From assembly GCF_023078335.1 (NCBI RefSeq), contig NZ_CP095550.1, positions 372,001-436,000 of the forward strand: a DNA stretch of 64,000 nucleotides, given 5' to 3'. The notes beneath the pieces were generated by a model that saw only the letters and a list, made by a program, of their open reading frames with translations, was not told where the DNA came from and searched no databases. The stretch comes from Metabacillus endolithicus. GTDB taxonomy: Bacteria; Bacillota; Bacilli; Bacillales; Bacillaceae. The position numbers and the translations under genes are program-made. Shown piece by piece: positions 1 to 64,000 of this stretch (position 1 is its first letter; the number at the start of each line of letters is the position of its first letter).

Positions 1-126
1 AAAGGACTGTTCATAATGTCGAGAAACTTTATCTCTTTTTTTATATGTAGAAAGTTCCACTCTTAGTTTTTTGAGCTCTTCTTTTAAGCTAGTCATTTCA
101 TCATTGTGCTGATTGACATTGTACAC
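1..126 (-). CDS. N-terminal part of a coiled-coil-like protein (runs off the window)
   Basis: A minus-strand frame stays open from a GTG at 126 to the window edge, giving 42 residues with no stop. An AGAAGGTG ribosome-binding site lies about seven bases upstream of that GTG. The peptide is hydrophilic and rich in Glu, Lys and Leu (for example MTSLKEELKKLRVELSTYKK), which suggests an N-terminal coiled coil. I do not recognise the family from this much sequence, and the C-terminal part is missing. The reading frame is likely but not certain. Confidence 0.5.
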   Translation of the reverse strand, partial: MYNVNQHNDEMTSLKEELKKLRVELSTYKKRDKVSRHYEQSF

Positions 127-211
127 TATGGGCACCTTCTCACTTTATGTATCTAGTAACAATAGTATAAGGCCGTTGCTATCTTATTAAAATAGAAATT
201 TTATTACACAC

Positions 212-247
212 AAAAAACGGGACAGTAAACCTGTCCCCTTGTCCCGT
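212..247. repeat. GGGACAG palindrome, also terminator-like for fbp
   Basis: CGGGACAG and CTGTCCC face each other across a few bases, and a further GTCCCG follows. Read on the minus strand the hairpin is followed by TTTTTT, so it can act as the fbp terminator; it abuts the fbp stop codon. The same core recurs near 14.17, 15.99 and 16.73 kb. Confidence 0.7.
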
Positions 248-2181
248 CACTTCATGTAACGGTATTCCATTAAGCTATTCAACATTGAGACTTCTTGTAG
301 TAAGTCCTCCCCAATGTTTGTTTCTAGCACTTTTTTTCTTTCTAACTCTTTGTCTACTATCCGTCTTACAGATAAAACGTCAGTTCCGTTTTGGAGAACA
401 TCTTCTTTTGAATTAAAATGTTGATGAGCAACGAGCTGCATGCCGAAGGAATTATATAATAATGTATATCCTGCAATGCCTGTTGTGGATTGATAAGCCT
501 TCGAGAAGCCGCCATCGATAACAATCATTTTTCCATTCGCTTTAACAGGGTTTTCTCCATTAATTTCTTTTACAGGAGTATGGCCGTTAATGATATGGCC
601 TTGATCTGGATCTAGATCAAACTCATTTAGTAGGCGGCGGCATGTTTCTTCATCTTCGCGAAGGTGATAGTATGGGTTCTTTTTCTCTTTATGCGTTGTT
701 TTGTCCCCAATAAAATATCTTTCAAAGGTTGTCATTGCTCTTTTTCCAAACAATGAAGAATATTCACCCGTCCATAAATACCAAACCATATCTGTCGCAA
801 GATCGTCTGTTTCTTCAGGATGTGCAAACGAATAGCGTAAATAATGTTCGAACACATCAAGTAATTCACGTCCACCATAGGTTTTATCTTTGATGATCAT
901 TTTTTCCATATTTCCTTCTTCATCTAAAGGTATGCAGCCGTGTATTAATAAGTTTCCGTTATATTTTAAATAAAGACTTCCTCTTTTCATTAGAAAATTC
1001 ATATGTCTTGCAAGCTTTTCCGAATGCTGAACAGAAAACAACAGCTTGTCTATTACTTGCTGCTCTTCTTCTAAAAGTTGATCAGGTTGAGCTGGATTTA
1101 TCGTTGCGAAGCAAGGATTTTCAAGTGGATATGTTTGTCCATAAATCGTAATCTCATTGTTCTCATAATCTACCTTTTCAAGCAAAAGTCTTTCTGACAT
1201 ATTAAAGTTCGGACGTCTTTTGATAATCGGACTTTCAAGCTTAAACTGAATAATTGCGATGGCTTGATGTATTTTAGTAATTTGCAATTTTTCTTCTTCC
1301 GTTATCGGTTCATCTCCTTGCACCTTTGGCCTAAAGGCAGGATTATCACTATAATATTTCTCCGCTAGGTTAAGAAGCGGTCTTAGGTTGATTCCATATA
1401 CATCTTCAATGATATCCAGGTTGTTGTAACGAGCACAAATTCGAATAATGTTTGCAAGACATACCTTTGATCCGGCAAAAGCCCCAATCCAGAGAACATC
1501 ATGATTTCCCCACTGAATATCAACAGAATGATAATTGATGAGAGCTTCCATAATTTTATCTGGTTCAGGTCCACGATCATAAATATCCCCTACAACATGA
1601 AGATGATCAACAACAAGTCTCTGAGTCGTATAGGCAAGACCAATAATGAGCTTATCTGCTTGTCCAAGGGTAATAATTTGTTGAACGATTTTTGTATAAT
1701 ACGGTTCTTTAAAATTTGTGAACTCATCTGTTTTATATAGTAATTCTTCAACAATATAAACAAACTGACTAGGTAATGCTTTACGCAATTTCGAGCGTGT
1801 ATATTTAGAGGACGCATAACAAATAAGCTTAATCATGCGCTCAATAATGACGGTATACCAATGGTGTAATTCTTGTTCATTGTCAAAATCATTTTTGATT
1901 AACTGTAATTTTTCTTCAGGATAATAAACCAATGTGGCAAATTCTTTAATTTCTTTTTCAGTTAAAATCTTTTTAAAAATGTCTTCAATTTTCTCCTTGA
2001 CCTTCCCAGATCCATTTCTTAACACATGTTGAAAGGCTTGATACTCCCCGTGCAAATCACTTACAAAATGTTCTGTCCCCTTTGGTAGATTTAAGATAGC
2101 TTCTAGATTAATAATTTCAGTGACCACTTTTTCTTCGCTATCATATTTTTGGGCCAGTAAATCTAAGAATTTTGTATTCAA
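247..2181 (-). CDS. fbp: fructose-1,6-bisphosphatase, class III
   Basis: This 644 aa protein matches the Firmicute class III fructose-1,6-bisphosphatase (the Bacillus subtilis Fbp type, about 670 aa), which removes the C1 phosphate from fructose 1,6-bisphosphate in gluconeogenesis. The metallophosphatase motifs are visible in order: [10 protein letters not shown] near residue 42, [12 protein letters not shown] near 198, WGNHDVLW near 224 and INGHTPVK near 530, followed by [11 protein letters not shown]. The start is a TTG preceded by AAAGGGGA, giving MNTKFL. It appears monocistronic, and a GGGACAG palindrome directly after the stop codon probably terminates it. Confidence 0.95.
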
Positions 2182-2406
2182 GATATGTATCCCCTTTCAC
2201 GACTTATGTTATTTATATTATAAGAAAAAGCATTGAGGGTATTTATAACGGATTTGGTCTTTTTATTGTCTTTATTTGCCATTATAATGTTTTTAATTCT
2301 ATTATTCTATTAGAAGACATTTTCATTTTATCATTTTTCAGAATATTTTGGGGGCATTTTTAGAGAGTGAAAAGATAACACACTTCATTTTTAAGTACCA
2401 CTTAAC

Positions 2407-2445
2407 CAAAAAACATGCGCTACCCTATTGGACAGCGCATGTTTT
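2407..2445 (-). terminator. intrinsic terminator of the SGNH hydrolase gene
   Basis: ACATGCGCT and AGCGCATGT form a stem followed on the minus strand by a T run. It lies just downstream of the minus-strand gene ending at 2485. Confidence 0.75.
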
Positions 2446-2484
2446 TCATGTATTTTTCTATAAAAAGTGAAATAGTGAAATTGT

Positions 2485-3501
2485 CTATTCTTCATCCTCA
2501 GCTACGGCCTCTTTCTCAACACTAACCTCTTCCATGCTTTCTAGAATACGCTTAGCCATAAGCTTGTAACCAGTTGTATTAGGATGGAAATAATCTTCGG
2601 ATAATAATTCTACATCTGAGTTACTAAAAAGATCAGCGATTGGGATATAATTTACATTTTCAAAATCCTCTGTTATAGACTTGCCAATTTCATTCCAGTC
2701 GTTAACAATCATTTGCAATTCACTAATTTCAGGAAAATAACGATCAAAAGGATTATAAAAACCAATATAATAAATTTTAGTGTTTGGATTTAGTTCATTA
2801 ATTTTACTAAAAATGGCTGTTAATCTCTCAATATATTGTTGTTCCTCTTTTTGAAAATGCTCAAGCTGAAGGTTTGTAAAATTGCTTCTAACAATCTTCA
2901 TAATATCGTTGGCACCTATTGTAACTAATACAATATCAGCTTTTTGAATAGAAGCTTCAATCTCTTTTTTCTCAAGACGTTTTAGTAATTGATCTGTACG
3001 GTTTCCTCTTTTCCCGTAGTTTTCAATCGTAACTTTTATGTTATTATTTTCAAATGTGGTATTTAAAATCCCGACATACCCGCCATTTTTTGTTTCATCA
3101 CCAACACCTTGAGTGAGAGAATCACCAATTGCTACGACCTGTAGGTCCTTTTCAAAAAGTTTGATAACACCTTCTACAGCTTCTTTTACCTTCTCCTTAA
3201 TACCTTCTGTTATTGTATTTTTATTATTCTCATCTTCTAGTATTTCTTCCTTTTTTCCATCTGCTAATTCAATCGAAACATCCTCAATCTTCACGTCTTT
3301 TTCAGGTGCCGCTTCTTCAGAAACACTCTTTTCTTCAGTGTTAGATTTTTCTGTAGTTTCGTCAGATTCTGTCGCTTCATTCATAATTGATGTTTCGACA
3401 TTACTCTGTTTTGTTGAATTAGAATGAGAAAGAAAGAAGTATAAACTAAAGCACACTACTAGTAAACTAGCAATAGTGACTATTACTTTTAGTCTTTGCA
3501 T
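2485..3501 (-). CDS. SGNH/GDSL lipase-esterase, membrane-anchored (YpmR-like)
   Basis: This 338 aa protein starts with an uncleaved-looking hydrophobic segment (residues about 6-24). A roughly 80-residue acidic, Glu/Ser/Thr-rich linker follows. The SGNH hydrolase domain begins near residue 120: block I GDSLTQG, block III GAND, and the C-terminal DYFHPNTTGY that carries the catalytic Asp and His. The family deacylates or de-esterifies lipids and sugars; the substrate cannot be told from sequence. The anchor and linker suggest it acts outside the membrane. It resembles B. subtilis YpmR but has a longer linker and an extra acidic tail. It stands alone, with a terminator downstream. Confidence 0.85.
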   Translation of the reverse strand: MQRLKVIVTIASLLVVCFSLYFFLSHSNSTKQSNVETSIMNEATESDETTEKSNTEEKSVSEEAAPEKDVKIEDVSIELADGKKEEILEDENNKNTITEGIKEKVKEAVEGVIKLFEKDLQVVAIGDSLTQGVGDETKNGGYVGILNTTFENNNIKVTIENYGKRGNRTDQLLKRLEKKEIEASIQKADIVLVTIGANDIMKIVRSNFTNLQLEHFQKEEQQYIERLTAIFSKINELNPNTKIYYIGFYNPFDRYFPEISELQMIVNDWNEIGKSITEDFENVNYIPIADLFSNSDVELLSEDYFHPNTTGYKLMAKRILESMEEVSVEKEAVAEDEE

Positions 3502-3916
3502 CTATAACCACACCATTTCTAGTTGTTAAGTATTTAATCGCTCATCATCATTGTGCAATGCCTCATAATTGTACTATAAAAATTCCGGAATACTCATGGG
3601 ATTTTATTCCATCACATGCTACTTCCATGTTTATGAATATTTCTTCACAAACATTAATAATTTTATTGTATTTACCCGGAACACCTATGGATTAATCATC
3701 TCATTTTTCACATAAAAATAAAATAAGCACGTATCCTTTTGGATAGTGCCTGACTGCTCATAAGGTATAAGCACCTTATTTATCACTCAACTTGCCCTCC
3801 AATTGATTCATAACGAATCATAGTCCAAAATCCTTTAGCAATATTTTCTTTAAATATTATTTTTCTTCTTTTAAGTACCTCTCATATGCAATTGCTAAAG
3901 GTTAAAGACAATTAAC
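3502..3916. other. gene-free stretch with terminator hairpin and inverted repeat
   Basis: No convincing gene is present. GCACGTATCC/GGATAGTGC at 3727-3749 forms a bulged hairpin with a T-rich tail on the minus strand and is a possible amj terminator. CCTTTAGCAAT near 3830 and ATTGCTAAAGG near 3891 are an 11-bp inverted repeat about 50 bases apart, of unknown role. Confidence 0.45.
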
Positions 3917-4732
3917 TTATATCCAACTGGCAAACCAAGCAACATAGTATGCGGCTGGAATAAATAATAATTGAGCTATAATCGTACCCACTAATTTTGA
4001 ACTAACCATTGTTAAAGAATAGCTTTTTAAATAAATATAATCACATTCTTTTTTCATGACTCGATCCGCCAAAACTGAAGCTTTAGGATCAATAAACAAT
4101 GTTAGCAATATTGTCGCAATGCCGTTAATAATACCTGATGACATTAAAGCAGCTTGAGCATAATCTTCTGGAACTAACATGGATGCATAAATAGAAGAAA
4201 GTACCCCAATCGTAAATACTGCAGAAACGATTATATTGGTAACAAAAAGCCTCTTTGGTATGGTTTTATATGTAATACCTTTCAGATATGATAATTTGGG
4301 CAGTCTAATGCATTTCATTATTTTTTTAAAACCTTTTCCATTACATTGACTCAGAAATAATGCCACTATAGATCCGCGTTGTTTTGATAGCTGCACGATT
4401 GCTCTTGAAAAAATATTGATAAATGTTGGGAAAAGGAGAATCCCAATCAATACACCAATCGTGGTAACTCCAATTAAAATTCTATATTGTTCCTCTATAA
4501 AATGTAGTTTGTTCAAATCAGGTGCTTCCGCAATTAGTTTTGCTGTTAGGGGTTGTTGAATCATTGTCGAAAATCTAGAAACAATGACAAGAGTACTAAA
4601 TAAAGAAATTGCAGTTGCAATTAGCTTGACCCGAGTACCAGAAATTCTAGTCGAATAAGCTAAAGTCTCTACCATTGTAATGACCAATATAAACAATGAG
4701 ATCATGATTAACTTACTTGTTATTAATTCCAT
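3917..4732 (-). CDS. amj: lipid II flippase Amj family protein
   Basis: This 271 aa polytopic membrane protein matches the Amj (YdaH) family in length and pattern, including the N-terminal stretch MVETLAYSTRISGTR and later FSTMIQQPLTAKLI. In B. subtilis Amj is the alternate lipid II flippase that can replace MurJ in peptidoglycan synthesis; it is induced by envelope stress through SigM. I count about six to seven hydrophobic segments. The gene is single with long intergenic stretches on both sides. I did not find a convincing SigM promoter by eye, so any stress induction is inference from the family. Confidence 0.9.
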   Translation of the reverse strand: MELITSKLIMISLFILVITMVETLAYSTRISGTRVKLIATAISLFSTLVIVSRFSTMIQQPLTAKLIAEAPDLNKLHFIEEQYRILIGVTTIGVLIGILLFPTFINIFSRAIVQLSKQRGSIVALFLSQCNGKGFKKIMKCIRLPKLSYLKGITYKTIPKRLFVTNIIVSAVFTIGVLSSIYASMLVPEDYAQAALMSSGIINGIATILLTLFIDPKASVLADRVMKKECDYIYLKSYSLTMVSSKLVGTIIAQLLFIPAAYYVAWFASWI

Positions 4733-4844
4733 AGGTATACTCCTTAAACATCTTCTTTTGCTATATTAAAAGATAAAACTTTCCTTGAGAGGTAAAAAAA
4801 TCTTTAAATCCTATTATACATATATTTTCATCATGCTCATAAAA

Positions 4845-4872
4845 AAAGACGAAAATTTATGTTTCGTCTTAA
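4845..4872 (-). terminator. intrinsic terminator after the 152 aa membrane protein gene
   Basis: AAGACGAAA and TTTCGTCTT form a perfect stem with a seven-base loop, flanked by A/T runs. It lies 24 bases downstream of the minus-strand stop at 4896. Confidence 0.75.
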
Positions 4873-4895
4873 AAATGGCAAATTAAGCTCTAAAT

Positions 4896-5354
4896 TCACT
4901 TCACTTTTGCAACACCTAATGCATAATGACCAAACAGTATATTTTCAATCATTTCTGCTTGAGAATCCTCACAATCGACAATGAGAATAAGTTCAGAATG
5001 AAACCCTTTTAACAGCCTTCGTTTCTTTTTAATAATTACTTCAGTAAAAACGCGAATAGCAAAGCCGAGCATAAAACCAACAAATGCACCAATTAAACCC
5101 CAATAAATGGGTCCCCACGCTAGCTCAAATCCTATACTAGCACCAATCACAGCAAATGCTGTTGCTAGTGCTGCTCCTATATCAATTAACGACGTACCAT
5201 CCGAACGATGGAGACTATCAAACACTTTATGTTGCTCTTTTCGGTTATCCAAAGGGACTACAAAGATATTTTCTCTTTTTATCCCCTTTTTCTCTATTGT
5301 AGCAATAGCCATTTCTATAAAAACGGTATGCTCAAATGTTGAAAAAAGTTGCAT
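4896..5354 (-). CDS. conserved hypothetical protein with central Gly-rich membrane hairpin
   Basis: This 152 aa protein has a soluble N-terminal part (about residues 1-55) and a Gly/Ala-rich hydrophobic centre (about 58-105) that could form two membrane helices in a glycine-zipper arrangement. A short basic stretch (KKKRR) and a soluble acidic C-terminal part follow. The layout resembles small Bacillus stress-type membrane proteins, but I do not recognise a named family. It starts four bases after the stop of the 262 aa membrane protein, so the two are co-transcribed. A terminator follows. Confidence 0.6.
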   Translation of the reverse strand: MQLFSTFEHTVFIEMAIATIEKKGIKRENIFVVPLDNRKEQHKVFDSLHRSDGTSLIDIGAALATAFAVIGASIGFELAWGPIYWGLIGAFVGFMLGFAIRVFTEVIIKKKRRLLKGFHSELILIVDCEDSQAEMIENILFGHYALGVAKVK

Positions 5355-5358
5355 TGTT

Positions 5359-6147
5359 TTAATCCACCTTCTGACCTTTTAATACCTGAAAAGATGCTGA
5401 TCGATAGTTCTCCATAAGGAAGCCACGTTGTTCTTTATCGTATAATTTATTATTTTCAACAGTGTTTATGTACGAGTCATATATCGAAAATCCGTATAGA
5501 GATGGGAAAAATAAAAGCCATTCAGGATTTACAACAATCGTAGCCTTTTCAATTTCTCCTAAAAATAGAAGTGAAATAGCTTCAAGGCCATGAGAATAAT
5601 AAAAAAAGACAACACACCAGATAATAATGAAAAATGCTGTGACAATTCTATGTATATAAAGTTGGCCTAAGCCAGGTATGAAAAGCGACCAAATGATCGC
5701 CATAACTGGATTTCTTTTATCCAAGTAATTAATCTCCAGGGCGCCTATAGTAAATGAATTAAATTTATGCTCCTCACGTTCTGCTAAGATAAAAACTTTA
5801 TTCATATCTACTGTGGTACGATAACTATCCCAAATGGCAAAGATGTAAACTGGAATATAAATTAATAACCAACGTGTATCTAAAATTTCTTTCGCTTTGT
5901 CAATATCACCTTGAAAGGAATAGATCATCCCTAAATTTAAGTTCGATTGAATATTTACGACAACCTCCCAAATAAATAAGACAAAGCCTCTAAGATACTT
6001 TGATAAAAGCAAATGTCCAAATCCGGGAAAAGCTGCACTCCACCACCCAATGATATAGGGATTTCTAAGATGAATTTGAGTGGTTCCTAAAATACTGACA
6101 TGAGCTCGATACCTTCTTGCTGTGTTATCATTGCTGTAATTATTCAT
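5359..6147 (-). CDS. internally duplicated membrane protein of unknown function
   Basis: The 262 aa sequence contains two similar halves. The first begins near residue 29 with NPYIIGWWSAAFPGFGHLLL and the second near residue 145 with NPVMAIIWSLFIPGLGQLYI; each then has hydrophobic segments, a D-K/E-A loop, a W-L-L segment and a closing YDSYxxTVxxNK or WDSYRTTVDMNK motif. This indicates an internal gene duplication of a two- to three-helix unit. It is the first gene of a two-gene operon with the 152 aa membrane protein. No function can be assigned. Confidence 0.65.
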   Translation of the reverse strand: MNNYSNDNTARRYRAHVSILGTTQIHLRNPYIIGWWSAAFPGFGHLLLSKYLRGFVLFIWEVVVNIQSNLNLGMIYSFQGDIDKAKEILDTRWLLIYIPVYIFAIWDSYRTTVDMNKVFILAEREEHKFNSFTIGALEINYLDKRNPVMAIIWSLFIPGLGQLYIHRIVTAFFIIIWCVVFFYYSHGLEAISLLFLGEIEKATIVVNPEWLLFFPSLYGFSIYDSYINTVENNKLYDKEQRGFLMENYRSASFQVLKGQKVD

Positions 6148-6293
6148 ATTATATACTCACCCTATGGAAGTTGTAAGACTAAATTAAACTCTTATAGTTA
6201 ATGTTTCACATTTATAGGTAAAGTATCCTAATATTAAAAACAAATTGCCAAACAAATTACTCCAACATATTGCATCAAAAGCCATTTCCTAGT

Positions 6294-6318
6294 AAAAGCC
6301 ATGTAGGGATTGGCTTTT
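6294..6318 (-). terminator. possible terminator after the VOC gene
   Basis: AAAAGCCA and TGGCTTTT flank nine bases, 35 bases downstream of the minus-strand stop at 6354. The T tail is short, so this is a weak call. Confidence 0.4.
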
Positions 6319-6353
6319 TATATTGAAACGAAACTTTTTCCAGATTTGATTTT

Positions 6354-6809
6354 CTAAGGCTGCCATATTTCTAACAGATTTCTATCTAAATCATAAAATT
6401 TAAAATGATCTCCAACAGGTCTATCATCGGAAATTTCGTCTACAATCTCTACTCCATTTTCTATAAAACGAATGTACATTTCTTGGATACGAGGAGTAAT
6501 GAAGCAAACTAAAGGGTGTAGATTTTTACTCTCAACTGTATGATCCACTCTCTCTTCGCGTGTCTTGTCGGTTACAAGGAATATAGCCGGGGTCGTTTGC
6601 CTAAGACCTGGCCCTGGAATGGTACCATTATGATCTGGAAATCTTAGGATAGATCTTTGCATCCCAGGACTTACAGGGTTATGACTTGTAGGTGCACAGC
6701 CTAAGTTTTTTTGATACCATTTTATAGACTCGTAAACGTCTTTTACTAGAATATAAATGCAAGTCACACCTGTAATGTCTTCTTCTAGTCCCCCTAAGTC
6801 TTTTTTCAT
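6354..6809 (-). CDS. VOC (glyoxalase/bleomycin-resistance) family protein
   Basis: This 151 aa protein has the vicinal-oxygen-chelate layout. VTCIYILVKDVYESIKWYQKNLG opens the first beta-alpha-beta unit near residue 14, and a second unit ends in FKFYDLDRNLLEIWQP, the usual C-terminal metal-site signature with its Glu. Members bind metal and act in glyoxal detoxification, dioxygenation or drug binding; the substrate cannot be deduced. It is a single gene, upstream of the possible terminator at 6294-6318. Confidence 0.75.
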   Translation of the reverse strand: MKKDLGGLEEDITGVTCIYILVKDVYESIKWYQKNLGCAPTSHNPVSPGMQRSILRFPDHNGTIPGPGLRQTTPAIFLVTDKTREERVDHTVESKNLHPLVCFITPRIQEMYIRFIENGVEIVDEISDDRPVGDHFKFYDLDRNLLEIWQP

Positions 6810-6871
6810 TTGCTTATTTCACCACTTTCATTCGATTTGATCTTGCAAATTTTTCAGGTTCAACCTTTCTC

Positions 6872-7348
6872 TTACTTTTCTAGTTTCATAATTAAATCCT
6901 CAATTAATATTCCATTAATCTTAAGCCCTGAAATGTCACAATCACTAATTTCCATATTAGATAAATTACAGTTTTTTATTTGCCCTTTTGCGAGATTACA
7001 ATGATGGAAGCTTATCGGTTTGTATTCTCCGTTTTCATTAAAATTTGGATCTCCTTCTTTTGGAAGAACTGCATTACGAAACTCAGTTCCAAATAAGTGA
7101 ATGTGTTCTATAATGGCATGACTAAAATTAGCATGTTTAATTTGTGCCCGAGATAAATTAGTATTGGATATTTCAACTTTTTCTAAATTAACATCATTTA
7201 GTAACATTCTATTCATATTTGCATTGTTAACCTTTGTTTTTGCTAAGCTTACATTATTTATTTCTAGCTCTTCAGCATTCACTTCTTGCCACTTTGACCC
7301 AGAAATATCTGCTTTTTGTAAATCTATTTTTTGAACATTTAATGACAT
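6872..7348 (-). CDS. pentapeptide-repeat protein
   Basis: This 158 aa protein is built from degenerate A(D/N)LXX-type pentapeptides such as LQKADISGS, NNANMNRMLL, NLSRAQIKHANFSHAII and CNLSNMEISDCDISG. Such repeats fold into a right-handed quadrilateral beta helix. The repeats are interrupted near residues 90-108 by a PKEGDPNFNENG loop. Some family members mimic DNA and bind gyrase, but nothing here supports that specific role. There is no signal peptide, so it is cytoplasmic. It is monocistronic. Confidence 0.8.
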   Translation of the reverse strand: MSLNVQKIDLQKADISGSKWQEVNAEELEINNVSLAKTKVNNANMNRMLLNDVNLEKVEISNTNLSRAQIKHANFSHAIIEHIHLFGTEFRNAVLPKEGDPNFNENGEYKPISFHHCNLAKGQIKNCNLSNMEISDCDISGLKINGILIEDLIMKLEK

Positions 7349-7489
7349 GAAAAAACAACTCCTTTATTTTTATAGGAATTAAAACCACAATCCTTTTGAA
7401 TATTCTCTATTTAACAAAAAATTCCTTTTAAAAAAATTAACTAATTACCTTAAGTTAAATGTATGTTTCATTTTAAAAGATCAATTTAA

Positions 7490-7529
7490 AAAGGTGCCAC
7501 TCCTCTTTTAATTAGAGGATGACACCTTT
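7490..7529 (-). terminator. intrinsic terminator of the MMPL operon
   Basis: AAAGGTG..ACTCCTCT pairs with AGAGGA..ACACCTTT, a long stem with two mismatches, followed on the minus strand by TTTTT. It lies directly after the stop at 7534. Confidence 0.85.
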
Positions 7530-7533
7530 GCCA

Positions 7534-9324
7534 TTAAAACAAGTCCATTAACTTTGCCCAAAATCCTTTTTCTTCTTCAGCTTTTTCAGTTTTCACTTCT
7601 TCTTTTTCTTCTTTTTTTATACTTTCTGTTTTTAGAACAAATTGAACGGAGTTTATTTTTTTATTTTCTGGTGAAACAAATGATACAGCTTCAAAATCTG
7701 ATTTATCAAAGTCATCGATCATTTGATCGACTTCTTGTTTCATTTGCTCTGGTAAATCAGCTGTAGATTCATAAAGTTCATTCGTTCCATCATGAAGTCT
7801 GCTAAGTCCATTTTCTATTTCATTTGTTCCTTGAGACACTCCTACAATTCCATTGTGAATTTGCGTATATGAATGAGATAGTTCGTTTACCCCACCAGTA
7901 TATTTCACTAACCCAGAATGAAATGGTTGATAATTAGTAGACAGCTGACTTATGGCTTCCTGCAATTGAGCAAAAGACTTAGCAAAGTCCATATCCTCCA
8001 AAGAAGTAGAAAGCCCGCCTGACATTTTATCCAGATTATCGGCCATCAAAGTAAGCGATCCGCTAACCTCCTCTAGTGTTCCATTTACTGCATCAAAGGC
8101 TTGTTTGACAGCTTCGTAAGTGCCCTTTGCAGTTCTTGCGGCTGAATATGTTTCAAGCAATTGATTCAATACTGCTTGGTCTCCACCACTATTATAAAGC
8201 TGTGTGGTTTGTTCTTTTGTAATTTCATATTCAGGAATGGCTTCCATTGCTTTGTTTAACGTGCTGTATGCTGTTGAATAATTCTCTTTTAAGGTATTTA
8301 ACCCATCAGATGTGTCTCTTAAACCTTTTGCTATTTCTGACAGTCCTGAATTCAGCTGTTCAAAATCGTCCAAATTCATATCTTCTGAGCCGTTAGCTAG
8401 AGATGCATTTAATGTTTGCAGTGCTTGAGAAATAGATTTTGAAGCACTAACTATTTCTGGGGAAGAAGAGCTTATTGAAGTCATTCCCTCTTTATATTTT
8501 AGTGAACCCTCTCCAAGCTTTTTTGCTCCATCGTTTATTTGTGCTAACCCATTCTGCAGGTCACCCACGCCATTATTTATTTTATTAATCGCTTTCGTTA
8601 GTTGAGATAAGTCACCTGTCATATCATCTATATCCGGTGCATCAATTGGCATAGACGATGGAATACCTGTGATGTTTATTCCTTCTAGTTCAAAATCAAC
8701 AACATCAGCTTCCACAACAAGCTCTTCTTCTTTTTCAGGCATAACAGTAAATGTTACTTGCTTATTTTTTCCCGCATTAGCAAGCATTCCATCAGGAGCC
8801 TCGATGTTGCTAAAGAGATCTGTATTTAGAGCAAGAGAAACCTGTAATAAATAGTTGTTAAAAAAGACAGAATCTACCTGATCGTTATAAGATGTAGCAA
8901 TCTTCACTTGTACACGCCCATCTTTCCCGGCAAGCTCTTCAGGGGAGATTTCTTTTCCGTCTAATAAATATGAAATGGAAATATTCCAAGGTAATGGTTC
9001 TTCATTCATATTTCCTTGATAATAAAATTTTCCTTCTGAAGCTGAAAGCTCCACAGCATTGTCGACTTGATTCATTTCATCTACATTTGTTAAATTCTTC
9101 AAACTAGAATACGAACCATAATCAACAATCTTTCCCGCCTTTTTTACATCTAAAATGTTCACTACATATAATTCTTGTTCCTCACCAATTGCGCTAAGTT
9201 TTGCATAAACTACTTCGTCCTTTGAGGAGATTTCTCCACTTTCTTGTGCGATAGCTGGAAGTGAAGGTAAAACTAAACCAATTGCGGCGAAAATAACCAA
9301 AAATTTCTTAACTCCCCTCATCAT
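7534..9324 (-). CDS. secreted heptad-repeat (LxxG) protein partnering the MMPL transporter
   Basis: This 596 aa protein has a signal peptide (about residues 1-27, ending PAIAQES). A beta-rich N-terminal region precedes a long central stretch of X-X-X-Leu-X-X-Gly heptads such as GVGDLQNGLAQINDGAKKLG, as in YhgE/Pip-like export proteins. The C-terminus is charged and lacks a membrane helix. Its ATGATG start overlaps the stop codon of the upstream MMPL gene by one base, and a strong AAGGAGGAGG site precedes it. The two proteins probably work together in exporting a lipid or hydrophobic compound. The exact cargo is unknown. Confidence 0.75.
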   Translation of the reverse strand: MMRGVKKFLVIFAAIGLVLPSLPAIAQESGEISSKDEVVYAKLSAIGEEQELYVVNILDVKKAGKIVDYGSYSSLKNLTNVDEMNQVDNAVELSASEGKFYYQGNMNEEPLPWNISISYLLDGKEISPEELAGKDGRVQVKIATSYNDQVDSVFFNNYLLQVSLALNTDLFSNIEAPDGMLANAGKNKQVTFTVMPEKEEELVVEADVVDFELEGINITGIPSSMPIDAPDIDDMTGDLSQLTKAINKINNGVGDLQNGLAQINDGAKKLGEGSLKYKEGMTSISSSSPEIVSASKSISQALQTLNASLANGSEDMNLDDFEQLNSGLSEIAKGLRDTSDGLNTLKENYSTAYSTLNKAMEAIPEYEITKEQTTQLYNSGGDQAVLNQLLETYSAARTAKGTYEAVKQAFDAVNGTLEEVSGSLTLMADNLDKMSGGLSTSLEDMDFAKSFAQLQEAISQLSTNYQPFHSGLVKYTGGVNELSHSYTQIHNGIVGVSQGTNEIENGLSRLHDGTNELYESTADLPEQMKQEVDQMIDDFDKSDFEAVSFVSPENKKINSVQFVLKTESIKKEEKEEVKTEKAEEEKGFWAKLMDLF

Positions 9325-11324
9325 CAGTCCTCCTCCTTATAAAAGTTAGCTTTCCAGGTTGTTTTTGTAATAAGTTTATCGAAGACCAACATACATGCTG
9401 GCAAAAAGAGCACGACCATAATAAACGCAAGTAATGCACCTCTCCCTAACAATAAACCGATTGAAGTGACTATTGGGTTTGACGAGGTAATCCAAAGGAT
9501 AAATCCAACACTTGATAAAATCGAAGCAGATATTCCAATCGCAAACATTTTTTCATCAATTGTTTTCTTAATTGCTTGTAACGCAGTCATTTCTTTTCGA
9601 TACTCTTTATAGGCATCTGTTAATAAAATGGCATAATCTACTGTTGCCGCAAGCTGGATAATGCTGATTAACAAATAGCCAACATACACTAATGAAGAAT
9701 CAGTAAAGTACGGTACAGATAGATTAATCCAAACAGCCGTTTGAATAGTAAGAAGTAGGATTAAAGGAATTGACAGTGATTTAAATGTTACAAACAAAAC
9801 GAATGCAACCGTAACAATGGTTAATAGATTTACCAATTGGTTATCTTTTTGAACCGTTTTTTTAATATCATACAATGTTACACTTTCTCCAACAGAATAG
9901 ACTTTATCATAGTATTGATCTGCTGTACTGTGGACTTTTTCAATTAACTGAAATGCCTCTTCTCCTTCGTTTTTCGTATTTGTTTGAAGAATCATTCGGC
10001 TATAATTTTCAGAATAAAATGGCTCTGTAATTGACTGATCCAAATACTCTGGTGGAATTGCAGCACCAACCGTATTCACATAAGCCAGCACACTAGACAC
10101 ATGCTCGATATTTTCTAACTCTTGTACCAGCTCATCCTCTTTGGTGACATCCCCTTTAGGAACAAGCAAGACGATCGGCGTGCTTTCTCCGAACTGATCT
10201 TTTATTTCTTGAAAATCACTTCCAGCTCTTGTTGTCTCAGGCTGGTCTCCTATACCATAAATAAAGTTCGTCTGACTTTGTGCTAGAAATGCAGGAACAA
10301 TGACTAGTAAAACTAAAATCAAACTCGGTATTCTTAGTTTTAGCACAGCATTTCCCTTGTTTTTAAAGCTTGGTAGTAATGGTTTGTGCTGAGTTTTATC
10401 AATCCATTTATAAAACAATAGTGTTAGTGCAGGAAGGAAAACCATCACACTAATAAAGCTTAATAAAATTCCTTTTACTAGATTAATTCCTAGATCCGAA
10501 CCAATTTCAAAATTCATAAACGATAACGCGATAAAACCAAAAAATGTGGTTGACGCACTTGCCGTAATCGCTGAAAATGATTTTTTCATCGCGAGCTCCA
10601 TTGCTTCGTGAGGATCTGCGACCTTTTTCCGATAGTCTGCAAAACTATGAAGGAGGAAAATTGCATAATCTAGTGATACGGCAAGCTGTAAAATTGGTGC
10701 GACTGATTGAGTAACAAAGGAAACTTCTCCAAGGAAAATGTTTGATCCCATGTTAATTAATACAGAAACACCAATAGCTGTTAAGAAAAATAATGGCTCT
10801 ATCCAAGAATTGGTGGATAAAACTAAAATTAAGATGATAATCGGCACTAGTAATGCACCTGCGTACATCGATTCGGTACCAGCCATTTTTTGTTGTGTTG
10901 CTGTATTAAGTGATTCCCCCGCCATCGCATGATCTTCACCGATGAGCTTATAAATCTCATCGGTGATTGCTACTTCATCACCTTCACGAATGCTGAATGA
11001 AAATAATGCTTTATTTTCTTTATAGTAGGTTTCTACCGTTTCTTCATCAGCCATTTCAAGTGGAGATTTCAAGTCAACAGCATCATCTAACCAGGTAACG
11101 TCTGATACACCGTCAATTGCTGCAAGCTCCTCTTTAAAATCTAAAGCTTCCTGTATGGTCACATCATGAATCATAACTCGATTCGTTGGAACACTTCCCT
11201 CAAATTCCTGCTCCATTATGTTCATTGCGATTGTTGACTGAGCATCATCCGGTAAGTAATCCTTCATATCATAATTGACCGACACTTTTAAAGTAGCTAG
11301 TGCACAGATGACTGTAACAATCAT
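9324..11324 (-). CDS. MMPL/RND-superfamily membrane transporter (start uncertain)
   Basis: This 666 aa (or slightly longer) protein has two repeats of a large external loop followed by a bundle of membrane helices. The characteristic MMPL Asp-Tyr motifs are seen in both halves: LDYAIFLLHSF and VDYAILLTDAY. The family exports lipids or hydrophobic molecules using the proton gradient. The first in-frame ATG (11324) falls inside the first membrane helix. The frame is open further upstream (IASWIIKHKKTVAITF) but has no ATG, GTG or TTG; a GTG at about 11391 would fit if one A were removed from a five-A run. The TetR gene next door probably represses it. Confidence 0.85.
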   Translation of the reverse strand: MIVTVICALATLKVSVNYDMKDYLPDDAQSTIAMNIMEQEFEGSVPTNRVMIHDVTIQEALDFKEELAAIDGVSDVTWLDDAVDLKSPLEMADEETVETYYKENKALFSFSIREGDEVAITDEIYKLIGEDHAMAGESLNTATQQKMAGTESMYAGALLVPIIILILVLSTNSWIEPLFFLTAIGVSVLINMGSNIFLGEVSFVTQSVAPILQLAVSLDYAIFLLHSFADYRKKVADPHEAMELAMKKSFSAITASASTTFFGFIALSFMNFEIGSDLGINLVKGILLSFISVMVFLPALTLLFYKWIDKTQHKPLLPSFKNKGNAVLKLRIPSLILVLLVIVPAFLAQSQTNFIYGIGDQPETTRAGSDFQEIKDQFGESTPIVLLVPKGDVTKEDELVQELENIEHVSSVLAYVNTVGAAIPPEYLDQSITEPFYSENYSRMILQTNTKNEGEEAFQLIEKVHSTADQYYDKVYSVGESVTLYDIKKTVQKDNQLVNLLTIVTVAFVLFVTFKSLSIPLILLLTIQTAVWINLSVPYFTDSSLVYVGYLLISIIQLAATVDYAILLTDAYKEYRKEMTALQAIKKTIDEKMFAIGISASILSSVGFILWITSSNPIVTSIGLLLGRGALLAFIMVVLFLPACMLVFDKLITKTTWKANFYKEED

Positions 11325-11436
11325 AAATGTTATCGCAACAGTTTTTTTATGTTTAATAATCCATGATGCAATGTTTATCGTTTTTCACCCTCTCTTGCGA
11401 CTTTTTCCTATACACTCTATCATTATATGGACACGG

Positions 11437-11508
11437 TGTTGCCTATTCAACAAACAGTTATTTTACATCTGTGATTTTTCCAACATATTCATCAATTCTG
11501 TTGGAAAA
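11437..11508. promoter_or_regulatory. putative TetR operator palindromes between the MMPL operon and tetR
   Basis: TTTTCCAACA (11476-11485) and TGTTGGAAAA (11499-11508) are perfect 10-bp inverted arms with a 13-base spacer, just upstream of the regulator's start. A second, smaller inverted repeat TGTTG-N6-CAACA at 11437-11452 shares the core and lies nearer the MMPL gene. Autoregulation plus repression of the divergent operon is the usual TetR arrangement. Confidence 0.65.
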
Positions 11509-11529
11509 CGAGTAAAAAAGGAGAATGCA

Positions 11530-12090
11530 ATGACAACTTCAAAATTAGATCGACGCAAAAAATATACGCGTATGGTTCTGAAAGATAGTTTAATCCAATT
11601 ATTAAAGGAAAAACAGATTTCTTCCATTACTGTTAAGGAAATTTGTGACTTGGCTGATATTAATCGCTCTACTTTTTATGCTCACTATTCCGATCAATTT
11701 GACCTTCTTGATAAAATTGAAGAAGAATTAATTGAGGATATGAAAGGATATTTGAGTCAATACAGCTATGAAGAAGACGACTTAAAGATGATTGAAAAAC
11801 TGTTAGAATACTTCGCTTCTAAGCAAGAAATTTGCAAAATACTTCTTAATGAAAAAGTGGACACAACATTTCAAAAAAAGGTAATGAAGGTAGCACATCA
11901 TTTTTTTATAGAAAACTGGAAAGCCAATAATCAATTTAATGGATATCCATCAGAATATTTAAGTACATTTATCATAAGTGGAAGTATTTATGTTACCAAA
12001 GAATGGCTAAACAGAGGAATGGACAAAACACCAAAAGAAATGGCTGAAATGATTAATAATCTAATCAAAAATGGTCTTTTCGGGACATAG
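11530..12090 (+). CDS. TetR/AcrR-family transcriptional regulator
   Basis: The ATG at 11530 follows AAAAGGAG and gives 186 aa; the longer open frame upstream has no ribosome-binding site. The N-terminal helix-turn-helix reads ITVKEICDLADINRSTFYAHYSD (split by eye near residues 34-56), typical of TetR proteins. The C-terminal ligand domain resembles the TetR_C type found in DhaS-like regulators. It is divergent from the MMPL operon with a perfect palindrome between them, so it most likely represses that transporter until an effector binds. The effector is unknown. Confidence 0.88.
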   Translation: MTTSKLDRRKKYTRMVLKDSLIQLLKEKQISSITVKEICDLADINRSTFYAHYSDQFDLLDKIEEELIEDMKGYLSQYSYEEDDLKMIEKLLEYFASKQEICKILLNEKVDTTFQKKVMKVAHHFFIENWKANNQFNGYPSEYLSTFIISGSIYVTKEWLNRGMDKTPKEMAEMINNLIKNGLFGT

Positions 12091-12437
12091 GTTTTTTGTC
12101 TCTTTATAAGAAAGTAATCCTTTTCCGTCTCTTCTAGTTATTATTAACAAAATTAAAGCTTTATCCACAATTGTCCAGTTCAAATTATTATTTTATGAAT
12201 AAAATATATTAATCCTAAAGCACCCATGTAAGATCTCTAAAAGACACTCAAAACAGAGTGTCTTTTTACGTTTATAATGAAAAATCTTTTTAAAGAAATT
12301 TAAAATGAACTTCTATTCCTTTTAGGCTCCCAAGCGGAGGTTTTCGATATTATATCCGAAAAAATAATGACTACGTCCAAACCAATCATAAAAGTATTCA
12401 TACTATAAATTAACCTCAGATAAAGGAGGTGAAAAAT
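12091..12437. other. gene-free stretch holding the tetR terminator
   Basis: AAAAGACACTC and GAGTGTCTTTTT at 12239-12267 form a clear intrinsic terminator for tetR. The remaining bases hold the promoter region of the YjcZ peptide; I see no other gene. Confidence 0.6.
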
Positions 12438-12539
12438 ATGTCAGGTGGATATGGTTCTGGTGCAGGTTTTGCGCTAATCGTAGTACTATTTATTCTTTTA
12501 ATTATCGTTGGTGCTGCTTATGTTGGCGGTGGTTACTAA
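12438..12539 (+). CDS. YjcZ-family sporulation peptide (33 aa)
   Basis: A strong AAAGGAGGTG precedes the ATG. The 33-residue product starts [18 protein letters not shown] and ends GAAYVGGGY: a short Gly/Tyr-rich head, one membrane helix ([17 protein letters not shown]) and a Gly-rich tail. This is the YjcZ-type sporulation peptide pattern, found in many Bacillus genomes and expressed during sporulation. Its molecular role is unknown. A second copy of the family lies at 53654-53782 with the same [12 protein letters not shown] helix. A terminator follows directly. Confidence 0.88.
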
Positions 12540-12561
12540 TTTAAAAAAGTAATTCAAAATT

Positions 12562-12590
12562 AAAGCAGACTACATCGTAGTCTGCTTTTT
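12562..12590 (+). terminator. intrinsic terminator of the YjcZ gene
   Basis: AAAGCAGACTA and TAGTCTGCTTT form an 11-bp perfect stem with a five-base loop and a T tail. Confidence 0.85.
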
Positions 12591-12635
12591 GAAAAGTAAG
12601 GGTTCTGATCATCACATTGCTTATCTCCACAAAAA

Positions 12636-12665
12636 AAGCGAACAACCATTTATTGTTGTTCGCTT
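12636..12665 (-). terminator. intrinsic terminator of the methionine-synthase-like gene
   Basis: AAGCGAACAAC and GTTGTTCGCTT form a perfect 11-bp stem followed on the minus strand by a T run, directly after the stop at 12672. Confidence 0.85.
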
Positions 12666-12671
12666 AATAAC

Positions 12672-13775
12672 TTATCCCCAAATCTCTTTTGAAATATCTA
12701 CAATGTACTTTAACTTCGCCCATTGCTCTTCTTCGGTTAAGATATTTCCATGATGCGTTGAAGCAAATCCACATTGTGGACTAATACATAATTGCTCTAA
12801 TGGCACATACTTTGTTGCTTCTTCTACACGAGCTTTAATATTTTCCTTAACTTCTAAATGTCCATGTTTAGATGTAAAAACACCAAGAACAACTCTTGGA
12901 CCATCGTTTGGTATATAATCTAATGGTCCGAAATCACCAGAGCGGTCATCATCATATTCTAAGAAAAAGCCATTCACTTTTTCTTTTGCGAACAATGTTG
13001 GTGCAATTTTAGCATAGCTACCTTCAAATGCCCATTTAGAACGGTAGTTACCACGGCAAAGGTGAGTAGTAATCGTTAAATCTTCTGGCTTATCTTCAAG
13101 AACACCATTTACAACACGCAAAGCTAAGTCAATTAATTGTTCACGCGAAAAACCACTATCATTAAACGGAATTTCAGGTGCATTAAGTCCAGCAATATAT
13201 ACATCGTCTAGTTGTAAGTAGCGGCAACCAGCATCATAAAATGCTTTAATGGCATACTTATATGTTTGGATAACATCATTCGTATATTCTTCAATATCTG
13301 GATAAATTTCCAGGTTACGGATCCCTGCATTAAATAATTGGTTCGATTTAGGAATCGTTTGTTTAGCAACCGCACGATCTCCGACAATTTCTTTAAACTC
13401 GAGGAATTCTTTTATATGAGGATGCTCAGGGTTGAATGAAATTTTTCCGATAACACGAACATCGTATCTTTCTGTTTCCTCACCCTTGAATGCAAACCCG
13501 CTTTCTGGAACATATCCCTCTACACCGTTTAAATGCTCTAGAAAATCTGTGTGCCAAAATCTACGACGAAACTCACCATCGGTCACAGCTTGCAAACCAA
13601 CTTCGATTTGCTTATCAACAATTTTTTTAATTTCTTCCGATTCAATTTTATGTAGTTGTTCAGACGTTAAATTCCCCTCTTGGAAATCTTTTCTTGCTTG
13701 ATGAATTCTTTCTGGACGTAATAGACTTCCAACGTGATCGGCTCTGAAAGGCGCTTTTACTAGTGTTTTTGTCAT
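12672..13775 (-). CDS. cobalamin-independent methionine-synthase-like protein (YxjG/YxjH type)
   Basis: This 367 aa TIM-barrel protein matches the YxjG/YxjH family, related to the C-terminal catalytic half of MetE. It has the N-terminal ADHVGSLLRP, VTDGEFRRRFWH, the LQLDDVY strand, a HLCRGN histidine/cysteine site and the C-terminal SPQCGFAST zinc-ligand motif. The family is thought to make methionine by methyl transfer in S-metabolism; the methyl donor is not settled. A SAM-I riboswitch lies in its leader, so expression should fall when S-adenosylmethionine is plentiful, as for yxjG and yxjH in B. subtilis. It is monocistronic with its own terminator. Confidence 0.92.
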   Translation of the reverse strand: MTKTLVKAPFRADHVGSLLRPERIHQARKDFQEGNLTSEQLHKIESEEIKKIVDKQIEVGLQAVTDGEFRRRFWHTDFLEHLNGVEGYVPESGFAFKGEETERYDVRVIGKISFNPEHPHIKEFLEFKEIVGDRAVAKQTIPKSNQLFNAGIRNLEIYPDIEEYTNDVIQTYKYAIKAFYDAGCRYLQLDDVYIAGLNAPEIPFNDSGFSREQLIDLALRVVNGVLEDKPEDLTITTHLCRGNYRSKWAFEGSYAKIAPTLFAKEKVNGFFLEYDDDRSGDFGPLDYIPNDGPRVVLGVFTSKHGHLEVKENIKARVEEATKYVPLEQLCISPQCGFASTHHGNILTEEEQWAKLKYIVDISKEIWG

Positions 13776-13932
13776 GTAAATCTCTCTCCTAACTTTGGAT
13801 GGTTTAAATTAAAGGCTATAGATGTAATCGCCTAGTGTTGAAAACGATCAGGTCAGTAATAGGTAATAAAACATTCACCAGGATAAAAATGTGTAGACTT
13901 GTTTTTACTACAGACCTAAAATACTTTAAAAC

Positions 13933-13962
13933 AAAAACCCCTCTTCCAAAAGAAAGAGGGGG
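13933..13962 (-). terminator. expression-platform terminator of the SAM-I riboswitch
   Basis: CCCCCTCTTTC and GAAGAGGGG form a stem followed on the minus strand by TTTTTG, between the aptamer and the gene. SAM binding would favour this terminator. Confidence 0.88.
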
Positions 13963-13988
13963 CTAGTTTTTCATAAATATGACCTGAT

Positions 13989-14090
13989 CCTCTTATCTCA
14001 AGCATGATTGCTCTGGAATTGGCACAGTACTATAAAAGTCCGCTGCCGAGGCTTCAAAGGGCCAGTCCCTCCACCTCTCTTGATAAGAAA
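13989..14090 (-). ncRNA. SAM-I (S-box) riboswitch aptamer
   Basis: On the minus strand the leader contains the near-invariant S-box core: CTTATCAAGAG, then GAGGTGGAGGGACTGGCCC, TTTGAAGCCTCGGCA, a variable arm, GTGCCAATTCC and the closing TGAGATAAG that pairs with the first element. These elements match the known SAM-I consensus in order and spacing. The downstream gene is a methionine-synthase-like enzyme, a classic S-box target. Confidence 0.97.
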
Positions 14091-14167
14091 TTTTTGAATA
14101 TATTAAATTGTTTTATTACTATACAATTAAACAATCAAAGCTGTCAATACTTATAGAGAATTTTTCC

Positions 14168-14196
14168 AAACAGAGGGACAGGTTACTTGTCCCTTA
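14168..14196. repeat. GGGACAG palindrome overlapping the glycosyltransferase stop
   Basis: GAGGGACAGGTTACTTGTCCCTT is a GGGACA/TGTCCC palindrome that overlaps the stop codon of the minus-strand gene ending at 14194. A perfect longer version of the same element is at 15991-16029. Confidence 0.65.
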
Positions 14197-15381
14197 TCCA
14201 CTTCCCTTTTCTTTCGTTTTGCTTAATATAATAGCAGCTGCTTTTATAGCTCCTCCCGCATTCCGAAAGGTCTCTGAAATTTTTTGTGCATTTTCTGAGT
14301 ATATTGCATTATTTATTATATTATTTACCGCTGTTTCCAATAATTTCGGTTTATTTTTTCTTAGTTGAATCCCAGCTCCAAGTTCTACTACCCGATCTGC
14401 TACAACTCTTTGTTCACTATGTAATGGAAATAACACCATTGGAACTCCATAGTACAAACTTTCATTTACACTATTCATCCCACAATGTGTAATAAATACA
14501 TCTGCTTTCTTTAAAACGGAGATTTGATCAACATGGTTCTGAACAATAATATTGTCTGGAAGATTACCAAGAGAAGCAATTTCTATTTTTTTGCCGATAG
14601 ACAACACTACATTGTAAGGACTATTCTCAAAGGCACTTATACAATTTTTGTAGAATTGCTTATTGTTATTGAGTACAGTTCCTAATGAAACGTAAACAAG
14701 CTTTTTATTATCAGCTCCATTCGAAGCTAATGCTGTTTGCCGAATAGAAGGACCGACAAATGTATAGTTGTCGGAAAAAGTATCAGCCATAGGTTGAAAT
14801 GCTTTTGATGTATACACAATAGTATCTGTTTCATTATCATTTTGAATGATAGAAATAAAACTATTAACATCATATCCATGTGAGCGAAGCAACTCAATCT
14901 TCTTATTTATTCTCGGCATTCCTGTTATCATTCTCACGATTTCTCTTAAACTCCGTTTTATTAATTTTGCTGTATGATTATTAAAGGCAAAAGTAGTTGT
15001 TGAACAGATATAGGGTATATCCAGTTTTATTGCAATTAATTTTCCCCAAAAACATAAAGAATCAGATACTATGCAATCAGGCTGGTATTCTCTTAATTCT
15101 TGACATACCTTTTCATCTAAAGCAACTGTTGTATCTACAATCATTTCTATTAATGCAGCAAAATCTTTTCCCACTTTGCGATTTAATTCTTTTTGGGACA
15201 TAGGGGGTAAGAATTGATCACATGAAATAAATCTAGCTCCCGCAGATTCTATTTTTTCTTGAAACTCAAAGAATGAGTAGTACCATACTTCATGACCTTG
15301 ACTTACTAACTCTGTTACAACAGGAAGTGTTGGGTTTGTATGTCCGTGCGCTGGAATAGAAAAGATAACAATTTTGCTCAT
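14194..15381 (-). CDS. macrolide-type (MGT/YjiC-like) UDP-glycosyltransferase
   Basis: This 395 aa GT-B glycosyltransferase begins SKIVIFSIPAHGHTNPTLPV, the acceptor-side signature of the MGT family. Near residue 295 it has the C-terminal UDP-sugar motif THCGMNSVNESLYYGVPMV. Members glucosylate macrolides, flavonoids and other small hydrophobic molecules; in Bacillus, YjiC and YojK are relatives. The start overlaps the end of the XRE-AbrB regulator by four bases (ATGA), so the two form an operon. The natural acceptor is unknown. A GGGACAG palindrome overlaps its stop codon. Confidence 0.9.
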   Translation of the reverse strand: MSKIVIFSIPAHGHTNPTLPVVTELVSQGHEVWYYSFFEFQEKIESAGARFISCDQFLPPMSQKELNRKVGKDFAALIEMIVDTTVALDEKVCQELREYQPDCIVSDSLCFWGKLIAIKLDIPYICSTTTFAFNNHTAKLIKRSLREIVRMITGMPRINKKIELLRSHGYDVNSFISIIQNDNETDTIVYTSKAFQPMADTFSDNYTFVGPSIRQTALASNGADNKKLVYVSLGTVLNNNKQFYKNCISAFENSPYNVVLSIGKKIEIASLGNLPDNIIVQNHVDQISVLKKADVFITHCGMNSVNESLYYGVPMVLFPLHSEQRVVADRVVELGAGIQLRKNKPKLLETAVNNIINNAIYSENAQKISETFRNAGGAIKAAAIILSKTKEKGSG

Positions 15382-15818
15382 TCTATTTCCTCTTCTGTTA
15401 ATTCAAGCCTGCGAATCATATCTGCAAATTCCAGAAAAGCTTCACTTTTTAAGACCGCAATGCCTTTTGTCACATCTTCCCCTAACACAACTAGTTTATC
15501 TCCTGGTTTTATTTGATACATTTCCCTTGCTTGCTTTGGAATAACAATCTGACCTCGCTCTCCTACCTTTACAACACCAAAAAATTGTTTCCCTTTTGGA
15601 GCAAGATCTTCTACATCTTTTTCCTCCATTTCTCCGGATAATTGATCTAAAGTTACTTGAAAGATTTCAGCTAACATCTTACATTTATGAATATCAGGGA
15701 GCGCCTCCTCGTTTTCCCATTTTGCTACAGTTTGACGAGAAACATTTATTCTCTCAGCTAATAATTCCTGACTCATTTTATTCCTTTTACGCAAAATACG
15801 AACATTCATACCAATCAT
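15378..15818 (-). CDS. XRE helix-turn-helix regulator fused to an AbrB/SpoVT DNA-binding domain
   Basis: This 146 aa protein combines two DNA-binding modules. Residues about 4-60 are an XRE helix-turn-helix (MSQELLAERINVSRQTVAKWENEEALP). Residues about 81-115 form an AbrB-type swapped hairpin (VVKVGERGQIVIPKQAREMY, then IKPGDKLVVLGE). Such a pairing suggests a dimeric repressor that recognises a composite site. It is translationally coupled to the glycosyltransferase gene, which it probably controls. No binding site was identified by eye. Confidence 0.88.
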   Translation of the reverse strand: MIGMNVRILRKRNKMSQELLAERINVSRQTVAKWENEEALPDIHKCKMLAEIFQVTLDQLSGEMEEKDVEDLAPKGKQFFGVVKVGERGQIVIPKQAREMYQIKPGDKLVVLGEDVTKGIAVLKSEAFLEFADMIRRLELTEEEIE

Positions 15819-16134
15819 ATTTTCAACTCCTTATATGAATAACTATATATATGTATGATGGGGAAGTCTATCAAGTTTCCTATACATTTCTTGTTAAAAA
15901 TTGTAGCAAAAGGTTCTTAAAAAAGAAGTATCGATATTCTTAATATACTTACATAAAGTGCACGAAACGGTGATTATGGTATTAATTAAAAACAAACAGA
16001 GGGACAGTGTACCTGTCCCTCTGTTTGTTAAGTTTTTGTCACTTCAATTGTTTTTCTGTCGAAACACTTTCAATTACAGACAAATTTTTGCATAATATTC
16101 CTTGTGTCTATTTTATTTTCGGAGGATATGAACG
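15819..16134. other. gene-free stretch with a perfect 17-bp GGGACAG palindrome
   Basis: AACAAACAGAGGGACAG (15991-16007) and its exact complement (16013-16029) flank five bases. This is the most complete copy of the GGGACAG family here. The rest carries the promoter regions of the divergent XRE gene and the Spo0E-like gene. Confidence 0.7.
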
Positions 16135-16311
16135 ATGGCTAAGGAAACCAAGAAACTTATGATGTGCATTAATGGTCTTAAATCTGATTTATTTCAAATT
16201 GCGGAAAATACTGGTCTAGATAGTCGGTATACTTTGGAATGTAGTATTCAATTGGACGAACTAATTAAGCGATATCATCAGGAAAATGAAAAAAACAACA
16301 CTATTGAATAG
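16135..16311 (+). CDS. Spo0E-like aspartyl-phosphate phosphatase (58 aa)
   Basis: A CGGAGGA site lies about ten bases upstream of the ATG. The 58-residue product has the Spo0E-family pattern: an N-terminal helix with INGLKSDLFQIAE, a short turn (NTGLDSR), then the catalytic-loop signature SIQLDELI, which matches the S-x-x-L-D motif. These small proteins dephosphorylate Spo0A~P (or related regulators) and delay sporulation. Length is typical of YisI/YnzD-type members. A short palindrome (ACACTAT/ATAGTGT) overlaps the end. Which phosphoprotein it targets cannot be read from sequence. Confidence 0.85.
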   Translation: MAKETKKLMMCINGLKSDLFQIAENTGLDSRYTLECSIQLDELIKRYHQENEKNNTIE

Positions 16312-16384
16312 TGTAAGAATTCATTTAACCAAACCTCTTAGAAGTTTTTACTAAAATCCAACTTACATAAACTTAATTTCTTAT

Positions 16385-16413
16385 AAAAAAAGAACCACCT
16401 GATAGGTAGCTTT
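16385..16413 (-). terminator. probable terminator of the 47 aa ORF
   Basis: On the minus strand AAGCTACC-TATCA-GGTGGTT forms a stem with wobble pairs followed by TTTTTTT, overlapping the stop at 16412. Confidence 0.65.
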
Positions 16414-16555
16414 AAAGTCTAATAATTTCTTTTTCATACACTAATTCAACTAAATACTTTTCATCGATTTTCATGATTTCAAGTTGTCCATTTTGATAAT
16501 CATGCAATACTGTGTAAAGACAACCCTTATACATTACTTGATCATTTACAAACAT
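16412..16555 (-). CDS. small hypothetical protein (47 aa)
   Basis: The ATG at 16555 follows GAGAGGT with good spacing. The product starts MFVNDQVMYKGCLYTVLHDY and is a soluble beta-rich peptide with alternating charged and hydrophobic residues. It resembles small SH3-like or YozD-size Bacillus peptides, but I cannot name the family. The terminator-like hairpin overlapping its stop supports a real transcription unit. Confidence 0.6.
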   Translation of the reverse strand: MFVNDQVMYKGCLYTVLHDYQNGQLEIMKIDEKYLVELVYEKEIIRL

Positions 16556-16727
16556 TAGTAATTACCTCTCACTTTAAAGATCATTTTCTAACATATGATA
16601 ACTAATGAATATTAATTAATGATAGTAATCTTATTACAAATCGGTAAATTTAATGTAAATTTCGTATCTTTAGTTTATCAAATACAAATACATTTATAGT
16701 CATATTTTTGACGTAAAATAAAAAAAC

Positions 16728-16745
16728 GGGACAGTATTCTGTCCC
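16728..16745. repeat. GGGACAG palindrome acting as a terminator
   Basis: GGGACAG-TATT-CTGTCCC is a perfect 7-bp stem. On the minus strand it is followed by GTTTTTTT, directly after the stop at 16747, so it can end that transcript. Confidence 0.75.
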
Positions 16746-16746
16746 T

Positions 16747-16926
16747 CTAGAACCCACTGTCTCCTCCACCGCTATTAAGATGGTTATATTGATTCCCCAA
16801 CACTTCGGACTCTACATTATGATTCCCTTTATTAACATCCGGAGGAACAGCTCCTGTTTTTTTATCAAAATATAAAGCTAGTGTAATCACAATACTTAAT
16901 GGGATCAAAAAAAGCAACCAAATCAC
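16747..16926 (-). CDS. small single-pass membrane protein (59 aa)
   Basis: A GTG at 16926 follows AAGGGGAG. The 59-residue product has one membrane helix at residues about 2-20 (IWLLFLIPLSIVITLALYF) and a hydrophilic tail ending in GGGDSGF. No family is recognised with confidence; it has the look of YtzI-size Bacillus membrane peptides. The GGGACAG hairpin begins two bases after the stop codon, which supports this end. Confidence 0.6.
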   Translation of the reverse strand: MIWLLFLIPLSIVITLALYFDKKTGAVPPDVNKGNHNVESEVLGNQYNHLNSGGGDSGF

Positions 16927-17090
16927 AAAATCTCCCCTTTTGAAGTCGACATATCAGAAAATAAAATATTCAGATTATTTATATTTTACCATAATTTTTC
17001 CATCAACTACAGATTTTCTCCTGATTTAACTAGTTAACCTCTCCTTAAATAATCAATAAATAACAATTCTATATTGTTTTTAAAATAATA

Positions 17091-17165
17091 ATCTCAAATT
17101 GATATTTGTTTAATATCAATTTGAGATATATAATAAAAACAAGAACAACGCAGAAAACGTTTACA
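17091..17165 (+). promoter_or_regulatory. regulated promoter: perfect inverted repeat over the -35/-10 spacer, plus cre-like site
   Basis: ATCTCAAATTGATAT (17091-17105) and ATATCAATTTGAGAT (17113-17127) are perfect 15-bp arms separated by seven bases. TTGTTT (17106-17111) and TATAAT (17129-17134) form a sigma-A-like promoter with a 17-base spacer; the right arm fills the spacer and the left arm abuts the -35. AGAAAACGTTTACA (17152-17165) matches the CcpA cre consensus except for its first base and lies downstream of the -10. Repression by a palindrome-binding protein and by CcpA is inferred. Confidence 0.65.
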
Positions 17166-17210
17166 ACATTAACACAACAACGTTTTTCCCATATTTAAGG
17201 AGGATTTACC

Positions 17211-17357
17211 ATGAGCCAATTAGCTAGACAATCTAAAGTGAAGGATTTATTAGCGAAGAAAAAATTCAATGAAAAAGAAATCGCAGAAATGACAGATCCG
17301 CAAATTGAATACTATCACTGGCTCTATTTTGAAGATTCTGTTTACGACTATATGTAA
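17211..17357 (+). CDS. small soluble protein (48 aa), possibly BH0509-like
   Basis: AAGGAGGA precedes the ATG with good spacing. The 48-residue product starts MSQLARQSKVKDLLAKKKFN and ends YFEDSVYDYM. It is helical and acidic at the C-terminus; the central IAEMTDPQIEYYHWLY recalls the small BH0509-type peptides of Bacillaceae, a tentative match. The gene is preceded by an unusually elaborate promoter (17091-17165) and followed by a terminator, so it is an independent, regulated unit. Confidence 0.65.
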   Translation: MSQLARQSKVKDLLAKKKFNEKEIAEMTDPQIEYYHWLYFEDSVYDYM

Positions 17358-17375
17358 TTTACTATATTAATAAAG

Positions 17376-17409
17376 AAAAAGCTTTTGTACTTTGTACAAA
17401 AGCTTTTTT
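17376..17409. terminator. intrinsic terminator of the 48 aa gene
   Basis: AAAAAGCTTTTGTAC and GTACAAAAGCTTTTT form a perfect 15-bp stem with a three-base loop and a T tail. Confidence 0.85.
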
Positions 17410-17533
17410 GTTTTAAATTACCTTCGGAACCTTATAAACCTCCCTAAAATAAGTAGCCACCTCAAACTATGCACTCTTTCAATTCTTCGATTACCAAAAA
17501 TCCGAAACATCGCCAATAATTTGATTATTTTGT

Positions 17534-17547
17534 GCCAAAAATTTGGC
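17534..17547 (+). promoter_or_regulatory. candidate upstream activator palindrome for adhA
   Basis: GCCAAA-AA-TTTGGC is a perfect 14-bp palindrome centred about 95 bases upstream of the -24 element, the usual distance for a sigma-54 enhancer-binding protein. The activator is not encoded in this window. Confidence 0.45.
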
Positions 17548-17633
17548 CTGTTTTCAATCTATATCATTTTAAAACTAGCTAACAAGCCTTATATATTCAT
17601 ATATTTTATACAAAGTCTAAACTTTAGAAAACT

Positions 17634-17650
17634 TGGCACACCTCTTGCAT
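17634..17650 (+). promoter_or_regulatory. sigma-54 (SigL) -24/-12 promoter of adhA
   Basis: TTGGCACACCTCTTGCAT carries TGGCAC and TTGC separated by five bases, with GG and GC exactly 12 bp apart. This matches the sigma-54 consensus. It ends 35 bases upstream of the adhA start codon. Confidence 0.85.
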
Positions 17651-17684
17651 ATATGTTTATCGAAAAACAAAGGAGGGCTTTAAT

Positions 17685-18749
17685 ATGAAAACAAGTGTTG
17701 ACCAACAAATAACAAATCAAGTTATTCCTACAACAATGAAAGCTGCAATTGTAAACGAATTCAAACAAAAACTAGAGGTAAAAGAAATTCCAGTCCCAAC
17801 TCTAGAGTATGGCGAAATTTTAGTGAAGATTAAAGCATGTGGAGTTTGTCACACTGACCTTCACGCTGCACACGGTGACTGGCCGGTAAAACCAAAGCTT
17901 CCATTAGTACCTGGACATGAAGGTGTTGGAGAAGTCGTAAAGGTGGCAGAAGGTGTAACTTCCATTAAAATTGGAGATATCGTTGGTATACCTTGGTTAT
18001 ACTCTGCATGTGGTGAATGTGAATACTGCTTAACAGGGAGAGAAACACTTTGTCATGATCAGTTAAATGCCGGCTATTCAGTTGACGGTGGTTATGCAGA
18101 ATATTGCAAAGCACCTGCAAACTATGTTGTAAAAGTACCTTCTGGTGTTGATCTTGCTGAAATTTCTCCCATTTTCTGTGCTGGGGTTACAACATACAAG
18201 GCATTAAAAGTAAGTGAAGCTAAGCCTGGTGACTGGGTAGCGATTTATGGTATCGGTGGCCTTGGACATGTTGCTTTACAATATGCAAAAGCAATGGGTT
18301 TCAACGTTATTGCTGTTGATATTCAAGATGACAAGCTTGATTTAGCATCCGAATTAGGAGCAGATTTAACAATTAATGGCTTAAAATGTGATCCTATTCA
18401 AGAAATTAAAGATAAAGTAGGTGGAGTTCAATCAGCTATTAGTGTTGCGGTAACGAAAAAAGCATTTGAACAAGCTTACGGATCTGTTAAGCGTGGTGGA
18501 ACTCTGGTTGTTGTTGGTCTTCCAAATGATGAGCTTCCAATTCCAATTTTCGATACTGTTCTTAACGGTGTTTCTGTAAAAGGTTCAATTGTTGGAACAA
18601 GAAAAGACCTCCAGGAAGCCGTACAGTTTGCTGCAGAAGGAAAAGTTAAAACAAATATATCAACAGAGCCACTTGATAACATCAATGAAGTATTCGAAAG
18701 AATGGAAAAAGGTCAAATTAACGGACGTGTTGTATTAACACTAGAATAA
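17685..18749 (+). CDS. adhA: zinc-dependent alcohol dehydrogenase (AdhA/AdhP type)
   Basis: This 354 aa medium-chain dehydrogenase oxidises alcohols or reduces aldehydes with NAD(H). The catalytic zinc site is seen in [17 protein letters not shown] and the following GHEGVGEV; the structural zinc cysteines are in [15 protein letters not shown]; the Rossmann motif is [17 protein letters not shown]. The start at 17685 follows a strong AAAGGAGG and adds a 17-residue leader before the usual MKAAIV start at 17736, which lacks such a site. The -24/-12 promoter means expression needs SigL and an enhancer-binding activator. A terminator follows. Confidence 0.93.
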
Positions 18750-18776
18750 TCATAAAATCTTAAATAATTGAAACAT

Positions 18777-18823
18777 AAAAAGCGTTCAGATGACCTGGAA
18801 CAAGATGCAACTGGACGCTTTTT
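18777..18823 (+). terminator. intrinsic terminator of adhA
   Basis: AAAAAGCGTTCAG and CTGGACGCTTTTT pair over 13 bp (one G-U) across a 21-base loop. Confidence 0.75.
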
Positions 18824-18864
18824 GAATATATTTAAAATCAAATACTACTGTACAAACAGGTAAA

Positions 18865-19005
18865 TCAGTTATGAAAAAAACCACCTATAAATCCATCCGT
18901 CAGTTCATAGCCAAAAATAAATGATCCAATAATATAAGCTAATATGAAGGCAATAATAATTCCAACAAAGTTATTTTCAAGTTGCTTCATTTTTTTATTT
19001 TTCAT
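18865..19005 (-). CDS. small single-pass membrane protein (46 aa)
   Basis: The ATG at 19005 follows AGGAGGACAGCC. The 46-residue product begins with a basic MKNKKMKQLE, has one membrane helix (FVGIIIAFILAYIIGSFIF) and ends in DGFIGGFFHN. The positive-inside charge predicts a cytoplasmic N-terminus. I do not recognise a family. It lies between adhA and dsdA, opposite in direction to adhA. Confidence 0.6.
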   Translation of the reverse strand: MKNKKMKQLENNFVGIIIAFILAYIIGSFIFGYELTDGFIGGFFHN

Positions 19006-19115
19006 GGCTGTCCTCCTGCATTACCTAGCAATCGATTATTCTTAATATTCCTACTTGAATATAAGTTATACCAATTATATAAACAGGTAATTACAGTTAT
19101 GTTTTCTAAAGGCCT

Positions 19116-20447
19116 TTATGTTTTATTTTTCCTGTAACTTTTCCCCTTTTCATAGTTCTCCTTCTTCATCTTTTCCGGTAACATGCTTCCTCCTGTTGCC
19201 CACACCAAATGAGTTGCGTGAGGATACTGAAAATCGGGTTGATTAATGATATGTATTACACCTGGAAATCCAGCTAAAGCGGAAGGTTCTAAATTTATAT
19301 TTTCTGTGTCAACTAACATAGTAAGCAATTGAAAAAGATGTTCATCTTCAACAGTATAAACCCCACTGATGAGTTCTTCTAAAAGCTTTCCAACAAAACC
19401 TGAAGGTCTGCCTACAGCTAATCCGTCAGCTTCTGTGACATTATCAATATCAAAATCTTGGACAGACACTTTTTCATGTAGTCCAGTTAATAAACCTAAA
19501 AGCATTGCTGGAGAATGAGTTGGCTCTGCAAAGAAGCAATGCACAGAATCCTTAAAAATCAATTTTAATCCGAAAGCAACTCCGCCTGGACCTCCCCCCA
19601 CTCCACAAGGTAAATAGACGAATAACGGATTTTCTTCATCAACTACTATCCCTAACTCTTCTAATTGCTTTTGTAATCGCAGCGCTGCGACTGCGTATCC
19701 TAAAAACAGATCTTTCGAGTTCTCATCATCTATAAAATGCATATTCTCATTTGCTTGAGCTTGCCTTCTTCCTTCAGTAACAGCTTTACTATAGTCGGAA
19801 TTATACTCAATAACAGTAACGCCTTTTTCTTTTAATAAGTCTTTTTTCCATTCTTTTGCATCAGCTGACATATGAACAAATACGTTGAACCCTAATTTGG
19901 CACTTATGATTCCAATACTAAGTCCGAGATTACCTGTCGAACCTACTGCGATGGAATATTGTGAAAATAATTCTCCAAACGATTTGTTAGTTAAAATAGA
20001 GTAATCGTCATCATATGATAACATTCCGTTGTCTATAGCAATGCGTTCAGCATATTTTAATACTTCATAAATTCCACCTCTAGCTTTAATGGAACCTGAA
20101 ATAGGTAACAAGTTGTCAGCTTTCAGGAAAACTTCTTGATTTACTTGCATCTTATAGTGATTCTCCATTGCCTTTTTCATTTTAGGAATACGAATAGTTC
20201 GCGATTCAATCACTCCATTAGCCTCTTCTGTTTCTGGGAAAGCCTTGATAAGATATGGTGCAAATCTTATTAGCCTTTCTTCCGCTTCCTTCACATCAGC
20301 CAGTGTAATGGAAAGTTTGGATACAGCTTCTTCAAAATCTTTATATTTAGGATTCCTCCAAAATGTTTCCTCTGTTTCCATTATTGTATGTAGATTGGGA
20401 TTGTCTCTTTTCCATTCTTCTAATGTTTTACCATGAATTATTTTCAT
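19116..20447 (-). CDS. dsdA: D-serine dehydratase
   Basis: This 443 aa PLP enzyme matches DsdA, which deaminates D-serine to pyruvate and ammonia. It has the PLP-lysine motif [12 protein letters not shown] near residue 117, the phosphate-binding [17 protein letters not shown] loop (here [13 protein letters not shown]), [13 protein letters not shown] and a GGSMLP near the C-terminus. Length and motif order match the B. subtilis and Escherichia coli enzymes. It is preceded by a gene for a small membrane protein 16 bases upstream on the same strand, so they probably share a transcript. Confidence 0.94.
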
Positions 20448-20463
20448 TAAAATTACCCTCTTT

Positions 20464-20736
20464 TTATTTTTTCTTTTTCACTCCTACAAAATAACCAATA
20501 TAAAAAATAACGATTGAATAACCAATTAACATAAGAATAGGTGTTGGGATGGATAGACTAAAGTTTACAATTGCAGAGTATGCTTTAAGGATTTGTGGTA
20601 CCAATTGATCCTTTGTAGATAGATAATATATGTTCACAATGAATAAACATAGGATAATAAAAAATAAAGCGCGTATAATTTGTGTTATGTTCGTTTGCTT
20701 CTTTGCTTTCGATCCTGCTTTTTTTGCCGTTTCCAT
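20464..20736 (-). CDS. small two-helix membrane protein
   Basis: The likely start is the ATG at 20736, preceded by GAAGGGGG, giving 90 aa; the upstream ATG at 20754 would place that site inside the gene. The sequence has a Lys-rich head ([14 protein letters not shown]), two membrane helices (about [17 protein letters not shown] and [20 protein letters not shown]) and a KKKK tail. It lies just upstream of dsdA. Its role, perhaps linked to D-serine uptake or unrelated, is unknown. Confidence 0.6.
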
Positions 20737-20946
20737 ATTCTGCCCCCTTCCCATTTCTTCTTAAGTAATAAAATTATATTTAACTTAGATAGTTCCTGCT
20801 TTTTAAAGAAAGTTCTTTTAAAAATCTCTTAAAATAGAAATAAACATAATCTTTTATAAGGATCTCCATACCATATTTATAAAAATTATCTAAACCTTAC
20901 ATTTTTGTTGGCGTTTTTTAATACAATTCTTATAGAGGTGATAAAA

Positions 20947-21387
20947 ATGCCAAGAGTAAAATACACCGAGAGTGACATCGATTTAATGGCAAGGATGATG
21001 AGAGCAGAAGCAGAAGGTGAAGGCAAACTAGGAATGCTGATGGTTGGCAATGTTATTGTTAATCGACTAAAGGCTAATTGCTTAGATTTTAAAGACTTAC
21101 GATCAGTTCGAGATGTTATTTACCAAGTTCAGGGTGGAAATTATTCTTTTGAAGCCGTTCAAAAAGGAAATGTTTTTTACCAAAGAGCAAGAGGTATAGA
21201 AAAAAAATTAGCTAAACAAAATCTTGATTATTGGAGAGAGCATCCTTCAAAGTTTGCACTTTGGTACTTTAATCCTTATGCTGCATGTCCACCTACATGG
21301 TACGATCAACCAATCACAGGACAATACAAACAACATTGCTATTATGAACCAAAGCCTGATACTTGCGAAGGTGCTTACGTTTGGTAA
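20947..21387 (+). CDS. cwlJ: spore cortex-lytic cell wall hydrolase CwlJ
   Basis: The ATG at 20947 follows TAGAGGTGATAA and gives 146 aa, close to the 142 aa of B. subtilis CwlJ. The sequence follows CwlJ throughout: DIDLMARMMRAEAEGEGK, GMLMVGNVIVNRLKANC, FEAVQKG.VFYQRARG and KFALWYFNPYAACPPTWY. The Glu in AEAEGEG is the expected catalytic residue of the SleB/CwlJ family. CwlJ sits in the coat and degrades cortex peptidoglycan during germination, activated by calcium dipicolinate. In many bacilli it is paired with gerQ, but I see no gerQ beside it here. A terminator follows. Confidence 0.94.
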   Translation: MPRVKYTESDIDLMARMMRAEAEGEGKLGMLMVGNVIVNRLKANCLDFKDLRSVRDVIYQVQGGNYSFEAVQKGNVFYQRARGIEKKLAKQNLDYWREHPSKFALWYFNPYAACPPTWYDQPITGQYKQHCYYEPKPDTCEGAYVW

Positions 21388-21391
21388 AAGT

Positions 21392-21419
21392 AAATCCCCA
21401 CAATTTTGTGGGGATTTTT
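21392..21419 (+). terminator. intrinsic terminator of cwlJ
   Basis: AAATCCCCACAA and TTGTGGGGATTT form a near-perfect stem with a T tail, a few bases after the stop codon. Confidence 0.88.
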
Positions 21420-21423
21420 GATA

Positions 21424-21579
21424 TTAATCTTTTATTTTAGAATCACTTATCTTGCTATCATCAAAACATTGAAAACAAAATAGCTCTGATTGATCGTTTA
21501 GCTTTCCATTTAAAAAACCGTCAATACAATATATCGTCTTCCTACATTCAATACAAATCCCTACTTCTTCGACCATCAT
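21424..21579 (-). CDS. small Cys-rich, zinc-ribbon-like protein (51 aa)
   Basis: TGAGGATATT precedes two adjacent ATG codons; the product is 50 or 51 residues. Two Cys pairs, CIEC near residue 9 and CFQC near residue 36, are spaced as in small zinc ribbons. An extra CID lies between them. It loosely recalls small Cys-pair peptides such as SR1P, without clear identity. It lies between cwlJ and the broken nitroreductase gene. Confidence 0.6.
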   Translation of the reverse strand: MMVEEVGICIECRKTIYCIDGFLNGKLNDQSELFCFQCFDDSKISDSKIKD

Positions 21580-21640
21580 AATATCCTCATACTAAAATGA
21601 TTCGTAATGAACGAGTTCATTTTTTGGAGTACTTTCCTTT

Positions 21641-22115
21641 TTACTTAAAAATTTCTTTTTGATACCCTAATCCTAAGACCGCAATAACCCTTCGATCAGA
21701 AGGGATGTGAAGGATTTTTCTTACATATTCTTCTCCTTGTTCTGATTTCACTTCATCCTCCATATTAAAAACAGCTCCAAAAGCACAACCAAGTCCTTCG
21801 TTAACTGCTGATAACCAAATATAACTACATGCAATCGATGCATCCTGCAGCCAATACTTGCTAATTTCAGGACGCCCTGTAACAATAACGGCACCTTGTG
21901 CTTCTTTCAACCACTTCATATATGGTGTTGTATGATAAAGAAGATCTAATGTCTCTCGATTTGTTACAACAACAAATTCTCTAGAAGGCAAGTTGTTACC
22001 AGTCGAAATTTAGACAAGCTTGATTAAGAATTTCCTCCATCACTTCTTTTGGAATTTTTTCTTCTAAAAAACTTGTAATTTCTCTACGTTTCTTAAGCAC
22101 CTGATTAAATTCCAT
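21641..22115 (-). pseudogene. nitroreductase-family gene with one frameshift
   Basis: The start is the ATG at 22115 after GGAGGGGAAA, giving MEFNQVLKKRREITSFLEEK. The frame stops at 21996. The adjacent frame then reads ISTGNNLPSREFVVV and continues through WLSAVNEGLGCAFGA to 21641, the ordinary flavin nitroreductase layout (about 150-160 aa here, shorter than the usual 190-200 aa). A one-base change in the AAATTT run near 22005 would restore one frame. Members reduce nitro compounds or quinones with FMN. Whether it is truly broken or a sequencing error cannot be told. Confidence 0.75.
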
Positions 22116-22399
22116 TCTTTTCCCCTCCACAATAAAGAAATATTTTATATACATCTTTATTTCACCAAATATAGGAAAAGAAATCAATAATTTCATCTTA
22201 AGTAAAGAGATTACCCAGTCATTATACTATTTGTGACTAGGTATATAGAGATTGACAAGCAGATTCAATAGTAAAGTAAATTAATTAATCCAATTAACAA
22301 ATATAAATATGGGCATTCGCCGTTGAATCAAGATAAATGCCGCATATATTAACCCAGGAAATGTAAAAAACTAACAGGAGTGATTTTATGCATTATTTT

Positions 22400-23314
22400 T
22401 TAATATTTACCACCAACGTTTTCACTGCTTTTAAATGTATTTAATACTTTTTGAAAAAGTTCAGGATCATTCGTAAAAACACCGGTAACTCCCCATAGCA
22501 ATGCGTTTTCCATTTCTTCCTTATCATTTATTGTGTAAGGATGAATGTCAAGACCACTTTTTCTAACCTTTTCTACGTACGCTTGATCAATAGATTGAAA
22601 GTTTGGACCAATTCCGATTGCGTATTTTTTAATAGTAGCTAGCTGTTTATTCGAAATAGTAGCATTTCCTTTATAAGCTAGAAGCTGAACTAAAGGGATA
22701 TTAGGATTTAATTCGTGAATTTTTTCTAAGCTCTTTGAACTGAATGATTGGATAATTACATGTTTTGTGCCTTCATTATGGCTTGAAAGTTGATAGAGAT
22801 CTAGAAGTTCTAGTAGTTTTTCCTCCATATTTCGATAAACAATAGGTGATTTTGTTTCAATATAATAATTGGCTTCATTTCCAAACGTTTGAAAAATTTC
22901 TTTCAGTGTAGGTACTTCCAATCCTTTATAAGCTTCGTTCGCATATTGCGGGTACATGTCATTAAACCACGAACCCGCATCCAATTTTTTAATTTCATTC
23001 AATGTCATATCCTTAACGAATCCAGTTCCACTTGTTGTACGATTCACCGTTTCATCATGCATGGCAACAAGATGACCATCTTTTGTCATCTGAAGGTCTA
23101 TTTCTATATAAGTTCCGTTTACCTTCTCACCTAGCTCATAAGAAGCAAGTGTATGTTCAGGTGCAAGTCCTGAAGCACCACGGTGTGCAACAATCAATTG
23201 GTTTGTATTAGGAGGAGATTTTACTTTCTTTGAACTTAAATTCGGAAAATTCAAAACGATGAGAACTGTGACTGTTATACAGAAAATTAATGCGGCAAAA
23301 CGTTTGATTTTCAT
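22400..23314 (-). CDS. secreted glycerophosphodiester phosphodiesterase (GlpQ-like)
   Basis: The ATG at 23314 follows GGGAG and gives 304 aa, beginning with a signal or anchor segment (residues about 5-22). The GDPD catalytic motifs follow: AHRGASGLAPEHTL near residue 44, YIEIDLQMTKDGHLV and MHDETVNRTT, then YYIETKSP. The enzyme hydrolyses glycerophosphodiesters (and in B. subtilis GlpQ, teichoic acid glycerophosphate) to glycerol 3-phosphate and an alcohol. It probably acts outside the membrane, in phosphate or glycerol salvage. It is a single gene. Confidence 0.9.
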   Translation of the reverse strand: MKIKRFAALIFCITVTVLIVLNFPNLSSKKVKSPPNTNQLIVAHRGASGLAPEHTLASYELGEKVNGTYIEIDLQMTKDGHLVAMHDETVNRTTSGTGFVKDMTLNEIKKLDAGSWFNDMYPQYANEAYKGLEVPTLKEIFQTFGNEANYYIETKSPIVYRNMEEKLLELLDLYQLSSHNEGTKHVIIQSFSSKSLEKIHELNPNIPLVQLLAYKGNATISNKQLATIKKYAIGIGPNFQSIDQAYVEKVRKSGLDIHPYTINDKEEMENALLWGVTGVFTNDPELFQKVLNTFKSSENVGGKY

Positions 23315-23427
23315 ACAAAAAACTCCCATAAATAAGTGTCACTTCTCACTTTAAAGGGAGTTTGTAAATCTTCAACTGCTTTTTGTAAATTTTCTAATCT
23401 TATATTTACTATCAATTTTTTGGTAGT

Positions 23428-24168
23428 TCAATCAGTCCACCTGAAAAATTTTATACCAATGATTGCTGAAGCAACTAAAATCACAGCTAAAACCCCCATA
23501 TCACCCAAAGCCTGAGTTGTGAAAAGAGTCCCGTTCCATCCATCTCTCAACACATTTACAACATAAGTTAAAGGAACAAAAACAGCTATTTTTTGTAAAA
23601 TTTCTGGTAGAGCTTCAAGTGGAAGTGTTGCACCTGATAGAAACATCATTGGATACATGGCGACCATTGCAATTCCTAGCGCTGTTTGCATTCTTTTCAC
23701 TAGGCTGGAAACGAGAAATCCTATTGAAAAAAATGTAATTGAGCAAAATGTTAATGAAATCAAAAATTCGATGGGACTCTTTGTTAAATTGGTATCAAAT
23801 CCAAACTTGGATATAAGCAAAATTTCTATTACTCCTACATAAATCGCAAAAAATCCTTTAATAATAGTTGCCGTAAAAATTGCATTCTGATTAATTGGCG
23901 TTCCTTTAAGCCGCTTGTATACTCCTTTTTCACGGTCTATCACAACTTGAAGCCCCATTGAGAAAAAAGCTGTTGTAAAAATAATAATCGCAATCATACT
24001 TGGAATATAAGCCTGAAAATAATCCAACCCATCATAAGAGTTTGTTTTAAACATTAATCCAAAGACGACAAAACTAACTCCTGGAACAATAAACGTAAAA
24101 AGTAACGCTAGTGTTTCACGAAAAAATAATGTTAATTCCATTTTTGTATGTGTAATAACTGATTGCAC
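23428..24168 (-). CDS. ABC-2 type transporter permease
   Basis: This 246 aa protein has six hydrophobic segments in the ABC-2 permease arrangement, with the extended cytoplasmic segment VVIDREKGVYKRLKGTP and the later MVAMYPMMFLSGATLPLEALP. It is encoded 13 bases after the ABC ATPase gene, with which it forms an export pump. The cargo is not evident; related pairs in Bacillus export antibiotics or lipids. The two-component genes immediately upstream on the same strand may control it. Confidence 0.88.
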   Translation of the reverse strand: MQSVITHTKMELTLFFRETLALLFTFIVPGVSFVVFGLMFKTNSYDGLDYFQAYIPSMIAIIIFTTAFFSMGLQVVIDREKGVYKRLKGTPINQNAIFTATIIKGFFAIYVGVIEILLISKFGFDTNLTKSPIEFLISLTFCSITFFSIGFLVSSLVKRMQTALGIAMVAMYPMMFLSGATLPLEALPEILQKIAVFVPLTYVVNVLRDGWNGTLFTTQALGDMGVLAVILVASAIIGIKFFRWTD

Positions 24169-24181
24169 TCTAACTCCTCCT

Positions 24182-24898
24182 TTATTGCCCTACCGCGTAT
24201 TGTAAGTAAACATCTTCCATTGAGCCTTTGCAATTTAATGATTGAATTAACTGAATAGGCTCATCACATGCAACAAGTTTCCCATGTTTGATGATCGCAA
24301 TTCGATCACAATGTCTTTGTGCTTCATCCATATAATGAGTCGACAGAATAATTGTTTTACCTTCCACTCTAAACTTATTAATAGCTTTCCATAATTCAAG
24401 ACGTGCCTGTGGATCTAATCCCGTAGTTGGTTCATCTAAGAAAATAATCTCAGGATCATTTACCAGCGCTAGTGCGAGCGACGTTCGCTGCTGCCAGCCA
24501 CCTGATAAGTTTTTAATATATTTATTGAGATATGGCTCAAGTTCAAGTGTTGAAATGATTTCATTTAAATCTCTTCTTTTTTCATAATAAGAACTAAAGA
24601 GATTTAATGCCTCTTTTACTTTAATCCGATCATAAAGAGCTGTTTGCTGAAGCTGAATCCCAATTTTTTGTTTCAATTCATTTGAAGCAGTAATCATATC
24701 CTTTCCCAATACCTTCACTGACCCAGAATCCGGTTTTATAAGCCCCATCATCATCTCTAGTGTTGTTGATTTTCCCGCTCCATTTGCCCCGATAATACCT
24801 AGTACCTCTCCTTCTCTAACCTGTAATGTCATTCCGTCAACCGCTTTAACATCACCATAGCTTTTCACAATATGTTCAAGTTCAATTACATTTATCAT
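24182..24898 (-). CDS. ABC transporter ATP-binding protein
   Basis: A start at ATG 24898 is favoured because AAAGGAG then lies eight bases away; the GTG two codons upstream is too close to it. The 238 aa product has Walker A GANGAGKST, the signature LSGGWQQR, Walker B PEIIFLDEPTTGLD and the switch STHYMDEAQR. The Trp in the signature replaces the more usual Gln/Met but occurs in this DrrA/NatA-type subfamily. It powers the ABC-2 permease encoded next. Confidence 0.92.
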   Translation of the reverse strand: MINVIELEHIVKSYGDVKAVDGMTLQVREGEVLGIIGANGAGKSTTLEMMMGLIKPDSGSVKVLGKDMITASNELKQKIGIQLQQTALYDRIKVKEALNLFSSYYEKRRDLNEIISTLELEPYLNKYIKNLSGGWQQRTSLALALVNDPEIIFLDEPTTGLDPQARLELWKAINKFRVEGKTIILSTHYMDEAQRHCDRIAIIKHGKLVACDEPIQLIQSLNCKGSMEDVYLQYAVGQ

Positions 24899-25024
24899 CT
24901 TCACAACTCCTTTTGCCTTGGCTCTATCTATAACCTTATCTTACAAACGGAGTCTTAATTTAATCTTAACTGAACCATATTTTACTATTAAACTTACAGT
25001 AATTGATTAAAGGGTAATGCAAAA

Positions 25025-25060
25025 TAAAGAGGTATAACACGAATGTGCTATACCTCTTTA
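25025..25060 (-). terminator. terminator of the two-component operon
   Basis: TAAAGAGGTATA-CAC and GTG-TATACCTCTTTA form a long stem overlapping the kinase stop codon, followed on the minus strand by TTTATTTT. Confidence 0.85.
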
Positions 25061-26247
25061 ACAGGAAGTTCTATGATAAAATTCGTTTTTCCACGCACGG
25101 GCTTTGTATCGAGTATGATCTTTCCTTCGTGCTTTTCGATAATTTTTTTTGTAATAGCTAATCCTAAACCAGAGCCACCGTCATTCTTTCTACTTTTATC
25201 TCCTCTTACAAAAGGATCAAATAATGTATTGGTCAGGTCGTCTTTAATACCAGTTCCATCATCTCCAATTTCTAAAGCGATACAATTCGCTCTTTTTGTT
25301 AACGAGATAAACACGGTTGTTTGTTCGGGATTGTACTTAGCAGCATTTTCTAATAAGTTTGAAATAGCACGATATAGAAGCTTCGAGTCAAATTCATATA
25401 TTAATTTAGTAGTTGGGATGTCAATGTTTAGCTCCATTTTCTTTTCTGAGAACAACTGATAATATTCTACAATAACTTCTCTGTAAAACTCACAAAGATC
25501 TTTTTTCTCTTTATTCAATTGGGAGTCCGGTGTTTCCAATTTTGAAAACATAAAAAGCTCATCAATTAATGTTGTTACTCTTACAGACTTGTCATGAATA
25601 TACTTTAAATAACGTTTTTTTTGTTCTTCATCTTCCACAAATTCTTCATATAATGCTTTTGAATATCCTTGAATGGTTGTCATTGGTGTTTTTAAATCAT
25701 GAGAAAGATCTGCCAGCATTCTTTTTTTACTTTCTTCAAGTTGTTCTTTTTCTCCTATCAGTCGCTTCAAATCTTCATTTAGTTCTTGGTATTTAAGCGA
25801 TGCTCTCATAATAAATGGTAATATTCCTCCACCAAATAACATAGGAAGAAAGCTAAGTAGTAAATGCAGTTGATCAGGAAAAATTTCTTGATAGATAAGG
25901 TGAATACTAGATAATGTAAAAAGGCCACATAAAACGTACATCCACTTTAATGGCAATCGCACAAACAGGTACACAAACACAAAAATGATATATAAATACA
26001 TAGGGTTGTAAAAATATGCAAAAATAAGAGTAATGATGATCTCACTTGTTAATAAATATTTTACTAATTTTTCACTCCAAAATATCTGCCTGTAGATGAT
26101 CATAAATGCAAGCATTAACAATAAACCAGGATACTGCTTGTTTGAAGGTTCTTGTAACAAAAAGTAAAAAGGAATACACATATTAGCAAGATATATATAT
26201 GGAAGAAATCCTTCTTCCTTTGGAAACAGCTTAAAACTCAAATTCAT
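25048..26247 (-). CDS. membrane sensor histidine kinase
   Basis: This 399 aa protein has an N-terminal block of about six short membrane helices (to residue about 150) with almost no external loops, then the HisKA/HATPase modules. The H box is LSHDLKTPMTTIQGYSKAL, the N box ISNLLENAAKYNPE and the G boxes GDDGTGI and GGSGLGLAI. The lack of an external sensor domain suggests sensing within the membrane, as in intramembrane-sensing kinases that detect envelope-active compounds. It is 32 bases after its response regulator gene and just upstream of the ABC exporter, a common drug-response arrangement. Confidence 0.9.
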   Translation of the reverse strand: MNLSFKLFPKEEGFLPYIYLANMCIPFYFLLQEPSNKQYPGLLLMLAFMIIYRQIFWSEKLVKYLLTSEIIITLIFAYFYNPMYLYIIFVFVYLFVRLPLKWMYVLCGLFTLSSIHLIYQEIFPDQLHLLLSFLPMLFGGGILPFIMRASLKYQELNEDLKRLIGEKEQLEESKKRMLADLSHDLKTPMTTIQGYSKALYEEFVEDEEQKKRYLKYIHDKSVRVTTLIDELFMFSKLETPDSQLNKEKKDLCEFYREVIVEYYQLFSEKKMELNIDIPTTKLIYEFDSKLLYRAISNLLENAAKYNPEQTTVFISLTKRANCIALEIGDDGTGIKDDLTNTLFDPFVRGDKSRKNDGGSGLGLAITKKIIEKHEGKIILDTKPVRGKTNFIIELPVKEV

Positions 26248-26279
26248 CCCTACCTCAAAAAAATAGACCTAATAAAGGC

Positions 26280-27002
26280 CTATAAAGTCATCTTTTCAAA
26301 CTTGTATCCTAATCCTCTCACTGTTTTTATATAGGTTGGTTTTTTCGGATTTTCTTCAATCTTTTCCCTTAGCTTTGAGATATGAACATTAATGGTGTTA
26401 TCTTCTTCACCACCGATGTAATAATCATTCCATGCTCTTTCAAAAATTTGCTGCTTGGTAAAAACTCTTCCTGGATAATCCATTAACATCTCAAGAATTC
26501 TATATTCAATTTTCGTTAACTGAATGACCATTTCTTGTTTTATAATCGAAAACGAATTTTCATCTAGTGTGAGATTTCCAACAACTTTTTTTCGTAATTC
26601 ATGATCTTCTAGTTGTGTTTTTGCTTCTAAGGAATAGTTATAGCTCCTTCTTAAAAGAGCTTGAACTCTTGCTACAACTTCCAAAGGATTGAATGGCTTT
26701 TGAATAAAATCATCCGCTCCTAAACTAAGACCTTCTATCTTGTCTTGATCTTCTTGTTTTGCCGAAATAATAATAATCGGAATTTGTATCGTTTCTCTCA
26801 CTTTTTTAATAAGTTGATAGCCATCAATGATCGGCATCATAATGTCCACAAGCATTAAATCGATTTGTTCTTTTGCAATTAGTTGAAATGCATCCATTCC
26901 ATCATGTGCCTCAATAATATGAAAGCCTTCTTTTTTTAGATAAAGGCTGAGCAATTCGGTAATCTCTGGTTGATCATCAACAATTAAAATGGTTCTACTC
27001 AC
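26280..27002 (-). CDS. OmpR-family response regulator
   Basis: This 240 aa regulator has a receiver domain with the phospho-acceptor Asp in LMLVDIMMPIIDGYQL and the Lys in FIQKPFNPLE, followed by a winged-helix domain (RVFTKQQIFERAWN, then DNTINVHISKLREKIE). It is the first gene of the operon with its membrane kinase. Likely targets are the ABC-2 exporter genes just downstream. No direct repeats were assigned. Confidence 0.92.
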   Translation of the reverse strand: MSRTILIVDDQPEITELLSLYLKKEGFHIIEAHDGMDAFQLIAKEQIDLMLVDIMMPIIDGYQLIKKVRETIQIPIIIISAKQEDQDKIEGLSLGADDFIQKPFNPLEVVARVQALLRRSYNYSLEAKTQLEDHELRKKVVGNLTLDENSFSIIKQEMVIQLTKIEYRILEMLMDYPGRVFTKQQIFERAWNDYYIGGEEDNTINVHISKLREKIEENPKKPTYIKTVRGLGYKFEKMTL

Positions 27003-27106
27003 TGGCGGTCCTTCTCTCTCTAAATAATAGAACTTTTGTCATCTACCTTTAGTATAGCAAGCTATGAAAAAAGTGAAAGGAAAAGTTGTCATTTTTAACC
27101 AAAAAA

Positions 27107-27139
27107 AGCTTACCTCATTGTAAATTAAGAGGTAAACTT
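27107..27139 (-). terminator. terminator of the PAS chemoreceptor gene
   Basis: AAGCTTACCTC and GAGGTAAACTT pair with one mismatch; on the minus strand a seven-T run follows. Confidence 0.75.
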
Positions 27140-27183
27140 CCTTATAAACAGATCATTAAATAAACAAGATAGTATATTTAATA

Positions 27184-28113
27184 TCAAAGCATTTCCTTAA
27201 ATGTTCTAGCTTGTTCATCTAATTGCTGTGCTGACATGCATATGTTTTTAAACTCTTGCATTGCTTGCTCAATCAATGTTTGACTGCTTGTTATTCCTGT
27301 TTGTGAACGCTGTGTTACATCACTGATTTTAACAATTTCACCTGTAATTCCTTCAATATGTGCATTAACTTCTTGAACAGAATCTTGTACACGATTTGCT
27401 AGTTTTCGAACTTCATCTGCTACAACGTTAAATCCTCTTCCATGTTCTCCGGCACGAGCTGCTTCTATCGCTGCATTTAAAGCTAAAAGATTGGTTTGTG
27501 AAGCAATTTCACGAATTGTTTTCGTGATGTTTTCAATAGAAGAAGCTTTCTGTTTTAACATTTTTAAAATTTCTAAGTTTTCACCTGATTGTGAGACTAG
27601 CTCAGCATTCGCATCTGCTACGTCTTCACTTGTAGAAATTCCTTCTTCTGCCCGATCTAAAAGGTCAGCGGACATTCTCTTTAATCGCGAGGCAACTTCT
27701 ACTGTATGTTTTTCTCGTATTGTAATATCTGTAGCAATTTTGACAACACCTTGTACTACCCCATATTCATCTAAAACTGGTGAATATGTTGCTTCAAGCC
27801 AAATATGTCGACCTGTTTTCGTTACACGCTGTATTTTTTCTTGAAAACTTTTCCCTTTCCGTAAATTTCTCCAAAATTCCAGGTACTCTCTTCCTCTAGA
27901 AAATTCTTCTGTGCAAAACTGTTTATGCAACAGATTAGGCATTTCTGACTTTTGATATTCCATTGTTTTCGCGAAGTTTTCATTTGCCCATAATACTTTT
28001 CCATGTGGATCAAATGTAATCATTGCAACTGATTTCTCGATTGCTCTTAGTACTGAAACTTCGTCTAAAACATGGGATGATTTGGAAACGCTTGCTAATT
28101 TAGATACCAGCAT
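27184..28113 (-). CDS. soluble PAS-domain methyl-accepting chemotaxis-type protein
   Basis: The ATG at 28113 follows GAGGATAATT; the longer frame begins with a poorly placed TTG. The 309 aa protein has no membrane helix. Residues about 22-140 form a PAS domain ([20 protein letters not shown], then [20 protein letters not shown]). Residues about 160-309 form a short MCP signalling domain with the conserved tip [20 protein letters not shown] and [10 protein letters not shown]. It resembles cytoplasmic receptors such as YfmS of B. subtilis. The ligand of the PAS pocket is unknown. Confidence 0.9.
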
Positions 28114-28604
28114 AATAATTATCCTCAATTCTGTCCTATTATTTTAGTAAAAAATTATTGCTCACTCATTTATCATAGTCTAAAAATACTACGATTGTAA
28201 AACTTGAACACTCTATATCTAGTCATATTTACACATTCTTAACAATTGGTCGTTTTTCTCCTATAAATATAGTGTTGTCGAAAACACGATTGATGATTCT
28301 ACAATATTTAACAAAATTACTCGTAAGCTCGAAATTTGTATTAAACTTTAAAAAAGAACGCTATATCTATATACTAAAAATGTTTTAGAGATAACAACTC
28401 CTATTTTCCTTTTATTTTACGAAAGAAATGATACCTAGGAATATATCCCTATATCAATGCGACAAAAAAAACAACAGTTTCCTCTCATTTCTTCTATAAG
28501 ATTTTTATTATTAGAGAATTAATCAGTAAAAAACACCCCAAAAGTTAGAATTGGTTCGTCTACCTTTTGGGGTGCACATCACACACAGTCACCGGTCTCT
28601 TTAT
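28114..28604. other. gene-free stretch, AT-rich, with lipoprotein-gene terminator
   Basis: No gene is evident. CACCCCAAAAG and CTTTTGGGGTG at 28534-28574 form an 11-bp stem that serves as the terminator of the minus-strand lipoprotein gene. The rest holds the promoter region of the chemoreceptor. Confidence 0.6.
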
Positions 28605-29036
28605 CTATTCAAATAACTTCCATTCAACATCCGCAGAAACTACCTCTATCATCGTATCTAAATCAGACATCTCTACTTGCTGATTTTTAATTTTATCTTT
28701 GATATTTTTTAATATCTCTTCTTTTTCGTTCAATTTTTCTTCCGCTACGGTTTGAGCGAGTTTTGCAACAATGGATGAATTTTCCTCTTTAAATTCATCC
28801 ATTTGATCAATAAGTTCATCAACTCGTTTAGAAATTAATTGCTCATCCTCCTCCGATAATGACTTGTTTTCCTTTAAGGATTCCAGTTCTCCTTTTGTAT
28901 CCATAAACACATCAGCCAATTTTTCCACTTCCATTGCAAATTCTTCCGTTTCCGAAGTTGACATATCTAAGTCAACTGAACAACCGGTTAAAATAAATGA
29001 CATTGAAATTCCAGTAATTAACATAAGCTTTTTCAT
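28605..29036 (-). CDS. helical lipoprotein of unknown function (DUF6376-like)
   Basis: This 143 aa product has a lipoprotein signal peptide ending in the lipobox LTGC (residues 16-19). The mature part is highly acidic and helical, with coiled-coil-like stretches such as ISKRVDELIDQMDEFKEENS. It resembles small Bacillus lipoproteins of the DUF6376 type, though I am not sure of the family. It would be anchored to the outer face of the membrane. It is a single gene with its own terminator. Confidence 0.7.
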   Translation of the reverse strand: MKKLMLITGISMSFILTGCSVDLDMSTSETEEFAMEVEKLADVFMDTKGELESLKENKSLSEEDEQLISKRVDELIDQMDEFKEENSSIVAKLAQTVAEEKLNEKEEILKNIKDKIKNQQVEMSDLDTMIEVVSADVEWKLFE

Positions 29037-29315
29037 ATTCTTTCCTTCCTTTACACGATAATTTATTAAGCAGATTTTTCTAACTGCTCTTTATACTTCT
29101 GATTTTATTGAAAAAAAGTCATACTCAACTAGTATCTGATCGTCACTATTTTAGTCAGTAAAGGTACACAAATAGTCACTTTAATTGACAAGTACTGCTT
29201 TTCAGGTGGTGTGTTTCTGTATTATAATTTTGTATAAATCACACTAGGGGAAATTTAAAAGATGTAGGCTGTTTTTCTACCCAAAACTAAAATTGAATAT
29301 AAGTGAGGTAGAAAA

Positions 29316-30518
29316 ATGGGAACAACATCTTTTAGACACCTTTGGCTCGGACAGTTACTAGCAAACAGTGGTGATGTGTTTTACATTGTTGGGCTTTATG
29401 GCCATTATTCATGAGCAAACAGGTTCAGCTATGTATTTAGCGGTTGTACCGTTTATCATCACTGTTGCAAAATTCAGTAGTGGCTTTATTGCACCGCTGC
29501 TTTTGGATCAATATCGATTAAAGTCGCTATTAGTTTTTTCACAGCTAGCTAAGACATTGTTACTTTTCACAATGCAAATGGTAACAATCACTTTCTCATG
29601 GAATCTCGTCATCACCTTTGTTCTTGTATTTTGTATTTCTTTTTTAGATGGATGGGCAACACCTGCGAGAAATGCAATGCTACCTCGTCTTGTCCATAGA
29701 GATGATTTAATAAAAGCGAACAGCTTTGTTGCTACTTTGGATCAAACTGTTCAACTCGGAGGATGGGCATCTGGCGGAATATTAGTTGCTCTAATTGGCG
29801 GAAATCAAATGATTTGGCTCACTCTATGTTTATTTGTTATTTCTACTTTTTTTATGAGATTGCTCAAAGATGATACTGAACAAATTGGTGAGGAAGACAA
29901 TACAACGGTGCAATCTAAGTGGCAATCACTAAAAGAAGGTTGGCTTTTCATTTGGAAAGTTCCGTCAATACGTTCAATTCATTTGATTTATGTTTTTGAA
30001 TATTTTGCAAGTGCAGTGTGGATAGCAGCGATTCTTTATGTTTATGTGGAAGAGATCCTAGGAAAAGATCAGTCATGGTGGGGTTATATTAATGCGACCT
30101 TTTTTCTTGGTCTTGTTATTGGAGGCTTTTTGCGGTGAAGTTTGCCAAGGTTGTTGATTTGCATCTTCCTTATGTGATCATTATTTCTTCATTCGTAATT
30201 TGTCTAGGCACACTTACCTTTGGTTTAAATTCATCACCAATAGCAGCCCTCTTTCTTTCAGCATTATGTGGATTTTTAGAGCAGGTAAAAAGCATTTCCT
30301 TACAAACGTCTTTACAAAGAGCGGCTTCAATTCATCAATTACCTAAAATTTATGCGGCACAAGGTGCATTGCTTTCTCTAGTTTTTGCTGTTTCTTCTGT
30401 TATATTTGGATTTTTAACAGAGTTGTACTCTGTTAGTTTTTCATTCATCATAGCAGCATTATTATTGTTTAGTTCAGGAATATATTCAACTATTAAAAAG
30501 AAACTACTATCATCGTAG
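29316..30518 (+). pseudogene. MFS transporter gene with two frameshifts
   Basis: The ATG at 29316 follows GTGAGGT and gives MGTTSFRHLWLGQLLANSGD before stopping at about 29414. The neighbouring frame continues FMAIIHEQTGSAMYLAVVPF and runs to 30138, where a second shift (TTTTTGCGGTGA) is needed to enter the last 127 codons (VKFAKVVDLHLPYVIIISSF to the end at 30518). Together they encode a normal 400-residue, 12-helix MFS_3-type exporter. Both breaks sit at short homopolymers (GGG and TTTTT). Either it is decayed or the sequence has indel errors. Confidence 0.8.
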
Positions 30519-31124
30519 TTATAGATTGCTAAAAAGATTTAGTAAAGTGTAACGGGTTAGGTTTTCGAATAGCACACCAATGTCCGAGAGGCGGATAAAT
30601 ATAAGCGGAGCTTTTCCGTTTAAATGAAGAATGGAACTTGGTTTGGACGATATAAGCGGAATTTTTCCGTTTAAGCAAAGAAAAATGGTCCATTTTCATC
30701 TTATTCGATTAAATAGGTGGAATTTTTCCGTCTATTTAATCAATTTTTCATGCTTTTAACACATTAAGAGAAATTTCTCCGCTTATTTAGCAGCTGATTT
30801 CCTTGTAATTTGTAAATTAGGAAATTTCTTAAACCGGATGCCTATCCTGATACACATGTCACCAAGCACTTTCCTTTGCAGATTTCCTTGCCAAATCGTT
30901 TTTTAAGCCTGGTGGGAATTACTATTTGAAAAACAATGTTAATTCGTATTTTGTACTTCAAAACTGATCCTTTTAGTAAAAATGACGTATCCTTTTTTGT
31001 TTCAAAGTAAACGCAAAACCAAGTAAATTTTCCCTAATCTTCAAAATAAAACAAACCTCATGAATGAACAGAGGTTTGCTTTATTTTGAGTATAGATATT
31101 TCTCGGAAAATAGAGTCGTCCAAG
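30519..31124. repeat. gene-free stretch with four degenerate AAGCGGA palindromes
   Basis: Four imperfect palindromes of about 20-29 bp lie 50-60 bp apart at about 30603, 30653, 30711 and 30764. Their cores are TAAGCGGAGCTTTTCCGTTTA, TAAGCGGAATTTTTCCGTTT (shown in part), TAGGTGGAATTTTTCCGTCTA and TAAGAGAAATTTCTCCGCTTA. Each can form a hairpin on either strand. They follow the broken MFS gene. CAAACCTC/GAGGTTTG at 31048-31081 is the terminator of the minus-strand oxidoreductase gene. Confidence 0.7.
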
Positions 31125-32183
31125 CTATTCTCCGCTTTCTTGTTTCTCCCACTTTGCAACTTCCGAACGTACCAAAGGAGCAACTTCTTTTCCTAAAAGT
31201 TCAATCGCTCTCATCACATCATCATGAGGCATGCTGCCAACAGGTACATGTAACATAAAACGAGTGATTCCTACATTTTTTCGTAGGTAAATGATTTTCT
31301 CAGCAACCGTTTTTGGATCTCCTACATATAAGGCACCCTCAAGAGTGAGAGCTGTATCAAAGCTTCCTCTTGTATATGGACTCCAGCCGCGTTCTTTGCC
31401 TAATTTGTTCATCACATATTGTGTTGATGGGAAAAATTTATCGGCTGCTTCTTCTGTTGTATCTGCAATAAACCCATGAGAATGTGAGGCAACGGTTAAC
31501 TTTGAAATGTCGTGGCCAGCATGAGCAACAGCCTTTTTATACAATTGTACAAGTGGCTCAAATTGTACGGGCATTCCCCCTATAATAGCCAATACGAGTG
31601 GTAACCCCAGAATACCTGCACGAATAACAGATTCAGAATTCCCTCCACTTCCTATCCAAACTGGTAAAGGACCTTGAACTGGTCGGGGATAAACACCTCG
31701 GTTATGTATAGCTGGGCGATGTCCACCTTTCCATGATACCTTTTCAGATTCACGGATTTTTAATAATAATGCAAGATTCTCTTCGAACAATTCATCATAA
31801 TCTTTTAAATCAAAACCGAATAAAGGGAATGATTCAATAAAAGAACCTCTTCCTGCCATAATTTCTGCACGTCCATTTGAAATGGCATCAAGTGTTGCAA
31901 AGTCTTGAAAAACCCGAACTGGATCAGCTGATGATAACACCGTAACCGCACTTGTTAGACGAATGTTCCTAGTTTGCGAGGCAGCAGCCGATAGTATGAC
32001 TGCTGGACTGGAAGATGCAAAATCTTCACGATGATGTTCACCTACTCCAAATACATCTAGTCCAACTGAATCTGCAAGGACAATTTCCTCTACGACTTCT
32101 CGTATTCTCTCAGCATGACTTATCGCCTTGCCTGTTTTCAAATCTGGTGTTGTTTCAACAAAGGTACTTACTCCTATTTCCAT
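31125..32183 (-). CDS. LLM-class flavin-dependent oxidoreductase
   Basis: This 352 aa TIM-barrel protein belongs to the bacterial luciferase-like flavin monooxygenase family. It has the N-terminal SVGLDVFGVGEHHREDFA, VTVLSSADPVRVFQDFATLD and RAEIMAGRGSF, and the GPLPVWIGSGGN flavin-site loop. The family uses FMNH2 with oxygen or F420; the substrate is unknown. It is not close to its neighbour at 32423 in sequence, though both are of the same fold. A terminator lies downstream. Confidence 0.88.
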   Translation of the reverse strand: MEIGVSTFVETTPDLKTGKAISHAERIREVVEEIVLADSVGLDVFGVGEHHREDFASSSPAVILSAAASQTRNIRLTSAVTVLSSADPVRVFQDFATLDAISNGRAEIMAGRGSFIESFPLFGFDLKDYDELFEENLALLLKIRESEKVSWKGGHRPAIHNRGVYPRPVQGPLPVWIGSGGNSESVIRAGILGLPLVLAIIGGMPVQFEPLVQLYKKAVAHAGHDISKLTVASHSHGFIADTTEEAADKFFPSTQYVMNKLGKERGWSPYTRGSFDTALTLEGALYVGDPKTVAEKIIYLRKNVGITRFMLHVPVGSMPHDDVMRAIELLGKEVAPLVRSEVAKWEKQESGE

Positions 32184-32356
32184 TGTTGTTCCTCCTACTT
32201 TTATGGATAATTAGAATTATAGCAAAAAGTATGATATTTCTCTTTTTATAAGTACTTTTACTTAAAAGTAAATAGTATATTCACCTTCCCTCTTTTAACA
32301 TAATTTCTAAACTTAAATATCTTGTTCAACACCATTAAATTAATTATTCAAAGCAG

Positions 32357-32392
32357 AGAAATAGGAATGGCCAAGGACCATCCCTATTTCTT
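32357..32392 (-). terminator. terminator of the yceB-like gene
   Basis: GAAATAGGAATGGCC and GGACCATCCCTATTTC form a long near-perfect stem with a two-base loop, downstream of the stop at 32423. Confidence 0.75.
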
Positions 32393-32422
32393 ATCATCCT
32401 AGTTTATGGTTTTGCACATTTC

Positions 32423-33424
32423 TTACTTACCATCTACCACTTCTTTAAAAATCTCATACGAACGTTTTTGTTTGTCTTGATCATAGATATAGGAAACAGC
32501 CATGATTTCATCAACATTATATTTTTCTTGAAAGTTTGTTAGTTGTTGACGAATTGAATCCTTACTACCAAGCAACGTGACACTGGACATAGATGTAGCC
32601 ATTTCTCTTTCATGAGGCTGCCATAAGTCTTCCATACTTTCTACTGGTGGTTGTAATGGATTCTGCGTTCCGCGGACAACATTTAAGAAAAATTGTTGCA
32701 TTGAGGTTTGTTCTCTTCTAGCCTCTTCGTCACTTTCTGCTGCAATCACGTTTAAACATACGGTCATATATGGTTTATCTAAATATTCAGATGGTTGGAA
32801 TCTTGCTCGATAAATTGAAATAGCTTCCTCCATATATCGTGGAGCAAAATGTGAAGCAAATACATATGGTAAGCCTAGTTTAGCTGCTAAGTATGCAGAA
32901 TCTGTTGAAGAACCAAGAATATAAATAGGAATGTTTGTCCCAACTCCTGGATGTGCTTTCACATAATCTTGGCGCTCCACCGGACCAAAATAAGTAAGTA
33001 ATGAGTTAACATCTTCCGGAAACGTATAAACTGAATCGTTTTGTGATCGTCTTAGTGCACTTGCTGTCATCATATCTGTGCCTGGTGCACGACCTAAACC
33101 TAAATCGAGACGGTTTGGATAAATAGTAGCCATTGTTCCAAATTGTTCAGCAACAACCAGTGGAGAATGGTTCGGTAGCATAATTCCTCCCGATCCTACA
33201 CGAATTCTTTCCGTGTTTTCTAGAGTATGTTTAATTAAAATGGATGTAGCAGAACTAACAAGTGTTGATGTATTATGATGCTCTGCAATCCAATATCGTG
33301 AGTAACCCATTTTTTCTGTTGCCTGCGCTAATTCAACCATCGAATCGATTGCATCTTTAGCTTCCTGTCCTTTGCGAATAGGCACCAAATTCAAAACCGA
33401 AACAGGTATTTGTATATTTGACAT
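32423..33424 (-). CDS. LLM-class flavin-dependent oxidoreductase (YceB-like)
   Basis: The ATG at 33424 follows GAAAGGACAATTACT and gives 333 aa; the longer open frame upstream overlaps the NRDE gene and lacks a site. The sequence follows the YceB/YhbW type: [58 protein letters not shown] and [15 protein letters not shown]. It is a luciferase-fold flavin enzyme of unknown substrate. The terminator at 32357-32392 separates it from the second luciferase-like gene, so they are not one operon. Confidence 0.9.
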
Positions 33425-33497
33425 AGTAATTGTCCTTTCTTCATCAAGTTCTTTACTATCGTACCAATTTAAATCGAAGAAAAAAATTTTATGCTTA

Positions 33498-34259
33498 CTA
33501 CTTTTCAATTTGAAATTCGAAGTCTTTTTCCTTGACCTGACCCCCAATATATGTCCTTTCAACAAATTTAACTTCCTCATTCTTCATGTAAAGTACTGTC
33601 GAAGATCTTGTACCATATTCCGGTGTTCTTATAAATAATGGAGATAGCTTTCGTTCCCATTCGATAGATACACCAGTACTTGGTAATTCTGAATCGGCAG
33701 CTGGATCTGCATATTGTAGGCTTGAAAACAAACACTCTGTCAATTTTTCACCTGCTTGATTTAAGCAGCTTTGTAAACCTTCCTTCCCTTTACGAACTTT
33801 TGGCCATGGTGTATCAAGTAAAGAATTACTTAATCCATACAAACCCGGTTGAAGTAATTTTATTTCATTTTCTACGTTTGAATAATAGTAAAGTGCATCT
33901 TGATTTCCAACAAGTAAATTAAATCCTGGATAATGTTCACGATTTTCTTGAATGTTATCTAAGTAGTCCTCGGGATTTTCATTGAATTGCAGAAATTTGC
34001 TCACTAGTTCCCCCCGAGATCGTAGCTGTTTATTTTCTTTTGCCGGTTCTCTGTAATTCGTAAGCGCTGCAAAACGACCGTTCTTTGTAACTCCCATCCA
34101 TGTTCCCATTTTTTCTAAGTCTCTTCCTGCTAATATATTTGATGCATCTTCCCAAAAACCAGCTTGAGCTGTAGGTCGTTTATAAAATTCATCTCGATTT
34201 GCAGAAAGTATTAGACGATAAACAGGATCTATTTTGTACGCAAAATTAATTAAGCACAT
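33498..34259 (-). CDS. NRDE-family protein
   Basis: This 253 aa protein starts MCLINFAYK and has the [11 protein letters not shown] signature that names the NRDE family; [24 protein letters not shown] follows, and near the C-terminus [15 protein letters not shown]. The fold resembles Ntn-type hydrolases, in which the N-terminal Cys exposed after Met removal would be catalytic; that is inference from the family. The substrate is unknown. It is the gene immediately upstream of the YceB-like gene, 73 bases away. Confidence 0.88.
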
Positions 34260-34353
34260 TTATATCACTTCCTTACAACCAATTGTGGTCTTATTGTTTA
34301 TATTTTACAAAAAACCAACCATTACTTCCTCTAAAGTGACTTTTTCAAACACA

Positions 34354-34381
34354 AAAAGGCTGCTGTTTAACAGCAACCTTT
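34354..34381 (-). terminator. intrinsic terminator of serA
   Basis: AAAGGCTGCTGTT and AACAGCAACCTTT pair over 13 bp with one mismatch, directly after the stop at 34399, with TTTTT following on the minus strand. Confidence 0.82.
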
Positions 34382-34398
34382 AATAAAAATAGCTTTTA

Positions 34399-35598
34399 TT
34401 AGATTAAACGTGTTGTGACAATTCCTTCAATTTGAGTGATTTTCTCTTCCAGTTGAGGGATAATGTCACCATTTACTTCGTTGTCAATATCAATCATTGT
34501 GTACGCATACTCACCACGGCTTCTGTTTACCATGTCTGCAATGTTCAAGTTATAGCTTGAAATAGCTTGAGTGATTTGGCCAACCATATTTGGCACGTTT
34601 TTATGGAAAGTTGCTACACGACGTTTACCAGCGTATGGAAGAGAAGCATTCGGGAAGTTCACAGAATTTCGAATGTTTCCTGTTTCTAAGAATTCCTTCA
34701 CTTGACGTGCTGCCATAATTGCACAATTTTCTTCAGACTCTACCGTAGATGCACCAAGATGCGGAATAGGTACAACGTTGTTCATTTTTAAGATGTTTTG
34801 ATTTGGAAAATCTGTTATATATTTTCCTACTTTTCCACTCTCTAAAGCAACCTTCATATCATCTTCGTTTACAAGCTCACCACGTGAGAAGTTCATAATA
34901 TGAACACCTTGTTTCATGATGCTGAATGTTTCTTGATTAAACATACCTCTTGTGTCGTTAGTTAGAGGAACGTGTACTGTAATATAATCAGAGTTAGCAA
35001 AAAGTTGCTCAAGGCTCATTGCACGTTGAACTTTACGAGATAAATTCCAAGCAGTATCTACAGAAATGAATGGATCAAATCCGATAACATCCATATCTAG
35101 TCCAAGGGCATCATTAGCTACAAGCGCACCAATCGCGCCTAAACCGATAACTCCTAGCGTTTTACCTTTAATCTCTTTCCCAACAAATTGTTTTTTGCCC
35201 GCTTCGACAAGCTTAGGAATTTGTTCGCCTTCACCATCTAATGTTTTCGTCCATTCAACACCTGCAAATAGATTACGTGAAGAAGCCATTAACGTAGTTA
35301 GAACCATTTCTTTTACTGCATTTGCATTCGCACCAGGAGTATTGAATACAACAATACCTTGCTCTGTGCATTTATCAACTGGAATATTGTTTACGCCCGC
35401 ACCTGCACGTGCAATAGCTTTTAAGTTGTTTGCAAATTCCATTGAATGCATGTTAAAGCTGCGAAGAACAATTGCATCAGGATTTTCACTATTATTATCG
35501 ATAGTGTAATTACCTTTGTTAAATACATTTAAACCAACTTCTGCAATGTTATTTAACGTTTTAATTGTCTTTACTTTTTCTAATGTTGTTGTACTCAT
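34399..35598 (-). CDS. serA: D-3-phosphoglycerate dehydrogenase (short form with ACT domain)
   Basis: The ATG at 35598 follows AGAGGAGA and gives 399 aa. The enzyme oxidises 3-phosphoglycerate to 3-phosphohydroxypyruvate, the first step of serine synthesis. It has the NAD-binding GKTLGVIGLGAIGALVAND, the catalytic-region motifs HVPLTNDTRGMFNQE and NFSRGELVNED, and PHLGASTVESEENCA. The C-terminus (about 320-399) is a single ACT domain, expected to bind serine. It is shorter than B. subtilis SerA (525 aa). A ZTP riboswitch precedes it, tying serine production to the state of one-carbon/purine metabolism. Confidence 0.93.
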   Translation of the reverse strand: MSTTTLEKVKTIKTLNNIAEVGLNVFNKGNYTIDNNSENPDAIVLRSFNMHSMEFANNLKAIARAGAGVNNIPVDKCTEQGIVVFNTPGANANAVKEMVLTTLMASSRNLFAGVEWTKTLDGEGEQIPKLVEAGKKQFVGKEIKGKTLGVIGLGAIGALVANDALGLDMDVIGFDPFISVDTAWNLSRKVQRAMSLEQLFANSDYITVHVPLTNDTRGMFNQETFSIMKQGVHIMNFSRGELVNEDDMKVALESGKVGKYITDFPNQNILKMNNVVPIPHLGASTVESEENCAIMAARQVKEFLETGNIRNSVNFPNASLPYAGKRRVATFHKNVPNMVGQITQAISSYNLNIADMVNRSRGEYAYTMIDIDNEVNGDIIPQLEEKITQIEGIVTTRLI

Positions 35599-35713
35599 CT
35601 TTCGATCTCCTCTTTTCATCTGGTAAGTTTTCAAATTTTATGAATATTTTCATTTTAATAGAATAATGGAATTATAACATAGTTTACTCGAATTATCCTC
35701 TCCTATTAAACAG

Positions 35714-35743
35714 AAAAAGGCAAGGGAAGATTTCCCTTACCTT
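35714..35743 (-). terminator. expression-platform terminator of the ZTP riboswitch
   Basis: On the minus strand AAGGTAAGGGAA-ATC-TTCCCTTGCCTT is followed by TTTCT. It lies between the aptamer and serA, so ligand binding should favour read-through. Confidence 0.82.
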
Positions 35744-35816
35744 TGCCCAGGCGAACGGCTTCGACACTATGTGCTCCCTCACGGTTATCCGTGTTTCGCC
35801 AGTTACACATAGCCTT
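35744..35816 (-). ncRNA. ZTP/ZMP (pfl) riboswitch aptamer
   Basis: On the minus strand CTATGTG pairs with CACATAG (P1), enclosing TAACTGGCGAAA, the P2 hairpin CACGG-ATAA-CCGTG and AGGGAGC. After a linker comes the second domain ending TTCGCCTGGGCA. The GGCG, GGGAGC and GCCTGGGCA blocks in this order match the known pfl/ZTP consensus. ZTP riboswitches sense the purine intermediate ZMP/ZTP, which rises when 10-formyl-tetrahydrofolate is low. Confidence 0.85.
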
Positions 35817-36067
35817 TTGAATTAAATACATTTTAACACAGTTGGCGTGAACTTCAACAGTTATTTTAAGAATATTCTTGTTTAAACTTTTGAGTACTAT
35901 TTTCTGTTATTTCATACTAAATAATTAAACGTTTCCATAATAATGTCGTTAGTTTCTACCCTTGTACCATTTTATAGATTACATCATTTCCTGGGTAAGC
36001 GCATATACTGACTTATTTCTCCAAATATTTTAACATGCTACAGCAAATAATCTTCTAGTATAAATTA
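35817..36067. other. gene-free stretch upstream of the ZTP leader
   Basis: AT-rich DNA with no gene I can support; it should contain the promoter of the serA leader. Confidence 0.4.
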
Positions 36068-36946
36068 TCAAGATTTTGAGTCAGTAAAAATATACTTTGC
36101 GGTTACTTCCATCAATTTCTCAATCTGATGTTTATCTTTGCTGAACGTTGATGAAGTTACTAGTCTATTTTTTTCGTCAAAGTATTTTCCTGTAACTGAT
36201 TGTAACTCAGGTGATGTTGCTAAATATAAGTAGGTTTGAGCCATTTCATCGGGAGAGATGGAAAACTTACTTTTTAATGAATACATAAATTTCATAAGTT
36301 GAGATAAGTTTGGATAACGTTCAATATCAACTTTCACATTGGTAACTCTTATACAATTCACTGTAATTTTTGTGTTTTTCAACTTATCGGACAGCCAATA
36401 TGTGTACATCACTTGAGCAAGTTTTGATTGATAATACGCTGTTTCAACTCGGAATTTTTCATTGGTAAATTCAGGATTAGCAAAATTAATTTTTAAAAAC
36501 GGGTGTAACACTAATCCTTGTGAAGCAATTGTAATAATTCGACCTTGTTCACTTTGTTTTAGTTTATCTAGTAATAATTCTGTCAACAAAACAGGTCCAA
36601 CGTGGTTAGTTGCCCAAACAGTTTCGATGTTTTCATCTGAATATTGAGGTGCTTTTCTACTAATATCAAAATCAGCTGCATTATGAATAAGAATGTCGAT
36701 TTGGCTGTGATTAGATATGAATTCATTAACTGCAGATCTAATACAACGTTGAGAACTCATATCTAGTAGTAATAATTCCACAGAATTGCTATTACTTTTC
36801 TCCTTGATTTCTTTTAATGCAACCAACCCTCTTTTTTCATCTCTGCAACCGATTATAATTTTCAACCCATGTTTTGCTAGTTGAATGGCTGCAGCTTTTC
36901 CAATCCCCGAATTTCCACCAGTTATCAAGCATGTTTTGCTGGCCAT
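36068..36946 (-). CDS. short-chain dehydrogenase/reductase (retinol-dehydrogenase-like)
   Basis: The ATG at 36946 follows GAAAGGAGTG and gives 292 aa. The Rossmann motif is TGGNSGIGKAAA (residues about 8-19), the NNAG equivalent is HNAADF, and the catalytic site is S (IASQG) with YYQSKLAQ carrying Tyr and Lys. The closest-looking relatives are the WW-domain-oxidoreductase/retinol dehydrogenase type of SDR. Substrate unknown. It is a single gene. Confidence 0.85.
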   Translation of the reverse strand: MASKTCLITGGNSGIGKAAAIQLAKHGLKIIIGCRDEKRGLVALKEIKEKSNSNSVELLLLDMSSQRCIRSAVNEFISNHSQIDILIHNAADFDISRKAPQYSDENIETVWATNHVGPVLLTELLLDKLKQSEQGRIITIASQGLVLHPFLKINFANPEFTNEKFRVETAYYQSKLAQVMYTYWLSDKLKNTKITVNCIRVTNVKVDIERYPNLSQLMKFMYSLKSKFSISPDEMAQTYLYLATSPELQSVTGKYFDEKNRLVTSSTFSKDKHQIEKLMEVTAKYIFTDSKS

Positions 36947-37077
36947 ACGTTCACTCCTTTCACTTGGCAAAACGTCTTTGATAAAACTCCATCTTTATTA
37001 TCGCAAAATAACAAAACTGAAATTCAGTTAACATAATATTATTATCATCACCTAAATTGTAGATTTTGAATAGATTA

Positions 37078-37905
37078 CTATTTCACCACCCAATGATCTG
37101 GTGTTTTTAAACCAAGTGGTAACCTCGTATCACGATTTCCATTAGCGGAATTTACTTGAGCTTGCGTTAGAAAAATACATCCCATTAAATTTGCTCCACT
37201 TAAGTTAGCATCGCGTAAATCTGCCCCAAGAAGGTCAGTTACTCTCATATCAGCTTCTCTTAAATCAGCTGCAATTAGCAGTGCTCCTCTTAAATTTGCT
37301 CCTTTTAGGTTTGCTTTTCTTAACTTTGCACCTATAAAATCGCTTCTTTTTTCATGTCTTTTTTCAGCTTTGTTTACTTGTGAACGAACTAACTCACTTA
37401 CCTTTTGTAGTAACTCACTTACACCAGCTCTATGAACATGGAGATTCAACTCGAGTATCGACTTAGGATTTTGAGCAGTGAGAGCCTCTGTTTTCTCAAG
37501 CATATCTCTTAGATCTTTATAAATAGCTTTAGCTTCTGCTCGCTGCAATGCTTCTGTTAAGTAACAAAGCATTTCATGCAGTTGCTGCATAATTGGAAAA
37601 ACATCGTACATTTCTTTCGCTATTGCTGGGTGTTCACGCCAATCTTTCCCTTTGTATGTTATTTGGGAAACCTTCTGTCCTGCCCCAAAGCATTCATAAA
37701 CTGTACACCCGCGATATCCTGTATTTCTTAAGTTTTTATGAATTTTACAGCGATAATCTTCTTGAAGATTTTCACATGGAGATCCACTAGCTTTATCTTT
37801 TGCAAAGTCTGCTGATTTCGTATAAGGTAAGGCCACACAACAAAGCCCAAAACAATTTACACAATCAGCGCTATATTTTTCACTATTTAGTAGTTTCGTA
37901 GACAA
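37078..37905 (-). CDS. Cys-rich N-domain plus pentapeptide-repeat protein
   Basis: This 275 aa protein has an N-terminal domain with about ten Cys residues in the first 95 (for example [15 protein letters not shown] and [14 protein letters not shown]), probably binding a metal or Fe-S cluster. A helical linker spans about 100-185. A C-terminal set of pentapeptides follows ([42 protein letters not shown]). The Cys pattern resembles YkgJ-type CxxxCC zinc/iron domains. The combination suggests a scaffold with a metal-sensing or redox head. The function is unknown. Confidence 0.78.
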
Positions 37906-38042
37906 GAATTACACTTCCCTTTAAAAAGCCTCGTTATATCTAAAATTACCTTGCAATAATACCATATCATAACAATTGTAGGTATAATTATCACTATCTT
38001 GTAATAAAAATGTTTCCATCCTTAATAAACGCCTTTTTTACT

Positions 38043-38210
38043 TTAATTCGAGAACCAATAGTAGTAGCTTAATGGCACAATGCTTACTAACATGATGAAC
38101 CTACTATGCTTTCTTTTCTGCTTATTTTCAGGGTTGCTTCTGCCAAAGAAAAAATAAAGTGATCCTAAAATAAATACAACATAGGCTAGAATTTTTAGTA
38201 AAAGATCCAT
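38043..38210 (-). CDS. small two-helix membrane protein (55 aa)
   Basis: The ATG at 38210 follows AAGGAGGAAAA. The product starts MDLLLKILAYVVFILGSLYF and has two hydrophobic stretches (about 2-22 and 38-50) around a Lys/Arg-rich loop, SNPENKQKRKH. No family is recognised. It is encoded downstream of the 64 aa membrane protein gene on the same strand, with a terminator in between. Confidence 0.6.
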   Translation of the reverse strand: MDLLLKILAYVVFILGSLYFFFGRSNPENKQKRKHSRFIMLVSIVPLSYYYWFSN

Positions 38211-38229
38211 TTTTCCTCCTTAACTTAAA

Positions 38230-38261
38230 AAAAGAAAGCTATCACATTGAGAGCTTTCTTA
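38230..38261 (-). terminator. terminator of the 64 aa membrane protein gene
   Basis: AAGAAAGCT and AGCTTTCTT flank 11-12 bases and overlap the gene end; on the minus strand a T run follows. Confidence 0.7.
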
Positions 38262-38453
38262 CATATAATTCAAGCTTAAGCCAACATAAATACATGCAGT
38301 TACGGCAATAAATCCAGAGAAAAATAAACCCTTATGTAGCCTGGACCAGTTTTTCATCCAACCCCATCTTTTTTGTTCAACATCAAGCCAAAAGAAATCA
38401 AGAACAATGGCTGCGATTAATATAAGATAAACAGTAAATGCTCCCATCTGCAT
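38259..38453 (-). CDS. small two-helix membrane protein (64 aa)
   Basis: The ATG at 38453 is preceded by AGGAGGGG and is preferred over the ATG at 38471, which would bury that site. The product has two membrane helices (MGAFTVYLILIAAIVLDFFW and GLFFSGFIAVTACIYVGL) separated by a Trp- and Arg/Lys-rich loop (KRWGWMKNW). I do not recognise the family. Confidence 0.65.
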   Translation of the reverse strand: MQMGAFTVYLILIAAIVLDFFWLDVEQKRWGWMKNWSRLHKGLFFSGFIAVTACIYVGLSLNYM

Positions 38454-38561
38454 TGGAACCCCTCCTACCATTTAGACCTTAACTCATTATAACGTTTAAT
38501 TGTATTGTTTTCCAATATTTTTCCATTTTCTATCACCAAGCAAAAATACTTTTGAAACTCA

Positions 38562-39113
38562 TTACATTTTTTCATAAAGTCTCCCCATAATCAGGGTATG
38601 ATAATATTGTCCATCAGAAAGCAACTTATCATTTTTTAGTATGCCTTCTATTTCAAAACCGAATTTTTTGTAAAGCTCTATGGCGGTAACATTGGTTTCT
38701 AAAACACTAAGCGTTACTTTCCTGATACCAGTAGAATCAGCCCATTTTAGAGATTCGTCTAAAAGATTCCTTCCAATACCATATCCCCAAAATTCCTTTA
38801 ATACACAAATTCCAAATTCCACCTTATGAGCTAATCTTTTTAGCTCACTTCCTTCACATCGTGAAAAACCTACAATTTTGTTATTCACTTCAACAACCAA
38901 AAAAAGGTTGCATTGCTTTTCAGTATCTTTTTTTATTAACTGTTTAAAACCAGCTTCATCTATATATGCTTCACCGGGTTCTCTGTCTAGATTTTCCGTT
39001 TCACCATCAATCTTAACTCTCAGTTCTGATAAGACTAATGCATCGTTTTCTTCTGCGGATCTAATCATATACTTCAATTGATTTTGTTCAAATTCTTGTT
39101 GCTGTATCTTCAT
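38562..39113 (-). CDS. GNAT-family N-acetyltransferase
   Basis: This 183 aa protein has the acetyl-CoA binding motif GICVLKEFWGYGIGRNLLDE (motif A with GYGIGR) and the C-terminal NVTAIELYKKFGFEIEG typical of RimI/ribosomal-type GNATs. The substrate is unknown. Its start overlaps the MFS gene end by 26 bases, so it is translated from the same transcript and may act with that transporter. Confidence 0.88.
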   Translation of the reverse strand: MKIQQQEFEQNQLKYMIRSAEENDALVLSELRVKIDGETENLDREPGEAYIDEAGFKQLIKKDTEKQCNLFLVVEVNNKIVGFSRCEGSELKRLAHKVEFGICVLKEFWGYGIGRNLLDESLKWADSTGIRKVTLSVLETNVTAIELYKKFGFEIEGILKNDKLLSDGQYYHTLIMGRLYEKM

Positions 39114-40317
39114 TTTTATTTCCTCCGATTGCTGTTACCTCATAATATTTAAACTTGGCCATAGATACAATTCCAAGGACCGGTCCAATCGCTAATAGTG
39201 TGAAAACCCACTCCCACCCCATAATTTTTTGTAAAACTGGAATAAGATTAATTGAAAATATAGTAATTAGAAATCCAATACACATTTGAAAAGTTAATGC
39301 TGTTCCTACATAACTACTATCTGATACCTCAGAAACAGCTGCTGAAAATTGTGCTGAATCTGATATAACAGTCATCCCCCAAATAAATGATACTACGAGA
39401 GTCAGCCAAATAACCTGACCATATGTAAAACCTATCAAAATAGAACATATTGCACTTATCATCATCGAGATCATTGTAAGATTAGATCTTCCAATTTTAT
39501 CAGAAATAATGCCTCCTAACACACATCCAATTCCTCCTGCAATTCCAATAGATAGAAATGTGGAAAAGGCGATAATCCAAGGTGAAACCCCAGGTGAATT
39601 GTTGTAAAAACTAGCAGCTAAGAATGTTGGCAGCCATGTCCACATCGCATACAATTCCCACATATGCCCGAAATACCCATAGTTCGCTAGCATTACAGGT
39701 TTATTTTTTACAACTTGATGAATAAATGTAATGGAAAAAGGAGTTTTTGTCGAAGTTATTGTTGGATCTTTTACAATAAAATAGATAATAATTGCTGAAA
39801 GAAAGGAGAGTACAGAGCTCGTGATGAGTACCAACTGCCATTGAAATGATGAAAAAAACATTAACACAAAATGTGGTAAAGAGGAACCTAGTGTTAATGC
39901 AGCTATTAATATACCAATAGCAAGTCCACGCTTCCTAGGGAACCATTGAGATAATATTTTAACAGCTATAGGATATACACCAGCAAGGCATACACCTGTT
40001 AAAACTCTTAATAGAATTCCGAGTAAAGCCTGGTCAACAAAGATGAGAATTCCATTAAAAAATGAACCACTTAATGCAGAAATAGCAAAAATTTTCCGGG
40101 AATGAAAGCGATCTGCCATACCAAAATAAGCACTACAAAATGCTCCTACTACAAAGCCAAGAGGTACTGAAGCTGATAGCCATGCTTCTAATTGCGAGGT
40201 AATATCCCAAAAGCGAATAAGCTCTGGTGCTATAGCTGATGCACTAAACCATAAGCTCAAGGCGAATAAGACAGAAAGACCAACCCAAAACAATGTCCTC
40301 CATTCTTGTGATATCAT
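39088..40317 (-). CDS. MFS transporter
   Basis: This 409 aa protein has about 12 membrane helices and the MFS loop motif between helices 2 and 3 (GMADRFHSRKIFAISAL) plus the second-half copy GGIISDKIGRSNLTM. The intact frame contrasts with the broken MFS gene at 29.3 kb. The layout resembles nitrate/cyanate- or aromatic-acid-type carriers (CynX/NarK-like), but cargo is unknown. The gene starts next to the 52-bp tandem array and overlaps the GNAT gene at its end. Confidence 0.88.
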   Translation of the reverse strand: MISQEWRTLFWVGLSVLFALSLWFSASAIAPELIRFWDITSQLEAWLSASVPLGFVVGAFCSAYFGMADRFHSRKIFAISALSGSFFNGILIFVDQALLGILLRVLTGVCLAGVYPIAVKILSQWFPRKRGLAIGILIAALTLGSSLPHFVLMFFSSFQWQLVLITSSVLSFLSAIIIYFIVKDPTITSTKTPFSITFIHQVVKNKPVMLANYGYFGHMWELYAMWTWLPTFLAASFYNNSPGVSPWIIAFSTFLSIGIAGGIGCVLGGIISDKIGRSNLTMISMMISAICSILIGFTYGQVIWLTLVVSFIWGMTVISDSAQFSAAVSEVSDSSYVGTALTFQMCIGFLITIFSINLIPVLQKIMGWEWVFTLLAIGPVLGIVSMAKFKYYEVTAIGGNKNEDTATRI

Positions 40318-40584
40318 AGGGACCTCCCTTACGTTCTTGATAACGGTTTCAAAAAGTGTGAGTGTGTTGACTTTTAGCTGTTATCTCTAGAATGGATTAA
40401 AGAGTAACTTTTATATAGTCCTTGTAACTTCGATAAAGAAATATGTTTTTTTCCTAATTTTAGCATATGTTGTTGAAGCGGATGTTATTTTTTTTATTTT
40501 ATTTAGGAAAAAATCCATTGTTGAGTTAATTTAGCGAATTTATTTAGTTAAGGTAGTGGTGTTTTTGGGGACACATTCTGTTTT

Positions 40585-41290
40585 AATGGCCTGTTTTCTG
40601 TCCCGATTCCCGTTGTATCGAGACATACCATACTTGCTTCAACGAGGTTCTGTCCCCATTCTCCTTCTATCGAGACACATCTTGCTTGCTTCAACCGTTT
40701 CTGTCTCAGTTCTCCTTCTATCGAGACACACCATACTTGCTTCTCACGTTTTCTGTCCAGATTCCTCATTTATCGAGACACCCCATACTTGCTTCAACCA
40801 GTTTCTGTCCCGATTCTCCTTCTATCGAGACACATCATGCTTGCCTCAACCAGTTCTTGTCCCCATTCTCCTCCTATCGAGACACACCATGATTGCCTCA
40901 ACCAGTTTCTGTCCCGATTCCTCATGTATCGAGACACATCTTGCTTACTTCAACCGTTTTCTGTCCCCATTCTCCTCCTATCGAGACACACCATGATTGC
41001 CTCAACCAGTTTCTGTCCCCATTCTCCTCCTATCGAGACACACCATGATTGCCTCAACCAGTTCTTGTCCCCATTCTCCTCCTATCGAGACACACCATGA
41101 TTGCCTCAACCAGTTTCTGTCCCCATTCTCCTCCTATCGAGACACATCTTGCTTGCTTCAACTGTTTCTGTCTCAGTTCTCCTTCTATCGAGACACACCA
41201 TACTTGCTTCTCACGTTTTCTGTCCCCATTCTCCTCCTATCGAGACACACCATGCTTGCTTCAACCAGTTCCTGTCCCGATATGAAAACA
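40585..41290. repeat. tandem array of 13 units, 51-52 bp each
   Basis: The motif TATCGAGACA recurs 13 times, at intervals of 52 bp (twice 51), from about 40618 to 41240. A typical unit is TCTGTCCCCATTCTCCTCC followed by TATCGAGACACACCATGAT and TGCCTCAACCAGT. Unit variants differ at a few sites. Because 52 is not a multiple of three, open frames drift through all three phases and are artefacts. Units 2-3 and 11-12 are nearly identical, about 467 bp apart, indicating block duplication. No spacers exist, so it is not a CRISPR array. Confidence 0.92.
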
Positions 41291-41308
41291 ACGCTCTTCA
41301 CAAAAATA

Positions 41309-41336
41309 ACCCAGCACCTATTTCAAGTGCATGGGT
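41309..41336 (-). terminator. terminator of the HD-GYP gene
   Basis: ACCCA-GCAC and GTGC-A-TGGGT form a bulged stem; on the minus strand TTATTTTTG follows. It separates the gene from the tandem array. Confidence 0.75.
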
Positions 41337-41351
41337 CATCTACTCTATAAA

Positions 41352-42458
41352 TTATAACAACGCATCAGCTTCTACGATTTCTAGCGTAAGGTTTCCTGAA
41401 GATGATAAGTCAATTTCATATGGTGCTACTTCCTGGTCTTCTTCGTCACGAATGATCCGTATTTCCGGACGTCCTACTGAATGGAAATTGTATTTAGTGA
41501 CAATTCCTGTTCTTCCGTCATTTAATTTAACAGTTAGTCCTTGTGGATAGATCGCAATGCAGTTTTTAAATAACTTCAATTGGTCTGTATCAAACTGCGT
41601 GCCACTTCCCGAATACAAAAGCTCCATTCCCTGGTGTGGAAGCATAGCTGGGCGATAGACTCTGTGACTTGTTACCGCGTCGAACACATCGGCCACACTT
41701 AAAATTTTTGCATAGGGATGAATTTCGTTTTCTTTCAGTCCCCTTGGATAACCTGCTCCATCAATTCTTTCATGATGTTGAAGAGCACAATGTGCAACAA
41801 CAAAAGGTACTTCATGTACTTTTCTTAAAATATCAAAACCTAGTTGTGAATGTGATTTCATTTGTTCGAACTCTTCTTGTGTTAATCGACCAGGTTTGTT
41901 TAGCACTTCAGGTTTTACAAAGATTTTTCCAAGATCATGTAATAATGCTCCTAAACCAATCTCCTCGATTTCGTTTGTTTGAAGACCGTTTTTAATTGCA
42001 AGCTGACACGAATAAATTGTTACGTTCAAGCTATGGGTATACACATGACTTTCATGTATTTTTGTGGTAGCAAGCAGATTTAGGACTGTTGGGTTTTCAG
42101 TTAAGATTGTCAAAATATCCTTGAATATTCGTTGAAAATTTCTAACTGTTTTTTCCGTTTCAATCATACCCTTAACAGTGGGTTTTGTCATATTTATATC
42201 TGCAATTGTATTTAATCCATCAGTAATGACATTCGTTGCTTCATTTAATAGTTCAACTGGTATAGATTCAATAATATCGATACCTTCTGATGCTGTATCT
42301 TCTATGTAAACTGTATTAATATTAAGATTTTTAAGTCTGTTAATAAAGCTATCAGTAAGTTCAGTTCCCTTTGTTAGTAGAATTTTGCCATTTTCACTAT
42401 AAATAGATTTTCCTAGCTTTATTCCTGATGAGCATCGCTCTAATCTAACTAAACGCAT
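41352..42458 (-). CDS. HD-GYP domain protein (probable cyclic-di-GMP phosphodiesterase)
   Basis: The ATG at 42458 follows ACAGGAGCAAG and gives 368 aa. A small N-terminal domain of about 60 residues (SGIKLGKSIYSENGKILLTKG) precedes the HD-GYP core: HSLNVTIYSCQLA, LLHDLGKIFV (the HD), HSQLGFDIL and HHERIDGAGYPRGLK (the GYP), then VADVFDAVTS. The family hydrolyses cyclic-di-GMP at a di- or tri-iron centre. A C-terminal tail (VKLNDGRTGIVTKYN) resembles a PilZ-like or SH3-like add-on. It is cytoplasmic. Confidence 0.9.
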   Translation of the reverse strand: MRLVRLERCSSGIKLGKSIYSENGKILLTKGTELTDSFINRLKNLNINTVYIEDTASEGIDIIESIPVELLNEATNVITDGLNTIADINMTKPTVKGMIETEKTVRNFQRIFKDILTILTENPTVLNLLATTKIHESHVYTHSLNVTIYSCQLAIKNGLQTNEIEEIGLGALLHDLGKIFVKPEVLNKPGRLTQEEFEQMKSHSQLGFDILRKVHEVPFVVAHCALQHHERIDGAGYPRGLKENEIHPYAKILSVADVFDAVTSHRVYRPAMLPHQGMELLYSGSGTQFDTDQLKLFKNCIAIYPQGLTVKLNDGRTGIVTKYNFHSVGRPEIRIIRDEEDQEVAPYEIDLSSSGNLTLEIVEADALL

Positions 42459-42711
42459 TCTTTCTTGCTCCTGTCTCACATGTATTCCTTGAAAAAGTTA
42501 GGATTAATGCGTCTTCACTATGTGTAAGGTCAACCAGCACATTAATTCTTTTCTAGATGTCTCTTTCTTGTCATACTAAATGTCTCTTACTGTCGATTAT
42601 AGTCAATTTTTCTTTATATTTCAATGAAAGTTCGTGATCATCATACTTAGGAAATAAAATAAAAAAGTTCACAATCGCTAATTACTATATCAAAATAGCA
42701 ATATGTTATCC

Positions 42712-43562
42712 CTACTTTAAAGTCAATAGTTTTTTTTCCAACTTACGATAATAACCACTACTCACAAATCCCTTAGCACCTCGTAGTATTTCATTTGAAT
42801 AATGTTCAGGTGGTGCAACTTCTTCCTTCTTATTCATAACAAGAAATGTAAGGACATTTTTATGCAATACACCATTTATTTCTACATTAATAAATGCAGG
42901 CCGGTAAATGTTTGCCATTACACCTTCTCGTTCATACAAATAATGTAAGGCTTCTTGATTAATTTCATATACTTTTCCTTCAACAATATCATCTGCTTCT
43001 ATCATATCCGCGCGGCTTCCATCTTGAAAATGAACGGTATAGGCTAAAGAAAAATTTGTGGCAAGACCACAGCCTACGATGTTTTTAAACAAGTGATCTA
43101 CTTTTCCCAGCTTGAATCTTTCATTGTCCATACATGAACCATAAGCAAAATAAAGTAATTTAGATTTATTTGTATATAAGTGACGTTTCCAGTCACCACC
43201 ATTAATCATAGACAGATTTTCTACTTTCTTATGTAAGTAACTATATACAATGGCTTGTTCTGAGTGATGATCAGTAAAAATGGTTTGGGTTATCCGTTCG
43301 TATTCGTTATCGATTCCTTCTGCTTCGTAAAACTCTCTAGCCAATCTAGCTTTTTTAATATAATTTCATTTACTTCATATAACTCCCCGTATATTACATT
43401 TACTTTATCTGTAATCATCGCTGGATAACCTAAACCTGTATCGAAAAGAATTCCATGTGTCCAGCATTGCCTTGCAAGACACACCGCTCCATTTAGAAAA
43501 TGATGATTGAATTCATGTTCACGGAGTGTACCATAAACAAAAACCTTATATGTTTTTTCCAT
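42712..43562 (-). pseudogene. YkqA-like double gamma-glutamylcyclotransferase-fold gene with one frameshift
   Basis: The start at 43562 gives MEKTYKVFVYGTLREHEFNH, a GGCT-like (AIG2) domain with the YGTL motif, which runs to LKKLDWLES before a stop at 43290. The next frame (FYEAEGIDNEYERI) continues to a second GGCT domain (LLYFAYGSCMDNERF) ending at 42712. B. subtilis YkqA has both domains in one frame, so one base near TTTT at 43337 would restore the gene. The function of YkqA is not known. Decay or sequencing error cannot be separated here. Confidence 0.78.
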
Positions 43563-43662
43563 AAGAAAATGTCCTCCTCTGCATATCATCGTTACTTACA
43601 ATGGTATCATGAAAAATCTAACTAAGGAGGACCTTTCTTATGTTCATAAGATTAACCTGTTA

Positions 43663-43830
43663 TTATAATCCTCCACAAGTTGACTGTTTCGTTTCCTCTG
43701 ACTTAGTTGGATCAGATGAAGTTACTGATTCTAATCCATAACCTGTAGAGCTCATTTCTAAGTGTTCCTCTTTTCTTTTACCGTCTAGACTTAAGTTTTC
43801 TCCAAAATGATCTTTTTCCAAAGTTTTCAT
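43663..43830 (-). CDS. small acidic hypothetical protein
   Basis: A 55-residue product from ATG 43830 (MKTLEKDHFGENLSLDGKRK) is polar with a Ser/Thr-rich C-terminal part and a single Cys near the end. Its ribosome-binding site is poorly placed, so the start is uncertain. It lies immediately downstream of the manganese catalase gene on the same strand. I do not recognise it. Confidence 0.4.
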   Translation of the reverse strand: MKTLEKDHFGENLSLDGKRKEEHLEMSSTGYGLESVTSSDPTKSEETKQSTCGGL

Positions 43831-43885
43831 TCCTTTCAAACTCCAAAGCACCTACCAACATGGTAGATGCTTTGGGTTCATTATT

Positions 43886-44809
43886 TTAGAAGTTTTGTTT
43901 TTTTGGTTGCTGTGATTTTGAAAAGATATTGTTATTGTTATTTGCTGATTGAGTTGGTTCTAATTTTCCCATTCCTTGCTGAATACGCATGTCTTTAGGA
44001 TTTGTTCCATGCATATAAGCAGGCCCTGGTTGTAATTGTGGCTTTTGTCCCATTGGCTCTGGGTGTTGGATATATTCAAAATTCGCTTGTCCATCTAATG
44101 TTGGTCCATGTGCCCAGTTACCAGTGCTGCTGTCTTCTCCTTCAGAGAAGTTCATAAATGAGTATGATACCTCTTGTTTCTCATACTCTTGGTTAAAGTT
44201 ACTTGGTACAATTGCACCTTGTGTTTGTTCAATTTCTTCAATGGCTGCCATCCACTGGTTTTGGTGCATCGTATCACGTGCAATTAAGAACGATAGCATA
44301 TCTCTTACCCCAGGGTCTGTTGTCATTTCATATAAACGACAAACCTGAAGTCTACCTTGTGATTCAGCATTTAAATTTGCACGAAAGTCTGCTAATAAGT
44401 TCCCACTTGCAATTGTGTAACGAGCTGTCCAAGGGAAGCCAACACTGTCATTTGGTTGTGCCCCAAGGCCATTTACAATAGCGTGTTGAGGGTTCATTCC
44501 ACCTAGTACAGCTTCAACTGCAGGATCTTTTGCACCCTGTTCTTGGTCTTGTACTGGTGCACCGTCAAGTAGTTGGGCAATCATTGTTGCGATCATTTCT
44601 ACATGGGCAATTTCTTCTGTTGCAATATCCAAAATCATATCACGGTACTTTCCTTCAGCACGACAGTTCCAGCCTTGAAAAAGGTACTGCATCATAACTG
44701 ACATTTCCCCATATTGTCCACCAAGGATTTCTTGTAATTTTTTTGCATATACTGGGTCTGGTTGACTTGGTTTTGCGTTATATTGCAGTTCCTTAACATG
44801 ATAAAACAT
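43886..44809 (-). CDS. manganese catalase (YdbD-like)
   Basis: This 307 aa protein is a dimanganese catalase of ferritin-like four-helix fold. The metal-site helices are visible: GGQYGEMSVMMQYLFQGWN, IATEEIAHVEMIATMI (EExxHVE) and RDTMHQNQWMAAIEEIE. It disproportionates hydrogen peroxide. The C-terminal region after about residue 215 is Pro/Gly/Gln-rich with a NNNNN run and may be flexible. Members such as YdbD, CotJC and YjqC are spore-associated in Bacillus; that location is inference here. Confidence 0.93.
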   Translation of the reverse strand: MFYHVKELQYNAKPSQPDPVYAKKLQEILGGQYGEMSVMMQYLFQGWNCRAEGKYRDMILDIATEEIAHVEMIATMIAQLLDGAPVQDQEQGAKDPAVEAVLGGMNPQHAIVNGLGAQPNDSVGFPWTARYTIASGNLLADFRANLNAESQGRLQVCRLYEMTTDPGVRDMLSFLIARDTMHQNQWMAAIEEIEQTQGAIVPSNFNQEYEKQEVSYSFMNFSEGEDSSTGNWAHGPTLDGQANFEYIQHPEPMGQKPQLQPGPAYMHGTNPKDMRIQQGMGKLEPTQSANNNNNIFSKSQQPKKQNF

Positions 44810-45040
44810 AAAATCTCTCCCTTAAGAAAGTATCGTAAAATTAACTTACTCTATTAGTGTGGGGATAGTAAGAAAAGATATAACGCCCAAATGTAACCAA
44901 TACTTCATTAACTTAATCAATTGCAATTTTCTCTATGTAAAGATTGTTAATTTTTATCGAAATAAGAGGATTTTGTATTTAACTAGCCGAATACAAACAT
45001 TGCTTAGGTTTGAAATTAAAGATGAAAGCAAGGTCGTAAT

Positions 45041-46265
45041 ATGCTAAATGAATTTTTATTGAATTTACTTTTTATTTTGGTCGGAATCTTCCTTCAGCAT
45101 CTTTGGTCAGAAAAAACGGGTCATCACCAAAATAAAATTGTCATAGGTATTGCTTCTGCCATAACAATTACGCTTTGTATTCCTTTCCCCCTAGAAAGCT
45201 CATTTGTTGAGGATTTAAAGCTTATTCCTTATATAATCGGAGGCTTTATGGCGGAATTGTTACTTCAACCATTTTATTTGTTGTCATTGTTGTCGTATTT
45301 ACCTTCTTTTATGGGGTAACTGACACATACATTACTTTTTTAATTATGTATGGGGTATTAGGGTTAGTGTGCGGTTTCATGTCTCCCACTTTCTTGAATT
45401 CAAACCTTTCAAAGAAACTTGAGACGATGGTTTATGTTACGATCGTTTTTACCATTTTCTTATTTGTGTTCACAAATAAAGAAGAAATAATCACAATTCA
45501 TACCATTATGATGTTATTCTCACCAACAGTCGCCATATTTGTTGTTGGTTATATATTTGAAAGCATTCGAGAAACAATCTCTCTAAGGCAAAAAATTATT
45601 AAAACTGAAAAATCAGAAGTAGTTAGTCAACTTGCTGCTAGTGTTTCTCATGAAGTACGTAATCCCTTGACTGTTACAAGAGGATTTTTACAACTTGTGT
45701 TAGAAAGTGACACCATTGAGAAAGAGAAAAGAGATGAATATATTAAGCTTGCGATTGATGAGCTTGATACTGCTTCAAACATTATTAATGATTATTTAAC
45801 ATTTGCAAAGCCGGCTCCTGCATATTGGGAGTTACTTGATATAGGCATTCATCTTAAACATATTGAAGACATTATCTCCTCTTATGCGAATATGAACTCT
45901 GTAGGAATTGAATCAGATCTTGTAACATGTGTTATACAGGGCAACAAGCAACAATTTCAGCAATGTTTTTTAAACATCACGAAAAACTGTATAGAAGCTA
46001 TGCCGGATGGTGGGACTTTAAACATCTATACGTCGATTTTAAATAAACACGTTTTAATTGAAATATCTGATACAGGAATTGGCATGTCACAAGAGCAAAT
46101 CAATCGGATTGGGGAGCCATATTTTTCAACAAAGGAAAAAGGAACAGGACTTGGAATGATGGTTGTGTTTAGTATTATAAAGGGGATGAAAGGAAGCATT
46201 TCAATTGAAAGCAAGGGGTTGGAACAAAGTTTACAATAAAATTCCCGATTGCTGTTCCTAGATAG
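45041..46265 (+). pseudogene. KinB-like sporulation-type sensor kinase gene with two frameshifts
   Basis: The ATG at 45041 opens an N-terminal membrane block (to about 45245); the frame then ends, but the next frame reads YGGIVTSTILFVVIVVV through the VTDTYITFLIMYGV region, as in 5TMR-LYT sensor domains. The kinase core follows with SHEVRNPLTVTRGFLQL (H box), NITKNCIEAMPDGG (N box) and GTGLGMMVVFSI. The C-terminus breaks again at AAGGGG near 46212; shifting restores VGTKFTIKFPIAVPR and a stop at 46263-46265. The architecture resembles KinB, which feeds the Spo0A phosphorelay. Confidence 0.82.
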
Positions 46266-46267
46266 AG

Positions 46268-46301
46268 AGTGGCGTAGTCATGTTAATTTTAGATGCTACG
46301 C
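46268..46301. other. hairpin between the kinase gene and the 65 aa gene
   Basis: GGCGTAG and CTACGCC with an internal AT match flank about 16 bases. Neither strand has a clear T tail, so its role (weak bidirectional terminator) is uncertain. Confidence 0.4.
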
Positions 46302-46338
46302 CTAACCTGTCTTTTATCTGTATACGTTACGTTATTAC

Positions 46339-46536
46339 TCACATATGTAAACGACTTTTAGCCTCATTTATAGCTTTTTCTATAAATTCATCTTTTCCTT
46401 TTAAGTCATTTAAACTCATATTACCTGAGCGTAAACTTCCACTAATTTCATGGATATCTTCTGTAATAGATAAAGGAATTTGATCTTCTTCAATCATTTT
46501 ACTTAATTCATCTGCAAGTAGTTTTTCCTGATTCAT
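46339..46536 (-). CDS. small acidic helical protein (65 aa)
   Basis: This 65 aa product is soluble and helical (MNQEKLLADELSKMIEEDQ) with a central ISGSLRSGNMS stretch. It lies 12 bases after the 73 aa membrane protein gene, so the two form an operon. AGGAGTGGTGC precedes the start. No family is recognised. Confidence 0.6.
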   Translation of the reverse strand: MNQEKLLADELSKMIEEDQIPLSITEDIHEISGSLRSGNMSLNDLKGKDEFIEKAINEAKSRLHM

Positions 46537-46548
46537 TTTGCACCACTC

Positions 46549-46770
46549 CTATTTTAAAGTCATTCGCCATTTTCTTTCTGCTTCTCTTTGGTTGCGGTTA
46601 TAAATATAATCAATTTTATCGATTACTTGAGCCCCTTTTGTCATAACCACAATGGTATAGACAACACTAAATAAAAAGCCAATAATTGAAAACCAATAGA
46701 TTGTATCAATTTGTTTTTCATTTCTGCGACTAGCTCGCAAAGCTTGTCCCCTCTTTCTATGAAATTTCAT
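46549..46770 (-). CDS. small single-pass membrane protein (73 aa)
   Basis: The 73 aa product has a highly basic head (MKFHRKRGQALRASRRNEKQ), one membrane helix (IYWFSIIGFLFSVVYTIVV) and a charged tail. The N-terminal RKR-rich stretch predicts a cytoplasmic N-terminus. It begins a two-gene operon with the 65 aa gene. Confidence 0.6.
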   Translation of the reverse strand: MKFHRKRGQALRASRRNEKQIDTIYWFSIIGFLFSVVYTIVVMTKGAQVIDKIDYIYNRNQREAERKWRMTLK

Positions 46771-46810
46771 CTTGTCATAGTTTATCTAACAAAAGGGTTT
46801 CTATTCGTCA

Positions 46811-47632
46811 TTAATAAGGCATGAAGCCTTCTTGGCTAATTAATATTTGATCTGAAGAAAGTGATTGTTTTAACTTTTCTACTGCAAGTTGATAGGTGTT
46901 TTTTCCGTACCATGTATCTAATTCTTCTGTTTTGTACAATTCCCTTATATTCAATCTCTCACTTCTTTTGCCTTGGCTTCCATCACCTGAGTAATCATCA
47001 ACAACTATTCGACTTACTAAGCTTGAAAGAATTTTTGGAAATTCATTTGAAAATGGCAGTACTGGTGCAACTGCTACTTGAACAGGTAAATTAGCCTCTT
47101 TAAGCTGAGAAATAGCTTTTAATCTTGCTTGTATTGGTGGTGCTTGCGGAGTGAATCGTTTGCGAACATCATCATCGTCTGTTTCCACTGTTATACTAAT
47201 CCTTAGCTTCTCCCTCAGCTTGTGAAACAAATCTATATCTCTGGTTACTAAAGGACTTCTTGTTTGAACAAATAAAAAATCTGGTGGATTTTCAGCCATT
47301 GCCTCAAGTAAAGCCCTTGTAATTAGTTCTTTATATTCAACAGGCTGATAGGGATCAGTACTTAAAGACATGAATATTGTTACAGGTTTGTCTCTTTTTC
47401 TTAAGTTTTTGATTTCACGAGAGAGTTTATCATGAGATTCTTGTTTTACATCAACCCATGTTCCCCACTCCTGCTTTCGAAATAAACCGACCGGACTTTG
47501 CCTTACATAACAATAAGAACAAGCAAATGAGCAGCCAGCATATGGATTCAATGAATGAGTATATCCATATAAAAACCCGCTTGTGGGAGTCAAAATTTTT
47601 TTAGGTATTTTATAATCAATAGTTGGTTTCAT
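46811..47632 (-). CDS. radical SAM protein of the SPL (spore photoproduct lyase-like) family
   Basis: This 273 aa protein has the radical SAM cluster motif CSFACSYCYVRQSP near residue 34 (C-x3-C-x2-C). It also has FMSLSTDPYQPVE and LFVQTRSPLVTRDIDLF, typical of COG1533 proteins related to SplB. True SplB, which repairs spore photoproduct in DNA, is about 340 aa, so this is a relative rather than SplB itself. It follows the two GerP-like genes by 30 bases on the same strand, suggesting a shared transcript and perhaps a spore role. Confidence 0.85.
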   Translation of the reverse strand: MKPTIDYKIPKKILTPTSGFLYGYTHSLNPYAGCSFACSYCYVRQSPVGLFRKQEWGTWVDVKQESHDKLSREIKNLRKRDKPVTIFMSLSTDPYQPVEYKELITRALLEAMAENPPDFLFVQTRSPLVTRDIDLFHKLREKLRISITVETDDDDVRKRFTPQAPPIQARLKAISQLKEANLPVQVAVAPVLPFSNEFPKILSSLVSRIVVDDYSGDGSQGKRSERLNIRELYKTEELDTWYGKNTYQLAVEKLKQSLSSDQILISQEGFMPY

Positions 47633-47662
47633 ATTTCACCACAACTTTTTAAGGTTTAGGAT

Positions 47663-47890
47663 TTATTCTTTTGCTTGATTAATCATTTCAAATTGACTTT
47701 TCGTCAATCCCTGTGAAATGATATCTTGAATATTATTATAATCACCTGAAATAGCTCCAAAGCCTTGAACTAGTTTTTTATGACTTGTAAAGTTGTTCGG
47801 AAAATTGTTTCCTATATTCACACATGAGGCACCTTCAACTGTTCCGATATTTAAGTTGCGAATATTCATAATTGGCGCGGGAAACTTCAT
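47663..47890 (-). CDS. small GerP-like protein, paralogue of the 48-49 kb set
   Basis: The ATG at 47890 follows AAAGAGGTGT and gives 75 aa. It shares with its neighbours at 48323, 48579 and 48840 the pattern I-x-N-x-x-x-N-I..G...VxIGNN...NF.SHKK..QGFGxIxGxYN. The short beta-strand style resembles GerPB/GerPD, small proteins needed for germinant access through the spore coat. It starts one base after the GerPC-like gene, so they are co-translated. The exact function is unproven. Confidence 0.65.
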   Translation of the reverse strand: MKFPAPIMNIRNLNIGTVEGASCVNIGNNFPNNFTSHKKLVQGFGAISGDYNNIQDIISQGLTKSQFEMINQAKE

Positions 47891-47891
47891 G

Positions 47892-48239
47892 CTAGACACC
47901 TCTTTCAATAGAATAATTCCTATGCTCTCCATTTACGAAAATAGTGATTTCATTTTCCTTCACTTTTTCCTCTTTATGTTTTTCTTCCTCTTTCTTTTTT
48001 TGCTTTTCTTTCTCGTTAACAACTGTCGGATTAAAGGTTGTGCCAATATTAAGAGAACCACTGTTTTCTTTTACATCAACAGTATCAATATTAAACACTA
48101 ACTCATTTAATGTTGGTTCATTCATTGTAAGAGTCTCAATATTAATTGTATTTCCCTTATTTAGTAAAAGAGATTCAATTCGTGTTAATTTGCTATTTAT
48201 TTCCTCTATATTTTTCAACAACTCATCTATTTTGCTCAT
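47892..48239 (-). CDS. GerPC-like coiled-coil protein
   Basis: The ATG at 48239 follows GAAGGAA and gives 115 aa, from the longer open frame. The protein begins with a coiled coil (MSKIDELLKNIEEINSKLTR). A beta region follows, with repeated I-x-x-x-x-x-E-x-L matches (NIETLTMNEPTLNELVFNID, then ENSGSLNIGTTFNP). A Lys/Glu-rich charged segment and a beta-like tail end it. The coiled coil plus the GSLNIG-type motif resembles GerPC, though GerPC is longer (about 200 aa). It is divergent from the gene at 48323. Confidence 0.68.
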   Translation of the reverse strand: MSKIDELLKNIEEINSKLTRIESLLLNKGNTINIETLTMNEPTLNELVFNIDTVDVKENSGSLNIGTTFNPTVVNEKEKQKKKEEEKHKEEKVKENEITIFVNGEHRNYSIERGV

Positions 48240-48322
48240 TTCCTTCAACTCAATTCGTATTTTGTAACGATTTATTCTGTATTTACATAGGTTGTTATAT
48301 ATCATAAGGATGGAGGGGTAAC

Positions 48323-48568
48323 ATGCCAAATTCAATCATCTTTAATACAATTGCAATTAATGCACAAGAAACAAACGCTGGTTTGTTTATCGGCCAAAAT
48401 AATGCTAACGGTTGGGATTCACATAATAAAAATATCTTTTCGATTGGTTTAATTTTAGGAGCTTTCAATACATTTCCTGCGAACTATAATGTGATTTTAG
48501 ATAATGATGCAATTGACACGCCTATAATGGCAAATGAAGTGATTCCGGCACCTGGAATGCAAGTGTAG
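48323..48568 (+). CDS. small GerP-like protein (81 aa)
   Basis: GGATGGAGGGG precedes the ATG. The 81 aa product begins MPNSIIFNTIAINAQETNAG and contains LFIGQNNANGWDSHNKNIFS, then GAFNTFPANYNVILDNDAIDTP. It shares the pattern G-x-F-x-G-x-N....(W/F)xS...G..xG.FN...N..D..ID.P with the genes at 48579, 48840 and 47663. It is divergent from the GerPC-like gene. The style of a short beta protein resembles GerPB/GerPD. Confidence 0.68.
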   Translation: MPNSIIFNTIAINAQETNAGLFIGQNNANGWDSHNKNIFSIGLILGAFNTFPANYNVILDNDAIDTPIMANEVIPAPGMQV

Positions 48569-48578
48569 GTGAACTTTT

Positions 48579-48803
48579 ATGACCTATTCTAGTCCATTTG
48601 TACAATTTGATGCGATTAAAGTATATGTAATTGATACGAATTCAGGAATATTTGTTGGTACAAATACACAATTAAATTGGACTTCTTCCTCAGACCGAAA
48701 AAATGGATTTGGTTCAATTTATGGCAATTTTAATAAAGTCTCTGAAAATTTTATTTTATTTAAAGATGACGATGTGATTGATACTCCTATTAACAGAAGA
48801 TAA
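48579..48803 (+). CDS. small GerP-like protein (74 aa)
   Basis: The 74 aa product lies 10 bases after the previous gene and follows the same pattern: FDAIKVYVIDTNSGIFVGTN, LNWTSSSDRKNGFGSIYGN and FILFKDDDVIDTPIN. The two make an operon. A paired hairpin at 48807-48847 terminates it and the convergent gene. Confidence 0.68.
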   Translation: MTYSSPFVQFDAIKVYVIDTNSGIFVGTNTQLNWTSSSDRKNGFGSIYGNFNKVSENFILFKDDDVIDTPINRR

Positions 48804-48806
48804 ATG

Positions 48807-48847
48807 CTGAATAGTATTAATTGTATAACTCAATTAGTACTATTCAG
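48807..48847. terminator. bidirectional terminator between convergent GerP-like genes
   Basis: CTGAATAGTATTAATTG and CAATTAGTACTATTCAG form a 17-bp stem with one G-U pair and a seven-base loop, followed by A/T runs on both strands. It overlaps the stop of the gene at 48840. Confidence 0.85.
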
Positions 48848-49052
48848 TAAAAAAACCTTGATCAATTATTTGATCATGCTTTGACATACCTATGTTTTTA
48901 CCCACTTTGTTAAAATTCCCGTCAACAGTGCCAAACCCCGCCGTTTCTTTACTATAGTGCGAAAAGTTCTTTTGAAGGTTTTTCCCCGAAAAAACACCTG
49001 AAGTTGATCCTACCTCTTGAATCTTAAGTTCTCCTATTTTTATATTTACCAC
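48840..49052 (-). CDS. small GerP-like protein (70 aa)
   Basis: This 70 aa product is the closest in the set to the 48579 protein: IGELKIQEVGSTSGVFSGKN, FSHYSKETAGFGTVDGNFNK and MSKHDQIID. The GFG.(V/I).GNFNKV motif is exact in both. It is encoded 17 bases downstream of the Hsp20-like gene on the same strand, so it probably shares its transcript. Together with its relatives it forms a family I do not recognise by name. Confidence 0.68.
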   Translation of the reverse strand: MVNIKIGELKIQEVGSTSGVFSGKNLQKNFSHYSKETAGFGTVDGNFNKVGKNIGMSKHDQIIDQGFFTE

Positions 49053-49069
49053 TGAAATGTCACCCCTAT

Positions 49070-49504
49070 TTATTCATTGAAAAACTCAATTGGAACAGTA
49101 ACATCATCTGATGAGGTACGACCTGAAGTAGGAATATTGATTTGAAGAATACCATAACGGTAAGAAGCTTTTAATTGCTGATATATAGCATTAGAAGGCA
49201 TTTTTATCTTCTTTCTAAAAGATCCATAAAACCTTTCTTGTTGAAGATACTCATAGTGTGGTACTTCAATATTTGGAATCTCACCTTGAATGACTAGGTA
49301 TGGGTCTTGAAGGGAAATTTTTATATCTTGTTGCGTCCTTATTCCTGGTATATCCATAATAACAACCATTTCTTCCTTAGACTGAAGGATATCTGCTCGA
49401 GGTCCAATTAAAGGATATGCATCCGATAAAACATCCCAAAAATCTTCCCCTAATACTTTCTGTGCTTCTTGAAAGGTATTAAAATTTTTGTTGTGTTTTT
49501 TCAT
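49070..49504 (-). CDS. Hsp20-like (alpha-crystallin domain) protein, spore-coat type
   Basis: The ATG at 49504 follows AAAGAGGG and gives 144 aa. The alpha-crystallin domain spans about residues 40-130: PRADILQSKEEMVVIMDIPG, then DIKISLQDPYLVIQGEIP, and the G-I-L-Q-I-N-I-P strand near 120 (YGILQINIPT). Small heat-shock proteins of this type (CotM, CotP) occur in Bacillus coats. It is in an operon with the 70 aa GerP-like gene, consistent with an envelope role. Confidence 0.82.
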   Translation of the reverse strand: MKKHNKNFNTFQEAQKVLGEDFWDVLSDAYPLIGPRADILQSKEEMVVIMDIPGIRTQQDIKISLQDPYLVIQGEIPNIEVPHYEYLQQERFYGSFRKKIKMPSNAIYQQLKASYRYGILQINIPTSGRTSSDDVTVPIEFFNE

Positions 49505-49588
49505 TTCATTCCCTCTTTTGTCTTTTATCATCATGTTTATGAATGAGAATTGATATTTATGTGAAAATATCATTTGTGACCTCCACAC

Positions 49589-49975
49589 ATATTTCTATCA
49601 ATCTGGATATTTTTTATCACTTATATAGTTAGAAAAAACAATAAGAAGCCTAGGGCCCCCTTCTGCTCTCTTATCTCCACAGCCTTTTCAGAGAAACCCG
49701 ACTGTTAATCCAGGAATAACAGCTATTTTAGGTAGCCAAACAGGTCCTAATGATTTCTCCGTGAAAACTGTTTATAATAATGGTATTAAAATTTGCAAGA
49801 ACATTTATGATGATTTCTAATATATTAAGTGTAATGCCTTTTATATATTTTTTATTAAGTATTTGAGATCCTGGCAACTCAACGCTCTAAAAATAATTGC
49901 TTCTATTTTATTCACGTAGGTATAACCCTTCTCAAACCATTTTTGATTAGGTAACTAAGAACACTCCACACCTGA
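49589..49975. other. gene-free stretch with a possible coding remnant
   Basis: A plus-strand frame is open from 49629 to a stop at 49818-49820 but has no start codon. The first residues read LEKTIRSLGPPSALLSPQPF and the C-terminus is IKICKNIYDDF. The composition (Pro, Gln, Asn, Thr) looks protein-like, so it may be a remnant of a gene truncated at its 5' side. No family is recognised. Confidence 0.35.
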
Positions 49976-50973
49976 CTATTTCATCAATTCATTCCGATCA
50001 ACTGCATGTGGTGGACGTTCCATCCACTTATGTTTAATGAGTATGCTTGCCCCATTCTCAGCAAATAAACCAACTTCACCTAATAATTTCGAATATTCTG
50101 TTGCAATATCTCGTCGCGGCTCCCAGCAATAGCTGTTCCATAATTCCCCATCCCTGCAGCAGACATCATAGATACTTGAAACATCATCAATTTATCTGAA
50201 AAAGGAGGTTCTTTTGTCACTAGCACATAAGCATCCCATGGAGTTGGAGCAGGAAGATCATCATGTTTTAAATAGTTACTCATAATTTCTGTATGTTTTT
50301 TTGCTATTTTTTTCCTTCTCTCATATAGCTTCGAACATCTTCAGTTCGAGCAACCTGTCCAAATGCTGTAACTAAAGTTCCTCCAAGGAAGTTTGTTTGT
50401 AAATTTGCATAAAAATTTGTAATCTCCATCGCTGTTAAAGGTCTTTGCTCACCAATCCAACCTGCTAAAAAAGCGTTGCTTTTCAACCATGTCTACCTCT
50501 TTTAAGTAAGGTATGTAAGGTGTTCTCACTTGCAGCCCTTTAGACAACATAATGTTTGTTGTATCATTGAATAATTCCATTGTCGAGGAGATGCATGACA
50601 TAAAGTGTTCTCTTATATCATTTCGAAAAGTATGTGGAAGTAAGGCACTATAAGTAACAAGAGCTCCCTTTGCCATTTGTTTTGTATAAAAAAGGAAAAA
50701 TTCATCTGTAAACAATTTTGGTGCTTTTATATCAACATCTTTTTCAGTAAATCCTTCAGGAATAGCATGTTTCTCTTCTGTAAAAATCTTTGTCACGACT
50801 GAAACATGTTGTTGAGCCAAATCTAAAGCATGCTCTAAAACAGATTTAATTTCCTTGTCTTCAACATGTGCTAAAAAATATTTATACACACAGATAAACA
50901 TGCTATCTGATACATAATTAGTCCAAAGCCCACCAATCTCAGAAGCTGTTAAACGAACATGATGTGACTCCAT
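49976..50973 (-). pseudogene. DUF3231-family gene with three frameshifts
   Basis: The first frame starts at 50973 (MESHHVRLTASEIGGLWTNY) and ends near 50449. The next resumes with LAGWIGEQRPLTAMEITNFY to about 50304, where GGAAAAAAATAG breaks it. The third reads MSNYLKHDDLPAPTPWDAYV to about 50130. A fourth (EYSKLLGEVGLFAENG to RNELMK) ends at 49976. Together they give one ~330 aa protein with the two-repeat helical DUF3231 layout, a family common in spore-formers and of unknown role. At least one break lies at a homopolymer (the A run). Confidence 0.82.
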
Positions 50974-51058
50974 TCTAATAACCTCCGTTTTTAATAACTA
51001 TTTGTATTTTAACCAGCCATGTAAAAAGTATTTACTTTACGGAAAAACTGAATATGTA

Positions 51059-51088
51059 AAAAGGTAAGCCGTAAAAAATGGCTCACCT
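51059..51088 (-). terminator. terminator of the YozQ-like gene
   Basis: AAAGGTAAGCC and GGCTCACCTTT form a stem with one mismatch, just after the stop at 51095. Confidence 0.72.
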
Positions 51089-51094
51089 TTGTTC

Positions 51095-51316
51095 TTATCG
51101 TGATTCTTTTTCGTAACCTTCTTTTTTCACTTCAACATCTTTACCATTTACATCATCAATAACAGGGTGTATCTCACCTTCCATAGATGCATCAGATGCT
51201 TGTTCATGTGTTGTCGCTATTCCAGCAGATAAAGTATCGGTTGCTTGATAGTCTTTCACATCATAAATCTTTCCTGCAAGATCTTTAGTGTTTTCGTTTG
51301 CTTTATTAACCGCCAT
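51095..51316 (-). CDS. YozQ-like (DUF4025) protein
   Basis: This 73 aa acidic soluble protein has the pattern KIYDVKDYQATDTLSAGIAT and THEQASDASMEGEI, which matches the YozQ family as I recall it (similar DYxxxDxLxxGLATTHEQVSDxYMEG pattern). The family is small, Bacillus-restricted and uncharacterised. It is followed by its own terminator and lies among spore-type genes. Confidence 0.72.
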   Translation of the reverse strand: MAVNKANENTKDLAGKIYDVKDYQATDTLSAGIATTHEQASDASMEGEIHPVIDDVNGKDVEVKKEGYEKESR

Positions 51317-51343
51317 TCCTATACACTCCTTTATTATAAATCT

Positions 51344-51508
51344 TTATGAACGATTTTCTTTTTTTGATATATCATGATTTGGATTTGTTTGATTTCCTGT
51401 TGATGCCTCGTACCCTACATTATAGGTAACGTCTTGTTGTTCTTGTAATGCTTGAGGCATTTTGTATTGATCTGCATCTTGTTGAAACTGTTTATTATTT
51501 TCTTTCAT
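51344..51508 (-). CDS. small Gln/Asn-rich protein (54 aa)
   Basis: AGGAGATCATC precedes the ATG at 51508. The product is MKENNKQFQQDADQYKMPQA followed by LQEQQDVTYNVGYEASTG and a polar tail. It is disordered-looking and Gln/Asn-rich, as are many small acid-soluble or coat-associated peptides. I do not recognise a family. Confidence 0.55.
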   Translation of the reverse strand: MKENNKQFQQDADQYKMPQALQEQQDVTYNVGYEASTGNQTNPNHDISKKENRS

Positions 51509-51656
51509 GATGATCTCCTTTTCCTCTTAACTCTATTAACATACACTTTAAGGACCTTCTGAATTCATTATGTCCAATGAAATAAAATCAATGTACAAAA
51601 TTAAATTACCTAGTGTTCAGATTCATTTCAATGTTAAAATTGATGGCTTAAACAAC

Positions 51657-51684
51657 AAAAAAAGAGCAGAAATGCTCTTTTTTC
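51657..51684. terminator. terminator of the CotF-like gene pair
   Basis: AAAAAAGAGCA-GAAA-TGCTCTTTTTT is a strong short hairpin with T runs on both strands, downstream of the gene ending at 51711. Confidence 0.85.
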
Positions 51685-51710
51685 GTATATGTAAAGAAAA
51701 CTTACTATGA

Positions 51711-52004
51711 TTAAAACTGATCATCAGGATGTAAATTATTTTGCATATATTCCTGAACATTCTTAATTTGATCTACAGTAGCAAGTTCTGTTTTATACCA
51801 CCCTTTTTCATCCATTAACTGATATAATTCATAATGATTTTTTGAAGCATTATCAAAGCACTGAGTATAGATGTCCCGAAGTTCCTTATGAGTGGTTTCC
51901 AACATCGTGCTTCCTAAGCTTCGACATCTTCCTTTTTCTAGCTCCAAACAAAGTTGTACCATTTCACGATCTGTTAATCCTCGTCCTTCTATATTGTTAG
52001 GCAT
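51711..52004 (-). CDS. CotF-like spore coat protein
   Basis: This 97 aa helical protein has LTDREMVQLCLELEKGRCRS and IYTQCFDNASKNHYELYQLM, the coat F domain pattern, with DEKGWYKTELATVDQ near the end. CotF-like proteins are ferritin-like helical bundles found in spore coats. The start follows AAAGGAGA. It is encoded 13 bases after the 67 aa gene, and the pair may form a heterodimer, as split CotF proteins do. Confidence 0.85.
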   Translation of the reverse strand: MPNNIEGRGLTDREMVQLCLELEKGRCRSLGSTMLETTHKELRDIYTQCFDNASKNHYELYQLMDEKGWYKTELATVDQIKNVQEYMQNNLHPDDQF

Positions 52005-52017
52005 TGTAAAATCTCCT

Positions 52018-52221
52018 TTATTGCATCATTTTTGATTGATTAAAGTATTGTGATAAGTCTGCAACTTTTAGCTGATGCTGCTCTGCCATTTGCTCTAATG
52101 ACTTTTTTAAGCTCTCATCTTCACAAAGAGAAGCACACCAGTTCATTGTTTTTGCTGTAATTTCTTCCGCTCTAATTTCATCTTCAATAAAAGATAATTC
52201 CTTCATTGTTAGCTGTTTCAT
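52018..52221 (-). CDS. short CotF-like partner protein (67 aa)
   Basis: This 67 aa helical protein (MKQLTMKELSFIEDEIRAEE, then MNWCASLCEDESLKKSLEQM) resembles the N-terminal half of coat F domain proteins and lies directly upstream of the full CotF-like gene, with which it forms an operon. Two Cys residues lie close together (CASLC). A site AGGAGTGAC precedes the start. Confidence 0.72.
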   Translation of the reverse strand: MKQLTMKELSFIEDEIRAEEITAKTMNWCASLCEDESLKKSLEQMAEQHQLKVADLSQYFNQSKMMQ

Positions 52222-52377
52222 TTTTAAGTCACTCCTACTTTAAAATCCTTCTCTTACGTTAGTATTTATCTTTATTTTATTATTATCCATAATGATGTGA
52301 ATTTGGATGCAATTTCTAACATAAGGGATATCAATAAAGAAGATATTAAGAGTGCAAAGATTGGAGGAAGAAAAAAC

Positions 52378-52818
52378 GTGAACCATTTAAAAGCTCTGGC
52401 GATAAAATCTGTTGTTTCTTTTCTTTTACTTTTTGTTGTGCTTGGCTTGTTATTTCAATATTCCCTTTCAGTTATATTAGGACTTACTCTAATTTTAGGC
52501 TTAGTTTCTTATATACTTGGAGATTTAATGCTTTTACCAAGAACATCAAACTTTACTGCAACAATTTCTGATTTTGCCATTGCAATGTTACTTACATGGT
52601 TTTACCTAGCGACGATCACAACCTATGCCACGAATGTATTTATCGCATCACTTATCACAGCAATTGGTGTTGCGTTATTTGAGAGCGTCTTCCATCGATA
52701 TATGAGAAAAAACGTTTTACACGAAAAAGAAAGCCATGTGAATATAGGAAATTTACGTTACACTACTGAAGTATCGGAAGAAATTTCTCCAGATTATCAT
52801 AAAATAAAGGAAGATTAA
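52378..52818 (+). CDS. DUF2512 (YndM-like) membrane protein
   Basis: A GTG at 52378 follows TTGGAGGAAG and gives 146 aa; the longer frame from 52297 has no such site. The protein has four membrane helices in the first 110 residues (ALAIKSVVSFLLLFVVLGLL, then ILGLTLILGLVSYILGDLML and two more). An acidic soluble tail follows. The pattern fits the DUF2512 (YndM) family, found mainly in spore-formers. Function unknown. A terminator follows directly. Confidence 0.85.
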   Translation: MNHLKALAIKSVVSFLLLFVVLGLLFQYSLSVILGLTLILGLVSYILGDLMLLPRTSNFTATISDFAIAMLLTWFYLATITTYATNVFIASLITAIGVALFESVFHRYMRKNVLHEKESHVNIGNLRYTTEVSEEISPDYHKIKED

Positions 52819-52843
52819 ACCTAATCAAAATGATTAGGTTTTT
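52817..52843 (+). terminator. terminator of the DUF2512 gene
   Basis: AACCTAATCA-AAA-TGATTAGGTT is a perfect 10-bp stem with a T tail, overlapping the stop codon. Confidence 0.9.
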
Positions 52844-52933
52844 ACTTATTTTACAGGCAACACAAATTTCAGTTCTGCATATAATAAAATGAAGGATGAT
52901 TTAAGGGGATTTATTAAAAATCTGGTACCTACT

Positions 52934-53152
52934 TTAATTATTACCAAGTAAATTTTGATCTAAAACTTCAGGATCAACACCATTTGTTATGCTCTGACCA
53001 TTCATAACTAATTGATAGTCCCCAACTCCCCCACCACCTGATCCTGTTATGGCTTTGTCGATGCTTTTGGGAGAAATGCTATATGAATCACCAAAATTAA
53101 TCACTCCACCACTAACACTATCAATTTTTAAATTTTTAATAAAACACGGCAT
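52934..53152 (-). CDS. GerPA/GerPF-family spore germination protein
   Basis: This 72 aa protein matches GerPA/GerPF: the N-terminal IDSVSGGVINFGDSYSISPKS, a Gly-rich centre (GSGGGGVGDYQL) and the C-terminal NGQSITNGVDPEVLDQN. GerP proteins, made late in sporulation, help germinants pass the coat. In most bacilli gerPA-gerPF form one operon; here the gene is single, about 4-5 kb from a GerPC-like gene and four small relatives, an unusual arrangement. It may be an orphan paralogue. Confidence 0.9.
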   Translation of the reverse strand: MPCFIKNLKIDSVSGGVINFGDSYSISPKSIDKAITGSGGGGVGDYQLVMNGQSITNGVDPEVLDQNLLGNN

Positions 53153-53328
53153 TTAGCTAGCCCCCCTTTCGTTAGAGCTTTTACGCTATTGTATGGAATT
53201 TATGTATATTGTTGTGGACACGTCCCTACTCAATGAAAAGATAGACAAAGTTTTTCATACATGAAATGGGTACTTTATACAAAGCATAAGATGAAGCAAA
53301 TTTCTTCGTAATAATGGAGGGTATATCA

Positions 53329-53550
53329 TTGAGAAATGTACGTTACTTAATACAAGATGAATTTCAAGCAAACCAAGTTGCAGATGATCTCAAAGTACAA
53401 CTTAACATAAACAGGATGGAAACGATTTCAATCACAAGTGTAGAAAGTCGCAATGAGGTAATTGTCCAAATTCCTGAAGCAAATGAATCAGTAGAAGAGG
53501 TTTTATCAGGCTTTATGAGGGGTTATCAAAAAGGAATGATTCTTGAATAA
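53329..53550 (+). CDS. small soluble protein (73 aa)
   Basis: A TTG at 53329 follows GGAGGGTATATCA with correct spacing, favoured over the ATG at 53314, which would bury that site. The product starts LRNVRYLIQDEFQANQVADD-like and carries VQIPEANESVEEVLSGFMRG near the end. No family is recognised. It is convergent with the YjcZ gene and shares its terminator. Confidence 0.55.
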   Translation: MRNVRYLIQDEFQANQVADDLKVQLNINRMETISITSVESRNEVIVQIPEANESVEEVLSGFMRGYQKGMILE

Positions 53551-53620
53551 GAGAAAACTTGGCTTATTGACAAGCCCCTTTGAAGAAAACCTAATTTTCC
53601 TTATACTTAGCAAAATAATA

Positions 53621-53647
53621 AAAAAGGTTGCCAGGGCAACCTTTTTC
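53621..53647. terminator. bidirectional terminator between the 73 aa and YjcZ genes
   Basis: AAAAAGGTTGCC-AG-GGCAACCTTTTT is a perfect 12-bp stem with T runs on both strands. Confidence 0.92.
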
Positions 53648-53653
53648 TACTTC

Positions 53654-53782
53654 TTAGCACCAAGCTGCTCCTACAATGATAAGAAGAATAAATAAAACAA
53701 CAATCAACACAAAAGGATTTACTCCTGCTGAAGCAACTGGAGCATATCCATATCCACATCCGTAATTACAACCATAGCCCAT
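53654..53782 (-). CDS. YjcZ-family sporulation peptide (42 aa)
   Basis: The ATG at 53782 follows AAGGAGGAAATAAC. The 42-residue product begins MGYGCNYGCGYGYAPVASAG and ends in the helix [19 protein letters not shown]. It has three Cys residues, unlike the copy at 12438. The [12 protein letters not shown] helix is identical in both. This is the YjcZ sporulation-peptide pattern. It lies at the edge of the spore-envelope gene cluster. Confidence 0.9.
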   Translation of the reverse strand: MGYGCNYGCGYGYAPVASAGVNPFVLIVVLFILLIIVGAAWC

Positions 53783-53903
53783 GTTATTTCCTCCTTTTCA
53801 TATGCTAAAACATATCTTTTGTGATAATGTTTTATTTATAAATATGTTAGGAGGCTTACTTTTGTAATAGATATATACCTATATAAGGGATATTTGTTTA
53901 ACT

Positions 53904-54218
53904 TTAGAATTCCGGTAAAGAATCTAAGTTATTACTTTTATCACCATCCGGCTCACTACGAAGAATGTCACGCCCATATTTATGAAATACATCAACATGT
54001 GCTAACCTACCATCTCTTGCCTCAGAAAGTGCTTGCATATAGTCTAACTGTCTACCAGATTCTGTTTGAAATGCGATTAAATCTCCATCATCGTTTTTTC
54101 TTACAGCAATGATTTTCTCTTGATTCGTCTTCATATCAGTTGATATTTCAGCATTAATTTCATCTTGATCTGCTTTACTTTTGTATTGATTAAACACTTC
54201 TTCAAAACGATCCATCAC
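53904..54218 (-). CDS. DUF3892 domain protein
   Basis: This 104 aa soluble protein has an N-terminal helical part (MMDRFEEVFNQYKSKADQDE). A C-terminal domain reads KIIAVRKNDDGDLIAFQTES, then GRQLDYMQALSEARDGRLAH, which matches the DUF3892 pattern (V-R-K-N..G-D-x-I-A-F...G-x-x-L-x-Y-x-x-A). The family is uncharacterised. It is a single gene. Confidence 0.78.
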   Translation of the reverse strand: MMDRFEEVFNQYKSKADQDEINAEISTDMKTNQEKIIAVRKNDDGDLIAFQTESGRQLDYMQALSEARDGRLAHVDVFHKYGRDILRSEPDGDKSNNLDSLPEF

Positions 54219-54269
54219 ATAATCACCTCATGTTTCTTATTTCCAGTTGAAGTGATTTTATTCTTTCTT

Positions 54270-56304
54270 CTACATCTTTTCTACTTTCACACGACCTGAA
54301 AAGAACACAGCCCCTCCCCCATATCAGCAATACGATCTGGAGTTAACGCATTTACTAAATGATTTTTACCATTCAAATCAGACCATAACCCCTGGCTTAC
54401 AACAACACCCGGTAAAACTTGTTCACCAACTGAAGCAGTTAATTCACACTCACCTCGCTGATTCCAAATTCGGACAGTATCACCATCATTTATACCAAGT
54501 CTTGTTGCATCAAGAGAATTGATGAAAAGCTTTGGTGTTTTCTCAAGCTTCATATGCTTATCTTGATGAGAAAATGTAGAGTTTAAGAAATTATGATTTG
54601 GTCCTGGTACGAATAAAAATGGAAAATCACTTTCCTGTAAAATCGGGATATAAGTAGGTAAAGGTGGATAACCTTCTTCCTTCATTTGCTGAGAAAATAA
54701 TTCGATTTTTCCTGAAGGTGTTTTTAAGTTATCTAACAATTGACTATTTCTATTTGCTTTTAAATACCTTTTTTCTTTAGCTTTTCATAGGTTACATGCT
54801 GTAAAAAAGGATTGTTTGTTTGAATTAACGATTGTTTAATTAATTGCTCATCATTGTCTTTAAATTCTCGTTCTTCAAATTCCATCGCTTCAGCAAGCAT
54901 TCGAAAAACATCTGTATTTGATTTACTTTCACCAAAAGGATGGATAACTGGCTCATGTAAATGTATGTAATGATGCCAATAGGACGTATAAAAATCAATG
55001 TTCTCAAAGGCAGAAGTTGCTGGTAAAACGATATCAGCATACATGGCAGTTTCTGTTATAAACAACTCATGAACTACCGTAAACAAATCTTCTCTTTCTA
55101 AGCCCTTCCTTACTTTATTCGCATCTGGTGCAACAACCGCTGGATTAGTGCCGTATACAAACAATGATTGAATAGGAGTATTCAATTCTAAAAGTTCTTT
55201 TCCTAATGAATTCATATTAATCGTTCTCGTATTTTGCTTTAATAAATCAGGTCGTTGTAATGCATCTGTGTTAAAAGCTAGAAATGCTGAATTTCCTTTA
55301 AGTGCACCTCCACCTTTTACATTCCATTGACCTGTTAAAGCAGGTAAGCATGAAATCGTACGAACAATCATTCCACCATTATCATGATGCTGCAGGCCAT
55401 TTCCAATTCGAATCATCGATGGAGAGGTTTCCCCATACATACGGCCTAATGAATAAATATCTTCTTTAGGAACTCCTGTAATACTTGAAACAAGTTGAGG
55501 TTCATATTGTTGGACATGTTCCTCTAGTTCATTAAAACCAATCGTATATTGTTCTAAAAAAGGACGATCCACTAGATTTTCTTTATAAAGAATATGCATA
55601 ATTCCTAGTGCAAGTGCTCCATCAGTTCCTGGTAATATAGGAATAAACCAATCTGCCATTTTCCCCGTTTGATTTTTATGAACATCAATCACAATGATTT
55701 TAGCACCATTTTTTCTTGCTTTTTGAGCAATCATCATTTGGTGCATATTCGTACTAACTGCATTGATTCCCCACATAATAAATAACTTAGTATCTGTCAT
55801 CTCTTCAGGATCTGTTCCATAGCTCCCGCCCATTGTATAGCGATATCCCTTTGAGCCAGCTACTGAACATATTGTTCTATCAAGTTGACTTGCACCGAGT
55901 CGATTGAAAAAACGTCGATCCATTCCTTCTGAATTAATTCTTCCCATATTTCCGTAAAAACTATATGGTAAAATTGATTCAGCTCCTGCGTCAGAAATAA
56001 TATTCTTCCACCTGGAAGCAATCGTATCAATTGCTTCCTTCCAGGTGATGGTCTCGAAACGCCCCTCTCCTTTTTTCCCTACGCGTTTAAGAGGAGATTG
56101 AAGTCTTTTAACATCATAGATTCTCTCTCCCATATGGCGAACTTTATTACAAATCGCTCCTTTTGTTACCGGATGGTTCGGATCTCCTTCAATTTTCCTG
56201 ATTCGACCATCTTTTTTATGAAGAAGCAATCCGCACTGATCAGGGCAATCAAGTGAGCAAACAGAAGGCACGATCCCATTTTCTATGTTTTTATAAGTCT
56301 CCAT
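54270..56304 (-). pseudogene. molybdopterin oxidoreductase (YyaE/formate dehydrogenase-like) gene with two frameshifts
   Basis: The main frame (514 codons) starts at 56304 with the Fe-S motif SLDCPDQCG; it has GDPNHPVTKGAICNKVRH, TGQWNVKGGGALKGNSAF and other MoCo-binding motifs. It ends at KLKKKGI near 54760. The next frame (LKANRNSQLLDNLKTPSG) carries the C-terminal molydopterin-dinucleotide domain to about 54287. A last shift at GGGGGAGGGG restores AVFFSCRVKVEKM and a stop at 54270. Expected length about 680 aa. Both breaks fit one-base losses at or near short runs. The substrate in YyaE-type enzymes is unknown. Confidence 0.85.
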
Positions 56305-56376
56305 ATCTTCTATCCTTTCAGTTATACAAAATTGTTATATTGAGTATAACAGAATTTTCTGAAACGATTAGATAGA

Positions 56377-56946
56377 TTACAAATGATTTGTAAAAGTGGT
56401 GGTACCCCAATGCTTAGAGGTTATCTTTGTTTCTCTTTTCCAGCCTTTGTTTTGAAGCTCTTTCGCAATTAATCGATTAAAAAAGCCATGTCCTACTAAA
56501 ACAACATTATTATGTATAGATGTAAGTTCGATCATTTTATTGGTTGCAACTTCTGTTCGTTCCTTGGCACTGTTATAGGATTCGCAGTTAGAAGAATAGC
56601 CACTAAACCACAAAATTCTGAACAAAACAGCCCATGTATCTGCAGGTAATTTAATGCTTGAGAAACTTTTAGTTGTTACAGGTAATTCTATTTCACGAAA
56701 AAGACTACTAGATATTGTTTTTACACTTTTTCTTAAAAGGGATGCTGAATCAATCGATCTTTTTAAATCACTTGTGATAACAAGATTTGCTTCGTTTATT
56801 TTTTTTAATGCTTCATTCGGAAAACAGGATTCTTCAACCACACCAAGTGAATCATACTGGATCACCCAATCTGAAAATTCTCGGAATGTAATCCTTTTTT
56901 TACCATCTAACTGAGAGCGTCCATGCCTGATTAATGTTATCTCCAT
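56377..56946 (-). CDS. histidine phosphatase (PGAM-like) family protein
   Basis: This 189 aa protein has the N-terminal ITLIRHGRSQLDG with the catalytic RHG, and LVGHGFFNRLIAKEL with the second His. The overall size and layout fit broad-specificity phosphatases of the PhoE/GpmB type. It has a poor match around the usual Glu site, and substrate is unknown. It is encoded three bases after fabZ, so the two are co-transcribed, an unusual pairing. Confidence 0.85.
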   Translation of the reverse strand: MEITLIRHGRSQLDGKKRITFREFSDWVIQYDSLGVVEESCFPNEALKKINEANLVITSDLKRSIDSASLLRKSVKTISSSLFREIELPVTTKSFSSIKLPADTWAVLFRILWFSGYSSNCESYNSAKERTEVATNKMIELTSIHNNVVLVGHGFFNRLIAKELQNKGWKRETKITSKHWGTTTFTNHL

Positions 56947-56949
56947 TGC

Positions 56950-57375
56950 TTACTTACCAAATGCAAAAATTAATTCTGTTTCACAAGCGACTTTCCCATC
57001 CACTGATGCAATTCCTCTTCCTTTTCCAATCGAACCTTTTACACGCGTAATTTCCACTTCCAGCTTCAATTGATCTCCTGGTTTTACTTGATGTTTGAAC
57101 CGGCAGTTATCAATTCCGGCTAATAGCCCCAACCGGCCTTCGTTTCCTTCTTTCGTTAACATGGCAACCGCACTCATTTGCGCTAATGCTTCTACTATTA
57201 ATACACCCGGCATTACTGGATATTCAGGAAAATGCCCCATGAAAAATGGTTCATTTCCTGTAACATTTTTCATTCCAACGGCACTCTTACCTTCTTCAAT
57301 CTCTGTCACTTTATCTATCAATAAAAAAGGATAACGATGTTGTATGATCTCTTTTATTTTATTATTATCTACCAT
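56950..57375 (-). CDS. fabZ: 3-hydroxyacyl-[acyl-carrier-protein] dehydratase FabZ
   Basis: The ATG at 57375 follows AAGGAGGAATAAA and gives 141 aa. The FabZ motifs are clear: [14 protein letters not shown] with the start-of-hotdog strand, the catalytic [20 protein letters not shown] (His and Glu), and [19 protein letters not shown]. The enzyme dehydrates 3-hydroxyacyl-ACP in fatty-acid elongation. It stands in an operon with a histidine phosphatase gene rather than in a cluster of lipid genes, and may be the sole or an extra copy. Confidence 0.95.
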
Positions 57376-57449
57376 TTTATTCCTCCTTGAATTTGCTTGT
57401 AAACATTTTAACACTTGTTATTAGAACTTGGTACTAATACTTTATAAAA

Positions 57450-57481
57450 AAAACTCAGTGTTTCTTTATACACTGAGTTTT
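57450..57481 (-). terminator. terminator of the GNAT gene at 57482
   Basis: AAACTCAGTGT and ACACTGAGTTT form an 11-bp perfect stem; it lies directly at the end of the minus-strand gene. Confidence 0.88.
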
Positions 57482-57904
57482 CTATATTATAAGTGACATT
57501 CCAGGAGCATCTAGCTCTCTTTCTTCAAATCCTAATTTTTTATAAAACTGCTGCTTTCCTTTTGCAGAAAAAAGCTGAACAGATTGTATACCAGAGTCTT
57601 TACATTTTTGTAAAAGTGCTTCAATTATTTTTTTACCTAAACCTTGTTTTTGATAAGAAGGATCAACCATAACATCACAAATTAATGCTTGATAAACACC
57701 ATCAGAGATCATTCTTCCAAATGCAATTAGTTGGTCTTGGTCATAAATGGATATGTGATACCAGCTATTCTCAGCTGCTTGATATAATTGTTCCCTCGTA
57801 TACGTACCTTTTTTACTTTTTATTAATCCACTCGCTTCATGCAAAGAAACGAATTGTTCAAAGGAAGGAAGTTGATCGGAAAATTGATGGCTCATTCTAT
57901 TCAC
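57482..57904 (-). CDS. GNAT-family N-acetyltransferase
   Basis: This 140 aa protein has the acetyl-CoA loop VMVDPSYQKQGLGKKIIEAL and the C-terminal SAKGKQQFYKKLGFEERE, as in small GNATs of the ElaA/PaiA-like type. The substrate is unknown. It is a single gene with a terminator. Confidence 0.85.
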   Translation of the reverse strand: MNRMSHQFSDQLPSFEQFVSLHEASGLIKSKKGTYTREQLYQAAENSWYHISIYDQDQLIAFGRMISDGVYQALICDVMVDPSYQKQGLGKKIIEALLQKCKDSGIQSVQLFSAKGKQQFYKKLGFEERELDAPGMSLII

Positions 57905-58033
57905 CTTCTATATTCATTGTATCGTTATGTAACTATACATATATTTATACAATAACTTGAATAAAAATTCAACTAAAAACAAAAAAATTTTATTTACAAA
58001 AAAAGACGAGTTTCCCCGTCTATTTGATGTTTT

Positions 58034-58246
58034 TTATTTATCGTCTTCTTTGTAATCATCTCGGTCTTCTTCAACATCTACAACTGGTCTTCTTCCCCAG
58101 AACATACCCCAAGGATCTCTTCTTCTTTCATAACGATCATCATCTCTGTAGTCATCATGTTTGTCACGATCTTCTACCACTTTTACTTCCTTCGCGTGGA
58201 TAACTAATGTATCAACCTTAATCACTTGTTCTTTTCTTTTAGACAT
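58034..58246 (-). CDS. highly charged small protein (70 aa)
   Basis: The start at 58246 (MSKRKEQVIKVDTLVIHAKE) follows AGTGGGGAAA; the upstream ATG at 58255 buries that site. The product has a beta-like head and then an Asp/Arg-rich stretch (DKHDDYRDDDRYERRRDPWG) ending in DDYKEDDK. Such charge-repeat peptides occur in coats and other envelopes of spores, but no family is recognised. Confidence 0.6.
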   Translation of the reverse strand: MSKRKEQVIKVDTLVIHAKEVKVVEDRDKHDDYRDDDRYERRRDPWGMFWGRRPVVDVEEDRDDYKEDDK

Positions 58247-58351
58247 TTTCCCCACTCCTTTACCCCTATAGTCGTTATATTTTATTCAATAAAGGAGTAA
58301 GCGTTATAGGCATTTATTTCATTTTCCTTACATATTTGAATATAGTAGTCA

Positions 58352-58882
58352 TTAACTTAACATTCCTACAACATGAACGTTTTTCTTATTATTGATTGTT
58401 TTTATAATACCGTTGCAAATTTCTTCATGTGTCAACCATCGTTTTTCATCGTCTTGCATCATATACCCCAATTTCACTTGACTATAAAAACAGTGATTAG
58501 GAATTGTCAGTTCTGTCTTTATTTTATCTAAGTTCGAGCGACTGCCAAGTACATGGACAAATCTAGATGATTCAGATGTACTCGGTATTCCGTTTATAAT
58601 TGATTGAATGGCATGCTCAGCATATGAATGAACCCAAGCTACAATTAAATGAATGGTATTGTTTTCTTGGATGATTTCATCTATTTTCTTATTCAAGCTT
58701 TGCTCATTTGAATAGTCAATAAATACAGGTATAAGATTTTTGTTGTCATTTGATTTTTTTAATAAATTGTTCATTTTCTCAGTACTTCTTCCGACTACAT
58801 ATACAAGATAGCCAGTTTCAGCTAATAGAATTGAAACGTCTGTTAACATTCCAGAACCACCTATAACCAAAGCACACTTCAA
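58352..58882 (-). CDS. short Rossmann-fold (SDR-like) protein
   Basis: This 176 aa protein begins MKCALVIGGSGMLTDVSILL, a nucleotide-binding GGSGML loop, and has VYVVGRSTEK and VHVLGSRSN segments. It lacks the usual catalytic YxxxK of classical SDRs but has SYAEHAIQS near the centre and CFYSQVKLGYM, whose Tyr/Lys could serve. It follows the TIM-barrel gene by 27 bases and probably shares its transcript. Confidence 0.7.
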   Translation of the reverse strand: MKCALVIGGSGMLTDVSILLAETGYLVYVVGRSTEKMNNLLKKSNDNKNLIPVFIDYSNEQSLNKKIDEIIQENNTIHLIVAWVHSYAEHAIQSIINGIPSTSESSRFVHVLGSRSNLDKIKTELTIPNHCFYSQVKLGYMMQDDEKRWLTHEEICNGIIKTINNKKNVHVVGMLS

Positions 58883-58909
58883 GCCAATCCCTCCGGCACT
58901 AACAAACAG

Positions 58910-59740
58910 TTAGTCACAATATTTTTCAGCTATCATCTTGACTTCATTTATTCCATCCCATAAATTACCTGGACCATCATAAACTAACGTAATCGGACCA
59001 TTGTAATCACTGTTTGCTACAATTTGTAATGATTTTTCAAATTCTCCTTTATCTATTAAACCATTATGATCATAATTCGCTTTTGCATGTATAGATTCTG
59101 CAAAAGGAACTAAAGCTTGAATCGAGTCAAATTTAACTCCTTGTTCAAAGTTTCCAAAATCGACTGTTAATCCTAATTTCTTATTGAATGAGCTAATGAG
59201 TTTCTCACAATTTTCTTTAGTTGATGTAAGCGATTTAAAATTTTCCGTTACAACGCGAACACCTTTTGGCTCAGCGTAATCAATTAATTGTTGAAAACTA
59301 TCCATTGACCGTTCTAATGCTGCTGTATCACTCGGGTTTGCTTCTCCACCAATTACCCGAATACTTTTTGCTTCTACCTTCTCAGCGATATCAATCCATT
59401 TTTTTATAAATTTTATGTCTGATTTTCTTCGCTCATCATCTGGAGAACTAATATCACCATAATCCAATAATAAGCAATGAAAGGTTATTCCTGATTTTTT
59501 AAAAGCATTTCTCATTTCTACGAGGTATTCATTTTCGGTATTTTGAAAGTGAAAATGGCAAACTTCTAGTGATTTAAGGCCCTGTTTTTCCAATATAGAT
59601 GGTAATCCCACTAATTTAGTATTTTCCGGTTGTTGCTCTATACGTGTTTTATGTGTTTTCTCCACATCATCCCAGTATGTCCAGCGCAATGGACCAAGCT
59701 CTCGATGAAGACTCCAGGTTGTTAGAGATAAATGAGACAT
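58910..59740 (-). CDS. sugar phosphate isomerase/epimerase-like TIM-barrel protein
   Basis: This 276 aa protein fits the xylose-isomerase-like TIM-barrel (AP endonuclease 2) superfamily: GLKSLEVCHFHFQN, SIRVIGGEANPSD, VRVVTENFKS with the metal-binding Glu/Asn, LGLTVDFGNFEQ and ESIHAKANYDHNG (His and metal ligands), ending ITLVYDGPGN. These enzymes isomerise or epimerise sugars with a divalent metal. It is separated from gntK by a strong terminator, so the location beside the gluconate genes does not show shared expression. Confidence 0.82.
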   Translation of the reverse strand: MSHLSLTTWSLHRELGPLRWTYWDDVEKTHKTRIEQQPENTKLVGLPSILEKQGLKSLEVCHFHFQNTENEYLVEMRNAFKKSGITFHCLLLDYGDISSPDDERRKSDIKFIKKWIDIAEKVEAKSIRVIGGEANPSDTAALERSMDSFQQLIDYAEPKGVRVVTENFKSLTSTKENCEKLISSFNKKLGLTVDFGNFEQGVKFDSIQALVPFAESIHAKANYDHNGLIDKGEFEKSLQIVANSDYNGPITLVYDGPGNLWDGINEVKMIAEKYCD

Positions 59741-59812
59741 AAAAAAACCTCCTACTTGTTTTTAATTGATATTCCACACAACTTTCATTTTTTCCTCTAT
59801 TAAATAGACTAA

Positions 59813-59845
59813 AAGGCGTGTAAAGGTTATTCATTCTTTACACGC
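59813..59845 (-). terminator. terminator of the gluconate operon
   Basis: GGCGTGTAAAG and CTTTACACGCC form a perfect 11-bp stem with a ten-base loop, followed on the minus strand by TTTT. It ends the gntK transcript at 59858. Confidence 0.92.
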
Positions 59846-59857
59846 CATACAGTTTTA

Positions 59858-61390
59858 TTAAAATTTATTTTGATACTCACTAATTGCGTTATATTCCTTT
59901 TCAAGTAATCTCGGTAAGCGAATGAAGATTGGCATGAGTTCGCGATAAGCAGCCGTTGCTTCTTTATTCGGCTGATGTGAATGAAGTGATCCCACCATCT
60001 TTTCCACTTCACTTAAGGACTCAATTTCTCCAAGTCCATATTTTCCTAACACAATTGCACCTAAACATGAGCTCTCAAAACTTTCTGGAATTGTAACTTC
60101 TTGGTCAAAAACATCAGCTAGCATTTGTCGCCAAAACACTGACCGAGCAAACCCTCCTGTTGCTTGTACACGAGTCGGAGTTCCGATTAATTCCTCAAGA
60201 GCAAGCAGAACACTGTATAAATTCATCATAATACCTTCTAGGACTGCACGAATCATATGTTCTTTTTTATGATGCAAGCCTAAACCAAAGAATGAACCAC
60301 GTGCATTTGCATTCCAAAGAGGAGCTCGCTCTCCTGCCATATACGGATGAAAAATTAATCCATTTGATCCAGGAGCAACTGTAGCCGCAATTTCAGTTAA
60401 CACATCATAAGGATCCTTTCCTAGCCTTTTAGCTGTTTCAACCTCTGCGTTTGCTAATTCATCTCTCACCCATCGAAAAATCATGCCACCATTATTCACA
60501 GGTCCACCAATTACCCAGTGCTTATCTGTTAGCGCATAGCAGAAGATCCTTCCTTTTGGATCTGTTACAGGGCGATCTGTTACAGCACGAATAGCCCCAC
60601 TTGTTCCAATTGTTACTGCTACAACACCAGGCTCAATGGCATTCACTCCAAGATTGGAAAGTACCCCGTCACTTGCTCCCACAATAAATGGTGTATCAAC
60701 AGGTAAACCTGTGAATTTTGCAAATTCCGGATCTAAGCCTTTAATACTTTCTGTTGTACTTAATGGCTTTGATAACTGTTCTCTTTTTACACCAACAATC
60801 TCAAGAGCTTCATCATCCCAATCCAGCTTTTCAAGGTTAAACATCCCGGTTGCAGAAGCAATTGAATAATCTATCACATATTCACCAAATAATCGATAAA
60901 AAACATACTCTTTAATTGAAATGAATTTGTTACCTTGATTAAAATACTCTTTATGTTCAGTATTTAACCAAAACAGTTTAACTAAGGGTGACATTGGGTG
61001 AATCGGTGTACCTGTACGTAAGTATATTTCATGTCCATTATGTTCTTGTTTTAATTTATCAGCATATTCTGCACTGCGGTTATCAGCCCATGTAATTGAC
61101 TTTGTTATCGGTTGTCCTTCTCCATCAACAACAATTAAACTATGCATGGCAGAACTAAAGGATACAAAGCGAACTTGCTCACCTGAAACATTTGCTTCTA
61201 CCAAACTGTTTTTCATAACTGTAAGAACTGCTTGAAAAATCTCTTCTGGATCTTGTTCAGCTGTTGCTGGTGTTGGTGTATAAAGTGGATACTCAACACC
61301 AAATCGACTAACAGCTTTTCCTTCTTCATTAAAAAGTACAGCTTTAGTACTTGTTGTACCAATATCAACGCCCATCATATACTTACCCAT
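59858..61390 (-). CDS. gntK: gluconokinase
   Basis: This 510 aa FGGY-family carbohydrate kinase phosphorylates gluconate to 6-phosphogluconate. It starts MMGVDIGTTSTKAVLFNEEG (phosphate-1 loop), has IGASDGVLSNLGVN, VAVTIGTSGAIR and the C-terminal RVQATGGFARSVFWRQMLAD adenosine motif. Length matches B. subtilis GntK (513 aa). It is the last gene of a gnd-gntP-gntK operon, 60 bases after gntP. Confidence 0.94.
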   Translation of the reverse strand: MGKYMMGVDIGTTSTKAVLFNEEGKAVSRFGVEYPLYTPTPATAEQDPEEIFQAVLTVMKNSLVEANVSGEQVRFVSFSSAMHSLIVVDGEGQPITKSITWADNRSAEYADKLKQEHNGHEIYLRTGTPIHPMSPLVKLFWLNTEHKEYFNQGNKFISIKEYVFYRLFGEYVIDYSIASATGMFNLEKLDWDDEALEIVGVKREQLSKPLSTTESIKGLDPEFAKFTGLPVDTPFIVGASDGVLSNLGVNAIEPGVVAVTIGTSGAIRAVTDRPVTDPKGRIFCYALTDKHWVIGGPVNNGGMIFRWVRDELANAEVETAKRLGKDPYDVLTEIAATVAPGSNGLIFHPYMAGERAPLWNANARGSFFGLGLHHKKEHMIRAVLEGIMMNLYSVLLALEELIGTPTRVQATGGFARSVFWRQMLADVFDQEVTIPESFESSCLGAIVLGKYGLGEIESLSEVEKMVGSLHSHQPNKEATAAYRELMPIFIRLPRLLEKEYNAISEYQNKF

Positions 61391-61450
61391 AGCAATATCC
61401 TCCTAAATGAGAGAAAAGGGAAAACCGGTATGGTCGTCCCTTATCCTTTA

Positions 61451-62794
61451 TTATCCAATAAATACTCCTAAAATTAACGCTACTGTTACACCCACTAAAC
61501 CAATTAATGTTTCCATTACCGTCCAAGATTTTAATGTGTCTTTTACGCTAATACCAAAATAACGTCCTACTAACCAGAAACCTGAATCGTTTACATGTGA
61601 TAGTACAGTTGCACCAGATGCAATCGCGATAACAAGTAATCCAAGTACAGGTCCTTGTAATCCTAAGATTTCGATAAGTGGAGCCATTAATCCTGCTGCA
61701 GTAACCATTGAAACGGTTGCAGAACCTTGTGCAACACGAACTGCTGCTGCAATTAAAAACGCTAACAAAATTGGTGGTAGAGCAGATCCTGCCATCATAT
61801 CACCAAGAACTTGACCTACACCGGAATCAATTAAGATTTGCTTAAATACCCCACCAGCACCTGTTACTAAAATGATAATACCCGCTGGTTCTAATGCCTT
61901 TGTCGCAATATCTTGTACTTCTTGACGAGAATATCCACGTTTTGTTCCTAAGAAGACAAAAGTTAAGATCGTTGCAATTGTTAATGCTACGAAAGGATGT
62001 CCCAGGAATGTAAGAATCGAACGTACAATATTTCCTTCTTCTAATAATACTCCTGAAACCGTATTCAGTAAAATCAAAACTAGTGGAATCATAATTAATG
62101 AAGCAATTAATTTAAAGCTAGGTAACTCTTTGTCATACTCAATTTCTTCTAAGTTCATATAATCTGGAACAACAACATGTAATTTTTTCGAAATATATTT
62201 TGCGAAAAGTGGTCCAGCAATGATCATCGCAGGAATACCTGCAATTGTACCGAATAAGATAACCCAACCTAGATCAGCACCGATTAAGTCAGCAACAGCA
62301 ATAGGACCTGGTGTTGGAGGAATAAAGCTATGTGTTACAGCTAATCCTGCTAACAATGGAATACCATAGTATAATAATGATTTTCCTGTTTTCTTTGCTA
62401 AACCATAAACGATTGGTACTAAGATGATAAATCCAACATCAAAGAATACCGGGATCGCTACAAGGAAACCTGTTACACCTAACGCCCACTGTGATTTATC
62501 TTCACCAAATTTTTTAACAAGCGTTTGTGCTAAACGCTCAGCACCACCTGAAACTTCAAGCATTTGACCAAACATTGCACCTAAACCAACAACAACTGCT
62601 ACGAATCCAAGGGTTCCACCCATACCGTTTTGCATTGAGGTCACAACTTCATTTAAAGGCATTCCTGCTAAAATACCTACAATTAAACTGACTAATAATA
62701 ACGCAACGAATGCGTGTAATTTGGTACGAATAACTAAAAATAACAAAAGAAAAATTCCGGCTAATGCCACTAAAATTAACATTTGATCTGACAT
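61451..62794 (-). CDS. gntP: gluconate permease
   Basis: This 447 aa membrane protein has about 12-14 hydrophobic segments and the GntP-family features: VALAGIFLLLFLVIRTKLHA at the N-terminus, a HSFIPPTPGPIAVADLIGAD loop typical of gluconate:H+ symporters, and HVNDSGFWLVGRYFGISVKD near the C-terminus. It carries gluconate into the cell with protons. It is the middle gene of the operon, 94 bases after gnd, with a hairpin in that gap. Confidence 0.95.
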   Translation of the reverse strand: MSDQMLILVALAGIFLLLFLVIRTKLHAFVALLLVSLIVGILAGMPLNEVVTSMQNGMGGTLGFVAVVVGLGAMFGQMLEVSGGAERLAQTLVKKFGEDKSQWALGVTGFLVAIPVFFDVGFIILVPIVYGLAKKTGKSLLYYGIPLLAGLAVTHSFIPPTPGPIAVADLIGADLGWVILFGTIAGIPAMIIAGPLFAKYISKKLHVVVPDYMNLEEIEYDKELPSFKLIASLIMIPLVLILLNTVSGVLLEEGNIVRSILTFLGHPFVALTIATILTFVFLGTKRGYSRQEVQDIATKALEPAGIIILVTGAGGVFKQILIDSGVGQVLGDMMAGSALPPILLAFLIAAAVRVAQGSATVSMVTAAGLMAPLIEILGLQGPVLGLLVIAIASGATVLSHVNDSGFWLVGRYFGISVKDTLKSWTVMETLIGLVGVTVALILGVFIG

Positions 62795-62830
62795 CTAGAA
62801 CACTACCTTCCTTACTTGATTTGGGGTAAG

Positions 62831-62866
62831 AAGAAAGCGCTGTTTTTAAAACGCTATCTTCTTAGT
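62831..62866 (-). promoter_or_regulatory. hairpin in the gnd-gntP gap
   Basis: AAGAAGAAAGCG and CGCTATCTTCTT form an imperfect 12-bp stem with a long loop. A T tail is weak. It may set relative gnd and gntP levels by partial termination or RNA processing; this is inference. Confidence 0.4.
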
Positions 62867-62888
62867 CTTCCTAATTTTCGAAAAAAAT

Positions 62889-63785
62889 TTATTTTTTCTC
62901 TACAGCATGTCCGCCAAATTCGTTACGAAGTGCTGCGACAACTTTACCTGTAAACGTATCATCTTCAAGCGAACGATATCTCATCATCAATGCCATCGTA
63001 ATAACAGGTGCAGCAGTTTGAAGATCAAGTGCCGTTTCAACCGTCCACTTTCCTTCACCAGATGAATGCATGATTCCTTTAATTCCTTCGAGCTTTTCAT
63101 CTTTAGAAAATGCATTTTCCGTTAACTCCATTAACCAAGAACGGATAACAGATCCATTGTTCCAAACTCTTGCGACTTTTTCGTAATCATAGTCAAATGG
63201 ACTTTTCTCAAGAAGATCAAATCCTTCCGCAATCGCTTGCATCATCCCGTATTCTATTCCGTTATGAACCATTTTCAGAAAATGACCACTACCTGCTTTT
63301 CCAGAATAAAGGTAACCGTTCTCAACTGTTATGTCTTTGAAAACCGGTTCAATTTCTTTAAAAACCTCTTCATTTCCACCTATCATTGTGCAAGCTCCAT
63401 TACGAGCACCATCTACACCACCACTTGTTCCACAATCAAAGAAATAAATTCCGTTCGTTTCACACTCTTCATTTCTTCTTAATGAATCTTTGTAGTGGGC
63501 ATTACCACCATCTATAATTCGATCTCCCTCTTCTAAATATGGAAGCAATTGTTCAAAAACAGATTGTGTTGCCTCTCCAGCTGGGACCATCATCCAAACG
63601 GTTCTTGGTTTTGATAGTTTACTAACCAACTCTTGAATTGAATTTGCTGTTTGTACTCCCATTGAGGAAATTTTTTTCATAGATTCTTCATTAACATCAA
63701 AGGCTACAACATCATACTCTTTATCTACTAAATTAAGAGATAACTGATATCCCATCTTTCCTAAGCCTATCATTCCTATTTGCAT
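62889..63785 (-). CDS. gnd: 6-phosphogluconate dehydrogenase, short NAD-type
   Basis: This 298 aa enzyme is the short (about 300 aa) form of 6-phosphogluconate dehydrogenase, like B. subtilis YqeC rather than the 470 aa GntZ. It starts MQIGMIGLGKMGYQLSLNL (Rossmann), has VPAGEATQSVFEQ, DGGNAHYKD, DCGTSGGVDGARNG and the catalytic KMVHNGIEYGMM with Lys and the HNGIEY motif. It oxidatively decarboxylates 6-phosphogluconate to ribulose 5-phosphate, completing gluconate catabolism. It is the first gene of the operon, divergent from the RpiR-type regulator. Confidence 0.93.
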   Translation of the reverse strand: MQIGMIGLGKMGYQLSLNLVDKEYDVVAFDVNEESMKKISSMGVQTANSIQELVSKLSKPRTVWMMVPAGEATQSVFEQLLPYLEEGDRIIDGGNAHYKDSLRRNEECETNGIYFFDCGTSGGVDGARNGACTMIGGNEEVFKEIEPVFKDITVENGYLYSGKAGSGHFLKMVHNGIEYGMMQAIAEGFDLLEKSPFDYDYEKVARVWNNGSVIRSWLMELTENAFSKDEKLEGIKGIMHSSGEGKWTVETALDLQTAAPVITMALMMRYRSLEDDTFTGKVVAALRNEFGGHAVEKK

Positions 63786-63832
63786 GTGTATTTCTCCTAA
63801 CTGTTTACGGAATAAATTTTCTTGATATCTTT

Positions 63833-63906
63833 ATTATATGAAAAAAAATTCTTTTTGCAAGCGATTCCAGAAAAATATTTTTTCTTTTTGTGAAATTTAG
63901 TATAAT
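63833..63906. promoter_or_regulatory. divergent gluconate/RpiR control region with cre-like site
   Basis: TATAAT at 63838-63833 (minus) with TTGCAA 16 bases upstream forms a promoter for gnd. TGCAAGCGATTCCA (63856-63869) matches the cre consensus at 12 of 14 positions and overlaps its -35. A second TATAAT at 63901-63906 (plus) is the likely -10 of the RpiR-type gene. Carbon catabolite repression is inferred. Confidence 0.55.
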
Positions 63907-63935
63907 AAAAGAAAGCCTATCAGGAGGGAAGATTT

Positions 63936-64000
63936 ATGAAAAAAACTCAGGAGCCTTGTTTGGTCACGATTCGCAAGCTCTATCCAAAGTTCAGTGTTAC
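63936..64000 (+). CDS. RpiR-type regulator (N-terminal part, runs off the window)
   Basis: AGGAGGGAAGATTT precedes the ATG. Only 21 residues are visible: MKKTQEPCLVTIRKLYPKFS and one more. The IRxLYPxFS pattern is characteristic of the MurR/RpiR helix-turn-helix N-terminus. Its divergent placement from gnd-gntP-gntK points to a gluconate or 6-phosphogluconate-responsive regulator in place of the GntR regulator of B. subtilis. Confirmation needs the rest of the gene. Confidence 0.7.
   Translation, partial: MKKTQEPCLVTIRKLYPKFSV

Follow-up and report, generated by a model that had tools for sequence, protein, structure and literature searches.

GerP and related loci

GerP proteins serve the passage of germination signals through the spore coat, and, to our knowledge, how they let small molecules cross the coat is not understood. 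Two further loci are of interest in a genome (G091) that we take, by gene order, to be Bacillus subtilis 168; their genes are presumably yocL, yocM, yozN and yocN, and ydgB, ydgA and cotP.

In the portions of the literature available to us, cotP is a listed spore coat gene (PMC3533761), YocM is tied to salt stress protection by a cited title and co-localises with salt- and heat-induced aggregates according to a passage, and the B. subtilis sigma-K regulon includes gerPA, cotM and yjcZ (PMC517825). Two further gerPF-like genes of B. anthracis, gerPF2 and gerPF3, are redundant with gerPF in germination (PMC2817736). Among the matches listed for titles and abstract openings of the open-access literature, none concerned a GerP-like set together with an Hsp20.

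Gene content and organization of the module

The DNA analyzed here is a 64,000-nucleotide stretch of the Metabacillus endolithicus genome (the window). It contains a six-gene set of GerP-like proteins and a small heat-shock protein that is conserved yet unnamed, with versions in many spore-formers. The genes of the set and the main neighbors are as follows:

46811..47632, minus strand: radical SAM protein; PF04055 and PF20903 (spore photoproduct lyase) above cut-off, far under the NCBIfam lyase cut-off
47663..47890, minus strand: A4, 75 aa, GerPA-like; its ATG lies one base past the C stop codon
47892..48239, minus strand: C, 115-aa coiled-coil protein with likeness to the GerPC N-terminus
48323..48568, plus strand: A1, 81 aa, GerPA-like; phmmer similarity to A2
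48579..48803, plus strand: A2, 74 aa, GerPA-like; phmmer similarity to A1 and A3
48840..49052, minus strand: A3, 70 aa, GTG start, GerPA-like; similarity to A2
49070..49504, minus strand: 144-aa Hsp20/alpha-crystallin protein, its gene upstream of A3 in the same orientation; PF00011 at 57 bits, above cut-off
51711..52004: Coat_F gene (Pfam)
52934..53152, minus strand: gerPF-like orphan gene; PF10676 at 73.2 bits, above the cut-off of 27.3
53654..53782: YjcZ gene (Pfam)

The conserved unit within these 7 kb is confined to 47663-49504, comprising A1-A4, C, and Hsp20. Each of A1-A4 resembles at least one other of the four (phmmer 3.6e-6 to 9.9e-13, best two hits per ORF). In one relative (G015) all six ORFs are intact and in identical order, with 96% identity in C, and an alignment of A4 from 12 relatives has 18 invariant columns. 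AlphaFold2 single-chain predictions were poor (mean pLDDT 52 and 73, pTM 0.27 each).

The canonical gerPABCDEF operon (PF10676, PF10737), which the first-pass annotation had proposed seeking in the rest of the genome, is present at G000:C1:3438.7-3440.8k. Like that operon, the module combines several short GerPA/GerPF-like proteins with one coiled-coil protein resembling the GerPC N-terminus. Unlike it, the module is split over both strands instead of forming one operon, has A1-A4 in place of the canonical A/B/D/E/F, encodes a C of 115 aa against 200 aa for canonical GerPC, includes an Hsp20, and has A and C members that fall under the Pfam cut-offs.

The first-pass annotation had treated the whole 7 kb as a second, dispersed GerP-like set. 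A set distinct from the canonical operon does stand, as the core at 47663-49504; the 7 kb as a single system was rejected, with the neighbor genes that were compared occurring near the module in 0-4 of 80 named loci. At phmmer E 1e-3 and with a flank of up to 7 kb, the radical SAM protein was matched in 2/80 of these loci and DUF3231 in 4/80, and the gerPF-like, DUF2512, CotF, and 78-aa proteins in 0/80. The gene content listed in that annotation is borne out by Pfam (including the DUF3231, DUF4025/YozQ, and DUF2512 genes), by phmmer, and by the hhalign profile match of C to GerPC. Of the CotF-like genes that it named in the plural, one carries Coat_F, and 52018-52221 yields weak DUF2383/DUF3231 matches instead. 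The DUF3231 gene (about 50080-50973) has its Pfam match and is broken into three ORF pieces, whereas in the closely related L032 one uninterrupted ORF spans 332 aa; a membrane-protein gene in the window is also broken. The gerPF-like gene at 52934-53152 lies outside the conserved module and possibly acts in the same pathway. It resembles gerPF2 and gerPF3 of B. anthracis as a dispersed gerPF-type gene additional to the operon, and the available passages on those two genes, unlike our module, include no Hsp20 or GerPC-like partner (PMC2817736).

Kinship of the A and C families to GerP

Profile-profile comparisons were made with A and C alignments rebuilt without canonical sequences, a rebuild that left the locus counts unchanged and slightly raised the profile scores against GerPA, GerPF, and GerPC. 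The A family matched GerPA (hhalign 93.1%, E 3.2e-7, 64 columns) and GerPF (87.1%, E 4e-6), and the C family matched GerPC over the N-terminal part only (95.3%, E 2.2e-8, 54 columns; 94.2% in the first run). The A alignment lacking canonical rows also matches the genome's own canonical gerPA (E 4e-5), and it matches A1, which is itself among the alignment rows. The match over the domain places the A family in a wider GerPA/GerPF superfamily, and the profile match of the C family places it in a wider GerPC family. A direct comparison of the A profile with the C profile gave no match (2%).

Against single Pfam models, A4 and A3 reach 23.0 and 18.4 bits for gerPA (PF10676), so that none of A1-A4 attains the curated cut-off of 27.3, and the Pfam search returned no match for A1 or A2. 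C gave no match to PF10737 (GerPC), for which the best of three fused relatives scored 19.9 against a cut-off of 22.4. A PDB sequence search with the A family gave a best E of 0.22, and one with GerPC gave nothing at E 0.1.

Distribution of the module and its putative sister loci

An A4 search of named genomes yielded 91 relatives, of which 80 loci were kept. The parts list and gene order recur across them, and this wide synteny of the core answers the concern, raised in the first-pass annotation, that synteny might not be conserved in relatives. There are four or five A genes in 59/80 loci and just one or two in 16/80, C is present in 76/80 and adjoins A genes in relatives too, and Hsp20 was detected in 59/80 and not in the other 21; the models for A, C, and Hsp20 drew part of their training sequences from the loci being counted, and loci at contig ends (such as L050) may appear short of genes. 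An N-terminal DFW motif was rejected as a mark of the module Hsp20s, being present in 17/78 only. C and A4 are fused in 15/80 loci, with Hsp20 detected in 0/15 of these and in 55/61 unfused loci; the loci are not independent by descent and the fused type is approximately one clade, so Fisher p values, both here and for the promoter patterns below, overstate certainty. In the tree, the fusions form one clade that includes one unfused row. The window's A4 pair sits apart from the fused type, on a long and weakly placed branch, a placement that leans neither for nor against horizontal transfer of the window's module.

Distribution in the genus is patchy: a strong A4 match occurs in 4/20 other genomes, and a fifth match is weak and of yoc type. 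Across 299 genomes drawn from the order, surveyed at an A4-type threshold of 1e-8 that also lets in yoc-type matches, canonical GerPC was found in 66/69 module carriers vs 168/230 genomes, and the module in 0/11 genomes without SpoIVA vs 69/288 with it (chance 0.05, weak). A4 alone retrieves 362 protein clusters, mostly unnamed or "hypothetical" among the 120 matches listed.

In G091, the presumed B. subtilis 168 genome, both Hsp20 genes found (for YocM and CotP) adjoin A-type genes. The yocL-yocM-yozN-yocN locus resembles the module in having C, Hsp20, and three A-family genes on both strands, and differs in its A subtypes, the A4-type model matching it weakly (7e-13). As in the yoc loci, the window's module has Hsp20 beside A-family genes and C. 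At ydgB-ydgA-cotP, A-like genes lie directly upstream of the coat Hsp20 gene; these A members are distant (5.8e-5 and 0.0076), and C was not found within the stretch examined. The two look like sister loci of the module. The same genome retains an A4 relic where B. tequilensis has the module.

Promoters

An unguided search of regions upstream of module genes placed CATAnnnTA at the top of 4004 patterns (64/213 vs 24/474 neighbors, p 5e-18), with AC 16-17 bp upstream of the sites. This is a sigma-K promoter pattern, clear in the relatives. With predefined patterns, strict sigma-K sites precede 42/213 module genes vs 4/474 neighbors and 3/213 shuffled sequences, mainly at A genes (A 37/121, C 1/31, Hsp20 4/61). 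Of the SigE, SigK, and GerE sites that the first-pass annotation had suggested seeking, only sigma-K gives a signal, upstream of relatives' module genes: the sigma-E pattern (13/213 vs 14/474, p 0.06) and the GerE pattern (7/213 vs 18/474), likewise predefined, show none. At the yoc locus of B. subtilis a strict sigma-K site was not found; there is one -10 element only. A sigma-K-like site also precedes the canonical gerPA of the window's genome. In the window, the module has one match only, a weak one, and the gerPF-like gene outside it has a strict site:

48267..48293, plus strand: weak sigma-K-like match upstream of A1, to the relaxed pattern only, which also occurs at 32/474 control genes
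53187..53213, minus strand: sigma-K-like promoter ahead of the gerPF-like gene, a match to the strict pattern

Proposed function

We infer that 47663-49504 is probably a GerP-like spore-coat module, made late in the mother cell in parallel to canonical GerP, with Hsp20 as assembly partner. Transcription would start from sigma-K-type promoters, for which the signal is shown for the family and is weak in the window, and would therefore fall late in the mother cell. C would act as a coiled-coil scaffold onto which A1-A4 add, and a C-A4 contact is plausible because the two are fused elsewhere. Hsp20 may hold the sticky small subunits soluble and be deposited together with them. The resulting layer would tune how readily germinants pass the coat, or how robust the coat is, alongside the genome's canonical GerP. 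In favor of this reading are the recurrent parts list and order, the profile matches to GerPA, GerPF, and GerPC, the C-A4 fusions, the sigma-K signal in relatives and the place of gerPA, cotM, and yjcZ in the sigma-K regulon, the A-type neighbors of both B. subtilis Hsp20 genes, the listing of cotP as a coat gene, the higher frequency of canonical GerPC among module carriers, and the redundant gerPF-like genes of B. anthracis. Against this reading we weighed the single weak sigma-K match in the window's module, the concentration of the relatives' sigma-K signal at A genes, the stress role of YocM, the poor predicted structures, the mismatch between A and C profiles, the patchiness in the genus, and the loci short of Hsp20 or A genes.

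One rival reading is a spore structural module that confers coat strength or stress resistance, in which Hsp20 does the chaperone work and the GerP-like proteins merely fill the coat, leaving permeability unaffected. The printed link of YocM to salt and heat stress, in a title and a passage, would fit, as would the association of Hsp20 with 55/61 unfused modules and the usual presence of canonical GerP already. However, the relatives with a tested role in the portions of the literature available, the GerP proteins, serve germinant access, and Hsp20 goes undetected in 21/80 loci; we regard this reading as rather unlikely. If the locus were a vegetative stress-chaperone system, with A and C as clients or regulators of Hsp20 in growing cells, its GerP likeness would reflect shared ancestry only. 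The YocM work available in print, which concerns stress in cells, favors such a role, but the sigma-K signal at module genes, the listing of cotP as a coat gene (PMC3533761), and, weakly, the absence of the module from all 11 genomes without SpoIVA (69/288 with it; chance 0.05) make it improbable. Slightly more improbable still is that the genes are what ordinary turnover of coat genes has left behind in a single genome, functionless as a unit. The broken DUF3231 and membrane-protein genes nearby, the A4 relic opposite the B. tequilensis module, and the long branch of the window's A4 would suit decay, whereas the six intact ORFs in the same order in G015, with C at 96% identity, and the 18 invariant A4 columns argue against it.

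Beyond the preferred reading of a GerP-like coat module, we tentatively raise a broader idea, which we consider possible though doubtful: GerP may belong to a larger class of coat modules, each combining a single coiled-coil protein with several short subunits of GerPA type. The other members of the class would assemble with the help of a dedicated small heat-shock protein, a chaperone that becomes dispensable where C is fused to A4. In that case, CotP and YocM would serve as chaperones in the assembly of GerP-like layers of the coat. The module offers a second, widespread natural version of GerP with a countable parts list, and hundreds of protein clusters, mostly unnamed or "hypothetical", are now placed beside GerP. 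It also hints at a role for the small heat-shock proteins of the spore coat.

Module Layout and Gene Inventory

The window (C1:372001-436000) belongs to a 5.3 Mb genome in two contigs, and its positions 47663-49504 encode a core module comprising four short GerPA-like proteins (A1 to A4), a GerPC-like coiled-coil protein (C) and an Hsp20 protein:

47663..47890, minus strand: A4, following C (the C stop codon TAG, one base, then the A4 ATG)
47892..48239, minus strand: C
48323..48568, plus strand: A1
48579..48803, plus strand: A2, following A1
48840..49052, minus strand: A3, following Hsp20
49070..49504, minus strand: Hsp20
52934..53152, minus strand: orphan gerPF-like gene, outside the conserved module

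Every A protein is similar to at least one other A protein (3.6e-6 to 9.9e-13). The gene list of the first-pass annotation, which had described a 7-kb GerP-like cluster here (46811..53782), was correct overall, except that there is one Coat_F gene rather than several and that the DUF3231 gene (50080-50973) is broken into three ORF pieces; in a close relative (locus L032) this gene is a single unbroken ORF of 332 aa. A short fragment at 49728-49877 resembles, by eye, a membrane-protein ORF of 146 aa, which is uninterrupted at L032:9461-9901. Directly downstream of A4 (46811-47632) lies the gene for a radical SAM protein whose relatives include the PA0069 / Rv2578c families and spore photoproduct lyase.

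Relation to GerP Families

Against Pfam, A1 and A2 were unmatched and A3 and A4 fell under the cut-off; the NCBIfam search gave no match for the A proteins and a chance-level match for C. Profile–profile comparison, using alignments rebuilt without canonical GerP rows (an earlier run was nearly identical), placed the A profile closest to GerPA (93%, E 3.2e-7, 64 columns) and GerPF (87%), followed by GerPE (31%), GerPB (27%), GerPD (10%) and GerPC (2%). The C profile matched GerPC at 95% across 54 N-terminal columns, and the remaining GerP families at 2% or less. In a low-confidence model of C-A4, each part has a long strand followed by a short one; from this model and our own reading of the sequences, C and A may share a beta motif, although this is not a statistical result, given that the A and C profiles matched each other at 2%.

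Other gerP-type Loci

The cluster had been proposed to be distinct from a canonical gerPABCDEF operon, and such an operon is indeed present elsewhere in the genome (gerPA to gerPF, C1:3438.7-3440.8k). The genome also encodes a second orphan gerPF-like gene (1597.4k) and a further locus (~3175-3178k), where two Hsp20 genes accompany two A-like genes; the coiled-coil gene of that locus was unmatched by the C model. One GerPA-like gene of this second Hsp20 locus (C1:3176790-3177101, minus strand; L015:5291-5602) matches PF10676 above cut-off, yet has no ATG, GTG or TTG start, either here or in a relative (G015, locus L136); in both species a strong ribosome site is followed by seven bases and then ATT (ATT CCA AAA), apparently an AUU start codon. 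Across the genus, canonical GerPC is present in 21/21 genomes and a strong A4 match in 5/21, the window's genome included in both counts. In one relative (L033, G042:C32), the module lies ~10 kb from the canonical gerP genes on one contig.

Conservation and C-A4 Fusion

With C as query, 15 of the 59 relatives searched gave a match in addition to the window's own genome; A-like genes adjoin C in all 16 loci, and in nine of these C and A4 form a single ORF of 210-216 aa. In named genomes, the A4 alignment (12 rows, 18 invariant columns) identified 91 relatives; the 80 best loci were examined using models of A, C and Hsp20 (rebuilt alignments gave identical counts). Their hosts are mostly Bacillaceae, but include Paenibacillaceae, Alicyclobacillaceae, Sporolactobacillaceae, Thermoactinomycetaceae and a few others. 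Four A genes are encoded in 31 loci, five in 28, and other numbers in 21 (one in 8, two in 8, three in 1, six in 2, seven in 1 and eight in 1). Hsp20 accompanies 55 unfused loci and was not detected in six further unfused loci or in any of the 15 fused ones; in the other four, Hsp20 is present and C was not found. The 15 fused A4 domains, together with one unfused (L109), form a single well-supported clade (100/97), and thus a single evolutionary event may account for both the fusion and the lack of Hsp20.

Within the order, 69/299 genomes have an A4-type match at E 1e-8. Canonical GerPC is present in 66/69 of these vs 168/230 of those without a match, and none of the 11 genomes lacking SpoIVA has an A4-type match, a weak result (chance 0.05). 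Among 120 listed of 362 A4-related protein clusters, most are unnamed or 'hypothetical protein', and two carry a truncated label that reads 'Spore germination protein' in one source.

Counterparts in Bacillus subtilis and Bacillus tequilensis

In G091, which we take to be B. subtilis strain 168, both Hsp20 matches at E 1e-3 adjoin A-type genes: presumed YocM lies beside C (YocL), YozN, YocN and one further A-type ORF, and presumed CotP beside YdgB and YdgA. YdgB alone passed the A model, and the A search matched both places (5.8e-5 and 0.0076). The same Hsp20 search covered five genomes and gave 18 matches; 11 Hsp20 stretches lack both A and C, and one has C only. In the comparison of L131:6397-6636 with L130, a genome assigned to B. 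tequilensis encodes a module of the window's type, and the corresponding place in G091 retains only an A4 relic, which is partial and adjoins a transporter gene. Among B. subtilis genes, the 50 whose serine codon use is most strongly biased include gerPB, gerPD, gerPE, gerPF, ydgA, ydgB and yocN, the last filed under metabolism (PMC11925247, Table 1).

Promoter Signals

Upstream regions of 213 module lead genes were compared with those of 474 neighbouring lead genes from the same loci. CATAnnnTA showed the strongest enrichment among 4004 patterns (64 vs 24; those occurring fewer than 12 times were left out), preceded by AC at 16 or 17 bp in 18 and 21 cases (other spacings, 1-8). Strict sigma-K sites precede 42/213 module lead genes, 4/474 neighbours and 3/213 shuffled sequences (by locus, 35/76 vs 4/80). 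By gene type, most of these sites lie before A genes (37/121), with few before C (1/31) and Hsp20 (4/61). In the window, a strict site is found only at the orphan gerPF-like gene, and a relaxed one at A1. In B. subtilis, genes under sigma-K control include gerPA, cotM and yjcZ, and the elements it recognises are separated by a gap of 14-16 (PMC517825).

Classification and Proposed Function

Strict tests of membership place the module outside the gerP operon and outside the corresponding Pfam families, and we therefore set it apart from gerP proper, as a variant. Dispersed gerPF-type genes that matter have a precedent in B. anthracis, in which a defect appears only once three gerPF genes are removed (PMC2817736). 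Our confidence is slightly lowered by the coiled-coil gene of the second Hsp20 locus, which the C model did not match; we consider it fairly likely that these genes constitute a late mother-cell coat module that is GerP-like in its working, with Hsp20 as a partner, and that would act through scaffold, co-assembly and permeability steps.
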